From Tabrizicola caldifontis (GTDB lineage: Bacteria; Pseudomonadota; Alphaproteobacteria; Rhodobacterales; Rhodobacteraceae), in contig NZ_SIJH01000013.1 of NCBI RefSeq assembly GCF_004762095.1, forward strand, positions 62,001 through 126,000: a stretch of DNA of 64,000 nt, written 5' to 3'. How positions within the stretch are numbered: the stretch's first letter is position 1; each line of letters begins with the position of its first letter. Made by a program: the position numbers and the translations under genes. Positions 1-64,000 of the stretch are shown piece after piece. The notes beneath the pieces are model-generated. The model made no database searches. It had not been told where the DNA came from and was given only the letters and a program-made list of their open reading frames with translations.

Positions 1-1551
1 CCGGCCCGGCTGCGTCGGAATCCGGTTGGCAAGCAGGGCCTCCAGCCAGTCCCTGGCCCCCGGCCCGCTGACCCGGTAGCGGGCGAAGTTCGAGATGTCG
101 ATGATCCCAGCCCGCTCGCGCAGCATCCGTGCCTCTCGCCCGACGGGGCCCCACCAGTTCTGCCGTTCGAAGCCCACGGTCTCTTCGCGCGGCTCGCCTT
201 CGGTGGCGAACCACAGCGGATGTTCCCAGCCGTAGTTCAGGCCGAAGACCGCGCCCATGGCCTTTTGCGTCTGGTAGATCGGGCGTACCCGCACCGGGCG
301 GCCGGCCGCGCGCTCTTCGTTCGGGAAATGGATCTTGAAGCGGTTGGCATATTGGTCCTGCACGCGGGCCTTAGTGAAGTCCTTGCCCGCCCAGGCCCCG
401 AACCGCGCCAGATCCCAGCCGAACATGTCGAGCCTGGGCTCGCCCTCCACGATCCATTCCGCAGACAGCAGCCCCAGCCCGCCCGACTGCGAGAAGCCCG
501 GGATGATGCCATTGCAGCAGAAGTAGTTGCGCAGTTCCGGCACCGGGCCGAAAAGCGCGCTGGAATCGGGTGACCAGATCATCGGGCCATTGATCACCCG
601 CTTGATCCCCGCCGCACCCACTGCCGGCATCCGGTCGATCGCGCGTAGCATGTTGGGTTCGATCCGCTCCAGGTCGTCGGCGAAAAGCTCGTGGCCGAAG
701 CCCTGCGGCGTGCCGTCCTCGGCCCAGAAGCGCATGTCCTTTTCATAGGCGCCGACGAGAAGGCCCTTGCCCTCTTGCCGCAGGTAATACTCGCCGTCCC
801 GGTCCGCGACCGAAGGCAGGCGGCGGTCCAGTGCGGCGATCTCGGGTATCGCTTCGGTGACGAAATACTGATGCTCGGTCGGGACGAGGGGCAGGGCGAT
901 CCCCGCCAGCGCCGCCACTTCTCGCGCCCATAGCCCCGCCGCGTTCACCACCCATTGCGTGCGGATCTCGCCCAGCGGTGTCTCCACGATCCAGCTGCCG
1001 TCGGGCTGCGCCCGCGTTGCCGTGACCGGGCAGTTGCGGTGGATCTGTGCGCCCCGCGCCCTTGCCCCGGCCGCGTAGGCCATGGTGACCCCCGAAGGAT
1101 CGACGTTGCCGCCCTGCGGCTCGAACATGATGCAGCGGATGTCGTTGAAATCGACCAGGGGATGCAGCCTTTCGGCTTCGTCGCGGGTCACTTCGTGGAA
1201 GGCCATCCCGTAATAGCGCGCCTTTGCGGCCTGAAGGCGCAGCTGGTGTTCGCGCGCCTCGGTCTGGGCCAGATACAGGCTGCCCGGCTGAAAGATGCCG
1301 CAGCCCTGGCCGGTCTCGGCCTCCAGCTCCTTGTAAAGCCCCATGGTGTAATGCTGCAGGCGGCTGATGTTGGTGTTGTCGTGCAGCCCGTGGATGTTCG
1401 CCGCCGCGTGCCATGTGCTGCCCGAAGTCAGTTCCGACCGTTCCAGCAACACCACTTCGGTCCAGCCCAGTTTCGTCAGGTGGTAAAGGATCGAGCAGCC
1501 GACCAGCCCGCCCCCGATCACCACAGCCTGTGCATGTGAATTCAGTTTCAC
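1..1551 (-). CDS. FAD-dependent oxidoreductase with GcvT-like tail (dimethylglycine/sarcosine dehydrogenase family), 3' end beyond window
   Basis: The visible 517 residues open with a Rossmann FAD motif (VVIGGGLVG, about residues 10-18). At residues 45-50 comes STWHAA, with His48 in the place where dimethylglycine and sarcosine dehydrogenases bind FAD covalently. A DAO-type body follows, and at the window edge begins a segment resembling the aminomethyltransferase (GcvT) domain (for example RYRVSGPGARDWLEALLANR). Family members oxidise N-methyl groups and pass the formaldehyde unit to tetrahydrofolate. I chose the GTG at 1551 because it sits one base after the TGA of the upstream methyltransferase gene, which indicates translational coupling. 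The reading frame stays open to base 1, so the C-terminus is missing. The substrate is inferred from family and neighbours only. Confidence 0.88.
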   Translation of the reverse strand, partial: MKLNSHAQAVVIGGGLVGCSILYHLTKLGWTEVVLLERSELTSGSTWHAAANIHGLHDNTNISRLQHYTMGLYKELEAETGQGCGIFQPGSLYLAQTEAREHQLRLQAAKARYYGMAFHEVTRDEAERLHPLVDFNDIRCIMFEPQGGNVDPSGVTMAYAAGARARGAQIHRNCPVTATRAQPDGSWIVETPLGEIRTQWVVNAAGLWAREVAALAGIALPLVPTEHQYFVTEAIPEIAALDRRLPSVADRDGEYYLRQEGKGLLVGAYEKDMRFWAEDGTPQGFGHELFADDLERIEPNMLRAIDRMPAVGAAGIKRVINGPMIWSPDSSALFGPVPELRNYFCCNGIIPGFSQSGGLGLLSAEWIVEGEPRLDMFGWDLARFGAWAGKDFTKARVQDQYANRFKIHFPNEERAAGRPVRVRPIYQTQKAMGAVFGLNYGWEHPLWFATEGEPREETVGFERQNWWGPVGREARMLRERAGIIDISNFARYRVSGPGARDWLEALLANRIPTQPGR

Positions 1552-1552
1552 A

Positions 1553-3073
1553 TCAGGGCTCGTCATTGCCGATCTCTTCCCGCCGCTTGGCGACATAGGC
1601 TTCCAATTCTTCCCGGATCGCCGGGTCCATCGGCGGCTGCTGATATTCGGCCAGGGCCTGCTGCCACAGGTCTGTGGCGCGGTCCCCTGCCTCTTTCGCC
1701 CCGGCCAGAAGCCAGTTCTCGTAGCCCCGCCAGTCCGACAGCATGGGCTGGTAGAAGGCCTTCTCGTAGCGCGCCATCGTATGCGCCGCGCCGAAGAAAT
1801 GGCCGCCCGCCGGGACATCGCGGATGGCGTCGAAGCCCAGCTCCTCAGCGTCCCATTTCAGGGGCCGCAGGAATTCCACCATGTTCTGCAGGATCTCCAC
1901 GTCGAGGATCAGCTTCTCGTAGCTGGCGGTCAGTCCGCCCTCCAGCCAGCCGGCTGCGTGGTAGATCAGGTTCGCCCCGCCCATCACCGCGCCCCAAGTG
2001 GCCATCGCCGTCTCGTAGGCCGCCTGAAGATCAACAGCGTTCGAGGCATTGGCGTTCGAGGTCCGGTAGGGCAGACCATAGCGCCGCGCCAGCTGACCGG
2101 CGATGACGTTGGCCTTGGCATTCTCCGGCGTGCCGAAGGCGGGGGCGCCCGATCGCATGTCGACATTCGAGGTGAAGGCCCCGTACATCACCGGCGCGCC
2201 GGGCCGGACCAGCTGGGTCAGGACGACACCGAACAGCGCCTCTGCGTTCTGCTGTGCCATGGCTGCGGGTAGGCTGACCGGGGTCATCGCGCCCATCAGG
2301 GTGAAGGGGGTGATGGTGACAGGCTGACCGTGTTCGGCCATCGCAATCAGCCCGTCGCCCATCGCATCGTCCAGAAGCCGCGGCGAGTTGACCGAGATAA
2401 TGGTGATGACGCCAGGGTCGCGGGCGATCTCGCCCAGGTTCATCCCGCGCGAGATGGCCATCATGCGGATGCCGTCCATCGCCCGGCCGCGGCCGATGGC
2501 GGTGCAGTGGAAGGTCAGGTCCGACAACGTGAGGTTGGCAAAATAGGTATCCAGGTGGCGATTGTTCGCCGGCAGCTCCTGCGGGGCGGTGACCTGGTTG
2601 CCGATCATGTGGATGGCGTTGAAGTGATGCGCGAGGCGGATGAAGTTCTGGTAATCGGCCAGGTTGCCGGGCCGTCGTCCGTTTACCCGGTCGTGCACGT
2701 TGGGCGGCCCTGCGACCAGGCCGAACACCAGATGGTCGCCCCCGAGATGAACCTGCTTGTCCCGGTTGCGTGGGGTCAGGGTGAACTGGTGCGGCACGGT
2801 GGCCAGGGCGGCATCGACGATGTCTTCGCCGATCCGCACGATGCCCTCCGCGTCAATCCTTGCCCCGGCCCTGGCAAAAAGTGCACGCGCGTTGGCGCCC
2901 ATTACCTTGATGCCCAGTTCCTTGAGGATGCGGATCGAGGTGTCGTGCAGATCCTGCATCTGGTCTGGCGACAGGAACTCCATCGGCGGATGGGGATTGC
3001 GCACCGTCTCCCACGGCAGCTGCGGAATTGTGGTCCCGGCCTTCTCACGCCGCGCTCGTCTTGTTTCCCGCAT
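1553..3073 (-). CDS. MttB-superfamily (trimethylamine/betaine-type) methyltransferase, non-pyrrolysine
   Basis: A 506-residue protein of the trimethylamine methyltransferase (MttB) superfamily, a TIM-barrel fold. Archaeal MttB carries pyrrolysine at an in-frame amber codon, but here the frame runs through with no internal stop, as in the MtgB group that demethylates glycine betaine or similar quaternary amines. Characterised relatives pass the methyl group to a corrinoid protein. No corrinoid-binding protein, reductive activator or methyl-THF partner is visible in this window. The ATG at 3073 has a GAGG-like ribosome site upstream. The gene ends one base before the FAD/GcvT oxidoreductase, so the two are co-transcribed, and it diverges from a LysR regulator. 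The quaternary-amine substrate is inferred. Confidence 0.85.
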   Translation of the reverse strand: MRETRRARREKAGTTIPQLPWETVRNPHPPMEFLSPDQMQDLHDTSIRILKELGIKVMGANARALFARAGARIDAEGIVRIGEDIVDAALATVPHQFTLTPRNRDKQVHLGGDHLVFGLVAGPPNVHDRVNGRRPGNLADYQNFIRLAHHFNAIHMIGNQVTAPQELPANNRHLDTYFANLTLSDLTFHCTAIGRGRAMDGIRMMAISRGMNLGEIARDPGVITIISVNSPRLLDDAMGDGLIAMAEHGQPVTITPFTLMGAMTPVSLPAAMAQQNAEALFGVVLTQLVRPGAPVMYGAFTSNVDMRSGAPAFGTPENAKANVIAGQLARRYGLPYRTSNANASNAVDLQAAYETAMATWGAVMGGANLIYHAAGWLEGGLTASYEKLILDVEILQNMVEFLRPLKWDAEELGFDAIRDVPAGGHFFGAAHTMARYEKAFYQPMLSDWRGYENWLLAGAKEAGDRATDLWQQALAEYQQPPMDPAIREELEAYVAKRREEIGNDEP

Positions 3074-3134
3074 GCTGCCTCGCCCTGCTTACGCGCCCAG
3101 ACTAGGGGCAAGTCTCTCGGGGTTCACGAAAGCG

Positions 3135-3160
3135 AATTGGGGGCCTGACCCCCATTAATT
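3135..3160. promoter_or_regulatory. Candidate LysR operator between the divergent methyltransferase and regulator genes
   Basis: Inverted repeat GGGGG-CCTGA-CCCCC flanked by AATT on the left and ATTAATT on the right, in the 150-bp divergent intergenic region. LysR regulators bind T-N11-A dyads near their own promoter, and this is the most symmetrical candidate here. It could also form an RNA hairpin. No binding is demonstrated. Confidence 0.4.
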
Positions 3161-3223
3161 CCGGGGCATGCGGCCCTTGGCCGCCGAGGGGCTGCTGGCT
3201 TATGCTGGTTGCAGGAGTGCACG

Positions 3224-4090
3224 ATGAAGAACCTGCCCCCGTTGAACTACATCCGGTCGTTCGAGGCGTCCGCCCGGCACCTGAGCTTCACCAAGGCCGC
3301 CGAAGAACTGGGCATGACCCAGGCGGCGGTCTCGGGCCATGTCCGTGCGCTGGAGAACTACATCGGCCGCCCGCTGTTCTTCCGTGCGCCGCGCAGCCTC
3401 AGCCTGACGGAAGTCGCCGCCTCATATCTGCCCACGCTCAGGCAGGCGCTGGCCCAGATCGACATCGCCACCGGTCAGATCCTGACCGTGGCGCACCGGC
3501 AGGAGGTGATCATCGCCTGTCCGGCAAGTCTTGCGACCAACTGGCTGCCGCCGCGCCTGCGCGCCTTCCGTGAGGCCTCTCCCGAAGTGGATGTGACCGT
3601 CCATGCAACGATCTGGTCGGAAACCAGCGACCAGATCGCCGACATCCGGATCACCCCGCGCCATGTCAGCCAGCCGCTGATCGGGCGCAGCCTCGGGGAG
3701 GAGGAACTGGTGATGGTCTGCCCGCCGTCCTTTCTTTCGGGCCCCGAGCCGCTGAGCCGACCCGCCGATGTCGCCCGTTGGCCGCTGATTCACGTCCTCG
3801 GCCGACAGGAACACTGGGAAGCCTTCGCCCGGCACCACGGGCTGACCGACCTTCCCCTTGCCCGAGGGTTGAAGACCGACAGTTCCAACGTCGCACTCGA
3901 GATGGCAAGTGCCGGTCTCGGCTGCGCGATCACCCTGGCGTCTCTGGCCGAGGTCCACCTGCAGCGCGGCCTTCTGGTCGAGCCCTTTCCCGATCGCATG
4001 CCCAGCGGCTGGGGCTATGACCTGCATCCCGGCGAACTCAGCCCGACGCGTGCCAGCGAAAGGCTGATGCAGTTCCTGTTGCGCCGGTGA
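3224..4090 (+). CDS. LysR family transcriptional regulator, GcvA-like
   Basis: A 288-residue LysR-type regulator. The N-terminal winged helix-turn-helix (residues about 5-65) contains SFTKAAEELGMTQAAVSGHV, typical of the GcvA branch, and a periplasmic-binding-protein-like effector domain follows. I chose the ATG at 3224 because AGGAG lies eight bases upstream and the protein then begins MKNLPPLNYIRSFEA, the usual GcvA-like start. A TTG 15 bases earlier is less likely. It diverges from the methyltransferase/oxidoreductase pair, so it probably regulates that pair in response to a methylated amine or glycine-related effector. That assignment rests on position only. Confidence 0.92.
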   Translation: MKNLPPLNYIRSFEASARHLSFTKAAEELGMTQAAVSGHVRALENYIGRPLFFRAPRSLSLTEVAASYLPTLRQALAQIDIATGQILTVAHRQEVIIACPASLATNWLPPRLRAFREASPEVDVTVHATIWSETSDQIADIRITPRHVSQPLIGRSLGEEELVMVCPPSFLSGPEPLSRPADVARWPLIHVLGRQEHWEAFARHHGLTDLPLARGLKTDSSNVALEMASAGLGCAITLASLAEVHLQRGLLVEPFPDRMPSGWGYDLHPGELSPTRASERLMQFLLRR

Positions 4091-4226
4091 TGGCGGCCCC
4101 TGCGGCAGGCCGGTCTGGCTGACGAAAGACCATGTGACGCGCACGGTCCTTGCGCCGCACGATCCATGCCCTGTATGCGATGGCACCGGCGACCCACAGG
4201 TTGAACATGCGGCGCAGTCGCCCCAT
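4038..4226 (-). CDS. Possible small basic membrane protein (doubtful)
   Basis: A 62-residue reading frame on the strand opposite the end of the LysR gene, overlapping it by 53 bases. It starts with an ATG preceded at short distance by AAGG, and residues about 7-22 could form one membrane helix followed by a basic stretch. The second half is low-complexity Ala/Gly/Thr. Nothing identifies a family. It may be noise in GC-rich DNA and is listed because the 190-base stretch before dusA otherwise holds no gene. Confidence 0.2.
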   Translation of the reverse strand: MGRLRRMFNLWVAGAIAYRAWIVRRKDRARHMVFRQPDRPAAGAAITGATGTASAFRWHASG

Positions 4227-4280
4227 ATGGCCAGCCTTCACCGGTTACGGGTTTCAAGGCCACTTCAGGACGGATGACGC

Positions 4281-5303
4281 ATGACGGCGATCGACCAAAA
4301 GGCAGCAGATCCCGGGGGCCGGATGGCAAACTCGGCCTATCGTCTTTCCGTCGCCCCGATGATGGACTGGACCGACCGTCATTGCCGCGTCTTTCATCGC
4401 CAGATGACCCGGCGGGCAATGCTTTACACCGAGATGGTGACCGCCCCTGCGATCATCCACGGTCCGAAGGCCCGGCTGCTGGACTTTTCCCAGGTCGAAC
4501 ACCCCGTTGCACTTCAGCTCGGCGGTTCCGACCCGGGGGAGCTTGCGCAGGCCACCCGCATCGCGCGCGACTGGGGCTATGACGAGGTGAACCTGAACTG
4601 CGGCTGCCCCTCGGACCGGGTCCAGTCCGGCTGCTTCGGCGCGGTGCTGATGGAGCGCCCCTCCCTCGTGGCCGACTGCCTCCGGGCGATGCAGGGTGAA
4701 ACCGACGCGCCCGTCACGGTGAAATGCCGCATCGGCGTGGACGAACAGGATCCCGAAACCGTCCTGCCCCACTTCATCGAAACCATCGCCGGGGCAGGGG
4801 TGCGCCATGTCATCGTCCATGCCCGCAAGGCCTGGCTGCAGGGCTTGTCGCCGAAGGAAAACCGCGAGATCCCGCCGCTCGACCACGACCTCGTGGTGCG
4901 GATGAAGCAGCGCTTCCCCGAGCTGACCATCTGCATCAATGGCGGCATCACCTCGCTGGATCAGGCGCGGGCGCTGTTGGCGCGCGGGCTCGACGGGGTG
5001 ATGATCGGCCGGGAGGCCTATCACGACCCGGCCTCGGTGCTGATCGGGGCCGATGCCCTTTGGGGCGAAGACTTCGCCCCCGATCCGGTCGCGGTGGTCG
5101 AGGGCATGCGGCCCTATATCGCCGACCATCTGGCCGCTGGCGGCCGGCTGCACCAGGTCACCCGGCACATGCTGGGTCTCTTCGCCGGCCGGCCCGGCGC
5201 GCGGGGTTGGCGGCGCATCCTGTCCGAACGCGCCAGCCGCGACGGGGCGGGGCTCGAGGTGCTGGACGCAGCCCTGGCCGAGGTTCAGGCCAGGGCCGCC
5301 TGA
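4281..5303 (+). CDS. dusA: tRNA-dihydrouridine(20/20a) synthase DusA
   Basis: A 340-residue flavoprotein that reduces uridine to dihydrouridine in the tRNA D-loop, with NADPH as the donor. It has the DusA start APMMDWTDRHCR (residues 25-36), an FMN-binding TIM barrel, and the catalytic loop NLNCGCPS (residues 104-111) in which Cys109 is the expected proton donor. HARKAWLQGLSPKENR and the later NGGI phosphate-binding strand are also DusA-like. The start could be the ATG at 4281 or the one at 4323 (MANSAYRL), because the first 14 residues are unlike the family. The gene converges with the MFS exporter and overlaps its 3' end by 19 bases. Confidence 0.96.
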   Translation: MTAIDQKAADPGGRMANSAYRLSVAPMMDWTDRHCRVFHRQMTRRAMLYTEMVTAPAIIHGPKARLLDFSQVEHPVALQLGGSDPGELAQATRIARDWGYDEVNLNCGCPSDRVQSGCFGAVLMERPSLVADCLRAMQGETDAPVTVKCRIGVDEQDPETVLPHFIETIAGAGVRHVIVHARKAWLQGLSPKENREIPPLDHDLVVRMKQRFPELTICINGGITSLDQARALLARGLDGVMIGREAYHDPASVLIGADALWGEDFAPDPVAVVEGMRPYIADHLAAGGRLHQVTRHMLGLFAGRPGARGWRRILSERASRDGAGLEVLDAALAEVQARAA

Positions 5304-6478
5304 CGCGGGATCAGCCGCGACAGGACCAGCGCGATCAGCCCGCAGGCTGCGATCGCCGTCAGCATCGGCAGGACGGTGCCGTCAAGGAAGGGCCCCGCCG
5401 CCGCGACGAGGACGCCTGCCGCCACCATCTGCATCGTGCCGCCCAGCGACGAGGCCAGGCCCGCGATCGCGCCGTGCTCCTCCAGCGCCTGCACCTGCGC
5501 GGCGGGCAGGATCACGCCCAGGAAGATGTTGCCCACGAACAGCGTCGTCATCGTCACGGGCAGGCTCGCCAGCCCCGCGAGCGCGAGGCCGAAGCCCGCA
5601 AAGGTGGCCAGCGCAAAGCCCACCGTGGCGCCCGCGATCATCCGCACTGTCCCCAACCGCTGCGACAGGGTCGAGGCGAACTGCGAGGCGGCGAAGAAGC
5701 CGATCGCGTTCACCGCGAAGGCCAGCGAGAACTGGGTCGGTGTCAGGCCGAACTGGTCGCGGTAGACGAAGGCGGCGCTGGCGATGAAGACGAAGAAGCT
5801 GGCGAAGGCAAAGCCCGCCAGGAAGGTCATCACCATGAAGCCCCGGTCGGCCAGCAGGATCTGCGTTCCTGACCGGAAGGCTGCAAGGTCGAACTGTTGC
5901 CGGTTGGCGTCCGTCAAGGTCTCGGGGACAGCGAAGTGGATCAGGAAAAAGCTCAGACAGGCCGCAGCCAGCAGCGCCCAGAAGATCAGACGCCAGTCTC
6001 CCAGGGCCAGCAGTCCCGCCCCGGACAGCGGGGCGAGCAGCGGCGAGACCGCGATCACGATCATGATCGTGGACATCATCCGCGTCGCCTGCGGGCCGGT
6101 GGCCAGGTCGCGGATCACCGCGCGCAGCACCACCATGTTCGCAGCCCCACCCAGCCCCTGCACCATCCGCCCCGCGACCAGCCAGCCGATCGAGGGCGCA
6201 ACCGCGCACATGATCGTGCCCGCGATGAAAAGCGCCAACCCGGCATAAAGCGGCGGCTTGCGCCCGGCCTGATCGGCCCAGGGGCCATAGACCAGCTGCG
6301 CCAGCCCGAAGGTGACGAAATAGCCGACGATGGTCCATTGCACCGCCTGGCTGCCCACGCCCAGGTCACGCCCGATCTCGGGCATGGCCGGCAGATACAT
6401 GTCGATGGCAAAGGGGCCGACGGCGGCCACGAGGCCAAGGATGACGGACATGAAGGTCAATGAAACGGCGCGAGTCAT
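5285..6478 (-). CDS. Bcr/CflA-type MFS multidrug exporter
   Basis: About 397 residues with twelve predicted hydrophobic segments. The first helix ends with GPFAIDMYLPAMPEIGRDL, the hallmark of Bcr/CflA proton-coupled drug exporters, and the loop after helix 2 carries YGPWADQAGRKP, the MFS motif A region. These pumps sit in the inner membrane and export drugs or small peptides. I chose the ATG at 6478 because the ten residues before it look non-coding; the next start lies 30 bases upstream. No clear ribosome site is visible for either. The gene is transcribed alone, away from the TauE gene, with a 120-150 base shared upstream region. The substrate cannot be inferred. Confidence 0.92.
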   Translation of the reverse strand: MTRAVSLTFMSVILGLVAAVGPFAIDMYLPAMPEIGRDLGVGSQAVQWTIVGYFVTFGLAQLVYGPWADQAGRKPPLYAGLALFIAGTIMCAVAPSIGWLVAGRMVQGLGGAANMVVLRAVIRDLATGPQATRMMSTIMIVIAVSPLLAPLSGAGLLALGDWRLIFWALLAAACLSFFLIHFAVPETLTDANRQQFDLAAFRSGTQILLADRGFMVMTFLAGFAFASFFVFIASAAFVYRDQFGLTPTQFSLAFAVNAIGFFAASQFASTLSQRLGTVRMIAGATVGFALATFAGFGLALAGLASLPVTMTTLFVGNIFLGVILPAAQVQALEEHGAIAGLASSLGGTMQMVAAGVLVAAAGPFLDGTVLPMLTAIAACGLIALVLSRLIPRQAALA

Positions 6479-6627
6479 GATGCAGATTCCGGGAAATGCT
6501 TGCGACAAGGGCGCGTGACCTACGCCCCTTCGTCGGCAAAGGAAAGCCCCACCCGCGCATTTTCCGCTCTGGCCTGTGCCTGCGGGGGAGGCTAGGGTCG
6601 CCCCGCCGCCACCTGACCGAGTGACCC

Positions 6628-7446
6628 ATGCCCGACCTCGCCACCCTTCTGCCCATGCTTGCCGCCCTGGTCGTGATCGGCGCCTTCGCCGGGGTGATCG
6701 GCGGGCTTCTCGGCGTCGGCGGCGGGATCGTGCTGGTGCCGGCCTTCTTCTACGCCTTCGGCTATCTCGGCTATGGCGGGGGGCAGCTGATGCAGGTCTG
6801 CGTCGCGACCTCGATGGCGACCATCGTCGTCACCTCGCTGCGCTCGGTCTCCTCGCACAACCGCAAGGGCGCGGTGGATTGGCAGGTGCTGAAGACCTGG
6901 GGCCCGGCGCTGGTGATCTCGGCCGCCATCGGCACCTATGTCGCGGGCAAGGTCGCCTCGACCACGCTGCAAGCCGTGTTCGGGGCGCTGGCGGGCCTCG
7001 CCGGGCTCTGGATGGCCTTCGGGCGCGAGCACTGGCGGCTTGGCGATCACATGCCCGGCGAGCCGGTGCGGAGCACCCTGGCCGGATCGGTCGGCTTCTT
7101 CTCGGCAATGATGGGGATCGGCGGCGGCACATTCGGCGTGCCGCTGATGACGCTTTACGGCATGCCGATTCACCGCGCGGTCGCTACCGCCTCGGGCTTC
7201 GGCGTGCTGATCGCCGTGCCCTCGGTTCTGGGCTTCCTGCTGCTGCCCGTGGCCGAGGCGCCGCCCTGGACGGTCGGAGCGGTCAACCTTCCCGCCTTCC
7301 TCGTCGTCATCGGCACCACACTGCTGACCACGCCGCTTGGGGTGCGACTCGCCCATGCGATGAACCCCAGGCCGCTGAAGCGCGCGTTCGCGGTATTCCT
7401 CACGCTCGTCGCGCTGAACATGCTGCGCAAGGTTCTGGGATGGTAG
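6628..7446 (+). CDS. TauE/SafE family sulfite/anion exporter
   Basis: A 272-residue polytopic membrane protein. It has the two glycine-rich repeats expected of the TauE/SafE family: GVIGGLLGVGGGIVLVPAFF near residues 22-41 and FFSAMMGIGGGTFGVPLMTL in the second half. Members export sulfite, sulfoacetate or related organo-anions. The stop codon overlaps the start of the next gene by seven bases, so the two are probably co-translated. That partner looks like a 2-oxoglutarate dioxygenase, so an oxygenase/exporter pair is possible. The actual anion is unknown. Confidence 0.93.
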   Translation: MPDLATLLPMLAALVVIGAFAGVIGGLLGVGGGIVLVPAFFYAFGYLGYGGGQLMQVCVATSMATIVVTSLRSVSSHNRKGAVDWQVLKTWGPALVISAAIGTYVAGKVASTTLQAVFGALAGLAGLWMAFGREHWRLGDHMPGEPVRSTLAGSVGFFSAMMGIGGGTFGVPLMTLYGMPIHRAVATASGFGVLIAVPSVLGFLLLPVAEAPPWTVGAVNLPAFLVVIGTTLLTTPLGVRLAHAMNPRPLKRAFAVFLTLVALNMLRKVLGW

Positions 7447-8192
7447 GCGCAACGACAGATCGGGGATGGCTGCGCCTCGGCCCCCACCCGGCCATCGCCG
7501 CCTGGGCCGCCGCCGCCCGCACCGCCGCGTTCGACATCCTGGCTGCGACCGCCGAACCCTGGCGCTGCGGCGGCACCTGGTTCGTCGGCGTCGATGCCCT
7601 GCCGAACGGCCCCGACGGCGCGATCGGCGGCACGCCCTTCCCTTGGGAAGCCCTGCCGCTTGCCCCCGAACCCCTGCACCGCGGGCAGCTTTCGGTGATC
7701 CGGCCCGGCTATCCCCAGCCCTCGGCGGAAGAAGGCCCCGCCGCCTTCGCCTTTCGCCGCGACCGCGACGCCGCACATCTCGACGGCCTTTTGCCCATCG
7801 GCCCCGACCGCCGCCGCATGGTGAAGGAGCCCCACGCCTGGATCCTCGGGCTTCCGCTGAACGACACCTCGGCCGCGCCCCTGACCGTCTGGGAAGGCAG
7901 CGCCGGGATCCTGCGCGCAGCACTTCTTCAGGCGCTTTCCCCGCACCCGCCCGAGGTCTGGGACCGGATCGACATCACAGGGCCCTACCAGACCGCCCGC
8001 CGTCAGATCTTCGCCAGCTGCCGCCGGGTCGAGCTGCCCGCCCGGCCCGGAGAGGCGACCCTCCTGCACCGGTTGACACTGCACGGCGTCGCCCCTTGGC
8101 GGCCGGGGGACAGCGCCCCGCCCGAAGGCCGGATGATCGCCTACTTTCGCCCGCAACTCGCCAGCGTCCGCCAGTGGCTGGAAACAGCCTGA
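7440..8192 (+). CDS. Probable Fe(II)/2-oxoglutarate dioxygenase (PhyH-like), function unknown
   Basis: A 250-residue protein that I cannot name. It shows what looks like a non-haem iron site: His113-Leu-Asp115 (AAHLDG), a distal histidine in LLHRLTLHG (His210 or His215), and Arg231 in EGRMIAYFRPQ. This matches the order HxD...H...R of phytanoyl-CoA-type 2-oxoglutarate oxygenases. The middle segment PHAWILGLPLNDTSAAPLTVWEGS also fits the substrate-lining strands of that fold. The ATG at 7440 lies inside the TauE gene (GGATGGTAG), so the two are translationally coupled. The fold call is inference from motifs, and the substrate is unknown. Confidence 0.72.
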   Translation: MVGATTDRGWLRLGPHPAIAAWAAAARTAAFDILAATAEPWRCGGTWFVGVDALPNGPDGAIGGTPFPWEALPLAPEPLHRGQLSVIRPGYPQPSAEEGPAAFAFRRDRDAAHLDGLLPIGPDRRRMVKEPHAWILGLPLNDTSAAPLTVWEGSAGILRAALLQALSPHPPEVWDRIDITGPYQTARRQIFASCRRVELPARPGEATLLHRLTLHGVAPWRPGDSAPPEGRMIAYFRPQLASVRQWLETA

Positions 8193-8204
8193 CCTTGCTC
8201 CTTT

Positions 8205-8240
8205 CCCAAATACTCTGGGGATTTGGGGGTGAAACCCCCA
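8205..8240 (+). terminator. Overlapping stem-loops after the dioxygenase gene
   Basis: CCCAAAT (8205-8211) pairs with ATTTGGG (8221-8227), while TGGGGGT (8224-8230) pairs with ACCCCCA (8234-8240) around a GAA loop. The two stems share bases and are mutually exclusive. They lie just past the stop codon, so this is probably the transcript end, although no U-tract follows. Confidence 0.5.
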
Positions 8241-8310
8241 TCCAGAGACAAGCGGTCGCAAGACCGCGCAGGCGAGCCTGTGGACTTGCGCCGCCAGGCG
8301 CTCCGCCCGG

Positions 8311-8541
8311 TTACCGCTCCATCCGGGCCATCCGCCCGCCGCGCCGCTTCTGCAACCGGGGCGCCCGGCCCGGCAGTTCGGCCATCACTGCCGCACGGTC
8401 CTCGTGCGTCATCCTGGACCACTGGCTGATCTCGTCGATGGTGCGGTAGCAGCCTACGCAGATACGTTCCTCGGGATGCACCACGCAGAGCTTTACGCAA
8501 GGGCTGGCGATCTCGTCGCGCTTCCAGACATCGTCCTTCAA
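8311..8541 (-). CDS. DUF1289 domain-containing protein
   Basis: A 76-residue protein with the DUF1289 core [22 protein letters not shown]. The four cysteines (15, 19, 28, 31) suggest a small metal or Fe-S site, and the basic tail [12 protein letters not shown] could touch nucleic acid. The start is a TTG at 8541 that overlaps the TGA of ruvX (TTGA); no other start lies before the conserved core. The gene is the last of the ccmI-ruvX chain, so its translation is probably coupled to that of ruvX. The role of the family is unknown. Confidence 0.9.
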
Positions 8542-9020
8542 GACTGCTCACCCCGTCCCATATGCGCCATGCGGTCCAAAGCGCCTTGCAGGATATAGCC
8601 CGCGGCCACCTGGTCGATCACCTCTTTCCGACGCTTTCGCGACGTATCCGCCTCCAGGAGTGCCCTTTCTGCTGCAACCGTGGACAGACGCTCGTCCCAG
8701 AAGCAGATCGGCAGGGGCGTCAGCTTCTCCAGATTCCGCGCGAAGGCCTGGGTAGATTGCACCCGCGGCCCCATGCTTCCGTCCATGTTCAGGGGCAGTC
8801 CCAGCACGATTCCCACCGCCTCGCGCGCCGCCAGCAGCGCCAGCAGCCGGTTCGCGTCCAGCGTGAACCTCTCGCGCCGGATCACCTCGATCGGCGTCGC
8901 AACCTGCCGCCGCAGGTCCGACAGCGCCACGCCGATCGTCCGCTCGCCCAGATCCAGCCCCGCGATCGCGCCGAAGGGGGGCAGGGCGGCGGCAAACTCC
9001 TCCACGGTGGCGCAGATCAC
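8538..9020 (-). CDS. ruvX: Putative pre-16S rRNA nuclease / Holliday junction resolvase RuvX (YqgF)
   Basis: A 160-residue RNase-H-like fold protein. [15 protein letters not shown] near residues 19-33 supplies the first catalytic aspartate, [18 protein letters not shown] contains the conserved GLPLNMDG block, and FWDERLST supplies the DER motif. Homologues mature the 5' end of 16S rRNA. I chose the GTG at 9020 because it overlaps the ccmI stop (GTGA) and gives the usual length; extending upstream would run through ccmI in another frame. It overlaps the DUF1289 gene by four bases at its own 3' end. Confidence 0.94.
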
Positions 9021-10210
9021 GGGGTCAACCCGCTTTCCACCGCCGCCTGGCGCAGGAAAGACAGTTCCGCCGGCCTCCCCTCGAACTTCGCCTTGGCCTC
9101 GTCGTAGATCGTCTGCGCCTCGTCCAGCCGCTCCAGCACCACAAGCGAACGGATCAGGCGGTTCCATTCCTCGACCGATCCGCCCTCGGTCGCCAGCCGG
9201 TCGGACAGCTGCGCCACCATGCCTTCGATCATCGCCTGCCGGTCCTCGGGGGCCATCCCGGCCGCAGCCGCCATGTCCCCGGCCGTGGGGCCGCGACCCG
9301 CGGGCAGGGAATAGCGGATGCCCGCCAGTTCGGCCACCATGGCGATGCGTTCCCGGATCGAGGCAACCCAAGGCGCATCGGGATTGCCGTCCTCGGCAAT
9401 CGGGCGCCAGAAGCGGAAGGCCTGATCGAAGCGGCCACCCTGCAGGAACATTTCGCCGACCAGATAGCGTGCAAGTTCGTTCGACATGTCGCGTTTCAGC
9501 GTCTCGCGCAGCTGGGCCTCGGCCTCGGGCGAGACATAGCCTTCGGCTTCCAGCGCCAGCGCCAGTGCCATGTCGGCGTGATCCTGCGCACTGGCTGCCG
9601 CACCCAGAACCGCAAGCAGCCGTTCCTGTGTTCGCACCGCCGCGCCCGTTTCCTCTGCCAAAAGGTGATCACGGAATTTCGCGCGCAGTTGATCCGGGTC
9701 GGAGATCGCTGCCAATTCCTCGCGCAGCTTTGCCTCGGCCGCCGCGTCCATGCGCTTTCCCATCCGCTCCAGCTGTTCTGCCTGGCCGGGACGCGAGGCA
9801 ATGGCGGCATCCAGATCGGCCAGACGTGCCCGAAGCGGCAGGTCGGGATAGCCCGGCGCGCCCAGCCACCAGTAGGCCGCAAGGCCCCCCGGCAAGACCA
9901 GCGCAAGGACCAGGGCCAGTGCAGGCAGCTCCCTGCCCGCAGCGGCCGGGGTGCCACCATTCCGGCGGGTCCGGTCTGCTTCCAGCAGCCGACGGCCGAC
10001 CTCGGCGCGAAGCCGCCCGGCTTCTTCCGCGCCGATCGTGCCGCGCGCCAGATCGCGGTCGATCTCGGCCAGCTGGTCCTTGTACACGCCCAGATCGGCC
10101 TCGGCCGCTTCGGTGACTGGGCCGGGCATCCTGCGCAGGGCCAGGGCCAGAACGCCCGCAACGCCTGACGCAAGCGCCACCGCCATTATCCAGAAGCCCC
10201 AGTCCTGCAT
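9017..10210 (-). CDS. ccmI: Cytochrome c maturation protein CcmI
   Basis: A 397-residue inner-membrane protein. An N-terminal helix ([16 protein letters not shown]) and a second one near residues 95-115 flank a cytoplasmic loop containing [16 protein letters not shown], the CcmI signature. A periplasmic TPR-rich domain that presents apocytochrome c to the haem ligation complex follows. It is the first gene of ccmI-ruvX-DUF1289. The other ccm genes of this window, ccmABCDG, lie 23 kb away, and ccmE, ccmF and ccmH are not in the window, so the system is scattered. The start ATG at 10210 gives a good signal-anchor. Confidence 0.93.
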
Positions 10211-10336
10211 CGCGCGCCCCGCTTGCCCGTCCGGCGATGGATGTAATGGTTTCCCCCCAGGCTAGAAAGGGGCATTGCGACACACGGTCTGCCGGCGGCC
10301 TGCGACGCTTCGCCCGGGGCTGCCGCGCATCATGTC

Positions 10337-10346
10337 GGAAATTTCC
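10337..10346. promoter_or_regulatory. Palindrome in the sarcosine oxidase operon upstream region
   Basis: GGAAATTTCC, a perfect ten-base palindrome extended by TCG on the left and CGA on the right after one extra C, lies about 100 bases before soxB. The 232-base region 10211-10442 holds no gene. It may be an operator for a regulator of the sox operon. This is an inference from symmetry. Confidence 0.3.
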
Positions 10347-10442
10347 CGATTGTGCCGCTACAGGGTGGGGCTGTATCCCGCAAGCGTTCATATCAGAACC
10401 GTGCCGTCGATTGCGGTGCACTCCGTCCGAGATGAGGCCACG

Positions 10443-11690
10443 ATGAAGCGTTATTCGGTCTTTGCCATTGCCCGCGAGGCTGTCCGCTACCACCTGGGTT
10501 GGGAGAGAGCCTGGGCCTCGCCAGAGCCGAAGGCTTCCTACGACGCGATCATCGTCGGGGCAGGGGGGCATGGCCTGGCCACCGCCTATTATCTGGGCAA
10601 GAACTTCGGCATCACGAATGTCGCGGTGATCGAGAAGGGCTGGCTTGGCGGCGGCAACACCGGGCGCAACACCACGATCATCCGCTCGAACTACCTGCAG
10701 GATCCCTCTGCCGCGATCTACGAAAAGGCCCGCGCGCTGTATGAGACCCTCAGCCAGGAGCTGAACTACAACATCATGTTCAGTCCGCGCGGCCTGCTGA
10801 TGCTTGCCCAGTCGCATCACGAAGTGCGGGGATACCTGCGCACCGTGCATGCCAACGCGCTGCAAGGGGTGCAGACCGAATGGATTTCGCCCCAGCGGGT
10901 CAAGGAACTGGTGCCGATCATCAACATCGACGGGCCCCGCTATCCGGTGCTTGGTGCGCTCTATCAGGCCCGTGGCGGCACTGCCCGACACGATGCGGTG
11001 GCCTGGGGCTATGCGCGGGCCTGTTCGGGGATGGGCATGCACATCATCCAGAACTGCGAGGTGAAGGGCGTGCGGTCCGAGAACGGCCAGGTGACCGGGG
11101 TCGAGACCACCAAGGGTTTCATCGGCTGCAAGAAACTTGGGATCGTCGTTGCCGGCCATTCCGGCCAGCTGGCCGAGATGGCGGGCTTCCGCCTGCCGAT
11201 CGAGGCCGTCGCGCTGCAGGCGCTGGTCTCCGAGCCGATCAAGCCCTGCATGGATGTGGTGGTCATGGCCAACACCGTGCACGGCTACATGTCGCAATCC
11301 GACAAGGGCGAGATGGTGATCGGCGGCGGCACCGACGGGTTCAACAACTACACACAGCGCGGCTCGTTCCACCACATCGAAGAGACGCTGCGCGCCCTGG
11401 TGGAAACCTTCCCGATCATCAGCCGGCTCAAGATGCTGCGGCAATGGGGCGGCATCGTGGACATGACCGGCGACCGCTCGCCCATCATCTCGAAGACTCC
11501 GCTTGGCAACTGCTTCATCAACTGCGGCTGGGGTACGGGCGGCTTCAAGGCGATCCCCGGCTCGGGCTGGGCGATGGCGGAACTTATGGCCAAGGGAGAA
11601 CCGGGGCCACTGGCCGCCGAGTTCAACATGTGGCGCTTCAAGGAAGGCCAGTTCATCGACGAATCCGTCGCGGCAGGGGTGGCGCACTGA
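10443..11690 (+). CDS. soxB: Sarcosine oxidase subunit beta
   Basis: The 415-residue catalytic FAD/FMN subunit of heterotetrameric sarcosine oxidase, which oxidises sarcosine to glycine plus 5,10-methylene-THF and peroxide. The FAD-binding motif IIVGAGGHGLATAYYL is at residues 36-51. GGTARHDAVAWGY (residues 178-190) contains His183, which by family comparison should carry the covalent FMN. The ATG at 10443 is preceded by GATGAGG. It is the first gene of soxBDAG. It is unrelated to the thiosulfate-oxidising SoxB despite the shared symbol. Confidence 0.97.
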   Translation: MKRYSVFAIAREAVRYHLGWERAWASPEPKASYDAIIVGAGGHGLATAYYLGKNFGITNVAVIEKGWLGGGNTGRNTTIIRSNYLQDPSAAIYEKARALYETLSQELNYNIMFSPRGLLMLAQSHHEVRGYLRTVHANALQGVQTEWISPQRVKELVPIINIDGPRYPVLGALYQARGGTARHDAVAWGYARACSGMGMHIIQNCEVKGVRSENGQVTGVETTKGFIGCKKLGIVVAGHSGQLAEMAGFRLPIEAVALQALVSEPIKPCMDVVVMANTVHGYMSQSDKGEMVIGGGTDGFNNYTQRGSFHHIEETLRALVETFPIISRLKMLRQWGGIVDMTGDRSPIISKTPLGNCFINCGWGTGGFKAIPGSGWAMAELMAKGEPGPLAAEFNMWRFKEGQFIDESVAAGVAH

Positions 11691-11739
11691 TGCCCGCCTC
11701 GCGCCCGACCCCGAAAGCATCCCGCAACGGAGACGCAGC

Positions 11740-12063
11740 ATGCTGATCCTCGAATGTCCCTACTGCGGCGTGAAGGCCGAAGAGACCGAGCTTTCCCCGG
11801 GCTACGAGGCGCATCTGAAGCGCTTCGGCCCCGGCTCCTCGCCCGAGGAGTTCGAGGCCTACATGTTCGCCCGCAAGAACCCCAAGGGCGTGCATTTCGA
11901 ACGCTGGCGTCACACCTACGGCTGCGGCAAGTGGTTCCTGGCCGCGCGCTGCACCGCCACGCTCGAGGTGTTCGGCACCTATCCCGCGCAGGTCTCCGAA
12001 CCGCCTGCCGACATCATCGCGAAGATCCAGGCCCGTCGGCCTGACTGGAAGGGCTACAAATGA
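11740..12063 (+). CDS. soxD: Sarcosine oxidase subunit delta
   Basis: The 107-residue zinc-binding small subunit. It begins with LILECPYCGVKAE (Cys6, Cys9), and RHTYGCGKWF supplies His58 and Cys62, the remaining ligands of the structural zinc known in this subunit. The ATG at 11740 follows GGAGAC with good spacing. The gene sits between soxB (49-base gap) and soxA, which it overlaps by four bases (ATGA). Confidence 0.97.
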   Translation: MLILECPYCGVKAEETELSPGYEAHLKRFGPGSSPEEFEAYMFARKNPKGVHFERWRHTYGCGKWFLAARCTATLEVFGTYPAQVSEPPADIIAKIQARRPDWKGYK

Positions 12064-14978
12064 GCACGCGCCTCGCCAGGGGCGGCCGGCTGATCGACCG
12101 GACCGCGCCCGTCGAATTCACCTTCAACGGCAAGCGTTTCAGGGGCTTCCGGGGCGACACGCTGGCTGCGGGCCTTCTGGCGAACGACCAGATGCTTGTA
12201 GGCCGCAGCTTCAAGTATCACCGCCCCCGCGGCATCGTCGCCTCGGGGCCGGAAGAGCCGAACGCTCTGGTGAACCTCGGCACCGGGGCCCGGTTGGAAC
12301 CGAACCAGCGCACCACCACGACCGAGCTTTTCGACGGGCTGGAATGCTCCTCGCAGAACCACTGGCCCAGCCTGGAATTCGACGTGGGCGTGGTAAACAA
12401 CTACGCCGCGCGCTTCCTGCCGGCGGGGTTCTACTACAAGACCTTCATCCACCCGCGCCCGTTCTGGAAACACGTCTTCGAGCCGATCATCCGCCGCTCG
12501 GCCGGCCTCGGCAAGGCGCCGACGCAACCCGACGCCGACCGCTATGAACAGGCCTATGCCTTCTGCGACGTGCTGGTCGTGGGGGCAGGCGTCGCGGGCA
12601 TGAAGGTCGCGAAGGCTGCCGCCGACAAGGGCCAGCGCGTGATCCTTCTGGAACAGGCCCCGGTCCTCGGCGGCCGCGCCCCGGTCGATCAGACCGAGGT
12701 GGACGGCCAGCCCGTCGAGGCCTGGCTGTCGGCGATGGAGGCCGACCTCCTGGCGCGCGACAACGTGACCCTGCGCACCCGCACCTGCGGCTTCGGGGTC
12801 TATGACCACGGCTATGTCCTGGCCGACGAGCGCGTGGCCGACCATACGCCCGGCGACGGGCGGCCGAAGCATCGGCTGTGGCGCATCCGTGCGGGCAAGA
12901 TCGTAAGCGCCACGGGGGCGATCGAACGACCGCTTTCCTTTGCCGGCAACGACATTCCGGGCGTCATGCTCGCCTCGGCTGTGCGTGACTACGTGGTGAA
13001 CTACGCGGTGTCTCCGGGCGACCGGACGGTGATCGTCACCAACAACGACAGCGCCTACCAGACCGCGCTGGCGCTGAAGGCGGCGGGGCTGGACGTGCCC
13101 GCCATCCTCGATGCACGCGAGGTCGCCGACGGCGCCCTGCCGCAGGCCGCCCGCGCCGCAGGGATCCGCGTGCTGACCGGCAAGGCCATCGCCAAGGTCA
13201 AGGGCGGGAAGCGCGTAACCGGCGTCGCCGTCTGCGCCCAGGCGGGCGAGGGCACGGTGCAGGAAGAGATCGCCTGCGAGGCCGTCGCCATGTCGGGCGG
13301 CTGGTCGCCCGTGGTGCATCTGTGGAGCCACTGCGGCGGCAAGCTGCTCTGGGACGAGACGATTTCGGCCTTTGTCCCCGACCCGAAGCGTCCGCCTCTG
13401 AACCATGACGGTTCCGCGATGGTCGAATGCGTCGGTGCGGCGGCGGGCGATCTCGACCTGTCGGGCAAGCCGGCGGCGATCCCGCCGGTCTGGGTCATGC
13501 CGCAGGGTGCGCCGGTCCAGTTGCGCAACAAGATGTGGCTCGACTACCAGAACGACGTGAAGGTTTCGGACGTGCAGCTCGCCAGCCGCGAGGGCTATGT
13601 CTCGGTCGAACACACCAAGCGCTATACCACCCTGGGCATGGCAACGGATCAGGGAAAACTCAGCAACATCAACGGACTCGCCGTGCTTGCTGAGTCTCTA
13701 GGTGAAGAGATTCCGCAGGTCGGCACCACCACCTTCCGTCCGCCCTACACCCCGGTCACCATCGGCGCGCTGGCCGGCGAGGCGCGGGGCGAGATCTTCC
13801 AGCCGCTGCGCCGCACGCCCATGCACGAAGCCCACGAGAAGGCCGGCGCCTATTTCGAGCCCGTCGGCCTCTGGCGCCGCCCCTACTGCTTCCCGCGCGC
13901 GGGCGAGACCCATGAACAGGCCGTCCACCGCGAGGTGCTGAACACCCGGCAGAACCTCGGCCTTCTGGACGCCTCGACCCTGGGCAAGATCATCGTCAAG
14001 GGCCCGGATGCCGGGAAGTTCCTCGACATGCTCTACACCGGCGTGATGTCCACGCTGCCCGTAGGCAAGTGCCGCTATGGTCTGATGTGCAACGAACAGG
14101 GCTTCCTGATCGACGACGGCGTGGTCGCCCGGATCGACGAGGACACCTGGCTGTGCCACACCACTTCCGGCGGGGCCGACCGCATCCACGCCTGGATGGA
14201 GGACTGGCTGCAATGCGAATGGTGGGACTGGCAGGTCTATACCGCCAATGTCACCGAGCAATATGCCCAGGTCGCGGTCGTCGGCCCGAACGCGAGGAAA
14301 CTTCTGCAAGTCCTTGGCGGCATGGATGTATCCAAGGAGGCGCTGCCCTTCATGCACTGGGCGGACGGCTCGCTTGCGGGCTTCCCGGTGCGGGTTTACC
14401 GGATCAGCTTCTCGGGCGAGCTTTCCTATGAAATCGCCGTCCCCGCCAGCCACGGCGCGGCCTTCTGGGAGGCCTGCATGGAGGCTGGCAAGGCGCTGGG
14501 CGCCATGCCTTACGGCACCGAGGCGCTGCACATCATGCGGGCCGAAAAGGGCTTCATCATGATCGGGGATGAGACCGACGGCACAGTGATCCCGCAGGAC
14601 CTCGGGCTCGACTGGGCGATCTCGAAGAAGAAGGCCGACTACCTGGGCAAGCGCGGGCAGGAACGGACCTACCTCGCCAGCCCCGACCGCTGGAAGCTCG
14701 TCGGCTTCGAGACGCTGGACGGCTCGGTCATCCCGGACGGGGCCTACATCGTCGCGGACGGGGTGAACGCCAACGGCCAGCGCAACACTCAGGGCAGGGT
14801 GACTTCCACCTACTATTCGCCGACGCTGAAGCGCGGCATCGCCATGGGCCTGTTGAAGCACGGGCCGCAGCGGATGGGCGAAGTGGTGGAGTTCAACACG
14901 GTCGCCGGCGGCACGGTCAAGGCGCGGGTGCGCGACACCGTGTTCTACGACAGGGATGGGGAGAAGCAGAATGTCTGA
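12060..14978 (+). CDS. soxA: Sarcosine oxidase subunit alpha
   Basis: The 972-residue NAD- and folate-binding subunit, near the usual length. The order is an N-terminal ferredoxin-like segment (FTFNGKRFRGFRGDTLAAGLL), an NAD-binding Rossmann domain with VLVVGAGVAGMKVAKAA near residues 171-187, a second dinucleotide domain, and from about residue 600 a GcvT-like THF-binding domain. It channels the imine product from the beta subunit to tetrahydrofolate. It is translationally coupled to soxD (ATGA) and overlaps soxG by eight bases, which supports stoichiometric assembly. Confidence 0.97.
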   Translation: MSTRLARGGRLIDRTAPVEFTFNGKRFRGFRGDTLAAGLLANDQMLVGRSFKYHRPRGIVASGPEEPNALVNLGTGARLEPNQRTTTTELFDGLECSSQNHWPSLEFDVGVVNNYAARFLPAGFYYKTFIHPRPFWKHVFEPIIRRSAGLGKAPTQPDADRYEQAYAFCDVLVVGAGVAGMKVAKAAADKGQRVILLEQAPVLGGRAPVDQTEVDGQPVEAWLSAMEADLLARDNVTLRTRTCGFGVYDHGYVLADERVADHTPGDGRPKHRLWRIRAGKIVSATGAIERPLSFAGNDIPGVMLASAVRDYVVNYAVSPGDRTVIVTNNDSAYQTALALKAAGLDVPAILDAREVADGALPQAARAAGIRVLTGKAIAKVKGGKRVTGVAVCAQAGEGTVQEEIACEAVAMSGGWSPVVHLWSHCGGKLLWDETISAFVPDPKRPPLNHDGSAMVECVGAAAGDLDLSGKPAAIPPVWVMPQGAPVQLRNKMWLDYQNDVKVSDVQLASREGYVSVEHTKRYTTLGMATDQGKLSNINGLAVLAESLGEEIPQVGTTTFRPPYTPVTIGALAGEARGEIFQPLRRTPMHEAHEKAGAYFEPVGLWRRPYCFPRAGETHEQAVHREVLNTRQNLGLLDASTLGKIIVKGPDAGKFLDMLYTGVMSTLPVGKCRYGLMCNEQGFLIDDGVVARIDEDTWLCHTTSGGADRIHAWMEDWLQCEWWDWQVYTANVTEQYAQVAVVGPNARKLLQVLGGMDVSKEALPFMHWADGSLAGFPVRVYRISFSGELSYEIAVPASHGAAFWEACMEAGKALGAMPYGTEALHIMRAEKGFIMIGDETDGTVIPQDLGLDWAISKKKADYLGKRGQERTYLASPDRWKLVGFETLDGSVIPDGAYIVADGVNANGQRNTQGRVTSTYYSPTLKRGIAMGLLKHGPQRMGEVVEFNTVAGGTVKARVRDTVFYDRDGEKQNV

Positions 14979-15516
14979 CCCGGTTTCCGCGCTGAACGGC
15001 GCCAGCTTCCAAGGCTTTGCCACCATCCGGGAAATCGGCCCGCTGGGCATGATAACCCTGCGCGCAAAGGGGCTGAAATCGCTGGACAAGGCGATCAAGG
15101 CAGTGACGGGGACTAGGGTTCCCGCGCCGCGCCGGATCGAGATCAAGGGCGACCATGCCTGCGGCTGGATGAGCCCGGACGAATACCTGCTGATCCTGCC
15201 TTACGCCGAGGTCGGCGAGGCGATGGGCAAGCTGGCGAAGGCGCTGGCGGGGGAACATCACCTTGCCGTCGATGTCTCGGACGCCCGCGCGGTCTTCCGC
15301 ATCGAGGGTGACAAGGCCGACCAGGTGCTGCGCAAGCTGATGCCGGTGGATTTCGACCGGCTGGAGCCGGGCGAATTGCGCCGCAGCCGCGCAGCCCAGG
15401 TCGCGGCGGCGATCTGGCAGCAGGATCAGGGCTTTACGCTGGTCTGCTTCCGGTCGGTCGCAAGTTACGTCATGGGCCTTCTGACCCATTCTGCCCAACC
15501 GGGCAGCGAGCTGTAG
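14971..15516 (+). CDS. soxG: Sarcosine oxidase subunit gamma
   Basis: The 181-residue fourth subunit of the sarcosine oxidase complex, with a small GcvT-like fold. CGWMSPDEYLLILPY and VDVSDARAVFRIEG are recognisable family blocks. The start is the ATG at 14971, inside the last codons of soxA. It is the last gene of the operon, and a strong hairpin follows at 15534-15555. Confidence 0.95.
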   Translation: MSDPVSALNGASFQGFATIREIGPLGMITLRAKGLKSLDKAIKAVTGTRVPAPRRIEIKGDHACGWMSPDEYLLILPYAEVGEAMGKLAKALAGEHHLAVDVSDARAVFRIEGDKADQVLRKLMPVDFDRLEPGELRRSRAAQVAAAIWQQDQGFTLVCFRSVASYVMGLLTHSAQPGSEL

Positions 15517-15533
15517 CCGCCCGACATTGCAGA

Positions 15534-15555
15534 GGTCGGGGCAATCACCCCGACC
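15534..15555 (+). terminator. Hairpin ending the sarcosine oxidase operon
   Basis: GGTCGGGG (15534-15541) pairs perfectly with CCCCGACC (15548-15555) around a six-base loop, 18 bases after the soxG stop. There is no long U-tract, as is common in this GC-rich group. The terminator role is inferred from position. Confidence 0.6.
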
Positions 15556-15674
15556 GTCACCCCGGCGTGGAACCCGGCCCGGCCCGGTCGCGTCGATCCC
15601 GGCCGGTTGCCCTTGACCTTCCGGCCGCGAACCCTCTTATTCCTGCCAAGCATCACCCGAACAGGAGCAAGCCG

Positions 15675-16277
15675 ATGGCCTTCACTCTTCCCGATCTTCC
15701 TTACGCGCATGACGCTCTGGCCTCCCTTGGCATGTCGAAGGAAACGCTGGAATACCACCACGACCTGCACCACAAGGCCTATGTGGACAACGGCAACAAG
15801 CTGATCGCCGGCACCGAGTGGGAGAACAAGTCGCTAGAGGACATCATCCGCGGCACCTACCAGCCGGGCGCCGTGGCGCAGAACGGCATCTTCAACAACG
15901 CCTCGCAGCACTGGAACCACAACATGTTCTGGACCTGGATGGCCCCGGGCGAGAACAAGAAGATGCCGGGCGAGCTGGAGAAGGCGCTGACCGAGGCCTT
16001 CGGCTCGGTGCAGAAGTTCAAGGAGGATTTCGCCGCCGCCGGGGTGGGCCAGTTCGGCTCGGGCTGGTGCTGGCTGGTCAAGGACAAGGACGGCAGCCTC
16101 AAGGTCACCAAGACCGAGAACGGGGTGAACCCGCTCTGCTTCGGGCAGACCGCGCTTCTGGGCTGCGATGTCTGGGAGCATTCCTACTACATCGACTACC
16201 GCAACAAGCGCCCGGCCTATCTGACCAACTTCCTGGACAAGCTGGTGAACTGGGAAGCCGTCGCCGCTGGTCTGTAA
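15675..16277 (+). CDS. sodB: Superoxide dismutase, Fe/Mn family
   Basis: A 200-residue Fe/Mn superoxide dismutase. The expected metal ligands are His28 (EYHHDLHHKAYV), His82 (NNASQHWNHNMFW), Asp165 and His169 (CDVWEHSYYIDYRN). Gln77 in the NNASQ block and overall similarity to E. coli SodB favour iron or cambialistic use. The ATG at 15675 has AGGAG upstream. It sits directly after the peroxide-producing sarcosine oxidase operon but is separated by a hairpin, so it is probably transcribed independently. Confidence 0.97.
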   Translation: MAFTLPDLPYAHDALASLGMSKETLEYHHDLHHKAYVDNGNKLIAGTEWENKSLEDIIRGTYQPGAVAQNGIFNNASQHWNHNMFWTWMAPGENKKMPGELEKALTEAFGSVQKFKEDFAAAGVGQFGSGWCWLVKDKDGSLKVTKTENGVNPLCFGQTALLGCDVWEHSYYIDYRNKRPAYLTNFLDKLVNWEAVAAGL

Positions 16278-16299
16278 GCGAGGCTTGTGCAAGGTCTGT

Positions 16300-16326
16300 G
16301 ACCGCCGGAGCCTTCCTTCGGCGGTC
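16300..16326 (+). terminator. Hairpin after sodB
   Basis: GACCGCCG (16300-16307) pairs with CGGCGGTC (16319-16326) around an 11-base loop and is followed by CTGTTCATT. It lies 22 bases past the sodB stop and is a likely transcription terminator. Confidence 0.6.
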
Positions 16327-16387
16327 CTGTTCATTGCGGCGCAGGCGCGACAAGCGGTCTGGGTCGCTGTGCTTCCATTCAGGGTTG

Positions 16388-17278
16388 TCAGAACGCGTCG
16401 AGGAAGCGTTCTGGAATGATGTAGGTTTGCGACGTCACGACCCTTCCGTGACGCCAGAGATCACCCTTCGCATCCTTACGCCACTCGCGCGTCATGCGCC
16501 TGCGCTGCCAGTCGAACTGGAAGTTCTTCTCCTGCGGCGGCGAAGCTTGCAGCGAGATCAGGAAGCGCTCGATGGCTTCCGTCGATTTGGTCCAGCCGAT
16601 ACCGGCAACTTCCGCTTCATCGGCATTTCTGGCATTCGCGATCGCCAGTCTTGTCTGCTGCCGTGAGAGCAACATGTCGCGGTCCAGATAGCGCAAGTGG
16701 AACAGGAACAGGCAATTGTCCAGGTTAAGCTGCGGAAAGTCGGACCTGTGCCCCCCCAAGGACCACTTCAGCCTTGCCGAGGAAATGCAGGGCTTTGCGT
16801 AAGAGGAATTCACCCGCACATGCGGTCGCTGGCGCAGGATCGGCCGGTCTGGGTCGATCCGGTCGGGGCAGAGGTCGTAACGGTGCACCACTTCGACCGC
16901 AAAGGGGCTGATCACCCCCACCTCGCGCGCGCGGGCCACGGCATCCAGAAGCGGGATGCCGCAGGCAGGGTCGGGCACGATGATCTCGTCCACGTCGTTC
17001 AGCACGACCACGTCGAACCGCCCCAGCAGCATGGCGTTGACATCCGCAAGCATGGTCCAGCGCTTCATGTCCCAGCCGGGGCCGGGTTCGCTTCGGGGCA
17101 GGGTGATGATCTGGCATCCGGCGGCGAAATCGGGCGGGGTCTGATCGAACCCGTCCATCAGGATGAACAGATGATGCCGCGGGACGTGCCGGGCATAGTA
17201 GTCCACCCAGATGCGAAGAAAGAAATGGTCGTCACGGACCATTGTGACGAAGGCAATGCGGGCGGGACTGGCGGCCAT
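16388..17278 (-). CDS. Glycosyltransferase family 2-like protein
   Basis: About 296 residues. It starts IAFVTMVRDDHFFLRIWVDYYARHV and has the strand VVVLNDVDEIIVPD in which Asp95-Val-Asp97 is the likely nucleotide-sugar metal motif of a GT-A fold. Relatives are the glycosyltransferase 2/92-like proteins that begin with MVRDE and add sugars to cell-surface polymers. There is no signal peptide or membrane helix. I chose the ATG at 17278; two tandem ATGs 24-27 bases upstream overlap the stop of the LOG gene and are alternatives. It is downstream of the LOG gene on the same strand. Acceptor and donor are unknown. Confidence 0.8.
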   Translation of the reverse strand: MAASPARIAFVTMVRDDHFFLRIWVDYYARHVPRHHLFILMDGFDQTPPDFAAGCQIITLPRSEPGPGWDMKRWTMLADVNAMLLGRFDVVVLNDVDEIIVPDPACGIPLLDAVARAREVGVISPFAVEVVHRYDLCPDRIDPDRPILRQRPHVRVNSSYAKPCISSARLKWSLGGHRSDFPQLNLDNCLFLFHLRYLDRDMLLSRQQTRLAIANARNADEAEVAGIGWTKSTEAIERFLISLQASPPQEKNFQFDWQRRRMTREWRKDAKGDLWRHGRVVTSQTYIIPERFLDAF

Positions 17279-17291
17279 CGTGCAGCTGCCT

Positions 17292-17870
17292 TCAGCCCGC
17301 ATCATGTGCTGGCATGGCTGGGGGGCGCAGGGCAACCAGGGTGGCCTCCAGCGATGGCACATCCGGCACGACCGTGAACAGCCGCTTCAGCGACGGGGCG
17401 GCGAAGCCTTCGGCGATGACGTGGTCGATCAGGGCAAGCAGCGGGCGCCAGTAGCCTTCGACATCAAGCAGCAGGATCGGCTTGGCATGCAGCCCGATCT
17501 GCGCCCAGGTCAGAACCTCGAAGAACTCGTCCATCGACCCGGCACCCCCAGGCAGCACCACAACGGCATCCGAGTTCATGAACATGACCTTCTTCCGCTC
17601 GTGCATGTCTTCGGTAATGACAAGATTCGCGCGGTCCCGTGTTTCGCGTTCTTTCCCAAGAAGATGGGTGGGGATCACCCCCAGCGTCGCCGCCCCGGCG
17701 GAGATGGCAGCATGCGCGACTGCCCCCATGATCCCGACATCGCCTGCACCATAGACCAGTCGCCAGCCGTTGCGGGCAAAGACGGCCCCTGTGGCGCGCG
17801 CAGCCTCGACATAGGAGGGTCGCGCACCGGGGCGCGAGCCACAGAAGACGCAGATCGAGAGGCTTGACAT
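17292..17870 (-). CDS. LOG family protein (TIGR00730-type nucleoside 5'-monophosphate phosphoribohydrolase)
   Basis: A 192-residue Rossmann-like LOG protein. SICVFCGSRPG opens the domain, GAGDVGIMGAVA forms the nucleotide loop, and PGGAGSMDEFFE (residues 107-118) is the signature loop with Glu115 as the expected catalytic residue; Ser replaces the usual Thr of PGGxGT. Family members cleave AMP or cytokinin nucleotides to base and ribose 5-phosphate. I chose the ATG at 17870, which gives the conserved N-terminus. The gene is followed 13 bases later by the glycosyltransferase. Confidence 0.92.
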   Translation of the reverse strand: MSSLSICVFCGSRPGARPSYVEAARATGAVFARNGWRLVYGAGDVGIMGAVAHAAISAGAATLGVIPTHLLGKERETRDRANLVITEDMHERKKVMFMNSDAVVVLPGGAGSMDEFFEVLTWAQIGLHAKPILLLDVEGYWRPLLALIDHVIAEGFAAPSLKRLFTVVPDVPSLEATLVALRPPAMPAHDAG

Positions 17871-17968
17871 GCCGGGATCCCGAAAACGGTTGCTTTGTCG
17901 TGCGATATAAAGATTCCTGAGTGCAAGAAAAGCGGCGCGGCAGAAACCGTGCGGTCGGGGAGATGGGA

Positions 17969-19513
17969 ATGTCGGCATGGGGTGCCATGGGCCCGGGAAC
18001 GCGGGCTCTGATCGTTGCGCTTGGCGGTATCGCGGTGGCCGCGGTCGGGTATGTCGGTTGGAGGGCGCTGCAGCCGGTCGAGCCCGCTTTGGTGTCTGAA
18101 CCGGCACCCGAAACCGCACCCGAAGCGGCACCCGAGCCTGCGCCTGCCGCCGAGCCTGCCCCTGAAGCGGCCGCCGAGCCAGAGGCCGCAGCGGAAACGC
18201 AAAGCCCGGCCTTGGCTGCCCTGCCCAGAATCGATACCTGGCGCGTGGCACCTGATGGCGACGCGCTGATCGCCGGGCTTGCCGCCCCCGAGGCGGCGAT
18301 CGAGGTTCTGGTTGACGGGCGGGCGGTTGCGACCGGGCGGGCGCTGGCCTCTGGCCAGTTCGTGGTTCAGTTCACCCTGGCCCCCAACCCCGAGCCCAGC
18401 CTGATGTGGCTGACCATGGCCGCGGAAGGTGGTGAAGTGGTGGCGTCGGACCAGATGGTGGCGCTGGGGCCGATCGAAGGGCCGAAGCTGGCCGCTGCCG
18501 AACCGGCGGCAGAGGGTGCCGAAGCCGCGCCGGTGGCGGAACCTGCTGCCCCTCAGGCCCTTCTGCTCACCGATGAGGGCGCAGTGGTTTTGCAGGACCA
18601 GCCCGAAGCCGAACCGCTGCCGCCGGCGCAGGTAATGATCGACACGATCACCTATGCGCCCGATGGCGCGGTCCGGATCGGGGGACGGGGTGCGCCGGGG
18701 GCGCCGCTGCGGCTTTACCTGGACAATGCGCCGGTTGCGGAACTGGCCGTTCCGGGCGATGGACGGTGGCTTGTGACGCTGGGCGATACGGCACCGGGGA
18801 TCTATGTGCTGCGGGTCGATCAACTGGGCCCCGACGGCAAGGTGACCTCGCGCTTCGAAACCCCGTTCAAGCGCGAAACGCTTGAGGCGCTGGCAGCTGC
18901 GGCCGGACCTGCGGCAGTGCCGGAAGCCCCGGTGTCCGAACCCGATAGCGCGACCGTGGCAGAGCCCCCGGTGGCTGAGATTCCCGTTGCAGAGGCGCCG
19001 GCCGAAGATGCCGTGGCTCCCGAAGCCCCGGTGGCAGAGGTCGCCATGGCTGAACCCGTCGTGCCGGAAACACCCCCTGCCCAGGTGGCCGCGACCGCAG
19101 AGCCGGTGACGGAACCGGTGTCCGCTGCGGCCCCCGCGCAGGTCTCCGAACCAGTGCCGCAGCCGGATGTGGCGGCCGAAGAACCCACAGTCGCGTCCGA
19201 GCCCGTGGCCGTGGCCGAAGCCCCCGTTGAAGCCATGCCGCAGCCGCAGGCCGAAGTCGTGCCCGGACCTGAAGCGATCGAAGCGGCCCCTGCCGCCGAA
19301 GTGGCCGCATCGGTGGTTGCCGAGGCTGCCCCCGAACCGCTGCGCCCCGTGACCGTGACGGTGCAGCCGGGCTATACGCTTTGGGGCATCGCGCAGCAAC
19401 GCTATGGCGAAGGTATGCTTTACGTCCAGGTGTTCGAGGCGAACCGCGACAAGATCAGGGATCCTGACCTGATCTATCCTGGTCAGGTCTTCACTGTGCC
19501 CGAGCTGCCCTGA
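17969..19513 (+). CDS. LysM domain-containing membrane-anchored protein
   Basis: About 514 residues. There is an N-terminal helix ([19 protein letters not shown]), then a Pro/Ala/Glu-rich linker, two Ig-like segments (around residues 75-150 and 220-310), a second long Pro/Ala/Glu/Val-rich linker, and a C-terminal LysM motif of about 50 residues starting [18 protein letters not shown]. LysM binds peptidoglycan, so the protein probably spans from the inner membrane to the cell wall. I chose the ATG at 17969 because GGGGAG lies upstream; a GTG at 17921 is an alternative. The low-complexity linkers create long false reading frames on the other strand. The 3' end overlaps the ArsR gene by 31 bases. 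Confidence 0.92.
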
Positions 19514-19854
19514 ACGCCGTTCTGCCCATGGCTGCAGGCCGCCCGGACATCGGGATGGTCGCAGCAGCAATCGGCCAGAAGATAGCCGATGGTTCGGCCG
19601 ATTGCGCCGGTATCGGCCGCATAGATCACGTTCCGCGCCGCCCGACGCGACCGGACGAGGCCGGCCTGCTCCAGCGCGGCCAGATGGAATGAAAGACGCG
19701 GCGCAGGCACCGCAAGGGCTTGCGCAATCTGCCCTGCCGCCATACCTGCGGGGCCGCGCCGCACCAGAAGGCGGATCAGGTCAAGCCGCGTCTCGTGCGC
19801 CATGGCTGACAGGGCCGCAAGGACCGTGCTGCGATCCACTTTACTTCGCTCCAT
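19483..19854 (-). CDS. ArsR/SmtB family metal-type repressor
   Basis: A 123-residue winged-helix protein. The HTH covers [20 protein letters not shown] (residues 39-58) and is followed by the wing [15 protein letters not shown]. The C-terminal part has Cys96-Cys97-Cys98-Asp-His100 and a later Cys107 and His109, a cluster able to bind a thiophilic metal or metalloid. It diverges from an Atm1-type ABC exporter with a repressor-type dyad in between (19864-19880). Autoregulation and control of the exporter are likely but inferred. Confidence 0.92.
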
Positions 19855-19863
19855 CGTTCAACT

Positions 19864-19880
19864 ATTCAAGAACGGTTGAA
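19864..19880. promoter_or_regulatory. ArsR-type operator dyad
   Basis: TTCAA (19865-19869) and TTGAA (19876-19880) form an inverted repeat with a six-base spacer, ten bases before the ArsR start codon and 66 bases before the ABC exporter. The spacing and the TTCAA half-sites resemble known ArsR/SmtB operators. A further TTCAAC at 19857-19862 may extend the site. Confidence 0.55.
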
Positions 19881-19945
19881 ATGACCATAGACTAACCCGC
19901 GCCCTCCCGCAATGCCGCAGGGCCGGGGATCACCGGGACAGACCC

Positions 19946-21796
19946 ATGCGCCGACTGACTGCCAATGCCACTTCTGCCGATGCCGCGGGCGCGCCCGCTT
20001 CTGGCTGGCAGACCATGCGCCGCGTGGCGCCCTATCTCTGGCCAGCGGGGCAGGGCTGGGTCAAGCGCCGCGTCGTGGCCGCCATGGGTTTTCTGGTGCT
20101 GGCGAAGCTGGTTTCGGTGCTGACGCCCTATATCTACAAGCTTGCGGTGGACAGCCTTGCCAGCCAGACGGCAGCAGACCCCGGAATGCTTCTGGGCTTT
20201 GGTGCCGTCGGTCTGGTCATTGCCTACGGCATGGCGCGGTTGGGCGCGGTGCTGTTCGGCGAACTTCGCGACGCGGTCTTCGTCCGCGTCGGTCAGCGGG
20301 CGATCCGGCGGCTGGCGATCGAGACCTTCACCCATATCCACCGCCTGTCCCTGCGCTATCACATCACCCGCAAGACCGGTGGCCTGAGCCGCATCGTCGA
20401 ACGTGGGGTGAAGGGCGTCGATTTCCTTCTGCGCTTCATGCTTCTGTCCATCGGGCCGCTGATCCTGGAACTGACCATGGTCGCGGCGATATTCGCCTGG
20501 GTCTTCGGATGGCAGTATGCCGCGGTCGTCGTCGTTACCATCGCACTTTATGTCGCCTTTACCTTCAAGGTCACCGAGTGGCGCGTGAAGCTGCGGCGCG
20601 AGATGAACGACCAGGACACCGACGCCAACCAGAAGGCCATCGACAGCCTGCTGAACTTCGAGACGGTGAAGTATTTCAACGCCGAACAACGCGAGGCAGA
20701 GCGTTATGACAGTGCGATGCGCCGGTATGAGGCGGCGGCGGTCAAGACCGGGCTGTCGCTATCCTTTCTGAACGTCGGGCAGGCCTTCCTGATCACCTCG
20801 GGCCTTGTCATCGTCATGGCGATGAGCGCGCTGGGCGTGCGGGCGGGCACGCTGACCGTGGGCGATTTCGTCATGGTCAACGCCTACATGATCCAGATCA
20901 CCATGCCGCTGAACTTCCTTGGCACCGTCTACCGCGAGATCCGGCAGGCGCTGGTGGACATGGGCGAGATGTTCGGCCTGCTGGCCCAGCCGGCCGAAGT
21001 GACCGATGCGCCCGATGCAAGACCGCTGGAGGTGCGGGGCGGCGAGATCGTCTTCGACAACGTGCATTTCCATTACGAGCCGGAACGCGAGATCCTGAAA
21101 GGGATCAGCTTCCGTGTCGCCCCGGGCGAACGGGTGGCCCTGGTCGGTCCTTCGGGTTCGGGCAAGTCCACGATCGGGCGGCTGCTATTCCGCTTCTACG
21201 ACATCCAGGACGGTGCGATTCGCATCGACGGGCAGGACATCCGGCAGGTCACGCAGAGTTCGCTGCACCAGGCCATCGGCGTGGTGCCGCAGGATACGGT
21301 GCTGTTCAACGACACGATCCTATACAACATCGCCTACGGCCGGGCCGATGCGACCCGTGAAGAGATCGAGGCCGCGGCGAAGGCTGCGAAGATCCACGAC
21401 TTCATCATGCGCCTGCCGCAGGGCTATGACACGGTGGTTGGCGAACGCGGGCTCAAGCTTTCGGGTGGCGAAAAGCAGCGGGTGGGGATCGCCCGGACGC
21501 TGCTGAAGAACCCGCCCATCCTTGTGCTGGACGAGGCGACCTCGGCGTTGGACACGCAGACGGAACGCTCCATCCAGGAAAGCCTGCGCGAAATGGGGCA
21601 GGGCCGCAGCGTCATCATGATTGCGCACCGATTGTCGACCATCGCCGATGCCGACCAGATCATCGTGATGGAGGATGGCCGCATCGTCGAACAGGGCCGG
21701 CATGAAGAGCTTCTGGCGCGGCGTGGCCGCTATGCCCTGATGTGGGAGCGTCAGTCGGCCGAGGAAGACAAGGCAGCGGCCGAGGCTGCCGAGTGA
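19946..21796 (+). CDS. Atm1/HMT1-type ABC exporter (fused permease and ATPase)
   Basis: 616 residues. Six membrane helices (about residues 30-330) are fused to a nucleotide-binding domain with Walker A GPSGSGKST at about 401-409, signature LSGGEKQR from 505, and Walker B LVLDEATSALD from about 527. The sequence is closest to the ABCB7/Atm1/HMT1 group, whose bacterial members export glutathione conjugates, including metal-thiolate complexes. It diverges from an ArsR regulator with a Cys-rich tail, which suggests metal or metalloid detoxification rather than only Fe-S export. A strong terminator follows at 21815. Substrate not shown. Confidence 0.93.
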   Translation: MRRLTANATSADAAGAPASGWQTMRRVAPYLWPAGQGWVKRRVVAAMGFLVLAKLVSVLTPYIYKLAVDSLASQTAADPGMLLGFGAVGLVIAYGMARLGAVLFGELRDAVFVRVGQRAIRRLAIETFTHIHRLSLRYHITRKTGGLSRIVERGVKGVDFLLRFMLLSIGPLILELTMVAAIFAWVFGWQYAAVVVVTIALYVAFTFKVTEWRVKLRREMNDQDTDANQKAIDSLLNFETVKYFNAEQREAERYDSAMRRYEAAAVKTGLSLSFLNVGQAFLITSGLVIVMAMSALGVRAGTLTVGDFVMVNAYMIQITMPLNFLGTVYREIRQALVDMGEMFGLLAQPAEVTDAPDARPLEVRGGEIVFDNVHFHYEPEREILKGISFRVAPGERVALVGPSGSGKSTIGRLLFRFYDIQDGAIRIDGQDIRQVTQSSLHQAIGVVPQDTVLFNDTILYNIAYGRADATREEIEAAAKAAKIHDFIMRLPQGYDTVVGERGLKLSGGEKQRVGIARTLLKNPPILVLDEATSALDTQTERSIQESLREMGQGRSVIMIAHRLSTIADADQIIVMEDGRIVEQGRHEELLARRGRYALMWERQSAEEDKAAAEAAE

Positions 21797-21814
21797 TCGC
21801 GGCGGCGTGACTGC

Positions 21815-21839
21815 CCTTCCCCGGAAGAGCCGGGGAAGG
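21815..21839 (+). terminator. Rho-independent-type terminator after the ABC exporter
   Basis: CCTTCCCCGG (21815-21824) pairs perfectly with CCGGGGAAGG (21830-21839) around AAGAG and is followed by CAGGCATTTTCCTTT. This is the best-formed terminator of the window, 18 bases after the exporter stop. Confidence 0.8.
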
Positions 21840-21906
21840 CAGGCATTTTCCTTTGACCATCCGCCAGGGCCCCCGCATTCTGCGGCTATCGCAAACCGGG
21901 TGTGCG

Positions 21907-23052
21907 ATGCTGCGACGCGCCGTACCGGGAATGTTGCTCTGGCTTGGGTTGGTGACGGCCGCGCTGGCAGAAAGGTGCGTGGCCCTGATGCAGGCGGTGG
22001 ATGACTACCAGTCCATCCGGCGGCTGGGCAAGGCGGCCTTCACCATCTCGCTGCAAGTGACGGCGGCACTGGCCGAGGAATTCCCGGAAGACCAGGAAAT
22101 CCGGCGCGATCTTTCGGTCAGCTTCGAACGCATCGGCGACACTCTTGTTGCCGATGGCGATTATGACGGGGGGCTGGAAAGCTATGGCAAGGCCCTGGAG
22201 ATCCGCGAGGATCTGGCCGCGATGGATCCGGAAAACAAGCTGCGTCTGCGCGACCTGTCGGTGACTGTCGAACGCATCGGTGACATCAACAAACTGCGCG
22301 GCGACGCCGATTCGGCGTTGCTGGCCCATCAGGCAGCCGTCGCCATCCGCGAGAAACTGGCCGCTCTCGACCCCACCAACATGCTTTGGCAGCGCGATCT
22401 TTCGGTCAGTCACGAACGTCTGGGGGATGTCTACCTAAGCCAGAACGACCTGGTGGCCGCGCTTGAGGCGCAGGAAAGTTAACGCCGGCTGCGGGAAGGA
22501 ATCGTGCCACTTGATCCGGGCAATCTGCCGCGCCAGCACGACTTGGGCGTGGCGCTGGAACGGGTCGGTGATGTCAAGCTGGCGATGGGCTACCGCGCCG
22601 GGGCCATGTTCCTGCATCAGGAGACGCTGCTGCTGCCGCAGTCGATGGTGGCGGCGGATCCGACGGTGTCGCAATACAGGCGAGATACGGCCTTTTCGCT
22701 GATGAAGCTTGCCGTGCTTCATGTCGGCGACGGCAATCCCGGCGCGGCCGAACCATTGCTTGTCGAAGGGCTGCGACTACGAACCGAGCTGGCAGGCGCG
22801 CAGCCGGATGACATCGCCTTGCTGCGTGATCTTTCCTACACCGAGAACGAGCTTTCCTCGGTGCTGCTGGAGCTTGGTCGCAATGCCGAGGCGCTTGACC
22901 GGACCGCCATCCTTCTGGCCGATCCGACGCCCGAAAACCGCGAGGCTCTGGCCATTCTGGAAGAGATGGAGGCCAACGGAACGCTTCCCGCCGGCTATGA
23001 GGAACGGATCGCGGGTTTCCGCCGCAACCTGGGGCTTCCGACAAGATTCTGA
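21907..23052 (+). pseudogene. TPR-repeat secreted protein interrupted by an in-frame stop
   Basis: From the ATG at 21907 a signal peptide (AVPGMLLWLGLVTAALAERC) is followed by TPR-like repeats of the form RRDLSVSFERIGD, about 50 residues apart. Reading stops at TAA 22480-22482 after AALEAQES, yet the same frame continues with RRLREGIVPLDPGNLPRQHD and more repeats (HDLGVALERVGD, LRDLSYTENELSS) to a stop at 23052. Without the TAA the protein would be about 381 residues. The single stop in an otherwise intact repeat protein suggests a recent nonsense mutation, a sequencing error, or two separately translated parts (a GTG at 22504 is the first start after the stop). Function of the protein is unknown. 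Confidence 0.8.
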
Positions 23053-23117
23053 CCTGAAGGTGCGGCCGGGCAGGGCTTGGCAACGCGCGGGCTTTGCCTG
23101 TAAGACGGGGCAAGGCG

Positions 23118-23792
23118 ATGACAGAGGCAAGGCGCGTGAGCAATCCCGACAGTTTCATCGAAGAAGTCACCGAAGAGGTGCGCCGCGATCGGCTGTTCTC
23201 GCTGTTTCGCAAATACGGCTGGATCGGCATTCTTCTGGTGGTTGCGCTGGTCGGCGGAACGATCTGGACCGAGTGGACGAAATCAAGGGCCGAGGCGCGG
23301 GCGCAGGCCTTCGGCGATGCGCTGATCGACGCGCTGGACCTCGGGGCCCCCGACGAACGCCGTGAGGCGCTGGCCGCGATCCCGACCGATGGGGCGCAGA
23401 CTGTGCTTCTGCAGCTGGTCATTGCGTCGGACCCTGCCGAGGACCGCACCGCCACACTTGCCGCGCTGGATCGGGTGGCTGCGGATGCAACCTTGGCGCC
23501 GACCTATCGCGATCTTGCAGTGTTGCGTCGGGTTCTGGTTGCCGGGGCCGACATGCCGCTGACTGACCGTCGCGCCGCACTGGAAGAGATCGCCCAGCCG
23601 GGCCGGCCCTATCGGCCTCTGGCGGCCGAACTTCTGGCCTATCTTCTGATCGAGGAAGGCCGGACGGACGAAGCGGTAACCGCGATGACCACCCTGATGC
23701 AGGACGAGGAAGCCTCGGGCGCACTGCGTGCGCGGCTTGGCCAGATGGTCACGGCGCTTGGTGGCACATTGCCCGAAGCATCGGCGGGCTGA
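23118..23792 (+). CDS. YfgM-like membrane-anchored TPR protein
   Basis: About 224 residues. A charged cytoplasmic start (SFIEEVTEEVRRDRLFSLFRKYGW) precedes one membrane helix (IGILLVVALVGGTIW) and then helical repeats in the periplasm, the architecture of YfgM/TPR_21 proteins. It is followed directly by a BamB-like lipoprotein and der, matching the yfgM-bamB-der order of other proteobacteria. The start could be the ATG at 23118 or the GTG at 23136 (SNPDSF). Members assist the Sec translocon and periplasmic chaperones; the role here is inferred from synteny. Confidence 0.85.
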   Translation: MTEARRVSNPDSFIEEVTEEVRRDRLFSLFRKYGWIGILLVVALVGGTIWTEWTKSRAEARAQAFGDALIDALDLGAPDERREALAAIPTDGAQTVLLQLVIASDPAEDRTATLAALDRVAADATLAPTYRDLAVLRRVLVAGADMPLTDRRAALEEIAQPGRPYRPLAAELLAYLLIEEGRTDEAVTAMTTLMQDEEASGALRARLGQMVTALGGTLPEASAG

Positions 23793-23795
23793 GCG

Positions 23796-25163
23796 ATGGG
23801 ATCTTGTCAGATGGCAGGCATGACGATCAGGCTTATGACAGGTGCGGGGCTGATTGCCCTTCTGGCCGCCTGCGGCCAGAAGGAAGTGATCCTGCAAGGC
23901 GAACGCTTTCCGGTGCGCGCCGATCTTGCCGCCAGCGTGCCGGTCGAGGGGCAGCCCGCACCGACGGCCCCGGCCGAACGCGAGAATGCAAGCCAGCCGA
24001 TCAGCTTGCCGCCGCAGGTCGCCTTGGACGAATGGACGCATCGCGCTGGCAACGCGCGGCACCTGATGCCGCATGCCGCCCTATCCGCCACCCCGCAGCG
24101 GGTCTGGACGGCGAATGTAGGGTCAGGTTCGAACCGCAAGCACCGCGTCTCTGCCGCGCCCGTCGTCTCGGGCGGAAGGGTGTTCACCATCGACTCGGGG
24201 TCTGCGGTGCAGGCAACCTCGACCGGCGGGGCAGTTCTATGGAGGACGGATGTCTCGGCCGGGTTCGACCGGGGCGGCGGCCTTCCGGGGGGCGGTCTGG
24301 CCGTATCGGGCGAACGGTTGTTCGTGACCACGGGCTTCGGCGAGGTCGTGGCGCTGAACGCAGGGACCGGAGAAGTGCTGTGGCGGCAGCGCGTGGATGC
24401 GCCGGTGATGGGTGCGCCGGCGACGGATAGTGCGGCTGTCTATGTCAGCGCCCGCGACGGCGGCGCCTGGGCGATGGATGCCGCGGATGGCAAGGTGCTG
24501 TGGCAGGTGGTCGGTACGCCGGGCACGGCGGGATATCTGGGCACGGCGGCCCCTACGGTTGGTGACCGGGCGGTGATCTTTCCGACCAACGCCGGCGACC
24601 TGATGGCCGTGCTGAAGATTGGTGGCGGCACGAAGATCTGGCAGGTGTCTCTGGCCGGCAAGCGGCTGGGCCGCGCCTATGCCTACAGCGCCGATGTCAC
24701 CGGCGACGCGGTGATCGACGGCAAGGTGATGTACGCCGGGACGGCCGCTGGACGCACAGTGGCGATCTCGGCCTCTTCGGGCGAGCGGATCTGGTCGGCG
24801 GACGAAGGTGCGCTGGGCCCGGTCGCGGTCGGCGGCGGGTCGGTCTTCCTGGTGAATGACGAGGCCGAGCTGGTGCGGCTGGACGCGGCCACGGGCGAGG
24901 TGATCTGGGCCGTGCCGATGCCCTATTTCACCAACGACAAGATCAAGCGCCGCAAGGGGATTTACGCGCATTACGGCCCGGTCCTGGCGGGCGGTCGTGT
25001 GATGGTCGTGTCGTCCGATGGCCTGTTGCGTGCCTTCAACCCCGAGGATGGCAGCCTGACCTACAGCACCGAAATTCCGGGGGGTGCAGCGGCACAGCCG
25101 GCGGTGGCGGGGGGTGTGCTCTACGTTGTCAGCGGCAACGGGCAACTTCACGCTTTCCGTTAG
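23796..25163 (+). CDS. bamB: BamB-like outer-membrane assembly lipoprotein (PQQ-type beta-propeller)
   Basis: About 455 residues from the first ATG. A lipoprotein signal with lipobox LLAAC is followed by a proline-rich linker and then beta-propeller repeats of the type TGEVLWRQRVDAPV and DGKVLWQVVGTPG. BamB scaffolds the Bam complex that inserts outer-membrane barrels. Three in-frame ATGs (23796, 23811, 23820) precede the signal core, and I cannot decide between them; the last gives the most compact signal peptide. It lies three bases after the YfgM-like gene and is followed 48 bases later by der, the common bamB-der order. Confidence 0.9.
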   Translation: MGSCQMAGMTIRLMTGAGLIALLAACGQKEVILQGERFPVRADLAASVPVEGQPAPTAPAERENASQPISLPPQVALDEWTHRAGNARHLMPHAALSATPQRVWTANVGSGSNRKHRVSAAPVVSGGRVFTIDSGSAVQATSTGGAVLWRTDVSAGFDRGGGLPGGGLAVSGERLFVTTGFGEVVALNAGTGEVLWRQRVDAPVMGAPATDSAAVYVSARDGGAWAMDAADGKVLWQVVGTPGTAGYLGTAAPTVGDRAVIFPTNAGDLMAVLKIGGGTKIWQVSLAGKRLGRAYAYSADVTGDAVIDGKVMYAGTAAGRTVAISASSGERIWSADEGALGPVAVGGGSVFLVNDEAELVRLDAATGEVIWAVPMPYFTNDKIKRRKGIYAHYGPVLAGGRVMVVSSDGLLRAFNPEDGSLTYSTEIPGGAAAQPAVAGGVLYVVSGNGQLHAFR

Positions 25164-25211
25164 GGGCGAACCCGTGTATCGGGGGCGCTTCGCAGGAAAC
25201 GGACCTGAGAC

Positions 25212-26678
25212 ATGACCTTCACGCTTGCCATCGTGGGCCGGCCCAACGTGGGCAAATCGACGCTGTTCAACCGGCTGGTCGGGCGGAAGCTCGCGCTGGT
25301 CGATGATCAGCCGGGCGTGACGCGCGACCTGCGGGAAGGTGACGCAAAGCTCTTTGACCTGCGTTTCACCGTGATCGACACGGCGGGACTGGAGGATGTC
25401 ACCGACGACAGCCTGCAGGGGCGGATGCGACGCCTGACCGAACGCGCGGTGGACATGGCCGATGTCTGCCTGTTCCTGATCGACGGCCGGGTGGGTGTGA
25501 CCCCGTCGGACGAGGTTTTTGCCGACATCCTGCGCAAGAAGGCCGCCCGCGTCCTGCTTGGTGTCAACAAGGCCGAAGGAAAGGCGGGGGATGCCGGCGC
25601 GCTGGAAGCCTACAGCCTGGGCTTGGGCGAGCCTATCCGTCTGTCTGCCGAACATGGCGAGGGGCTGGATGACCTTTACCGCGCGCTGAAGCCCTTCGAG
25701 GCGGAATTCGCCGCCCGCGAGGCCGAAATCCTGCCGGAAACCGATACCGAGATTTCCGAAGAGGAGGCTGCACTTGAGGCGGACGAGACCGCCCATCGAC
25801 CGACCCGGCAGAAGCCGCTCCAGATTGCCGTGATCGGTCGCCCGAATGCAGGAAAATCCACGCTGATCAACAGGATCCTTGGCGAAGACCGGATGTTGAC
25901 CGGACCCGAGGCCGGCATCACCCGCGACGCGATTTCCGTGCGCACCGAATGGCTGGGCACGCCGGTTCGCATCTGGGATACGGCGGGGATGCGCAAGAAG
26001 GCGAAGGTGGTCGAGAAGCTGGAAAAGCTGTCGGTCGCAGATGGCTTGCGTGCGGTGCGCTTTGCCGAGGTGGTGGTGGTTCTGCTCGACGTGGAAATCC
26101 CCTTCGAGACCCAGGATCTGCGCATCGCCGATTTCGCCGAGACCGAGGGTCGCGCGGTCGTCGTGGCGGTGAACAAGTGGGATCTGGAAGAAGGCAAGCA
26201 GGAAAAGCTGGCCGAACTGAAAGAGATGTTCGATCGCCTCTTGCCCCAGTTGCGTGGCGCGCCGCTGGTGACGGTGTCAGCCAAGACGGGCCGGGGGCTC
26301 GACCGGCTGCACGATGCGATCCTGAAGGCGCATGACGTCTGGAACCGTCGCATTCCCACGGCGAAGCTGAACTCATGGCTTGGCGCGATGACCGAGGCGC
26401 ATCCGCCGCCGGCGCCCGGCGGGCACCGGATCAAGCTGCGTTACATGACCCAGGCCAAGACCAGGCCGCCTGGCTTCGTCATCAAGTGTTCGCGCCCCGA
26501 CGAGCTGCCGGAAAGCTACAAGCGGTATCTGATCAACGGGCTGCGCGACCATTTCGACATGCCGGGAACGCCGATCCGGCTGTTCCTGCGGTCTCAGGGC
26601 GACCAGAACCCGTTCAAGGACCGCAAGTTCCATACGCCGTCGCGCCTTCGCAAGCATATCGACAAGAAGCGGGACTGA
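25212..26678 (+). CDS. der: Ribosome biogenesis GTPase Der
   Basis: A 488-residue tandem GTPase essential for 50S assembly. The first G domain has GRPNVGKST at residues 8-16 and DTAGLED; the second has GRPNAGKST from residue 209, DTAGMRKK and NKWD. The C-terminal KH-like domain contains [17 protein letters not shown] and ends in basic residues (HIDKKRD). The linker between the G domains is acidic. It starts at the ATG at 25212. It is the last gene of a probable yfgM-bamB-der transcript. Confidence 0.98.
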
Positions 26679-26707
26679 CGGGAGCGGGCAGGGGCCGTGC
26701 CGCAGGT

Positions 26708-27415
26708 TCAGGTGCGGCGCAGATCAAGGGCAAGGCGCACCAGCATGATCAACGCGCCACCTGCGGCGGCCCATGCCACGGCCATCTGTGTGCCCCAGTT
26801 CGCTGCAACGACGCCGCCCAGGGCCCAGATCACGGTCAGCCCGTAAATCGGCATCCCGGGCTTGCGGGACTGCACCGCAATGGCCAGCAGCAGCACCAGG
26901 GCAAGCATTCCCAGGGCAGACCCGGTATTGGACAGGATGCCGTAGCCGGCAATCAGAACGCCGGTGGACACGGCCGCAGCTGCCGTCAGCCAGCCCGCGA
27001 AGATTGCCGTGGGCGCGCTGAGAAGCCAGCGGTCGGGCTCGGTCGGGGAACGGAGAAAGGCAGTCAGCGCGGCGAAGGCCATGATCCAGATCGTCACCGT
27101 GCCCCAGGTTGCCGAAGTTCCGGCAATCCACAGCCAGCCAGAGCCAACCAGAACCGCCAGCGTCAGCGGCAGGCGCGTGGGCGCCCATGCAGGGTGGTCG
27201 GCACGTCGCAAGAGGCCGAAAACGGCGTGCAGGATCAACCAGGCATAGATCAGCGACCAGATCGCAAAGGCATAACCTGCGGGCTGGATGAAGGGCCGAC
27301 CGATCTGCACCGGAAACAACGCCGGGTCGTAGCCGGTGAAGGGCGGTGTGACGAATGGCGCCAGCCCGAAGGCCAGTGTCGCGGCAAGCAGGATCAGGGC
27401 GGGTGCGCGTGTCAT
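26708..27415 (-). CDS. TspO/MBR-like (tryptophan-rich) integral membrane protein
   Basis: 235 residues with about seven hydrophobic helices. The segment IQPAGYAFAIWSLIYAWLILHA, rich in aromatic residues, resembles the first loop of tryptophan-rich sensory (TspO-related) proteins, although the protein is longer than classical TspO (about 160 residues). Function is not established; relatives bind tetrapyrroles. I chose the ATG at 27415, which begins MTRAPALILLAATLAFG, a good first helix. The gene follows serS by 35 bases on the same strand. Confidence 0.7.
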   Translation of the reverse strand: MTRAPALILLAATLAFGLAPFVTPPFTGYDPALFPVQIGRPFIQPAGYAFAIWSLIYAWLILHAVFGLLRRADHPAWAPTRLPLTLAVLVGSGWLWIAGTSATWGTVTIWIMAFAALTAFLRSPTEPDRWLLSAPTAIFAGWLTAAAAVSTGVLIAGYGILSNTGSALGMLALVLLLAIAVQSRKPGMPIYGLTVIWALGGVVAANWGTQMAVAWAAAGGALIMLVRLALDLRRT

Positions 27416-27450
27416 GGTGATATTACGCGCACCGGCTGGTTTCGGATCCG

Positions 27451-28743
27451 TCAGACCAGCACACCATCGGCCGTGATCCGCGTCTTTCCGCCAAGATAGG
27501 GGACAAGGGCCTGCGGAAGCGTGACCGAGCCGTCCGCCTGCTGCCCGTTTTCCAAGACCGCGATCAGGCAACGTCCGACGGCGAGGCCCGAGCCGTTCAG
27601 AGTTGCCACGAATTCCGGCTTGCCGCCGCCTGCAGGGCGGTAGCGCGCGTTCATCCGCCGGGCCTGGAACTGCCCGCAGGTCGAGACGCTGGAAATCTCG
27701 CGATAGGTGTTCTGGCCGGGCAGCCAGACCTCCAGGTCATGCGTCTTCTGCGCGCCGAAGCCCATGTCGCCAGTGCAAAGCACGATGGTCCGGTAGGGCA
27801 GTTCCAGTCGTTCCAGCACAGCCTCGGCACATTTCGTCATGCGTTCGTGTTCGGCAAGGGCGGTTTCCGGCGTGCAGATCGTCACCATCTCGACCTTCTC
27901 GAACTGGTGCTGGCGCAGCATGCCAGTGGTGTCCTTGCCCGCGCTGCCCGCCTCGGACCGGAAGCAGCTGGTGTGGGCGGTCAGGCGGATGGGCAGGGCC
28001 GCCTCGTCCAGGATCTCGCCCGCGACCGAATTGGTAAGCGTGACCTCCGAGGTCGGGATCAGCCACCAGCCGTTGGTGGTCTGATAGCTGTCCTCGGCGA
28101 ATTTCGGCAGCTGGTTGGTGCCGAACATGGCCTCTTCCTTGACGAGGACCGGCGTCCAGGTTTCGGCCAGCCCGTGTTCCTGGGTGTGCAGGTCCAACAT
28201 GAATTGCGCAAGCGCCCGATGGACTCGCGCCACCGCGCCGCGCATCACCACAAAACGGCTGCCCGAAAGTTTCGCTGCGGTCGGGAAATCCAGGCCGCCC
28301 CTGGCTGCCGGAATGTCGAAATGTTCCAGTGGCTTGAAGTCCATCACACGGGGCGTGCCCCAGCGTCTGATCTCGACGTTCGCCGTTTCGTCCGGGCCGT
28401 CGGGCACGTCGTCCAGCGGCATGTTGGGGATGCGGGCAAGGGCATCCTTCAGGCGCGCATCCTCGGCATCGGCTTCGGCAGTCAACCGGGCACCCTCGGC
28501 CTTCTTCTCGGCCACCAGGGCACGAAGCCGCTGAAACTCGGCCTCATCCCCGCGCGCCTTTGCGGCGCCCACCTCCTTCGAGGCGGCATTCTGCGCCGCC
28601 GCCGCAGTTTCCGCCGCCAGGATCTTCGACCGCCGCGCCTCATCGATCGCCAGAAGCTCGGCCGCCATCGGCGACAGCCCGCGACGGGCAAGCGCCGCGT
28701 CGAATGCGGCGGGGTTTTCGCGGATGAAGCGGATGTCGTGCAT
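27451..28743 (-). CDS. serS: Serine--tRNA ligase
   Basis: A 430-residue class II synthetase. The N-terminal coiled-coil arm (about residues 30-100) is rich in Ala, Glu and Lys. Motif 2 reads [20 protein letters not shown] and motif 3 [17 protein letters not shown]. It charges tRNA-Ser (and tRNA-Sec where present). The start is the ATG at 28743, giving the conserved [11 protein letters not shown]. Confidence 0.98.
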
Positions 28744-29162
28744 GGCGTGGCCCCCTTCGGTTCGTCTGACGCTCTATGCCCGATTGCCGGGCAAGGGGGA
28801 AGGTGTCGGGTGCAGGGCTTCGGATGGGGGGACTGTGTTTTGGGGCAACATGATGCGGAAGGGAAGCGCGGCGCGATGACGAGGCCGGCGAATGACGCCA
28901 AGGTGTCGGAAACGGCGGGGCACCACTGCTTTTGCGCCGCGCTTTCTTGCGTGTTGCTTCCATCTCTGCCCGCGCCTGGTGCGACAGCGGTCGAGCATGT
29001 GGCCCGAATCGCGCGCGGATGCAGGGGTAGTCAGGGGCGGGCAATGGCGCCCGCACCCTCTGGCAAAGCGGCGCGAAAGGGCTTACATGAGCCGACGATT
29101 GCCGGGCTGGACCCGGCCGAACACCTTGCCGGGCGTGCCCCGGCCCGCAGGAAAGGATGCCC
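28744..29162. other. Intergenic region between serS and yajC without a recognisable gene
   Basis: 419 bases separating divergent genes. It must hold the promoters of serS and of the yajC-secDF operon, but I see no convincing -35/-10 pair. Open frames in it are short, arginine-rich and unlike any family, and no tRNA or stable RNA fold is evident. Confidence 0.6.
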
Positions 29163-29492
29163 ATGTTCGTCTCTCCCGCCTTCGCCCAGGCCGCCGGAGC
29201 TCCCGGAGCCGGGGCCGCCGTCGCGCAGTTCCTGCCGATCATCCTGATCTTCGTGATCTTCTACTTCCTGCTGATCCGGCCGCAGCAGAAGCGGATGAAG
29301 GAACACCGTGCCATGGTCGACGGCCTGCGCCGTGGCGACCAGGTGGTGACCGCGGGCGGCATCGTGGGAAAGGTCTCGAAGGTGCAGGAGGACGGCATGA
29401 TCGAGGTCGAGATTGCCGATGGAATCAAGGTCAAGGTGGTGAAGCACACGATCACCAGCCTGCTGAACAAGACCGAACCTGCGGCAAGCTGA
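29163..29492 (+). CDS. yajC: Preprotein translocase subunit YajC
   Basis: A 109-residue single-span membrane protein. An Ala/Gly-rich periplasmic start is followed by the helix FLPIILIFVIFYFLLIRPQQ and then the conserved cytoplasmic KRMKEHRAMVDGLRRGD. I chose the ATG at 29163 because AGGAAAGG ends six bases upstream; the ATG at 29157 touches that ribosome site. It leads the yajC-secD-secF-Mth938 operon. Confidence 0.97.
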   Translation: MFVSPAFAQAAGAPGAGAAVAQFLPIILIFVIFYFLLIRPQQKRMKEHRAMVDGLRRGDQVVTAGGIVGKVSKVQEDGMIEVEIADGIKVKVVKHTITSLLNKTEPAAS

Positions 29493-29503
29493 GGCTCTGA
29501 CCC

Positions 29504-31171
29504 ATGGAACCCATGGCGCTGTGGAAGCGTATCCTGATCCTGCTGGTCTGTGCCTGGGGGATCGTGGGGGCGATCCCGAACCTGTTCTACGCACGGGTGG
29601 AGCGCCACAATGACGCGGTTGCCGCGATCGAAGCGGCGGGAGGAACTGCAACGCCAGAACAGTTGGCCGCCCGCGCCGAATGGCCCGATTTCCTGCCCTC
29701 GGCGCTGGTGAACCTGGGTCTTGATCTTCGCGGTGGCGCGCATCTGCTGGCCGAAGTCAAGGTCGAGGATGTCTACAAGTCGCGGATGGATGCGATGTGG
29801 CCCGATGTGCGCGATGCGCTGCGGCCGCTGCGCGACCAGGTGGGTGCCGTGCGGCGCGCACCTTCGCCCGACGGGATCCTGCGGGTGACGATCGAAAGGC
29901 CCGAGGGCATGGCCGCCGCACTGGAGGCGGTGCGCGGCCTTGGCACCGGCGTGATGAGTCTGACCGGTGTCGGGCAAAGCACGATCGACGTGACCGCCGA
30001 GGGCAACGACATCGTGATCCAGCTCTCCGAGGCGGAAAAGCAGGCCACGGACAACCGCACCCTGCAACAGTCGCTGGAAATCATCCGCCGCCGGGTTGAC
30101 CAGGCCGGCACCCGCGAACCGACGATCATGCGCCAGGGCGAGGACCGGGTGCTGATCCAGGTGCCGGGCATCGGCTCGGCGGCAGAGCTGAAGGCACTGA
30201 TCGGCACCACGGCAAAGCTGACCTTCAACGCGGTGGTAAGTCGCACGACCGATGCCGGCGCGAACCCCGGGCCGCGCAACCTTCTCTTGCCGTCGATGGA
30301 CGAACCGGGGGTCTATTACATTGTCGAGGAAACACCGGTTGTGTCGGGCGAGCAGCTGGTTGATGCCCAGCCCTCGTTCGACCAGAACAACCGGCCGGCG
30401 GTAAGCTTCCGTTTCGACAGTTCGGGCGCGCGCAAGTTCGGCGACTATACGGCCGCAAATATCGGTGCGCCTTTCGCCATCGTGCTGGACAACGAGGTGA
30501 TCTCGGCCCCGGTGATCCAGAGCCACATTCCGGGTGGCTCTGGCATCATCACCGGGAACTTCACGGTCGAGGAATCGACCCGGCTTGCCGTGTTGCTGCG
30601 CGCGGGCGCCCTGCCGGCCGAAATGAACTTCCTTGAGGAACGCACCATCGGCCCCGAACTGGGCCAGGATTCGATCGATGCCGGCAAGGTTGCCGCCCTG
30701 GTCGCGGGTGCTGCGGTCGTGCTTTACATGCTGGCGAGCTACGGCCTGTTCGGGCTGTTCGCCAACGTCGCGCTGGTGATCAACATGGCGCTGATCTTTG
30801 CCGCATTGTCGGCTGTCGGCGGCACGCTGACCCTGCCGGGGATCGCCGGGATCGTGCTGACGATCGGCATGGCGGTTGATGCCAACGTGCTGGTCTTCGA
30901 GCGCATCCGCGAGGAATTGCGGCAGAACAGGAACGCCGGTCGCGCGATCGAACTGGGCTACGAACGCGCGAAAAGCGCGATTGTTGACGCCAACATCACG
31001 ACCTTCATCACGGCTGTCGTGCTGTTTGCGGTTGGCGCCGGCCCGGTGCGCGGCTTTGCCGTAACGCTGGGCATCGGGATCATCACCTCGGTCTTCACGG
31101 CCCTGTTCGTGACCCGGCTGTTCGTTGAATTCTGGTATCGCGCGCGCCGGCCCGCGACTGTCGTCGTGTAA
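29504..31171 (+). CDS. secD: Protein translocase subunit SecD
   Basis: A 555-residue RND-type membrane protein that uses the proton gradient to pull secreted chains out of SecYEG. It has an N-terminal helix, the LVNLGLDLRGGAHLLAEV motif at about residues 66-83, a large periplasmic domain, and five C-terminal helices with GIVLTIGMAVDANVLVFERI (the D4 motif). It starts at the ATG at 29504, eleven bases after yajC, and is followed 12 bases later by secF. Confidence 0.98.
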   Translation: MEPMALWKRILILLVCAWGIVGAIPNLFYARVERHNDAVAAIEAAGGTATPEQLAARAEWPDFLPSALVNLGLDLRGGAHLLAEVKVEDVYKSRMDAMWPDVRDALRPLRDQVGAVRRAPSPDGILRVTIERPEGMAAALEAVRGLGTGVMSLTGVGQSTIDVTAEGNDIVIQLSEAEKQATDNRTLQQSLEIIRRRVDQAGTREPTIMRQGEDRVLIQVPGIGSAAELKALIGTTAKLTFNAVVSRTTDAGANPGPRNLLLPSMDEPGVYYIVEETPVVSGEQLVDAQPSFDQNNRPAVSFRFDSSGARKFGDYTAANIGAPFAIVLDNEVISAPVIQSHIPGGSGIITGNFTVEESTRLAVLLRAGALPAEMNFLEERTIGPELGQDSIDAGKVAALVAGAAVVLYMLASYGLFGLFANVALVINMALIFAALSAVGGTLTLPGIAGIVLTIGMAVDANVLVFERIREELRQNRNAGRAIELGYERAKSAIVDANITTFITAVVLFAVGAGPVRGFAVTLGIGIITSVFTALFVTRLFVEFWYRARRPATVVV

Positions 31172-31183
31172 GGGATCAGAACC

Positions 31184-32158
31184 ATGGCCTTCCGTCTTCG
31201 TGTCGTCCCCGAAAAGACCAACATCGACTTCTTCCGTGCGCAGTGGCTGACCTTCGGCGGGTCGATGTTGCTGACCGTTGTCGCCATCATCGCCTGGGCG
31301 GTGATGGGGCTGAACTTCGGCATCGACTTCCGCGGCGGCACCACGATCCGCACCGAGGCGACGCAGCCGATCGATGTGGCAGCCTATCGTCAGGCGCTGG
31401 CGGGGCTTGACCTTGGCGATGTGGCGATCACCCAGGTCTTCGACCCCACCTTTGCCGAAAACCAGCATGTGGCACAGGTGCGTATTTCGCCACTGGAGGG
31501 GCAGGAGGCGGTGACACCCGAAACCATTGCCCAGGTCGAGGCGGCCTTGCAGCGGGTGGACCCGACGATCACCTTTCCTTCGGTGGAATCGGTCGGGCCC
31601 AAGGTTTCCGGAGAGCTGATCTGGAAGGCGATCACCGCGATGGTCGCGGCCTCGGCCTGCATCATGGTCTATATCTGGCTGCGCTTCGAATGGCAGTTCG
31701 CCGTGGGCAGCGTGGTGGCGCTGTTGCATGACATCTTCATCGTCATCGGCATCTTTGCGGTCTTCCAGATCAAGTTCGACCTGACAATCATTGCCGCCCT
31801 GCTGACGATTCTGGGCTATTCGATCAACGACACGGTGGTCGTCTTCGACCGGTTGCGGGAAAACCTGTTGAAATACAAGACTATGCCACTGAAGGACGTG
31901 ATGAACCTGTCGGTGAACGAAACCCTTAGCCGCACGATCATGACCTCGGGCACGACGCTGATGGCGCTGGGCGCGATGCTGATCTTTGGCGGCGACGTGA
32001 TCCGCGGCTTTACCTTGGCAATATTCATCGGCGTGGTGCTTGGTACCTATTCCTCGGTCTTCGTGGCCAAGAACCTGGTGCTGTTCATCGGGCTTGACCG
32101 CGGCGACAAGCCAAAGAAACCGAAGGCCGGCAACGAATTCGCCGAAGTCGAAGCCTGA
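31184..32158 (+). CDS. secF: Protein translocase subunit SecF
   Basis: A 324-residue partner of SecD. LNFGIDFRGGTTI follows the first helix, a short periplasmic domain comes next, and five helices contain LGYSINDTVVVFDRLRENL, the conserved SecF motif. Its stop overlaps the start of the Mth938 gene (TGATG). Confidence 0.98.
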   Translation: MAFRLRVVPEKTNIDFFRAQWLTFGGSMLLTVVAIIAWAVMGLNFGIDFRGGTTIRTEATQPIDVAAYRQALAGLDLGDVAITQVFDPTFAENQHVAQVRISPLEGQEAVTPETIAQVEAALQRVDPTITFPSVESVGPKVSGELIWKAITAMVAASACIMVYIWLRFEWQFAVGSVVALLHDIFIVIGIFAVFQIKFDLTIIAALLTILGYSINDTVVVFDRLRENLLKYKTMPLKDVMNLSVNETLSRTIMTSGTTLMALGAMLIFGGDVIRGFTLAIFIGVVLGTYSSVFVAKNLVLFIGLDRGDKPKKPKAGNEFAEVEA

Positions 32159-32511
32159 TGCGCCTGACCGAGGTCACCTACGGTTCGGCCCGGGCAATCG
32201 AGGGCTATGGCCCGGGCTTTTTCCGCGTTGCGGGCCATGTGCTGCGCGGGGCCTGCCTGATCACGCCGTGGGATGCCGGACCCTGGGGCGGCTATGATGA
32301 CATCGCTGCGCCGCTGTCGCTGGAAGGCAGGATCGACGTCCTGTTCGTCGGTACCGGCGCAACGATCCAGCATGTGCCCCAGGCCTTCCGCGAGGCGCTG
32401 GAAGGGCAGGGGATCGGGGTCGAGATCATGGCCTCGCCCGCTGCCGCCCGCACCTATAACGTGCTTCTGGGCGAGGGACGGCGGGTCGCCGTGGCCTTGC
32501 TGCCGGTGTAA
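32158..32511 (+). CDS. Mth938-like domain (DUF498/NDUFAF3 family) protein
   Basis: 117 residues with the Mth938 fold signature: ITPWDAGPWG in the middle and the strand IDVLFVGTGATIQHVPQ. The family includes the complex I assembly factor NDUFAF3, but the molecular role in bacteria is unknown. It is translationally coupled to secF (one-base stop/start overlap), as is usual in Rhodobacteraceae. Confidence 0.93.
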   Translation: MRLTEVTYGSARAIEGYGPGFFRVAGHVLRGACLITPWDAGPWGGYDDIAAPLSLEGRIDVLFVGTGATIQHVPQAFREALEGQGIGVEIMASPAAARTYNVLLGEGRRVAVALLPV

Positions 32512-32568
32512 GGGCTGCAAGAGTATTCAAGAACCCTTGCAGCTTGACCTGATGGAACTCTGCCCCGG

Positions 32569-33555
32569 TCACCACAGGTGTGCGACATGGGGGGCGATAA
32601 GGCGGGTGTAGATCTCGCGGGCCTTCTCCATCACCGCCGGCGACAGGGGAGGCATCGCAGCCGCCGCGGCATTGGCCCGGGCCTGTGCCGGCGACTTCGC
32701 GCCGGGAATGACCACCGTCACCGCATCCTCCATCAGGATCCAGCGCAAGGCGAAGGCCGCCATCGTGGCACCTGCCGGCACCAGCGGACGCAGTTCTTCC
32801 ACTGCCTCGAGTGCCACCTCGAAGGGAACGCCAGAGAAGGTTTCGCCCTTGTCGAATGCCTCGCCGTTGCGGTTGAAACTGCGGTGGTCGTCAGGGGCAA
32901 ACTGGCTGTCCTTCGTCATCTTCCCGGTCAGAAGGCCCGAAGCCAGCGGAACCCGGGCGATGATTGCCACGTTCTTTGCCTTGGCTTCCGGGAAGAAAAG
33001 CTCGGCAGGCTTCATGCGGAACAGGTTGTAGATGATCTGCACCGACACCACGCCGGGCTGGCGGATCGCTGTGCGGGCTTCCTCGACCGTCTCGACCGAT
33101 ACGCCGTAGTCGGCGATCTTGCCCTTGGCCTTGATCGCGTCAAGGGCGGCAAATACCTCTGGGTCGGAATAGACCGGTGTCGGCGGGCAGTGCAGTTGCA
33201 CAAGGTCAAGCCGCTCTACCCCCAGGTTCAGCAGCGATCGATCGATGAAGGATTCTAGGTTGGCGGCGGTGTAGCCTTCGGCGACATGCGGCGAAAGCCG
33301 GCGCCCGGCCTTGGTGGCGACGAAGGGCCGCTCGCCCGGCCGTTCGGCCAGAACCTCGCGGATGATGCGTTCCGACCGCCCGTCACCATAGACATCGGCG
33401 GTGTCGATGAAGGTCATGCCTTCGTCGAGCGCGGCGTGCAGCGTGGCCTTCGCGTCCTCGACACTGACCTCGCCCCAGGTGCCGCCAATGGCCCACGCGC
33501 CGAAGCCGATCGGGGTGGTCATGCGGCCTGTACGGCCGAAGGGAATGCTCTGCAT
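32569..33555 (-). CDS. Aldo/keto reductase
   Basis: A 328-residue (beta/alpha)8 oxidoreductase using NADPH. The catalytic tetrad is Asp51 and Tyr56 ([11 protein letters not shown]), Lys82 (VATKAG) and His122 (LVQLHCPP). It resembles the YajO/Gcy-like group acting on small aldehydes. I chose the ATG at 33555 because GGAGA precedes it and [12 protein letters not shown] is a normal start. It is inserted on the opposite strand between the sec and ccm operons. Substrate unknown. Confidence 0.95.
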
Positions 33556-33651
33556 CGTTGTCTCCTTGCTTGCGCGCAAGACATAGGGTCGCGCGCGGCG
33601 GATGACCATGCCCCTTTTCGGCGGGGCCGCCTTGGGTTAGGCCTGCGTTCC

Positions 33652-34269
33652 ATGGTGATCGGGGTGCGCAATCTGGCGGTGGCACGGGGTGGGGTGACTG
33701 TCCTGCAGGGGCTGGGCTTTGCCGTGGCACCGGGCGAGGCGCTGATCCTGCGCGGGCCGAACGGGTCGGGCAAGACCACGCTCTTGCGCACGCTGGCCGG
33801 TTTGCAGCCGCCAACTGCGGGCGAGATCGACCTTGCGCCCGAGACCATCGCCTATGCCGCCCATGCCGACGGATTGAAATCGACACTGACCGTGGCAGAG
33901 AACCTTGCGTTCTGGGCTGCGATCTACGGCGGGCCGGACATCGGCCCTGCGGTTCAGGCGATGGACCTTGCCGCCCTGGTCCGCCGCCGGGCAGGAGAGT
34001 TGTCGGCCGGGCAGAAGCGGCGGCTGGGCCTGGCACGCTTGTTGGTCACCGGGCGCCCCCTTTGGCTTCTGGACGAGCCGACCGTCAGCCTGGACGTCGC
34101 CTCGGTTGCACTGTTCGCAGGCGCGGTGCGCGGGCATCTGGCCGGGGGTGGGGCGGCAATCATCGCGACGCATGTCGATCTGGGGTTGCCCGAGGCGCGG
34201 GTGCAGGACCTCGACCCGCACCGGGTGCGCATCATGGTCCGTGACGGGTTCGACGAGGCTTTCGCATGA
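33652..34269 (+). CDS. ccmA: Haem exporter ATP-binding protein CcmA
   Basis: A 205-residue ABC ATPase of cytochrome c maturation. Walker [10 protein letters not shown] is at residues 35-43, the signature is LSAGQKRRL, and Walker B is [12 protein letters not shown]. With CcmB and CcmC it releases the CcmE haem chaperone. It starts the ccmABCDG operon and overlaps ccmB by four bases (ATGA). Confidence 0.96.
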
Positions 34270-34922
34270 GGGCGCTTCTGCTGCGTGATGTGCGGCTGGC
34301 GATGCGGACCGGGGGCGGCTTCGGCCTGGGGCTGGCCTTTTTCCTGATCCTCGCGGTGCTTGTTCCGCTGGGCGTCGGCGCCGAGGGCGGCACGCTGGGC
34401 CGGATCGCGCCCGGGATCCTGTGGGTGGGGGCGCTTCTGGCTTGCCTTCTGTCGCTGGACCGGATCTTCGCGTTGGATCACGAGGACGGTTCGCTGGATC
34501 TGCTGGCGACCTCGCCAATCCCGCTTGAGGCGGTGGTCGCGGTCAAGGCCATGGCGCACTGGCTGGTGACGGGGCTGCCGCTGACCCTGATGGCGCCGGG
34601 GCTGGGGGTCCTTTTGAACCTGGCGCCGGCGGCCTACGGCTGGCTGGTGCTGAGCCTTCTGCTGGGCACGCCGACCCTGTCGATCGTCGGCGCCTTTGGC
34701 GCGGCCCTTACCGTCGGGCTGAAGCGCGGCGGCCTTTTGCTTAGCCTGCTGGTCCTGCCGCTGTATGTCCCGACCTTGATTTTCGGGGCCGAGGTGGTGC
34801 GGCGCGGGGCCGAGGGCATGGCCCTGGGCACCCCACTGGCGCTGCTGGCGGCGATCAGTCTGGGGGGGGTGGCGTTGTTGCCATTCGCGGCAGCGGCGGC
34901 GCTCCGCGTCAATTTGCGCTAA
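34266..34922 (+). CDS. ccmB: Haem exporter permease CcmB
   Basis: 218 residues with six hydrophobic helices. The order [20 protein letters not shown], then [36 protein letters not shown] in pieces, matches CcmB. It forms the membrane part of the CcmAB complex. It overlaps ccmA by four bases; 55 bases separate it from ccmC. Confidence 0.96.
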
Positions 34923-34977
34923 CGTTTCGCGGGAAGGTGAGTTGAGCAGGGCAGGTGAAGGGGATAGGCGACGGGCC

Positions 34978-35706
34978 ATGTCGATCTGGGAATATGCCAA
35001 TCCGAAGAAGTTCATGCAGACCTCGGCCTGGGTTCTGCCCTGGGCGGTCGGGCTGACCGTGGCCTGTCTGGTCGTGGGGCTGGTCTGGGGCTTCTTCTTC
35101 ACGCCGGACGATTACAAGCAGGGGTCCACCGTCAAGATCATCTACCTGCATGTTCCGTCGGCGATGATGGCGATCAATGCCTGGGTCATGATGCTGGTGG
35201 CCTCGCTCATCTGGATCGTGCGGCGGCACCATGTCAGTGCGCTGGCAGCCAAGGCCGCAGCGCCCATCGGGTTGACCTTCACCCTTGTCGCGCTGGTCAC
35301 CGGCGCACTCTGGGGTCAGCCGATGTGGGGCACCTGGTGGGCCTGGGATCCGCGGCTGACCTCGTTCCTGATCCTGTGCCTGTTTTATCTGGGCTACATC
35401 GCGCTGTGGGAAGCGATCGAGAACCCCGATACAGCGGCAGACCTGACCTCGATCCTGTGCCTTGTGGGATCGGTCTTTGCGCTTTTGTCGCGCTATGCGG
35501 TGAATTTCTGGAACCAGGGGTTGCATCAGGGTGCCTCGCTGAGCCTGGACAGGGAAGAAAATGTTTCGAACGTGTTCTGGGTGCCGCTCCTGGTGTGCAT
35601 CGCGGGCTTTGTCCTGTTGTTCGTCACCCTCGTCCTGATGCGGACGCGAACGGAAATCCGCGCGCGGCGGCTGAAGGCGCTTCTGGCGCGGGAGAGGGTG
35701 GCGTGA
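34978..35706 (+). CDS. ccmC: Haem transporter CcmC
   Basis: A 242-residue polytopic protein that loads haem onto CcmE. The tryptophan-rich motif GTWWAWDPRLTS is at about residues 118-129 (Trp120, Trp121, Trp123, Asp124), and the flanking haem-ligand histidines are in LHVPSAMMA and the HQGASLSL loop. I chose the ATG at 34978 (MSIWEYANPKKF). Its TGA overlaps the ATG of ccmD. Confidence 0.97.
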   Translation: MSIWEYANPKKFMQTSAWVLPWAVGLTVACLVVGLVWGFFFTPDDYKQGSTVKIIYLHVPSAMMAINAWVMMLVASLIWIVRRHHVSALAAKAAAPIGLTFTLVALVTGALWGQPMWGTWWAWDPRLTSFLILCLFYLGYIALWEAIENPDTAADLTSILCLVGSVFALLSRYAVNFWNQGLHQGASLSLDREENVSNVFWVPLLVCIAGFVLLFVTLVLMRTRTEIRARRLKALLARERVA

Positions 35707-35864
35707 TGCCGGATCTGGGGAAGTATGCCTTTGCGGTGCTGGCGTCCTATGCGGCAACGGCGTTGCTGATCGCGGGGCTGGTGGCGCTGTCGCTGTGGCA
35801 GAGCGCGCGGACCAAGCGCGCACTGGACGAGGTCGAGGCGCGGCAGGGGAAGACGGATGGCTAG
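35706..35864 (+). CDS. ccmD: Haem exporter protein CcmD
   Basis: A 52-residue single-helix protein (MPDLGKYAFAVLASYAATAL at the start) with a charged cytoplasmic tail. CcmD stabilises the CcmABC-CcmE complex. It is recognised by size, hydropathy and its place between ccmC and ccmG, both of which it overlaps. Confidence 0.95.
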   Translation: MPDLGKYAFAVLASYAATALLIAGLVALSLWQSARTKRALDEVEARQGKTDG

Positions 35865-36396
35865 GTGGCTTATGGTGCTGCCGCCGGTCCTGTTCGCGGG
35901 GCTGGCGGGGATGTTCTATTTTGGCATGCAGCGTGAAAACCCGGGCGAATTGCCTTCGGTTTTTGTCGGACGGCCGGCGCCGGTGCTGCCTGCGACGGGC
36001 CTTTCAGGTGTGCCGCAGCTGACCGATGCCGACTTGCGCACGGGCGAGGTGACGGTGGTCAATTTCTGGGCCACATGGTGTCCGCCTTGCCGGGCGGAAC
36101 ATCCGGTGCTGTTGAAGATGGCGGCTGACGGCGTGCGCGTTGCGGGCGTGAACATGATGGACGACGATGCCAAGGCGCGGGCCTATTTGGCAGAAGAGGG
36201 CAACCCCTTCATCGCCGTGGCGACCGACCCGAACGGACGCAACCGTGTGGAGTGGGGCGTGACTGCCCCGCCGGAGACCTTCATCATCGGTGGCGACGGG
36301 ACGGTCCTGTTCCGCTTCGTCGGGCCGCTGGTCGGCACCGACTACGAGACGCGCTTCGTGCCGGCGCTGGAAAAGGCGCTCGCGGGCGGGGATTGA
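35857..36396 (+). CDS. ccmG: Thiol:disulfide interchange protein CcmG/DsbE
   Basis: A 179-residue membrane-anchored periplasmic thioredoxin. A signal anchor (WLMVLPPVLFAGLAGMFYF) is followed by the active site FWATWCPPCRAEHP with Cys75 and Cys78, and VTAPPETFIIGGDG with the cis-proline. It reduces the CXXCH haem-binding cysteines of apocytochromes. It overlaps ccmD by eight bases. Confidence 0.97.
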   Translation: MARWLMVLPPVLFAGLAGMFYFGMQRENPGELPSVFVGRPAPVLPATGLSGVPQLTDADLRTGEVTVVNFWATWCPPCRAEHPVLLKMAADGVRVAGVNMMDDDAKARAYLAEEGNPFIAVATDPNGRNRVEWGVTAPPETFIIGGDGTVLFRFVGPLVGTDYETRFVPALEKALAGGD

Positions 36397-36651
36397 GGGG
36401 GCCGGAGCATCCAGACGGCCTGCCCACCCGGTAGCCTGCCCGCCCCGTGGAACGCCGACAAGGGCGGCGATGACAGGGGGCGGCGATGGCTGTGCTCACG
36501 TATAGCTCTGCCGCCGGCAGGCTGCTACGCCGTGGGGCATGGCGACGGCGCAGTGCGACCGACAAGGCGCGGGGTGGGAAAGCGCATGCGCGGACCTTTC
36601 TTGCGTAAGCGGTGGCGCGTAGACACCTCCGGATGCCCGAAGGAAAGATTA
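36397..36651. other. Noncoding stretch after ccmG with a possible structured RNA
   Basis: Together with the adjoining terminator this gives about 305 bases without a gene. Around 36481-36520 GGCGGC...GCT pairs with AGC...GCCGCC in an imperfect long hairpin. No tRNA signature and no plausible protein are seen. It may be an untranslated tail or a small RNA. Confidence 0.4.
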
Positions 36652-36673
36652 AGGCCCGGGTCGCCCCGGGCCT
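36652..36673 (-). terminator. Terminator hairpin beyond acnA (possibly bidirectional)
   Basis: AGGCCCGGG (36652-36660) pairs perfectly with CCCGGGCCT (36665-36673) with a four-base loop, 28 bases past the acnA stop. On the minus strand TTAATCTTT follows. On the plus strand it would also stop read-through from ccmG. Confidence 0.75.
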
Positions 36674-36701
36674 TTGTCATGGAAACCGTCCGTTTGCCAA
36701 T

Positions 36702-39449
<2,748 letters not shown>

Positions 39450-39485
39450 CGGGTGGCTCCTTCGGGAAAGGCGGCTTCTGGCGTC

Positions 39486-39504
39486 ATTGTATGCAATTGT
39501 ATGC
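39486..39504. promoter_or_regulatory. Tandem ATTGTATGC boxes upstream of acnA
   Basis: ATTGTATGC occurs at 39486-39494 and again at 39496-39504, exactly one helical turn apart. Each box with its neighbours approximates the TTGTATACAA dyads bound by FadR-type GntR regulators. It lies 37-55 bases before acnA and 129 bases before the divergent DUF1223 gene. Confidence 0.45.
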
Positions 39505-39632
39505 CGATTATCCAGTCCCTGAATGCGGGATCTCGCGGGGCATGTGTCGGATCTCTCGCAAAACCTTGATTGGCAGGGGCATGGTGGCTTCCCTATAACA
39601 CGCGAGGGGATAAAGGGATCAGGATACGCGAC

Positions 39633-40328
39633 ATGCGACATTTCGTCAGCGCCGCCTTCGGCTTGTGTCTGGCGGCGGCAGCCCCGGTTGCGGCAGAACA
39701 GGTGGTGGTGGTGGAACTTTACACCTCGCAAGGCTGTTCCTCCTGCCCGCCGGCCGACGAATTCGTCGCGATGCTGGCCTCCGACCCGCGAATCCTGCCG
39801 CTGGCGCTGCATGTCGATTACTGGGACTATATCGGCTGGGCCGACAAGTTCGCGCATCCGAAATTCACCGACCGCCAGCGCGCCTATGCCAAGGCGGTGG
39901 GGTCACGCACGATCTACACGCCGCAGCTGATCATCGGCGGGCAGGACCGGATCGAGGGCTTCGCGCCCGACAAGACGGCCGAGCGGCTGCGCGCCCACCT
40001 CAAGGCCACGACGCCGGTGCGGCTGAGCGTGACGCGCGAAGGCGAGAGCATCGTGATCCGGGCCGAGGCAGACCCACCATTGAAAGAGCCGGTGCGGGTG
40101 CAGCTCGTGCGCTACAAGCCGCAGGAAACCGTGACCATCGAACGCGGCGAGAATGCGGGACGGACGATGACCTACCACAATATCGTGACCTCATGGGAAG
40201 CTGTAGCCGACTGGGCCGGTCAGGAGCCGCTGGAGCTGGTGGCGCCCTACGGCGGCGACGAGCCGGGGGCCGTGATCTTGCAGACGGCGGGTCCGGCGGC
40301 GATTCTTGCCGCGGCGCGGGTGGACTGA
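39633..40328 (+). CDS. DUF1223 domain secreted thioredoxin-like protein
   Basis: A 231-residue protein with a signal peptide (cut after PVAAE) and the DUF1223 core VVVELYTSQGCSSCPPADEF, in which Cys35 and Cys38 form a CxxC pair. Later VDYWDYIGWADKFA and TIYTPQLIIGGQ are family-typical, the latter with the cis-proline expected of a thioredoxin fold. It is probably periplasmic. The redox partner is unknown. I chose the ATG at 39633 because it begins the signal peptide. Confidence 0.92.
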   Translation: MRHFVSAAFGLCLAAAAPVAAEQVVVVELYTSQGCSSCPPADEFVAMLASDPRILPLALHVDYWDYIGWADKFAHPKFTDRQRAYAKAVGSRTIYTPQLIIGGQDRIEGFAPDKTAERLRAHLKATTPVRLSVTREGESIVIRAEADPPLKEPVRVQLVRYKPQETVTIERGENAGRTMTYHNIVTSWEAVADWAGQEPLELVAPYGGDEPGAVILQTAGPAAILAAARVD

Positions 40329-40353
40329 AACCCTTCTGGCGCGGTGCCCGCCT

Positions 40354-41265
40354 TTATGGCCGGGGCTTCATGTTGATGCGCTGTCGTGCCTTGCCAGCCC
40401 CCTTCCAGCGGCGGTGGATCCAGAACCACTGGTCGATGTGCTGACGCACCAGCGCCTCGAGGCTGTCGTTCAGCGCCTGGGTCATCGCCTCGGGCGTGCC
40501 GCGCGGGATGGGTGGTTCCACGATGATCTCGAACGAAAGCCCGTCCGGCAACCGCACCGCATAGGTCGGCACCAGCAGGGCGTCATACTTCAGCGCCAGC
40601 TCCGCCGCCGAAAGCGCGGTCAGCGCAGGACGGCCAAAGAAGCTGAGTTGCTCGCCGTGATGCATGTGCTGATCGACCAGCATCCCCAGCATGCCGCCCG
40701 ACCGCAGGTGCCGCACCATGTCGGCCAGGCCTGCCCGGCCGCGGGGAAACAGGGGTGTGCCGATCCCCGAGATCGCCTTGACGTAATGTTCGTTGAAGTA
40801 GCGGTTGGCCATCGGCATGTAGAGCGCACCCACCCGATAGCCGCGCGCGATCAGGGCTGCGCGGCTGGCGTCGTAGTTGCCGAAGTGGCCGGTCACCAGG
40901 ATCACCGGGCGCCCCTGGCGATGCGCTTCTTCCAGTGCGGCGACGCCACCGCCCGTCAGGGGGTGGCTGACGGCATGGGCGATGAATTCGGAGCCCGAGT
41001 AGATTTCGATCACCGTGCGGCCGACATTGTCGGGCACCGCAAGGACAATGCGTTCGACCTCGGCCTTGGGCAGGTCGGGCAGCACCAGGGCAAGATTGTC
41101 GCGGATGCGCCGGCGATAGCCCGCGACGGGCGCGATGATCCGCGACAGAACCCAGCCGCACAGTGGCACCCGCCAGCGGTAGGGCAGGCGCAGAAGCAGC
41201 CAGATCAGGCCGCGCAACGCGCGGTCCTGCGTCCAGTGGCGCAAGGAGAAGGTCGGTTCGGCCAT
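40354..41265 (-). CDS. LpxL/HtrB-like lysophospholipid/lipid A acyltransferase
   Basis: A 303-residue membrane-bound acyltransferase. The catalytic HX4D motif is in VTGHFGNYDASRAA (His127, Asp132), preceded by an N-terminal hydrophobic helix. WFWIHRRWKG near the C-terminus is the family's WxHRRWK box. Members add secondary acyl chains to lipid A. It starts two bases after the stop of the DMT transporter gene on the same strand. No other lipid A gene is nearby, so its exact acceptor is uncertain. Confidence 0.92.
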   Translation of the reverse strand: MAEPTFSLRHWTQDRALRGLIWLLLRLPYRWRVPLCGWVLSRIIAPVAGYRRRIRDNLALVLPDLPKAEVERIVLAVPDNVGRTVIEIYSGSEFIAHAVSHPLTGGGVAALEEAHRQGRPVILVTGHFGNYDASRAALIARGYRVGALYMPMANRYFNEHYVKAISGIGTPLFPRGRAGLADMVRHLRSGGMLGMLVDQHMHHGEQLSFFGRPALTALSAAELALKYDALLVPTYAVRLPDGLSFEIIVEPPIPRGTPEAMTQALNDSLEALVRQHIDQWFWIHRRWKGAGKARQRINMKPRP

Positions 41266-41267
41266 GG

Positions 41268-42167
41268 TCAGGCGGAGCGGGCAGCCCTTGTTTCGCGCTG
41301 CCAGACATAGAGCCCCGCCCCCACGATCACAAGCGCACCGATCACCGTCCAGCGGTCGGGCCACTGGTCGTATAGGGCGATGCCCCAAAAGGTGGCGAAG
41401 ACTATTCCCAGATAGGCGAAGGGGGCGACAATCGAGGCCTCGGTGATCGAAAAGCTGCGGATGATGCACAGCTGGGCCCCGGTTCCCAGGCAGGCGATCA
41501 GCCCGAAGCGCCAGAGGTCCGCGGTCAAAATCGGTTGCCAGACGAAGGGCAGGGCGGCGCCGGCGACGATGCTGCCGAATAGCGCGGCATAGACCATCGA
41601 GGCCCAGACGCTTTCCTGCGCCCCGATCTTGCGGGTCAGCAAGGCCGAGGCCGCATAGGACAGCGCACAGCACAGGGGCAGCAGCGCCCACCAGGTGAAG
41701 ACGCCCGCCCCAGGCCTGATCACGATCAGGGCGCCGATCAGCGCGGCGACAACCCCGGCGACCCGCCGCGGCCCAAGCCTTTCCCCCAGGAACAGCGCCG
41801 CCCCCAGTGTGATGAGCACCGGGTTGATGTCGGCGATCGCGGTGGCCTCGGCCAGCCCGATGTGGGGCAGCGACAGGAAGAAGAACGTGGTTGCGCCGAA
41901 CTGCGAGGCCGAGCGCCAGAAATGCAGCACGGGAAACCGCGTGCGCAGCATCGGGCCTAGATGCTGCCGCAGGATCACGATCACCAGCAGAAGCTGGCCG
42001 ATGAAGCGCACCCAGATCACTTGCGGCGCGGGGTAACGCTCGATCAGGCCCTTGGCGGTCGCATCCATCGCGGTAAAGAGGAAGATCGCCAGGATCATCA
42101 GGGCGACGCCGCGCGTCACATGAGAAAGGGAAGAGGGCTGTCGCATCGGCCGAGACGCTAGAGACAT
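41268..42167 (-). CDS. EamA-type DMT family transporter
   Basis: About 299 residues with ten helices in two EamA halves. The first half has FTAMDATAKGLIERYP and a helix-4 end IGLAEATAIADINPVLITLGAALFLGE in pieces; the second half has SITEASIVAPFAYLGIVFAT. Members export metabolites such as amino acids or nucleosides. The start could be the ATG at 42167 or 42146; neither has a clear ribosome site. It is probably co-transcribed with the acyltransferase. Substrate unknown. Confidence 0.92.
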   Translation of the reverse strand: MSLASRPMRQPSSLSHVTRGVALMILAIFLFTAMDATAKGLIERYPAPQVIWVRFIGQLLLVIVILRQHLGPMLRTRFPVLHFWRSASQFGATTFFFLSLPHIGLAEATAIADINPVLITLGAALFLGERLGPRRVAGVVAALIGALIVIRPGAGVFTWWALLPLCCALSYAASALLTRKIGAQESVWASMVYAALFGSIVAGAALPFVWQPILTADLWRFGLIACLGTGAQLCIIRSFSITEASIVAPFAYLGIVFATFWGIALYDQWPDRWTVIGALVIVGAGLYVWQRETRAARSA

Positions 42168-42243
42168 GGCGACAGGACCGCAAGCGATCCGGGCAAGAGG
42201 CCCTGGGCAAGACAGTCGGTTGCAGGGAATGACTGACTTTGCG

Positions 42244-42263
42244 TCATGTACCGATTCATGTAC
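42244..42263. promoter_or_regulatory. Repeated TCATGTAC boxes before the beta-barrel gene
   Basis: TCATGTAC occurs at 42244-42251 and 42256-42263, twelve bases apart, about 40 bases before the start codon. The pair also makes GTAC-N8-GTAC. It is a plausible regulator site or promoter component; no regulator is known. Confidence 0.35.
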
Positions 42264-42300
42264 TCTTCATCATATTGAGAAGCGAATTTCGGAGGGCGTC

Positions 42301-42894
42301 ATGATGAATACCAGAAGTCTTGCAATTGCCTGCCTCGTCCTTGCGGCCGGACCGGCCAGTGCGGGTGGGCCGGTGGTGGTCGCAAGCGAGCCGGTGGTCG
42401 CGGCTCCGGTTGCGCCGGCTGCACCCAGCTATGACTGGACGGGGTTCTATGCCGGTCTGGCCCTTACGATGGGCAGCATCGATGACGGGACCATAAGTTA
42501 CGACACGCAGGGGTTTGGCGTTCAGGCCGGCTATCTGCATGACCTGGGTCGCTTCGTTGTGGGCGGAGAGCTTTCCTATTCGACCTCCGATCTGGAGGAC
42601 ATCACGGACGCTTCGGTCAGTTCGACGCGGCTGAAGCTGATCGGTGGTTTCGATGCAGGACGCGTCCTGCCCTATGCATTCATCGGCGTGTCCGACATGA
42701 AGCTCGACGAAGGTGGCGACACAGCGTCCGATACCGCCACGGCCTACGGCATTGGCGCCCGCTTTGCCTTCGGGGCGCAGGGGCGGTTGGTCGCTGGCGT
42801 CGAATACCTTGTAGAGAAGAAGGACGACTTCGACGGAAGCGCAATCGACATCGACAACCGCGAGTTTGCCCTGCGACTGGACTACCGGTTCTAG
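42301..42894 (+). CDS. Small outer-membrane beta-barrel protein (OmpA/Omp25-like)
   Basis: 197 residues. A signal peptide (LAIACLVLAAGPASA) and a short Val/Ala/Pro linker lead to SYDWTGFYAGLALTMGS, the typical opening strand of alphaproteobacterial Omp25/31-like barrels. Alternating strands follow, and the chain ends in LDYRF with the terminal Phe read by the Bam complex. The ATG at 42301 follows CGGAGGG. Likely an eight-strand surface barrel of unknown role. Confidence 0.88.
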   Translation: MMNTRSLAIACLVLAAGPASAGGPVVVASEPVVAAPVAPAAPSYDWTGFYAGLALTMGSIDDGTISYDTQGFGVQAGYLHDLGRFVVGGELSYSTSDLEDITDASVSSTRLKLIGGFDAGRVLPYAFIGVSDMKLDEGGDTASDTATAYGIGARFAFGAQGRLVAGVEYLVEKKDDFDGSAIDIDNREFALRLDYRF

Positions 42895-42939
42895 ACGATT
42901 CCGGCACCAGGCCGGGGGCGGCAGCGGCCCCCGGTCGCA

Positions 42940-44007
42940 TCAGTCTTCCTCCTCGCGGATCAGGGTGATGTCGCCCGCTGTCTCAAGCGCGCGAATCGCG
43001 GCGACGATCGCGGTCATGGCGGCTTCGCCGTCCTTTTCCTTGACCTTTCCGCGGGTTGCGATTTCCTCGCGCAGACCCTGGGCCAGGCGCTGCGAGATGT
43101 TGGCCAGAAGGAATTCTGCGGCCTCTTCCAGTTCGGGCCTGCCCTGGGCGGCGGCAAGTGCGGTGACGAGCTGCGACTGTTCCACCATTCGGGTAACCTT
43201 TGGCGCGTCGCGCGGGTGCAGGCGGGCGGGGATATGCGCGAAGGTGAAGATCGCCTTGCGTACCTCGGCGGCGAAATCGGCGTCCTCGGCATCCAGACCC
43301 TTCAGCACGCCGTCGCGCGTGGCCGAGGCAGCGACATTCAGGATGGCCCCGACCCGTTCGACCGGTCCCCGGTCGAAGGCGCGGGGCGGCTGATTGTCGA
43401 GCTCGCTGAGCAGCGCCACGCCAATCCGGCGTACGGTTTCGGGATCGACGTTGCCGGTCATTGAGACCGCATGGGCAACCCTCCGCGCGCGCTCGCCGGG
43501 CAGTTTTCCCAGAAGTTCCGCCGCCCTGGGGACCGGAAGCTTCGACAGCATGACGGCCCCGATCTCTACCGCCTCGTCCATCAGGATCGGCAGCAGGCGG
43601 TCTGACGGCAGCGCTGTGATACGTTCCCAGGGGTCGATCCTGGATGAGGCAGAGGCCATGCGGCGCAGGCGCGAGGCGGCCGACTGCGAGATGTGGCCGT
43701 CCATCATCGACAGTGCCCCCTCTATCCCGCCGGGAAAGGCAAGGCCGACTGAATCGAGTTCGGCCAGGAATTCTGCCACAACCTCATCAAGGGTGGCGCG
43801 GTCGATCAGGCGCATCTTACCCATCTGTTCGGCCAGCGCGGCCTGCATGTGTTCGGGAAGCGAGGCCAGCGGCAGGGTCGTGCCCTGTGTCAGCAGGTAG
43901 CGGACGATGACTGCCGCCTTCTGTCGCGCCGTCAGAACGCGGCACGAGGAAGACGCCACACTTCGGTCAGGCGCTGTGCGAGAGAGGGGGACAAGATCCT
44001 GCGGCAT
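42940..44007 (-). CDS. FliG-like flagellar motor switch protein (orphan)
   Basis: About 355 residues with FliG-type armadillo domains. LTARQKAAVIVRYLLTQG matches the N-terminal domain and SKLPVPRAAELLGKLPGERA the middle domain. The expected charged torque helix of the C-terminal domain is weak here. The ATG at 44007 is preceded by AGGGG; a GTG six bases earlier is an alternative. No other flagellar gene is nearby, so it may be a divergent paralogue or a motor part encoded away from the main cluster. Confidence 0.78.
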   Translation of the reverse strand: MPQDLVPLSRTAPDRSVASSSCRVLTARQKAAVIVRYLLTQGTTLPLASLPEHMQAALAEQMGKMRLIDRATLDEVVAEFLAELDSVGLAFPGGIEGALSMMDGHISQSAASRLRRMASASSRIDPWERITALPSDRLLPILMDEAVEIGAVMLSKLPVPRAAELLGKLPGERARRVAHAVSMTGNVDPETVRRIGVALLSELDNQPPRAFDRGPVERVGAILNVAASATRDGVLKGLDAEDADFAAEVRKAIFTFAHIPARLHPRDAPKVTRMVEQSQLVTALAAAQGRPELEEAAEFLLANISQRLAQGLREEIATRGKVKEKDGEAAMTAIVAAIRALETAGDITLIREEED

Positions 44008-44079
44008 GGGCACCCCTGGCGATTCAGATGCCCGAAGCTTCGCTGCCGCAGGTTAATGCAGGCTTAGCGGTGCTGGAAT

Positions 44080-44244
44080 TCAGCTGGAAGGTGTGGCGAT
44101 GCAGGTCCCCTTTTCGGCATCCCAGGTATAGCCCGGCATGCAGGATGCCGCGGTTTCCTGCCTTTCCTTGCCCGGACAGCCCGAATAGGCCAGCGCCGGC
44201 GTCAGCGAGAGGGCAAGCGCGGAGAGGGTCAGTGCGATCTTCAT
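44080..44244 (-). CDS. Small secreted cysteine-containing protein
   Basis: A 54-residue precursor. The signal peptide ends ALSLTPALA, leaving a mature peptide of about 35 residues with three cysteines (23, 35, 48) and the sequence SCMPGYTWDAEKGTCIA. AGGAGGA six bases before the ATG at 44244 makes translation credible. The pattern of spaced Cys with an aromatic resembles chitin-binding-like mini-domains, but I cannot assign a family. It lies between purB and fliG on the same strand. Confidence 0.7.
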   Translation of the reverse strand: MKIALTLSALALSLTPALAYSGCPGKERQETAASCMPGYTWDAEKGTCIATPSS

Positions 44245-44382
44245 GGTCGTCCTCCTGTCGGTTCGGGGTTCAGACGGATCCGATGCGATTGGCGTCGGCG
44301 CGTCCCTGAAAGGTAGCACGGACCGATCGCAATCAAGCAGCGAAAACCGCGACCCCGCGCCGCAGGCCGGATCACGCTTCCG

Positions 44383-45687
44383 TCAGCTGCCGAAGACCCG
44401 GGCGAAGATGGTATCGACGTGTTTGGTATGGTAGCCGAGGTCGAACTTCTCCTCGATCTCGGCCGGGGAAAGCACGGCCGTCACCTCGGGGTCGGCAAGC
44501 AACTCGGCCTTGAAGTCGGCACCCTTTTCCCAGACCTTCATGGCGTTGCGCTGCACCAGGCGATAGGCATCCTCGCGCGAAACGCCGGCTTGGGTCAGGG
44601 CCAGAAGCACGCGCTGGGACATGACCAGTCCCTTGAACTTGTTGAGATTCTTCAACATGTTTTCGGGATAGACCACCAGCTTCTCGATCACCCCGGCCAG
44701 CCGGTGCAGGGCGAAATCCAGCGTGATCGTGGTGTCGGGGCCGATCATCCGTTCGACCGATGAATGCGAAATGTCGCGTTCGTGCCAGAGCGCCACATTC
44801 TCCAGCGCAGGGGTCACGGCCATCCGGACAAGGCGCGCAAGGCCGGTCAGGTTTTCGGTCAGCACCGGGTTGCGCTTGTGCGGCATCGCGCTCGATCCCT
44901 TCTGGCCGGGCGAGAAATACTCCTCGGCCTCCAGAACCTCGGTGCGCTGCATGTGGCGGATCTCGATGGCCACGTTTTCGATGCTGGAGGCGATCACGCC
45001 AAGTGTGGCGAAGAACATGGCGTGGCGGTCGCGGGGGATCACCTGGGTGCTGATCGGTTCGGGAACCAGGCCCAACATCTTGCACACATGTTCCTCGACC
45101 CGCGGGTCGATGTTGGCGAAGGTGCCGACCGCGCCGGAAATCGCCCCGGTGGAGACTTCCTTCCGCGCGTTTTCAAGCCGTTCCCGGTTGCGCTTCATCT
45201 CGGCATAGAAACGGGCGAAGGTCAGGCCCATCGTCGTGGGCTCGGCATGAATGCCGTGGCTGCGGCCGATGCGGATGGTGTCCTTGTGTTCGTAGGCCCT
45301 CGCCTTCAGCGCGGCGAGCACCCGGTCGAGGCCGTTGAGCAGCAGGTCTGCGGCACGGACAAGCTGGATGTTGAAGGTCGTGTCCAGCACGTCCGACGAG
45401 GTCATCCCCTGATGGACGAAGCGCGCCTCTTCATTGCCGATGATTTCGGCCAGATGGGTGAGAAAGGCGATGACATCGTGCTTCGTGACCGCCTCGATCT
45501 CGTCGATGCGGGCCACGTCGAAGGGCACGTCCTTTGCGCGCCAGACGGCTTCGGCATTTTCCTTGGGGATCACGCCAAGGGCGGCCTGGGCGTCGCAAGC
45601 GTGGGCCTCGATCTCGAACCAGATGCGGAAGCGGGTTTCAGGGGACCAGATCGCCACCATCTCGGGGCGGGAATAGCGCGGGATCAT
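44383..45687 (-). CDS. purB: Adenylosuccinate lyase
   Basis: A 434-residue fumarase/aspartase-superfamily enzyme of purine synthesis (SAICAR to AICAR and adenylosuccinate to AMP). The signature GSSAMPHKRNPVLTENL carries the mobile catalytic serine, and TSSDVLDTTF and GRSHGIHAEPTTMG supply other active-site blocks. It starts at the ATG at 45687 (MIPRYSRPEMVAIW). Confidence 0.98.
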   Translation of the reverse strand: MIPRYSRPEMVAIWSPETRFRIWFEIEAHACDAQAALGVIPKENAEAVWRAKDVPFDVARIDEIEAVTKHDVIAFLTHLAEIIGNEEARFVHQGMTSSDVLDTTFNIQLVRAADLLLNGLDRVLAALKARAYEHKDTIRIGRSHGIHAEPTTMGLTFARFYAEMKRNRERLENARKEVSTGAISGAVGTFANIDPRVEEHVCKMLGLVPEPISTQVIPRDRHAMFFATLGVIASSIENVAIEIRHMQRTEVLEAEEYFSPGQKGSSAMPHKRNPVLTENLTGLARLVRMAVTPALENVALWHERDISHSSVERMIGPDTTITLDFALHRLAGVIEKLVVYPENMLKNLNKFKGLVMSQRVLLALTQAGVSREDAYRLVQRNAMKVWEKGADFKAELLADPEVTAVLSPAEIEEKFDLGYHTKHVDTIFARVFGS

Positions 45688-45720
45688 GCGGGCACCTTCG
45701 CGGCGGACTTCGGGGACGCC

Positions 45721-45743
45721 GCCCCCTTACGCCGCAAGGGGGC
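45721..45743 (-). terminator. Hairpin between the SPOR protein gene and purB
   Basis: GCCCCCTT (45721-45728) pairs perfectly with AAGGGGGC (45736-45743) around a seven-base loop, 26 bases beyond the stop of the upstream gene on the minus strand. No U-tract follows; it may attenuate read-through into purB. Confidence 0.45.
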
Positions 45744-45768
45744 AGGGCGCAAGCGCCGCAGGTGCCGA

Positions 45769-47544
45769 TCAGTCCCAGCAGGAGACGAGGACCGTCATCC
45801 CGGCGCCAAGTTCCGAGAGGTCATAGGGCGGCAGGGCGCCCTGCGCACGGGCTTCGGTCGGGGCGATGCCCCCCGCGGTCAGCACCCGCGCGACCTCGGC
45901 GCCCGTGGCGGCAAAGAAGGTGCCGGGCGGCAGAACCTTGCCTTCGGGCCCGCCGCCGGGCAGCAGAACCCCGATCACCGCGCCCGTGGCATCCAGCACC
46001 GGCCCGCCGGTGTCGCCGGGCATCGCCTGCACGGACAGCCGCTTGATGCCCGTTTCTCCGTTCAGGCCGGTCAGCTCATCGAGGGTGCCGAAGGTCATTA
46101 CCGGGGCAGGAAGGCGGTCCTCATAGGAATAGCCGGCGACCATCACCTCTGTCCCAGGCCTTTCCGGCCCGGTCTGCAAGCTGGCCACCTTGCGCGGCGC
46201 CAGTGGGGTTTTCGGCCTCACGACAGCCAGTCCGGCGGCAGCGTCGGTCAGTACCACCTGGCCTTCGGTCTGCCGGTCCAGCGTGATGCGCCCGCATCCG
46301 GTGACGGCCTCGGTCGTGGTCAGCACCATCCCCTCGCCCGAAACGAAAATGCCCGAACGGCTGAAGCGCGGCTTGCGCACGTCGAGCCCCGACAGAAGCC
46401 CCGCCTTTGTCTCGGCAGCAAGAGGAACCATTCCGGGGTCAAGGGCACGGGTGCCGGTCATGGTGAAGCTCTGTTCCATGGCCTGCAGGATGCGCGCATC
46501 ACGTTCCCCGTTTCCGGGCGCCGAGATGAGCATCCAGCCCTTGATCAGCCCGCCCCGAAGTTCGGCAAAGACCGTGGTATCCACCCGGTCCGACGTGCCG
46601 CGGATGCGGAAGCTGCGTTCACCAAGCTGCCGCTCGCCGGTCAGCGGCACGGCATCCAGCGTCTGAACCATCTCGTAAAGCCCGGCAAGGGCCGCCTGGT
46701 CGCCAGGTTGCGAGATCAGGACGATCCGGGGCCCCGCGTCCTGCCGGGGCCGGAAGTGGACGAAGGGCGGTTCGTAATGGTCGAACTCGACCAGGCCAAG
46801 GGGCAGGGTGATGCTGATTCCGGCTTCGGGCTCGTCCAACCGGGCAAAGCCGAAGGCGGCGGTCTCGTCGCGGTAGTCCTGCAACAGTTTCGCGCGCTGG
46901 CGGCTGGTCAGGATGCCGGTTGGTTCCAGCATGCCCTGCGCCTGCTGCCAGGCGGACATCGAATTGCGGGTACCCGGTCCGAAGGCGCCATCGATGCCAC
47001 CCTGGTAGAAGCCGAACCACTGCAGCGCCACCTGCAGTTCCTTGCGCTGCTCCTCGGTCAGAAGCGACTCGCTGTCGCGGGCTTCGGTGCGGGTTTCGTC
47101 GGCGATTGCCGCAGGTTCGGGGGCAGGGACGGCAATTTCCGGCACCGGGTTTCCGGGTTCGGGGGCAAGAGTGACCGCCTCTGGTGCCGCGGCCCCGGCG
47201 GGCGGCCAGTATTGTTCGCCGAAGTTGCTGGAGAAGGCGATGAAACTGTCGGCCGGGATGGCACGCGACCGTTTCAGATCATTCAGGCGCCGGTTGCCTT
47301 CGTCGGCGGGATAGGGACCGATCATGATGCCATACCAGCCCGAGCGCAGCAGGTAGCCCTGGGTTTCGGGGAACCGTTCGGCATAGACGCGGGCGCGGGC
47401 CTCGGCCTCGGCGCGGGTCGGCTGTGCCTCGATCTGGACCCAGACCTGCCCTTCCTGCGCCTGCCCCGGATGGGGCCGCAAGGCCATGAGGACCATAAGC
47501 AGAAGGCAGGCGGCAAGGGGACGAAGAGGCACACGAAAGGTCAC
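45769..47544 (-). CDS. Secreted SPOR / peptidoglycan-binding protein with trypsin-like pseudoprotease domain
   Basis: About 591 residues. After a signal peptide (ending RPHPGQAQ) comes a SPOR-like segment ([21 protein letters not shown] and [12 protein letters not shown]), then a PG_binding_1 domain ([20 protein letters not shown]), then a chymotrypsin-fold domain in the last 200 residues. In that domain the usual TAHxV is TTEAV (Glu412), the DLALL position reads GLAVV (Gly438), and GDSGGP is GDTGGP (Thr512), so the catalytic triad seems lost. I chose the GTG at 47544, which gives a normal signal peptide; a TTG lies 48 bases upstream. Probably a cell-wall-associated binding protein rather than an active protease. 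Confidence 0.85.
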
Positions 47545-47654
47545 TGGGCGGATCCTGCGCTTTGGCTGCGTGTTTCGCGCGACATTAGACAACCGCGCCG
47601 CTGCGGCAAGGGTGGAACCGACCCGGCCCGGTCACAATCGGGCGGGGTTGCGAC

Positions 47655-47716
47655 GGGTCATTCCGGAATTGACCCTTATCCTGCCAGTGGGTAGGGAAGG
47701 CGCGACCTTCCCTACC
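47655..47716. promoter_or_regulatory. Palindrome, promoter-like boxes and hairpin in the glyQ leader
   Basis: GGGTCA (47655-47660) and TGACCC (47670-47675) flank TTCCGGAA, forming a 21-base near-palindrome. TTGACC at 47669 is followed 17 bases later by TAGGGA, a possible promoter. GGTAGGGAAGG (47690-47700) then pairs perfectly with CCTTCCCTACC (47706-47716) over a CGCGA loop, 22 bases before the glyQ start. Regulatory role inferred. Confidence 0.45.
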
Positions 47717-47737
47717 GGCCAATCGCAAGGGTGCGCC

Positions 47738-48664
47738 ATGACGCATGAGACGACCACGCCCCGCAGCTTTCAGGAGATCATCCTGCGCCTGCAATCCTAT
47801 TGGGCGTCGAAGGGCTGCGCGGTCCTGCAACCCTATGACATGGAGGTAGGCGCGGGCACCTTTCACCCGGCGACCACGCTGCGGTCGCTGGGCACGAAGC
47901 CCTGGGCGGCGGCCTATGTCCAGCCGTCGCGCCGCCCGACCGACGGACGCTATGGCGAGAACCCGAACCGCCTGCAGCACTATTACCAGTATCAGGTCAT
48001 CATCAAACCCAGCCCGCCCGATCTGCAGGACCTTTATCTGGGAAGCCTGCGCGCCATCGGCATCGACCTTGACCTGCACGACATCCGCTTTGTCGAGGAC
48101 GATTGGGAAAGCCCGACGCTTGGCGCCTGGGGCCTGGGCTGGGAGGTCTGGTGCGACGGCATGGAGGTTTCGCAGTTCACCTATTTCCAGCAGGTCGGCG
48201 GGCACGACTGCAAGCCGGTGTCGGGCGAGTTGACCTATGGCCTGGAACGGCTGGCGATGTATGTGATGGGCATCGACCATGTGATGGAGATGCCGTTCAA
48301 CGACCCGGATGCGCCAATTCCTCTGACCTATGGCGATGTCTTCCGCCAGACGGAAGAGGAATACAGCCGCCACAACTTCGATGGCGCCACGACCGAGATG
48401 CTGTTCCGGCATTTCGAGGATGCCGAGGCCGAATGCGAGCGTCTGCTGGCCTTCGCGCCGGACGACCCGAAATCGGGCAAGCGCATCGTCATGGCGCACC
48501 CGGCCTATGACCAGACGATCAAGGCAAGCCACCTGTTCAACCTTCTGGACGCGCGGGGCGTGATCTCGGTCACCGAACGGCAGGCCTATATCGGCCGGGT
48601 TCGGGCCTTGGCGAAGAAATGCGCCGACGCCTTCCGGCAGACCGAGGCGGGGGCGGACCTGTGA
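47738..48664 (+). CDS. glyQ: Glycine--tRNA ligase subunit alpha
   Basis: The 308-residue catalytic subunit of the bacterial alpha2beta2 glycyl-tRNA synthetase. [38 protein letters not shown] and [19 protein letters not shown] are diagnostic. It starts at the ATG at 47738. The stop overlaps the GTG start of the next gene (GTGA). Confidence 0.98.
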
Positions 48665-49137
48665 ATGTGGGCAAGATCGCCGTGGCCGTGATCCTTCTGA
48701 CCGCCGTCATCGGGGGTGCGGCCCTCTGGTACACCGCCGAGCGGGCCTTTTACGAGCCGGTGGCCTTCACGCCGGGGCAGGAAATCCGGCTGGTGCCGCT
48801 GAACGGCGACCAGCCGGAGGCCATCGTCGCCAATGACATCCAGGGGATCGACGCACCCTCGTCCCCGATAAAGTTCCGCGCCTGCTTCACCACGCCCCTC
48901 ACGCTGGCCATGCTGACCGAGACCTACCGCCCCTATGAGGGCGCTGTGCCCCTGGTCGCGCCCTCCAACTTTCCCTGTTTCGACGCCGAGGCCATCGGCC
49001 GCGCGCTGGAGACGGGTGAGGCGCTGGCGTTCCTGTCGGAACCCGACATCCGCCCAGGCGTTGACCGTGTGGTGGCCGTCTTTGCCGACGGCCGCGCCTA
49101 TGCCTGGCATCAGACCAACAGCAGTCTGAAGGACTGA
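48661..49137 (+). CDS. DUF6446-type membrane-anchored protein
   Basis: 158 residues. One N-terminal helix ([20 protein letters not shown]) is followed by a periplasmic domain with two cysteines (FRACFTTPL and NFPCFDAEA) that could pair. I recognise the family by its place between glyQ and glyS in Rhodobacteraceae; its function is unknown. The start is the GTG at 48661, overlapping the glyQ stop, so it is translationally coupled to the synthetase. Confidence 0.8.
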
Positions 49138-49139
49138 CG

Positions 49140-49805
49140 ATGGCCGAGGACGACGACGCCCTGAGAAAGCTGAAGCGCCGCCACAAGCGCGATTTGCGCC
49201 ATGCCCGGGCCGAGGGTCTGCTGTCCGGTATCCTGTCGATGCTGCGCCCAGGTGATGTCGTCGTGGATTGCGGAGCAAACCAGGGCGATGTGACCGCTCC
49301 CCTGGCCGCGACCGGGGCCGTCGTGCACGCCTTCGAGCCAGATCCCTATAATCTTGCCAAGCTGCGCGATCGCTTTGCCGGGGCCGACAACGTACATGTC
49401 CATGCCGCGGCCGTGGGCACGACTGCGGGATCGGTGCGATTGATGCGTGCGGCGAACTGGGATGCAAACCCCGATCTGGCGTCTGTCAAGAGCACGGTGG
49501 TCACCGGAGGCCACAACATCGCAGAAGGTGAGGCGATCAACGTGCCGCAGGTCGACTTTCCGGCCTTCCTGCGCGGGCTGGTGATGGCCCACGGGCGGGT
49601 GACCTTCGTCAAGCTGGATATCGAGGGAGCGGAACTCGAGCTTCTTGAGGCCATGCTGCGCGAGCGGCTCTTCGACGATATCCAACTGACGGTCGCGGAA
49701 ACCCACGAGCGCAAGTTCAAGGAGTTGAGGTCCCGGTTCGACGCCTTGCGTGCTGCCGTAGCCGAAGCTTACCCGCCGACCCGCGTCAACCTCGACTGGA
49801 TCTGA
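49140..49805 (+). CDS. FkbM family methyltransferase
   Basis: A 221-residue class I SAM-dependent methyltransferase. The motif DVVVDCGANQGDVT (residues about 38-51) and HAFEPDPYNLAKL are the FkbM SAM-binding blocks, and VKLDIEGAELELLEAM is the family's conserved third motif. Members O-methylate sugars or polyketides. It starts two bases after the DUF6446 gene and ends 22 bases before glyS, so it is part of the glyQS transcript. Substrate unknown; a cell-surface glycan is plausible. Confidence 0.9.
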   Translation: MAEDDDALRKLKRRHKRDLRHARAEGLLSGILSMLRPGDVVVDCGANQGDVTAPLAATGAVVHAFEPDPYNLAKLRDRFAGADNVHVHAAAVGTTAGSVRLMRAANWDANPDLASVKSTVVTGGHNIAEGEAINVPQVDFPAFLRGLVMAHGRVTFVKLDIEGAELELLEAMLRERLFDDIQLTVAETHERKFKELRSRFDALRAAVAEAYPPTRVNLDWI

Positions 49806-49827
49806 TTTGCTCGCTGGAACCGATGAC

Positions 49828-51912
49828 ATGCCCGACCTTCTGATCGAACTCTTCTCCGAGGAAATCCCGGCCCGGATGCAAGCCCGCGCGCGCGAGGATT
49901 TGCGGAAGCTGGTCACCGACGGGCTGGTCGAGGCCGGGCTCACCTATGCCTCGGCCGGGGCCTTCTCCACCCCGCGCCGGCTGGTCCTGTCGGTCGAGGG
50001 GCTGACGGCCGAAAGCCGCCCGGTGCGCGAGGAACGGAAAGGGCCGGCCACCACGGCGCCGCAGCAGGCGATCGAGGGCTTCCTGCGGTCCACCGGCCTG
50101 ACCCTCGACCAGCTGGAACGCCGCGCCGACAAGAAGGGCGAGACCTTCTATGCCGTGATCGAGAGGCCCGGCCGCAAGGCGCCCGAGATCGTGGCCGAGG
50201 TGCTGGAAACAACGATCCGCAATTTCCCCTGGCCGAAGTCGATGCGCTGGGGGTCGGGCTCCTTGCGCTGGGTGCGGCCCTTGCAGTCGATCCTGTGCAT
50301 CCTGTCGGACGAGGGCGGGGCGCATGTCGTGCCGCTGGAGGTGGACGGCATCGTTGCGGGGAACACGACCGAGGGCCACCGCTTCATGGGGATGGGCCGG
50401 TTCACGGTCACGGGGTTCGATGATTACCTGGTGAAGCTCAAGCGCGCGAAGGTGGTGCTGGACAGCGCCGAACGCGAGGCGGCGATCTGGCAGGGCGCGC
50501 AGAACCTGGCCTTTGCCGCCGGGATGGAGGTCGTGCCCGACCCCGGCCTGCTGACCGAGGTCGCGGGGCTGGTGGAATGGCCGGTGCCGCTGATGGGGCG
50601 GATCGCGGACGACTTCCTGTCCTTGCCGCCCGAGGTCCTGCAGACCTCGATGAAGGAGCATCAGAAGTTCTTCTCGGTGCGGAACCCCAGGACGGGCCGG
50701 ATCGAGGGCTTCGTGACGGTCGCCAACATCGAGGCCGCGGACGGCGGCGAGGTGATCCTGAAGGGGAACCAGAAGGTGCTGGCTGCGCGGCTGTCGGACG
50801 CGAAGTTCTTCTGGGAGAACGACCTGCGCGTGGCGAAGGCCGGGATGGTCGAGTGGGTCGAGGGGCTGAAGGCCGTGACCTTCCACAACAGGCTGGGGTC
50901 TCAGGCCGAGCGGATCGAGCGGATTGCGGCGCTGGCGCGCGAGATCGCGCCGCTGGTGGGTGCGGATCCTGCTGACGCCGAGCGCGCGGCGCGCCTGGCG
51001 AAGTTGGACCTGCGCTCGGCGATGGTGGGCGAGTTTCCCGAGTTGCAGGGCGTGATGGGCCGCTATTACGCGCTGGAGGCCGGGGAGAAGCCTGCGGTCG
51101 CCGATGCCGCGCGGGACCACTGGCGGCCGAAGGGCGAGGGCGACGCGGTGCCGGTGGAGCCGGTGTCGGTCGCCGTGGCTCTGGCCGACAAGATCGACAC
51201 GCTGACCGGGTTCTGGGCCATCGACGAGAAGCCGACGGGGTCGAAGGACCCGTTCGCCCTGCGCCGCGCTGCGCTGGGGGTGATCCGGCTGGTGCTGGGG
51301 AATGGGGTGCGGGCCTCGCTGGCCGAGATCGTGGCCGGGGGCATCGCCCGGCATCCCGCCGCAGGTCCGCATGGAATGTCGGCCGCGCTCGACCTTCTCT
51401 TCTTCTTCCACGACCGTCTCAAGGTCCATCTCAAGGACCAGGGCATCCGGCACGATGTCATCGACGCCTGCCTTGCCATGCCCGGTAGCGACGACCTGAC
51501 GCTGCTGGTGAAGCGGGCAACGGCGCTGTCCGAAACGCTCAAGACCGAGGACGGGGCGAACCTGCTGCAGGGGTTCAAACGGGCGAACAACATCCTGGCC
51601 CAGGCCGAGGCGAAGGATGGGGTCGAGTATTCCTTCGGCGCGGAAGCGAAATTCGCGGAAACGGCGGAGGAACGCGCGCTGTTTGCCGCTCTCGACGCGG
51701 CCGAGGCGCGGATCGGGCCGGCGATGGCGGCCGAGGATTTCGCCGGGGCCATGGCCGCCATGGCCGGCCTGCGCGCGCCCATCGACGCCTTCTTCACCGC
51801 CGTGCAGGTGAACAGCGACAACCCGGTGGTGCGGCGCAACCGGCTGAACCTGCTCAACCGCATCCGCGCGGTCTGTTCCGGCGTTGCCGATCTGAGCCGT
51901 ATCGAGGGCTGA
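49828..51912 (+). CDS. glyS: Glycine--tRNA ligase subunit beta
   Basis: The 694-residue beta subunit that binds tRNA-Gly. MPDLLIELFSEEIPARMQ is the standard start, reached by the ATG at 49828; a TTG 21 bases upstream is unlikely. SDAKFFWENDLRVAKAGMV and the C-terminal anticodon-binding domain (RLNLLNRIRAVCSGVADLS) are typical. It is separated from glyQ by two extra genes. Confidence 0.98.
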   Translation: MPDLLIELFSEEIPARMQARAREDLRKLVTDGLVEAGLTYASAGAFSTPRRLVLSVEGLTAESRPVREERKGPATTAPQQAIEGFLRSTGLTLDQLERRADKKGETFYAVIERPGRKAPEIVAEVLETTIRNFPWPKSMRWGSGSLRWVRPLQSILCILSDEGGAHVVPLEVDGIVAGNTTEGHRFMGMGRFTVTGFDDYLVKLKRAKVVLDSAEREAAIWQGAQNLAFAAGMEVVPDPGLLTEVAGLVEWPVPLMGRIADDFLSLPPEVLQTSMKEHQKFFSVRNPRTGRIEGFVTVANIEAADGGEVILKGNQKVLAARLSDAKFFWENDLRVAKAGMVEWVEGLKAVTFHNRLGSQAERIERIAALAREIAPLVGADPADAERAARLAKLDLRSAMVGEFPELQGVMGRYYALEAGEKPAVADAARDHWRPKGEGDAVPVEPVSVAVALADKIDTLTGFWAIDEKPTGSKDPFALRRAALGVIRLVLGNGVRASLAEIVAGGIARHPAAGPHGMSAALDLLFFFHDRLKVHLKDQGIRHDVIDACLAMPGSDDLTLLVKRATALSETLKTEDGANLLQGFKRANNILAQAEAKDGVEYSFGAEAKFAETAEERALFAALDAAEARIGPAMAAEDFAGAMAAMAGLRAPIDAFFTAVQVNSDNPVVRRNRLNLLNRIRAVCSGVADLSRIEG

Positions 51913-52007
51913 TCGCCCCCCACCCTCATCCCCTTCCCACGGAGGGGGGGGAGGCACCCGCGACTGGCGGTTTGCGGACTGCCCAAGGATTCATCGTCGT
52001 CCTGCCA

Positions 52008-52025
52008 TGTCACGCTTGCGTGACA
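52008..52025. promoter_or_regulatory. Perfect 18-base palindrome before the PPDK-like gene
   Basis: TGTCACGC (52008-52015), TT, GCGTGACA (52018-52025), extended by CC/GG after one mismatch on each side. TTGCGT at 52016 followed 16 bases later by TATGCT could be a promoter, so the dyad would overlap the -35 box and act as a repressor or activator site. It starts 43 bases before the GTG of the gene. Confidence 0.55.
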
Positions 52026-52067
52026 GGGCAATCGGCGTATGCTGCGCCTGAATACAGGGGTGCTGCG

Positions 52068-54623
52068 GTGCAGAAACACGATCCCATCGCCGAATTCGCC
52101 CAGATCACGCCAGGCGCGCAGATCGCGACGGCCACGCATGGCTGGCGGGCGAAATGCCTGCAGCGGCTGGTCCGGCTGGATCTGCCGGTGCCGAAGTCGG
52201 TCGCGCTGCCCGCCTCGACCGTTCGCGCGATCGCGGCGGGGCACGGGGTGGATGCGGCAGGTATCCTAAACCATTTCGGTGACGGGCCGCTGATTTCCGT
52301 GCGCCCCTCGCCGGCAAACCCAGACTGGGGCGGGCCCGCGACGATCCTGAACATCGGGCTGAACGCCAAGCGCCATGCCCGTCTGGCCGAAACCCATGGC
52401 GAACAGGCAGCGGATGCGCTGTATCTGCGCTTCGTGCAGGCCTATGCGATTCATGTGGCCCGGCTTGACCCGGAGGTCTTCGACGGCCTCAAGCCAGGCC
52501 CCGGCGCCCTGCGCGATGCCTTGCGCGAATACGAGGTCGAGACTGACGAACCCTTCCCCCAGGATCCCGCGCGGCAGTTGTCGGAGGTGTTGCGCAGCAT
52601 GGCACGGGCATGGGAAGGCACCTCTGCCCGGCTGCTGCGTCAGGCCAAGGGCGCCCCGGAAGAGGCGGCGCTGGGCCTTGTGGTGCAGGAGATGGCCCAG
52701 GGCATCGGGCAGGGGATCAGCGGCAGTGGCGTGATCCAGTTCGTCGATCCGGTTACCGGCCAGCCGCAGATTACCGGGCGCTATCTGGGCCAGAGCCAGG
52801 GCCGGGACGCGCTGAAGACGACAGAGGCGCTGTATCTGACCCGCGATCCGCGCGGCCCCTCGCTGGAGGACGTGGCCCCCGAGATCTTTGAAAAGCTGGT
52901 CGCATACGGCGCCATCTGCCGGGCCCGGCTGCGCGAGGAGATGCAGATCGAATTCACCGTCGAGGACGGCCGTCTGGCGGTGCTGGATGCAGTAAAGGTG
53001 CCGCGGTCGGCGCGGGCGGGGCTGCGCATCGCGGTGGCGCTGGCCGAGGATGGGGTGATCGAACGTAACGAGGCAGTCCTGCGGGTCGAGCCGCAGGCGC
53101 TTTCCGAATTGCTTCACCATCAGGTCGATCCGCGCGGGAATCGCGACGTGATCGCGCGCGGGATCGCCGCCTCGCCGGGGGCGGCCACCGGGGTTCTGGT
53201 GTTCTCCTCATCCGCCGCGCAGGCGGCAGCGGCGCGGGGTGAACCCTGCATCCTGGTGCGCCGCGAAACCTCGCCCGAGGATATCCGCGGGATGCATTCG
53301 GCGGCGGCTGTGCTGACCGAACGCGGCGGCATGACCAGCCATGCTGCGGTGATCGCACGCGGGCTGGGGTTGCCCTGCGTGGTGGGGGCCAGCGACATGC
53401 GGCTGGATGCGCGCGACCGCAAGCTCACCACGGCCGATGGTCGGGTGTTCCGCGAGGGCGACGTGGTGACGCTGGACGGGTCGAAGGGCGAAGCGCTGGC
53501 AGGCGCGGCCATCATGCTGCCCCCGGCGCTGGATGACAGCTTCCGCCGGCTGCTTGCCTGGGCCGACGAGGTGCGCGACATCGGAATCCGCGCCAATGCC
53601 GACACCCCCGCTGACGCCGAGACCGCGCGCAAGTTCGAGGCGGAAGGCATCGGCCTGTGCCGCACCGAACATATGTTCTTCGACGAGGACCGCCTGGTCG
53701 TGATGCGCGAGATGATCTTTGCCGACGCGCCTGGCGACCGTGCCGCGGCGCTCGCGCGGCTTCTGCCGATGCAGCGGGCGGATTTCGTGCAACTCTTTGA
53801 AATCATGCAGGGCCTGCCGGTCTGCATCCGCCTGTTCGACCCGCCGCTGCACGAATTCCTGCCCCAGACGCGCGAGGGCCTGCGCGAGCTGGCCGAGGCT
53901 CTGGATCGCCCCCTGTCCGAAGTCACCCGCCGGGCCGAGGCGCTGACCGAGGTCAATCCGATGCTCGGTATGCGCGGGGTGCGGCTGGGGGTGGTGCTGC
54001 CGGAGATCTACGACATGCAGGTCCAGGCGATCTTCGAGGCGACGCTGGAATCGGCCCGCCGCGGCGCGCCGGTCGTGCCCGAGATCATGATCCCGCTGGT
54101 CAGCGCGCGCCGCGAGGTGGAGCTGATCAAGACCCGGATCGACGCCGTCGCCGCCATGGTGCGCACCAGGGCGGGGGCCGGTTTCGACTACAAGCTGGGT
54201 GTCATGGTCGAAACCCCGCGCGCGGCGCTTCGGGCGGGTGACATCGCCCAGCACGCGGCCTTCCTGTCCTTCGGCACCAACGACCTGACGCAGATGACCT
54301 ATGGCCTCAGCCGCGACGACGCAGGGCGGTTCATGAACACCTATGTCCGGCAGGGGGTCTTTCCCGAAGACCCCTTCCACATCCTTGATGTAGACGGGGT
54401 TGGAGAGTTGCTGCTGATTGGTGCGGAACGTGGCCGCAGAACGCGGAAAGACCTGACATTGTCCATCTGTGGTGAACACGGCGGCAACCCGGAATCGATC
54501 GCCTTCTGCCGCAGGGCCGGGTTCGATTATGTCTCCTGCTCGCCCTACCGTGTGCCAATGGCGCGGCTGGCTGCGGCGCACCTTGCCTTGAAAGATCGAA
54601 AATCATCATTCAAAAACAGCTGA
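52068..54623 (+). CDS. Pyruvate, phosphate dikinase-like PEP-binding protein
   Basis: About 851 residues. The swivelling domain has LTERGGMTSHAAVIARGLGLP with the phosphohistidine His425, and the C-terminal barrel has GLCRTEHMFF, NPMLGMRGVRLG and ICGEHGGNP with Cys801, all as in PPDK. The N-terminal half, where the ATP-grasp should be, lacks the usual GxGVxFTRNPxTG and GEDVVAG blocks (only GISGSGVIQFVDPVTGQPQ is faintly similar). It may therefore be a PEP-binding paralogue without normal ATP use. I chose the GTG at 52068 (QKHDPIAEFAQI). It follows glyS by 155 bases, with a strong dyad in between. Confidence 0.85.
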   Translation: MQKHDPIAEFAQITPGAQIATATHGWRAKCLQRLVRLDLPVPKSVALPASTVRAIAAGHGVDAAGILNHFGDGPLISVRPSPANPDWGGPATILNIGLNAKRHARLAETHGEQAADALYLRFVQAYAIHVARLDPEVFDGLKPGPGALRDALREYEVETDEPFPQDPARQLSEVLRSMARAWEGTSARLLRQAKGAPEEAALGLVVQEMAQGIGQGISGSGVIQFVDPVTGQPQITGRYLGQSQGRDALKTTEALYLTRDPRGPSLEDVAPEIFEKLVAYGAICRARLREEMQIEFTVEDGRLAVLDAVKVPRSARAGLRIAVALAEDGVIERNEAVLRVEPQALSELLHHQVDPRGNRDVIARGIAASPGAATGVLVFSSSAAQAAAARGEPCILVRRETSPEDIRGMHSAAAVLTERGGMTSHAAVIARGLGLPCVVGASDMRLDARDRKLTTADGRVFREGDVVTLDGSKGEALAGAAIMLPPALDDSFRRLLAWADEVRDIGIRANADTPADAETARKFEAEGIGLCRTEHMFFDEDRLVVMREMIFADAPGDRAAALARLLPMQRADFVQLFEIMQGLPVCIRLFDPPLHEFLPQTREGLRELAEALDRPLSEVTRRAEALTEVNPMLGMRGVRLGVVLPEIYDMQVQAIFEATLESARRGAPVVPEIMIPLVSARREVELIKTRIDAVAAMVRTRAGAGFDYKLGVMVETPRAALRAGDIAQHAAFLSFGTNDLTQMTYGLSRDDAGRFMNTYVRQGVFPEDPFHILDVDGVGELLLIGAERGRRTRKDLTLSICGEHGGNPESIAFCRRAGFDYVSCSPYRVPMARLAAAHLALKDRKSSFKNS

Positions 54624-54682
54624 TTGCCGGAAGGACTTGAGGTTTGGGTCGCATTTTTCGGCGAGATTCCGCCGAAAGATCG

Positions 54683-54704
54683 GCCAAAAGCGTTGCTTTT
54701 TGGC
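54683..54704 (+). terminator. Stem-loop after the PPDK-like gene
   Basis: GCCAAAAGC (54683-54691) pairs with GCTTTTTGGC (54695-54704) with one bulge. It lies 60 bases after the stop in the 183-base gap before the cell wall hydrolase gene. No further gene is seen in that gap. Terminator function is tentative. Confidence 0.45.
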
Positions 54705-54806
54705 AACAGCGGTAGACCGCCCCCTGGTTCCTCGCCTAAGCCCCCGACCGCTTGCAAAGGCGGGGACTGCTTCCGCCGCGTTCGAAAACAATGACGGAAG
54801 AGCAGA

Positions 54807-55427
54807 ATGAAACTGTCTGATGTGGGGCGCAGGGTGGCGCCCCTTCTCGTGGCGGCCATGGCGGCCGCCCCTGCCATGGGCGATGTCCACTCCTCCTCCG
54901 TTTACGATATGCGCATGCCTGATGTGCGCATCCCCGTGATCACCCGGTTGCCCGACCCCGACATGTCAGGAATGCTGCCGGCCGCCGCCCAGACCGACGG
55001 CCTGACCGAGGCCTGGCTCATGGCGCTGCCTGCGCCCGAGGGCGATGCCGAGTGGCAGTGTCTGACCGAGGCCATCTATTTCGAGGCACGCGGCGAAAGC
55101 CTTGAAGGCCAGATTGCGGTGGCCGAGGTCATCCTGAACCGCGTGGACAGTCCGCTTTACCCGCGAACGGTCTGCGGTGTGGTCAAGCAGCGCGGTGGCG
55201 GGGGCTGCCAGTTCTCATACGCCTGCAACGGCAAGGTCCGGATGCGGGAAAAAGGCGCGGCCGATCTTGCGGGCCGGATCGCCCGGGCCATGCTGGACGG
55301 GGCGCCGCGGCTGCTGACCGATGGCGCGACGCACTTCCACGCCCGCGCCGTGCGTCCGAACTGGTCGAAACGCTTTGCGCGCACCGCGACCATAGGGGCC
55401 CATACGTTCTACCGCCATCCCGGCTGA
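54807..55427 (+). CDS. SleB-type cell wall hydrolase
   Basis: A 206-residue secreted hydrolase_2 (SleB/CwlJ) domain protein. A signal peptide (APLLVAAMAAAPAMG) and a spacer precede LTEAIYFEARGESLEGQIAV, in which the glutamate of YFEARGE is the presumed lytic transglycosylase catalytic residue; CQFSYACNG supplies two cysteines. It cuts peptidoglycan. The ATG at 54807 gives the signal peptide. It lies between the PPDK-like gene and folB. Confidence 0.93.
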   Translation: MKLSDVGRRVAPLLVAAMAAAPAMGDVHSSSVYDMRMPDVRIPVITRLPDPDMSGMLPAAAQTDGLTEAWLMALPAPEGDAEWQCLTEAIYFEARGESLEGQIAVAEVILNRVDSPLYPRTVCGVVKQRGGGGCQFSYACNGKVRMREKGAADLAGRIARAMLDGAPRLLTDGATHFHARAVRPNWSKRFARTATIGAHTFYRHPG

Positions 55428-55516
55428 GATGTCGTCTTCTGCGCGCAATCGGGCGGCTTCCCGCTTGGCCCGCCCGCCCCGCGTGGTATGAGGAGCGCAA
55501 TCCCGCGGAGGCGCCC

Positions 55517-56422
55517 ATGACCATGTCCGATATCGAGCTTGCCTTCGCGCATCCGGAGGACAGGGCCGAGGCCTCTGCCAGCGCCGACCCGCGCGACCGG
55601 ATCAGCCTTCGCGATCATGTCGTCGAGGCCGAGATCGGCGCCTTCCAGCAGGAACGCGGCCACAAGCAGCGGCTGCGCTTCAATGTGGTGGTCGAGGTGC
55701 GCCCGGTGACCGGGCCGCTGGACGATGATGTGGACCGTATCCTCAGCTACGACCGGATCACCGAGGCCATCGCGGCCGAACTGGCGGCAGAGCGGCTGAA
55801 CCTGCTGGAGACGCTGGCTGAACGGGTGGCGGAGCGCATCCTGGCCGAACCCGCCGCCATGCGCGCCTTCATCCGGATCGAGAAGCTGGACATCGGTCCC
55901 TATGCCCTTGGGGTGGAAATCGTGCGTTCGCGCGCCGAGGTGCCCCTGCGCCGGACGGATGACAGCGAAGCGACGGTGCATCCGCTGGTGGTTCATTTCG
56001 ACAACGCGGCGATCGCCGACCCCGCGCTGCCGGCACGGCTGGACGCGCTTCAGGCCGAGGGGCTGCCGCTCATCCTGACTGTCGGCCTGCCGGATCTGCC
56101 GCGGCCCGTGACCGGCCACAAGCCGACGCAGCGCCGGATCGACCTGCTGGCCATCGAACAGAACGCCTGGGCCCTGGCCGCCCGCGATCCGCGCTGCGTC
56201 GTGGTGGCGACGCGCACCGAAATCGACTGGGCGATGAAGCGCGGCCAAACGGTAGTCTGGGCCCCATCGAAGCTGGTGCTGGACGCTGTGGACGGGCCGA
56301 AGGGGACCGAACCGGTGACGCTGGCCCTTTGGCTTGCCGAAACGATGGCCGCAACGGCATTGGTTGTTCACGGCCAGGTTGCAGTGCCGGCAGGAAGCCG
56401 CGTGCCGGTGAAACGGGTGTGA
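55517..56422 (+). CDS. folB: Dihydroneopterin aldolase with long C-terminal extension
   Basis: 301 residues. The FolB core covers residues about 25-145, with RISLRDHVVEAEIGAFQQER and LSYDRITEAIAAELA as recognisable blocks. It cleaves dihydroneopterin in folate synthesis. A further 150-residue domain follows (HPLVVHFDNAAIADPALPARL onward) that classical FolB, about 120 residues, lacks and that I cannot assign. The ATG at 55517 is used; a second one is two codons later. folP starts 47 bases downstream. Confidence 0.92.
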   Translation: MTMSDIELAFAHPEDRAEASASADPRDRISLRDHVVEAEIGAFQQERGHKQRLRFNVVVEVRPVTGPLDDDVDRILSYDRITEAIAAELAAERLNLLETLAERVAERILAEPAAMRAFIRIEKLDIGPYALGVEIVRSRAEVPLRRTDDSEATVHPLVVHFDNAAIADPALPARLDALQAEGLPLILTVGLPDLPRPVTGHKPTQRRIDLLAIEQNAWALAARDPRCVVVATRTEIDWAMKRGQTVVWAPSKLVLDAVDGPKGTEPVTLALWLAETMAATALVVHGQVAVPAGSRVPVKRV

Positions 56423-56468
56423 CGCTTCCCCCTTGCCAAGCGGTCGGGCTTCGGCCACTCCCGACGCC

Positions 56469-57491
56469 ATGGAATACTATTATCGCCCCATCCCCATGAT
56501 CGACCCGGCCCGTGCGGCAGGTGCCTTGCCGCTGGCGGGTGGCTGGTGCTGGTTCGACCGGGTCGAGGTTCTGTCGCGCAGTGCTGCGCCCAGGGTCATC
56601 CCGGCAGGCGAGGTGCCCGAGCCCGTGTTGCACCGCCTGACCGCACCGCGCGCCGCGTTCGCGAGCCTGTCGATGGATCGCCCGCGCCTCATGGGCATAT
56701 TGAACGTGACACCCGACAGCTTTTCCGACGGCGGGCGCTTTTGCTCGGCCGAAGTTGCCGTCCGCCAGGGGCAGCAGATCGCGGACGATGCCGAGATCGT
56801 GGACATTGGCGGCGAAAGCACACGGCCAGGCGCAAGGGAAGTGCCGATCGCCGAGGAAATCTCCCGCACCGTTCCGGTGATCGAGGCCCTGCGGGCGGGT
56901 GGCATGCGTGCCCCGATCTCGATCGACACCCGCAAGGCGTCGGTGGCGGCGGCGGCGATCCGGGGTGGTGCTACGTTGGTCAACGATGTTTCGGGCCTGT
57001 CCTTCGACCCGGCACTGGGCCCGCTGATCGCCCGTGAAGGCGTGCCCCTGGTGCTGATGCATTCCCAGGGCCTGCCCGAGACCATGCAGGACGACCCGCG
57101 CTACGGCAATGTGCTGCTGGATGTCTATGACGAGCTGGCCCGGCGGCTGGCCCGGGCCGAGGCGATGGGAATCGACCGCCGGAACATCGCCGTCGATCCC
57201 GGCATCGGTTTCGGCAAGACTGCGGTGCACAACCTGGCTTTGCTGCGTGGGCTGTCGCTTCTGCATGGGCTGGGCTGCCCGATCCTGCTTGGTGCCTCGC
57301 GCAAGCGGTTCATCGGTTCGATCGGTCGGGCCGAGGCCCCGGATGCGCGGATGCCGGGATCGCTGGCGGTGGCGCTGACGGGTTTTGCACAAGGCGTGCA
57401 GATCACCAGGGTGCATGATGTGGCCGAGACGCGGCAGGCGCTGCGGCTGTGGCAGGCGATGCACACCGAACCACTTGAGGAGATGGCATGA
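56469..57491 (+). CDS. folP: Dihydropteroate synthase
   Basis: 340 residues, longer than the usual 270-280 because of an N-terminal extension of about 70 residues. The core has [32 protein letters not shown] and [10 protein letters not shown], the pterin and pABA binding loops of the TIM barrel targeted by sulfonamides. I chose the ATG at 56469 ([10 protein letters not shown]). Its stop overlaps glmM (ATGA). Confidence 0.96.
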
Positions 57492-58831
57492 CGCGGCGGC
57501 TGTTCGGAACCGATGGCGTGCGGGGGCGGGCCAACAGCTGGCCTATGACGGCGGAACTGGCGCTGAAGCTGGGCGCGGCCGCAGGGCGGTATTTCAGGCG
57601 TGATGGAAGCGCCGGGCACCGGGTGGTGATCGGCAAGGACACGCGCCTGTCGGGTTACATGCTGGAAAACGCGCTTACGGCGGGCCTGACCTCGACAGGC
57701 ATGAACGTCATGCTGCTGGGGCCGGTGCCGACACCGGCCGTCGGGTACCTGACGCGCTCGCTAAGGGCGGATGTCGGGGTGATGATCTCGGCCAGCCATA
57801 ACCCGCATGAGGACAACGGCATCAAGTTCTTCGGGCCGGACGGTTTCAAGCTGTCGGATGCGGCAGAGGCCGAGATCGAGGCCTTGCTCGAAGGGGAGAT
57901 CCCACCGGCAAAGCCGGGGAACATCGGCCGCGCAAGGCGGATCGAAGACGGGCGCGGGCGATACCAGGAATTCGTCAAGACCAGCTTTCCGGCCGGCCTT
58001 CGGCTGGACGGGTTGAAGGTGGTGATCGATTGCGCCAACGGGGCGGCCTACAAGGCAGCGCCCGAAGTGCTGTGGGAACTGGGGGCCGAGGTGATCCCGG
58101 TCGGGGTGCATCCGAATGGTACCAACATCAACGAAAACTGCGGTAGCACCCATACCGACACTGCGGCAGAGGCGGTGGTCGCGCATGGGGCGCATGTGGG
58201 GATCAGCCTGGATGGCGATGCCGACCGGGTGATGATCCTTGACGAGACTGGCCAGGTGGCGGACGGCGACCAGATCATGGCGCTTCTGGCGGCGCGCTGG
58301 GCCGAGGAGGGGCGCCTGCGCGGCGGCGCGCTGGTGGCCACGGTGATGTCGAACCTGGGGCTGGAGCGATTCCTGGAAGGGCGCGGCCTGCGGCTGGAAC
58401 GTACGGCCGTCGGCGACCGCTATGTGGTGGAACGCATGCGCGAGGGTGGCTTCAATCTGGGCGGCGAACAGTCGGGCCATATCGTGATGACCGACTATGC
58501 CACCACGGGCGACGGGCTGATCGCGGGCTTGCAGTTCCTTGCGGAAATGGTCCGAACCGGCCAGCCAGCCAGTAGCCTGACCCGCAATTTCGAAACCGTG
58601 CCGCAGAAGCTGAGAAATGTCCGCTTCGCTGAAGGCGCGCGACCGCTGGATGCCGAAGAGGTGCGCCGGGTCATCGCCGAAAGCGAGGCCCGGCTTGCCG
58701 GCCTGGGACGCATCCTGATCCGCAAGTCGGGCACCGAGCCCTTGATCCGCGTGATGGCGGAATGCGAGGACGAAAGCCTGCTGGACGCCGTGGTGGACGA
58801 GATCGTGGGCGCAATGCAGGCGGCCGTCTGA
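57488..58831 (+). CDS. glmM: Phosphoglucosamine mutase
   Basis: A 447-residue phosphohexomutase converting glucosamine 6-phosphate to glucosamine 1-phosphate for peptidoglycan and lipopolysaccharide. The phosphoserine is Ser103 in [13 protein letters not shown], the metal loop is DGDADRVMI, and GGEQSGHIV binds sugar. [12 protein letters not shown] is the phosphate-binding tail. It overlaps folP by four bases, the common folP-glmM arrangement. Confidence 0.98.
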
Positions 58832-58991
58832 CGGCCCTGCGCGGCCAGGTTCAGGCTTTCGGTTCTGGATGTGACGAAGGCGGTGGTGATCGCGACGCCT
58901 GTCGCCCGACCGGGCGCGGACAGACCGCCCCCTTCAGGCGGGGCCCACCCGCCCGCTCTGCAGCACTCTGGCGGCGGGCGCGTGCCAGACG

Positions 58992-59762
58992 TCAGGGTTT
59001 CGGGGCAAGCGCATATTTTCCGGGATAGGCCAGCGTGCCATGGTGGGTGATCTGCGCGGCCTCATGGCACCAGATTTCGCCCCCGCAACCCTCGATCCAG
59101 CGGCGGCAGAAGGAGGTGTCCTCGCCATGCATGATCTCGCCGCCGCGGCCGCGCAGGTGGCTGAAGAAGTCGTGGAAATCGGCGCCGGGGTAGCCAGGGC
59201 CATTGAAGCCCGGAACGGGCCTTGCCGCACCCATTTCCACCATGCGTTCCGGGACGGCGCGACGGATCAGCATGAAGCCGGTACCTGCCCCCGGGACCTT
59301 GCGGAACTTGCCGCGCCGCTCCAGCGGCCAGGGCTGGCCGCGGTCATAGACTTCGGCCACGTTGTAGCGCAGGGTCTCGGCCAGAAGTTCGGCGGTCGAG
59401 GCGCGCTCGGCCGCGGGCTTCATGACTTCGCGCTCTATGGCGGCACGAAAGGCGGCCCATGGCATCCGTCGCTGCGGATAGGCCGCGCAGGTGAAATCGG
59501 CATCGAAATCAAGCAGCTCGAAGAATAGCTGCGGCTGATAGCTCATATCGCTGTCCAGCAGCAGCGCGTGGCTGAAATTGCGGTTCGCCAGGAACACCGA
59601 CATCAGGTAATTGCGCGAAATCACCAGATCGGACCATTCGTAGGTCTTCAGCGCAAAGGCGATGCCTTTACGTTGCAGCGCCTGGGTGAGGCCCAGCAGG
59701 CTGTGGACGGCCGGCGTGTCGATCTGGCCGCCGGTGGGCATCAGGATCATCAGGGTGGTCAT
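58992..59762 (-). CDS. Glycosyltransferase-like protein (GT-A fold, function unknown)
   Basis: 256 residues. An N-terminal Rossmann-like start (MTTLMILMPTGGQIDTPAVH) leads to SHALLLDSDMSYQP, where Asp70-Ser-Asp72 is a DxD-type metal site of GT-A glycosyltransferases. GAGTGFMLIRRAVPERM and HGEDTSFCRRWIE (GED...W) also match the acceptor side of such enzymes. There is no signal peptide or helix. It is transcribed alone; the 160-base stretch before it (58832-58991) shows no gene. Donor and acceptor unknown. Confidence 0.75.
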   Translation of the reverse strand: MTTLMILMPTGGQIDTPAVHSLLGLTQALQRKGIAFALKTYEWSDLVISRNYLMSVFLANRNFSHALLLDSDMSYQPQLFFELLDFDADFTCAAYPQRRMPWAAFRAAIEREVMKPAAERASTAELLAETLRYNVAEVYDRGQPWPLERRGKFRKVPGAGTGFMLIRRAVPERMVEMGAARPVPGFNGPGYPGADFHDFFSHLRGRGGEIMHGEDTSFCRRWIEGCGGEIWCHEAAQITHHGTLAYPGKYALAPKP

Positions 59763-59977
59763 GCTGCGGGCGCTCGTCCGGGGATGACGCAGGGTTCGCG
59801 GGGGGAAGGCCCCTTGTCAAGGCGATGATCAGGCAGGTCGAAAGGTCGCCAAGCGACACCACGGCAGCGTTCAGGACAGCCCGCAGGATCGCAAGGCACA
59901 AAGGGAAGAGGCGAAGCCGTCTGCGCATCTTGCGGCTTCGCCAGGGACAGGGGCGCCCGTTGCGCGCCCCTGCGCAG

Positions 59978-59995
59978 GGTGCGCTTCAGCGCACC
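59978..59995 (-). terminator. Terminator hairpin downstream of ilvC
   Basis: GGTGCGCT (59978-59985) pairs perfectly with AGCGCACC (59988-59995), nine bases beyond the ilvC stop on the minus strand. A second GC-rich stem (GGGGCGC/GCGCCCC, about 59950-59970) follows. The remaining part of the 242-base gap 59763-60004 shows no gene. Confidence 0.65.
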
Positions 59996-60004
59996 TGTCC
60001 GGGC

Positions 60005-61609
<1,605 letters not shown>

Positions 61610-61613
<4 letters not shown>

Positions 61614-62068
61614 TCGACCTTGACGACACCGACCGGGCGATCCTGCGGGCGCTGGCGGCGGACGGCACGCTTTCGGCCGGGGAACTGGGGCGCCGGCTGG
61701 GCCTGTCGCAGCCCTCCGCATGGCGGCGCGTGCGACGGCTGGAGGAGGCGGGGGTGTTGAAGGGCCTGGCGGTCGAGGTGGACCGCGAGGCGCTAGGCTT
61801 CGGGGTCACGGTGTTCCTGGGCATCAAGCTTGCAACGAAGGGGCGGGTGAGCCTTGAGGATTTCGAGCGCGCCGTGCAGGCCATCCCCGAGGTGCAGGTG
61901 GTGCAGCATGTGCTGGGCCTGTTCGACTATCGCCTGCGGGTCGTTGCGCGCGACATCGCCGATTTCGAGCGCGTGCTGCGCCGCCGCATCATGACCTTGC
62001 CGGGGGTCGGCAATGTGGAAGCGAACGTGCTGCTGACGGAAGAGCGCCGGCCGGGCCCGTTGCCGTGA
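61610..62068 (+). CDS. Lrp/AsnC family regulator, second of a tandem pair
   Basis: 152 residues with IDLDDTDRAILRALAADGTL, an HTH around SAGELGRRLGLSQPSAWRRV, and a RAM domain ending in a strand pair (LPGVGNVEANVLLTE). It is more canonical than its upstream partner, with which it shares length and layout; the two probably arose by duplication. The GTG start at 61610 overlaps the stop of the first gene, so the two are made together and may form mixed oligomers. Confidence 0.93.
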
Positions 62069-62290
62069 AGATCGTCGGCAGCCTTGACAGCATTCCCTTG
62101 CGTTCTGGCATGTGGCCGAAGGCATGATCTTTGGTGAAGCGAGGGCTGGGGCGAAATCACCGTTCCGGCTGTCGGAAAAAAAAGAGGGGCAGGAGTATTT
62201 CATGAAAACCTGATCGGCGTTGCCAGGGCTCTTGCGGTTCGGCTGTCCGGGGATCCTTGCGCTGGCCAGGTTGCACGGGAAGTCTGCGAT

Positions 62291-62326
62291 GCCTCGTGCC
62301 GGCGGCTAGCGCAGCCGGCACGAGGC
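62291..62326 (-). terminator. Long perfect hairpin beyond the amidohydrolase gene
   Basis: GCCTCGTGCCGGC (62291-62303) pairs with GCCGGCACGAGGC (62314-62326), a 13-bp perfect stem with a ten-base loop, seven bases past the stop. There is no U-tract. The rest of the gap 62069-62332 has a ribosome site before a three-codon frame (see findings) and no gene. Confidence 0.7.
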
Positions 62327-62332
62327 GGCCCT

Positions 62333-63787
62333 TCACACCCGGAACAGATCCTTTTCCACCCCGGCCTTTTCCAGCAGATAGTCACGGCTGGCCTCAAGCT
62401 CTGCCCGCAACTTCGCGATGTCATGGCCGAGAATCTTGCCCCGCCACTTGCGCACTTGGCCCGCGCAGATCACGGTCGAGACGTTGGACCGCTCCATCAG
62501 CGTCACCACCGCGCCGGGGACATGGTTCAGGGGTGCGACGTTCAGGGCGCTGGCGTCCAGCAGCACGATGTCGGCCTCTTTCCCCGGTGTCAGACTGCCG
62601 GTCTTGTGGTCGAGCTTCAGGCCCTTTGCCCCGCCCATCGTTGCCATCTCGATCACCTCAAGCGCCGACAGCAGCTTGGGGTAGTCCTGACCGTTCAGCG
62701 CCAGTTCGTTGGCGAACATCCGTTGCAGGGTGATGGTAGAGCGCATCTGGGTGAAGGGGTCCGCCGTCATCGTGCATTCCACATCCGAAGACAGCGACGG
62801 CAGCATCCCCAGGTTCAGGCATTTCTGGATCGGCGGCACGCCGTGGCGCATCTGCATCTCGATCGGGACGGACAGCGAAACGTGGGCGCCAGCATCCGCA
62901 GCCTTCTGCCAGGCCATGTCGCTCATCCCGGTCATGTGGATGAAGATGCAGTCAGGCCCGAACTGGCCGGCCTCGGCCAGGGAGTCGAAGGTGGGGGCCA
63001 TGCCGAAGGTGCCGACGATGTGCATGGCGAGGGGAATGTTCAGCTCGCGGCCGGTGGCCCAGGCAGCCTCGTAGCCGGGCAGGTAGATTTCCGCGCCCAT
63101 CACCATGGTCAGAAGCTGGTCGTCGCTGGCGAAATGCTGCGCCTTGATCCGGCGGGCGTCGGCCGGATACTGGGCTTTCTCGCCCCAGCCCTCGAAATAG
63201 CCGAAGACCGCGCGGCGGCCGGCAGCGCGCAGGGCGCTGATCGCGGCGTCGGAATGTTCTGGGCTGTGGTGGATCTGGCTCACGTCCATCACCGTGGTCA
63301 CGCCCGCGTCGATCTGGCTGATCGAGCCGAAAAGCTCCGAGATATACACGTCTTCGGGCCGGTAGAGGACGCTGAACTTCTGCAGCATCCATTCATAGTA
63401 GTTGGCGGCGCTTTCCGGCCGCCCGTCGTTGACCAGAATCGCATCGGCCAGGATCGAGCGCAGCGCGGTTTCGAACTGGTGGTGGTGGGTGTCGATGAAG
63501 CCCGGCATGACGACATGGCCCGAGGCGTCGATCACGGCGGCATCGCCAGCGTCGAGGTTGGCGCCGACGGCGAGGATCTTCGCACCCTCGATCAGCACGT
63601 CTCCTCTGGCGAAATTGCCGACGTTGGCATCCATGGACAGGATGTGGCCGCCCCGGATCAGCGTTCTGCGGCCCGGCTGGCCGATGCCGGCGGGCAGGGG
63701 GGCAGGGGCAGGGTGGGCCGCGGCGCCGCTGGTGTCGGCGGGCGCGCGGGCCAGGGTCGGACGGGTGGCGTCACAGAGCTTGCACAT
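62333..63787 (-). CDS. Amidohydrolase (cytosine deaminase / TRZ-ATZ type)
   Basis: A 484-residue metal-dependent hydrolase. VVMPGFIDTHHHQFETALRS has the HxH metal pair (His101, His103), SLSSDVECTMTADPF contains the late aspartate, and GSLTPGKEADIVLLD closes the composite domain. Members deaminate or hydrolyse heterocycles such as cytosine, guanine and triazines. The N-terminus (MCKLCDATRP) has a CxxC followed by a low-complexity Ala/Pro linker of 30 residues before the usual start. GGAGGAG precedes the ATG at 63787. An IclR regulator lies upstream on the same strand. Substrate unknown. Confidence 0.93.
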   Translation of the reverse strand: MCKLCDATRPTLARAPADTSGAAAHPAPAPLPAGIGQPGRRTLIRGGHILSMDANVGNFARGDVLIEGAKILAVGANLDAGDAAVIDASGHVVMPGFIDTHHHQFETALRSILADAILVNDGRPESAANYYEWMLQKFSVLYRPEDVYISELFGSISQIDAGVTTVMDVSQIHHSPEHSDAAISALRAAGRRAVFGYFEGWGEKAQYPADARRIKAQHFASDDQLLTMVMGAEIYLPGYEAAWATGRELNIPLAMHIVGTFGMAPTFDSLAEAGQFGPDCIFIHMTGMSDMAWQKAADAGAHVSLSVPIEMQMRHGVPPIQKCLNLGMLPSLSSDVECTMTADPFTQMRSTITLQRMFANELALNGQDYPKLLSALEVIEMATMGGAKGLKLDHKTGSLTPGKEADIVLLDASALNVAPLNHVPGAVVTLMERSNVSTVICAGQVRKWRGKILGHDIAKLRAELEASRDYLLEKAGVEKDLFRV

Positions 63788-63834
63788 GGTTTCTCCTCCC
63801 AGAATGGATGTCTTGGCCGACGGGGCAGCACGGA

Positions 63835-64000
63835 TCAGCGGCTGTCGAGCACGGCGGAAAGTGCAGGGATGCGGGCAGTAGCAGCGCCCAGCCGCGCGGC
63901 GGCGGCGCGCAGATCGGGCAGGCGGGTGGCGACCAGGTCCTCGGGCGTGACCATGCCGGTGTAGCCGGACGAGTTCAGCGCCGCGACCACCCGCCCGTCG
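63835..64000 (-). CDS. IclR family regulator, C-terminal part (5' end beyond window)
   Basis: The last 54 complete codons of a gene cut by the right edge. DGRVVAALNSSGYTGMVTPE and LVATRLPDLRAAAARLG match the end of the IclR ligand-binding domain. It stops 47 bases before the amidohydrolase gene on the same strand and may regulate it. Confidence 0.8.
   Translation of the reverse strand, partial: DGRVVAALNSSGYTGMVTPEDLVATRLPDLRAAAARLGAATARIPALSAVLDSR

Follow-up and report, generated by a model that had tools for sequence, protein, structure and literature searches.

Does a methyltransferase of the MttB superfamily with no corrinoid protein encoded nearby work without one? In the 64,000-nucleotide stretch of the Tabrizicola caldifontis genome that we analyzed (the window), a gene for such a protein forms a pair with a gene for an FAD-dependent oxidoreductase. 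The first-pass annotation proposed that the two enzymes demethylate a quaternary amine and pass the methyl groups to folate by a chain that does not involve a corrinoid. We agree that the pair probably takes methyl groups one after another off a betaine-like compound. The best explanation, however, is a largely ordinary arrangement, in which the window's MttB is a candidate B12-dependent spoke on a shared hub.

The gene pair

The window's MttB matches PF06253 over its full length (679 bits; residues 3-502 align to positions 3-500 of the 500-position profile). The frame has no internal stop and no in-frame amber codon, so the protein lacks pyrrolysine. It scores 281 bits against the pyrrolysine-type model TIGR02369, below the cutoff of 525 bits, and so does not qualify as a pyrrolysine-type trimethylamine methyltransferase by that model. 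Among solved structures, it matches 4yyc at 324 bits and MtgB from Desulfitobacterium hafniense (2qne and 9yce), which also lacks pyrrolysine, at 317 bits. The match to MtgB is full-length but distant.

The oxidoreductase gene is downstream of the MttB gene on the same strand, and it runs out of the window to its end on the same contig (Table 1). The protein has the domain architecture of the dimethylglycine dehydrogenase (DMGDH) family, and its best solved relative is human DMGDH (606 bits over a nearly full-length alignment). Like the mitochondrial enzyme (5l46, 4p9s), it combines FAD and GcvT folate domains. Unlike that enzyme, it has company: its genome encodes six full-length DMGDH-like proteins in all. 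Among the five T. caldifontis paralogs that we compared, it is the nearest to human DMGDH. It also shares the STWHAA motif, which we take to be involved in binding FAD.

The two genes were first described as separated by one base, between the TGA stop of the MttB gene (1555-1553) and an in-frame GTG at 1551. That spacing exists, but the GTG is probably not the start codon. The same frame also has an ATG at 1566, from which the gene would overlap the MttB gene by 14 nucleotides. All 11 close relatives keep this ATG, with a frame that leads into the oxidoreductase (three of these frames are shortened by a contig end or broken), while a GTG occurs at the other site in just 1 of the 11. We therefore rejected the GTG and consider ATG 1566 the most likely start.

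Table 1. Features discussed in the text, in window coordinates
Feature	Position	Strand	Families or basis
MttB-superfamily (non-pyrrolysine) candidate quaternary-amine:corrinoid methyltransferase, 506 aa	1553..3073	-	PF06253; open frame without UAG
DMGDH-like FAD oxidoreductase fused to GcvT, 811 aa	1..1566, beyond the window to C5:61131 (L006:13131)	-	DAO, FAO_M, GCV_T, GCV_T_C
Divergent LysR-type gene (GcvA-like), candidate regulator of the pair	3209..4090	+	NCBIfam PRK11139.1
Sarcosine-oxidase-type genes, context outside the pair	10275..15516	+	PF01266; PF17806 with PF01571 and PF08669; PF04268
soxB-like	10275-11690	+	PF01266
soxA-like	12060-14978	+	PF17806 with PF01571 and PF08669
soxG-like	14956-15516	+	PF04268
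Pterin_bind protein, most likely an ordinary FolP	56433-57491		Pterin_bind

A LysR-type gene is divergent from the MttB gene, as it is in close relatives. Its product scores 220 bits against the GcvA model, under the cutoff of 288 bits, and it may control the pair.

The corrinoid components are encoded on other contigs

Within the window, the first-pass annotation was right that there is no corrinoid partner. Only one of the genome's matches to PF02607, RACo, or PF00809 falls inside it: a protein with 254 bits to Pterin_bind. Its gene is directly before a frame that we take, from its first residues, to be GlmM-like; the protein is therefore most likely an ordinary FolP. We considered whether this protein might be MtgA or MtgD, and rejected this given the GlmM-like frame and the MtgD-like protein on another contig.

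Across the whole genome, the statement does not hold. The search of the full genome for corrinoid and RamA-like genes found a corrinoid protein, a methylcorrinoid:THF methyltransferase, and a reductive activase, all on contigs other than that of the window's MttB. The MtgC-like corrinoid protein, on contig C4, has a B12-binding domain and a DIHDIG motif, and genes for DUF1638 and a homocysteine methyltransferase (S-methyl_trans) are nearby. The MtgD-like methyl-THF:corrinoid methyltransferase, on contig C34, scores 408 bits against PRK07535 (cutoff 259 bits). The RACo/RamA-type activase is a three-domain RACo. The name MtgC-like follows PMC12478193 and implies no direct comparison with SPO2160. 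The protein falls below the cutoffs of the NCBIfam models for MtgC (200 versus 370 bits for NF047996 and 170 versus 310 bits for NF047995); the roseobacter MtgC is described as distinct from the D. hafniense protein (PMC12478193).

Absence from a 64-kb window does not prove that a corrinoid partner is absent. It says little, since in published systems the genes for the corrinoid protein, the activase, and the THF methyltransferase are located away from those of the mttB type (PMC8604678, PMC12478193). Comparable hubs with scattered genes were described in Eubacterium limosum in 2021 (PMC8604678) and in Ruegeria pomeroyi in 2025 (PMC12478193). In E. limosum, the non-pyrrolysine MttB-type enzymes MtpB, MtcB, and MtyB share MtqC, MtqA, and RamQ: although unlinked, these enzymes all depend on a single corrinoid protein and a single THF methyltransferase. 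Unlike T. caldifontis, E. limosum is an anaerobic acetogen, and the accessible part of that report mentions no DMGDH-like partner (PMC8604678). Another parallel is the MtgBCDE/RamA/DUF1638 system of R. pomeroyi and Phaeobacter inhibens, which are aerobic α-Proteobacteria (PMC12478193). It has PF06253 proteins, a split corrinoid protein of the methionine synthase type, the pterin-binding MtgD, RamA, and DUF1638, and its genes are scattered in R. pomeroyi. R. pomeroyi mutants in mtgC or mtgD lost growth on glycine betaine (PMC12478193). In contrast to that system as described, the window's MttB gene has a DMGDH-like gene coupled to it, with no linkage to mtgC in the loci seen; the sequences of SPO2108 and SPO2134 are outside this comparison.

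MttB proteins co-occur with MtgC and RACo

In a sample of 289 α-proteobacterial genomes, 66 contain PF06253. RACo is present in 64 of the 66 (as a short partial match in G006 and G062) and MtgC, at 73% identity or above, in 62. Weaker matches to the MtgC query (25-50% identity), which include MetH, mutases, and other corrinoid proteins, were not counted. Conversely, all 62 genomes with MtgC carry PF06253. Three of the 66 genomes (G006, G062, and G209) have just a weak match to PF06253; among the 63 with a strong match to MttB, 62 have MtgC. The exceptions are G147, which lacks MtgC, and G260, which lacks RACo. MttB proteins of the window's type (60% identity or above) are found in 11 genomes of this sample, with RACo in all 11 and MtgC in 10.

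We also examined 36 genomes that encode relatives of the window's MttB; at least two are shared with the first sample (G298 is G137 and G316 is G179, with identical coordinates). Full-length MtgC is present in 31 of these genomes and fragments in 2 more, so at least a piece of MtgC is found in 33 of the 36. RACo is present in 32, and both proteins are complete in 31. Neither MtgC nor RACo was found in G313, G320, and G323; G323 has 11 matches to MttB. No corrinoid gene was found within the fetched flanks of MttB at any of the 36 loci. A corrinoid protein and a methyl-THF methyltransferase do exist and co-occur with MttB, but not as neighbors at these loci.

Could the MttB instead dispense with cobalamin and give its methyl group either directly to the partner's GcvT folate domain or to folate? 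The overlapping genes, the folate domain, the lack of nearby corrinoid genes, and the three genomes without MtgC or RACo would all fit. However, those three genomes are draft bins in which MttB is on contigs of 4-8 kb, and the corrinoid set is present in T. caldifontis itself and, as complete MtgC and RACo, in 31 of the 36 genomes with a relative of its MttB. Also, the partner is not directly downstream in 12 of 34 relatives, so it is not an obligatory acceptor. We consider a corrinoid-free transfer highly improbable, and we rejected it as the main reading. It is harder still to believe that this subfamily has abandoned the corrinoid and that its methyl groups go without an intermediate carrier to folate bound by the co-translated partner's GcvT domain.

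Co-occurrence does not prove that the window's MttB uses MtgC, because other MttB paralogs are mostly present (34 of the 36 genomes have two or more) and because MtgC also serves in methionine synthesis (PMC12478193). In MttB-MttC, the contacts to the corrinoid or its protein include Gly110-Thr111, Gly372, and Glu225 (PMC9842639). At these positions, in an alignment read by eye, the window's MttB has Ala-Gly, Gly, and Leu, so the contacts are only partly kept; the corrinoid-dependent MtgB has Tyr-Gly, Phe, and Lys. According to PMC9842639, two of the contacts are bonds to the backbone or the rim, so the identity of these residues is not diagnostic.

Coupling of the two genes in relatives

At 22 of 34 testable loci, a DMGDH-like gene overlaps the MttB gene or begins within 100 bp downstream. 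Testable loci have at least 500 bases downstream, which leaves out L046 (216 bases) and L052 (0 bases); L023 was counted as coupled despite a broken frame. This coupling is more than chance.

The two enzymes might be co-transcribed and yet have separate substrates within a single catabolic program. For instance, the oxidoreductase might act on dimethylglycine from another MttB, as its closeness to human DMGDH would allow. The 12 loci without the partner are consistent with this, including plasmid relatives from Leisingera and Sinorhizobium, which have other catabolic genes downstream of MttB. On the other hand, the 14-nucleotide overlap is kept in every close relative, and T. caldifontis has a second, divergent MttB/DMGDH-like pair elsewhere, with an overlap of 4 nucleotides. 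We think that separate substrates are unlikely.

A probable pair of successive demethylations

We are fairly confident that the pair removes two N-methyl groups in succession from a single quaternary amine (a betaine-type compound), with the MttB using the shared hub of MtgC, MtgD, and RamA. In the first step, the MttB would take one methyl group off the quaternary amine and load it onto the Co(I) corrinoid carried by the MtgC-like protein, and the MtgD-like enzyme would hand it to tetrahydrofolate, forming methyl-THF. The RACo/RamA-type activase would keep the cobalt reduced, perhaps with DUF1638. In the second step, the tertiary amine left by the first would have an N-methyl group oxidized by the co-translated flavoprotein, whose GcvT domain would trap this group as methylene-THF. 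The stepwise delivery of one-carbon units to folate that was first proposed is thus supported by the DMGDH-like partner, while a chain without a corrinoid finds no support in the genomes. If we are right, one operon uses B12 chemistry to deliver a first methyl group as methyl-THF and flavin chemistry to deliver another as methylene-THF, and the cobalamin hub of aerobic α-Proteobacteria gains an uncharacterized spoke.

What is the substrate? Our literature search, which was incomplete, named none for this subfamily, so we do not claim that none exists. T. caldifontis has four MttB paralogs besides the window's, and those on C1 and at C50:140346 are nearer to the solved MtgB (427 and 395 bits, versus 317 bits). 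Because the paralog on C1 is nearer, the substrate of the window's MttB may well be other than glycine betaine. Alternatively, the pair could be a second system for glycine betaine, in which the MttB forms dimethylglycine, the partner forms sarcosine, and the sarcosine oxidase 7 kb away finishes the pathway. The similarity of the partner to DMGDH fits this, and two PF06253 proteins were raised in R. pomeroyi on glycine betaine (PMC12478193). The nearer paralogs argue against it, as do the unrelated genes that separate the sarcosine oxidase from the pair. We view a second glycine betaine system as a possible but doubtful alternative. The sarcosine-oxidase-type genes (our family scan covered the soxB-, soxA-, and soxG-like frames) might provide a later N-demethylation step.

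Identifying the substrate would give a function to a subfamily whose members occur in Rhodobacteraceae and rhizobia as well as in some other bacteria. The neighboring genes do not point to a single pathway. We considered a creatinine-, hydantoin-, or ring-type betaine and found no firm support for it. At 12 of the 36 loci, which gave 92 frames, the most common families were DAO (13), GCV_T (11), HTH_18 (8), and LysR (6). In parts of our analysis, frames were selected by codon composition, and individual ones may be wrong. Neighbors elsewhere include MmgE/PrpD, amidohydrolase, hydantoinase, creatininase, sarcosine oxidase, and several types of transporters.

A conserved gene pair

The nearest relatives of the window's MttB protein are from Tabrizicola and other Rhodobacteraceae (up to 92% identity), and the solved structures that match it best are 4yyc (324 bits) and MtgB (2qne/9yce, 317 bits). 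Its frame contains no in-frame UAG, and the pyrrolysine-type model scores it at 281 bits, below the cut-off of 525. The partner, a DMGDH-like oxidoreductase, aligns to human dimethylglycine dehydrogenase (DMGDH) over almost the entire length (606 bits).

The first-pass annotation placed the two genes one base apart, but this spacing depends on a GTG at 1551 that is present in just 1 of 11 close relatives. An ATG at 1566 is conserved in all 11 and opens into the oxidoreductase (three of these frames were traced only to a contig end or frame break), so the genes overlap, by 14 nt. As judged from sequence, this overlap fits with coupled translation. Among 36 fetched loci with relatives of this MttB, 34 had at least 500 bases downstream, and 22 of these 34 have a DMGDH-like gene directly downstream. 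In addition, the DMGDH-like gene is 1.5 kb downstream at locus L043 and upstream at L038. The annotated association of MttB with an oxidoreductase is sound in outline: the coupling is real and conserved.

Two of the genome's five MttB genes adjoin DMGDH-like genes. The MttB of the second pair is divergent, sharing 23% identity with the window's protein; this pair has another DMGDH-like gene on its upstream side and, downstream, an aldehyde dehydrogenase gene (nearest the betaine-aldehyde type, below that cut-off). We found no DMGDH-like match in the stretches searched around the other three.

Features of the gene pairs, their surroundings, and the corrinoid components
Feature	Location	Strand	Details
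MttB-superfamily gene	window 3073-1553	minus	506 aa; PF06253 across nearly full length
DMGDH-like partner gene	starts in window, cut by window edge	minus	811 aa; DAO, FAO_M, GCV_T, GCV_T_C
Sarcosine-oxidase-type genes	window 10275-15516		
Superoxide dismutase gene	window 15567-16277		after sarcosine-oxidase-type genes
Creatininase, FAD_binding_4 oxidase, family-5 solute-binding protein	L006:8216-12687	opposite to pair	downstream of pair
Second MttB/DMGDH-like pair	L018:6573-10570 (contig C50)		reverse order: DMGDH-like gene, then MttB; 4-nt overlap
B12-binding (MtgC-like) protein	contig C4		DIHDIG motif
Methyl-THF:corrinoid methyltransferase (MtgD-like)	contig C34		PRK07535, 408 bits (cut-off 259)
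RACo activase	contig C50		three-domain

Corrinoid components elsewhere in the genome

MttB had also been described as having no corrinoid partner. Searching the whole genome (3.48 Mb in 53 contigs; the window is bases 62001-126000 of contig C5) identified a corrinoid protein, a PRK07535 protein, and RACo, as well as four MttB paralogs. The apparent absence of a partner comes from the window boundary, and a corrinoid-free MttB is unsupported.

The DIHDIG motif of the corrinoid protein presumably provides the cobalt ligand. This protein is flanked by DUF1638 and S-methyl_trans proteins, one on each side and on the same strand. It scores under the NCBIfam cut-offs for MtgC, so its name follows a 2025 paper (PMC12478193). 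That paper gives adjacent gene numbers for such proteins in the split methionine synthase of Phaeobacter, which the gene order on C4 appears to match. The other PF02607 match on C4 probably belongs to a MerR-type regulator. The frame adjoining the PRK07535 gene has only a weak match to MetF (22 bits).

Using tblastn (1e-10), we found no relatives of MtgC, MtgD, RamA, DUF1638, MtgE, or MetF2 near MttB at any of the 36 loci, within fetched flanks of up to 9 kb per side (less at contig ends). PMC8604678 suggests that encoding the parts separately may benefit the organism.

Co-occurrence across genomes

Across 289 alphaproteobacterial genomes, we found PF06253 in 66, MtgC (at least 73% identity) in 62, and RACo in 70. 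Of the 66 genomes with PF06253, 64 contain RACo and 62 contain MtgC, and all 62 genomes with MtgC contain PF06253 (Fisher p = 2e-54 for RACo and 7e-59 for MtgC, uncorrected for genome relatedness). MtgC is missing from G006, G062, and G209, which have weak PF06253 matches only, and from G147, which is 93% complete and contains RACo. The two genomes that lack RACo are G209 and G260; conversely, RACo is found without PF06253 in six genomes. Among the 11 genomes (including our own) with window-type MttB (at least 60% identity), all contain RACo and 10 contain MtgC.

In the genomes of all 36 relatives, full-length MtgC (at least 67% identity) was found in 31, three of them with one in-frame stop. 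G299 and G304 have fragments only, and G313, G320, and G323 have none. RACo is present in 32 and absent from G304 and from those last three, which are draft bins with MttB contigs of 6.3, 8.4, and 4.3 kb. PF06253 matches at least twice in 34 of the 36 genomes, so other MttBs or methionine synthesis could be the reason why the corrinoid set is retained.

G323, the Anaerolineae bin that contains L055, has 11 PF06253 matches, yet neither RACo nor an MtgC-type match above 30% identity; this may reflect either a binning error or a different corrinoid system. In L053, from a Chloroflexi bin, the MttB match (1941-3449) has one in-frame TAG at frame residue 161, not close to residue 334, where MttB carries pyrrolysine. 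This is probably a sequencing error or a pseudogene.

Proposed mechanism and substrate

Most likely, MttB would take a methyl group off a quaternary amine and load it onto Co(I)-MtgC; MtgD would then carry it onward to form methyl-THF, and the partner would oxidize the tertiary-amine product, forming methylene-THF. The first part of this chain, from the methylated substrate through the corrinoid to methyl-THF, is established for other MttB members (PMC8604678): in the MtyB system, methyl-THF is absent if MtyB, MtqC, MtqA, or the substrate is omitted. PMC12478193 describes mtgC and mtgD mutants of R. pomeroyi that lose growth on glycine betaine despite methionine.

Since the partner is the closest to human DMGDH of five DMGDH-like proteins compared (the genome encodes six at full length), and since genes of the sarcosine-oxidase type are found some 7 kb away, the pair is possibly a second route for glycine betaine. 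However, the paralog on contig C1 scores 427 bits to MtgB, as against 317 for the window's MttB, and 736 bits to 4yyc, so it is the better candidate for glycine betaine. What remains is a modest and testable lead: an uncharacterized MttB subfamily with a DMGDH-like enzyme as its coupled partner.

Neighbors vary among the plasmid relatives, as seen in an incomplete gene table: sarcosine-oxidase genes are nearby in Shinella and Ruegeria, betaine-type transport genes are nearby in Shinella, and the stretches covered in Leisingera and Sinorhizobium have neither. The FAD_binding_4 oxidase and the family-5 solute-binding protein are near the pair again in several close relatives, which may hint at the substrate.
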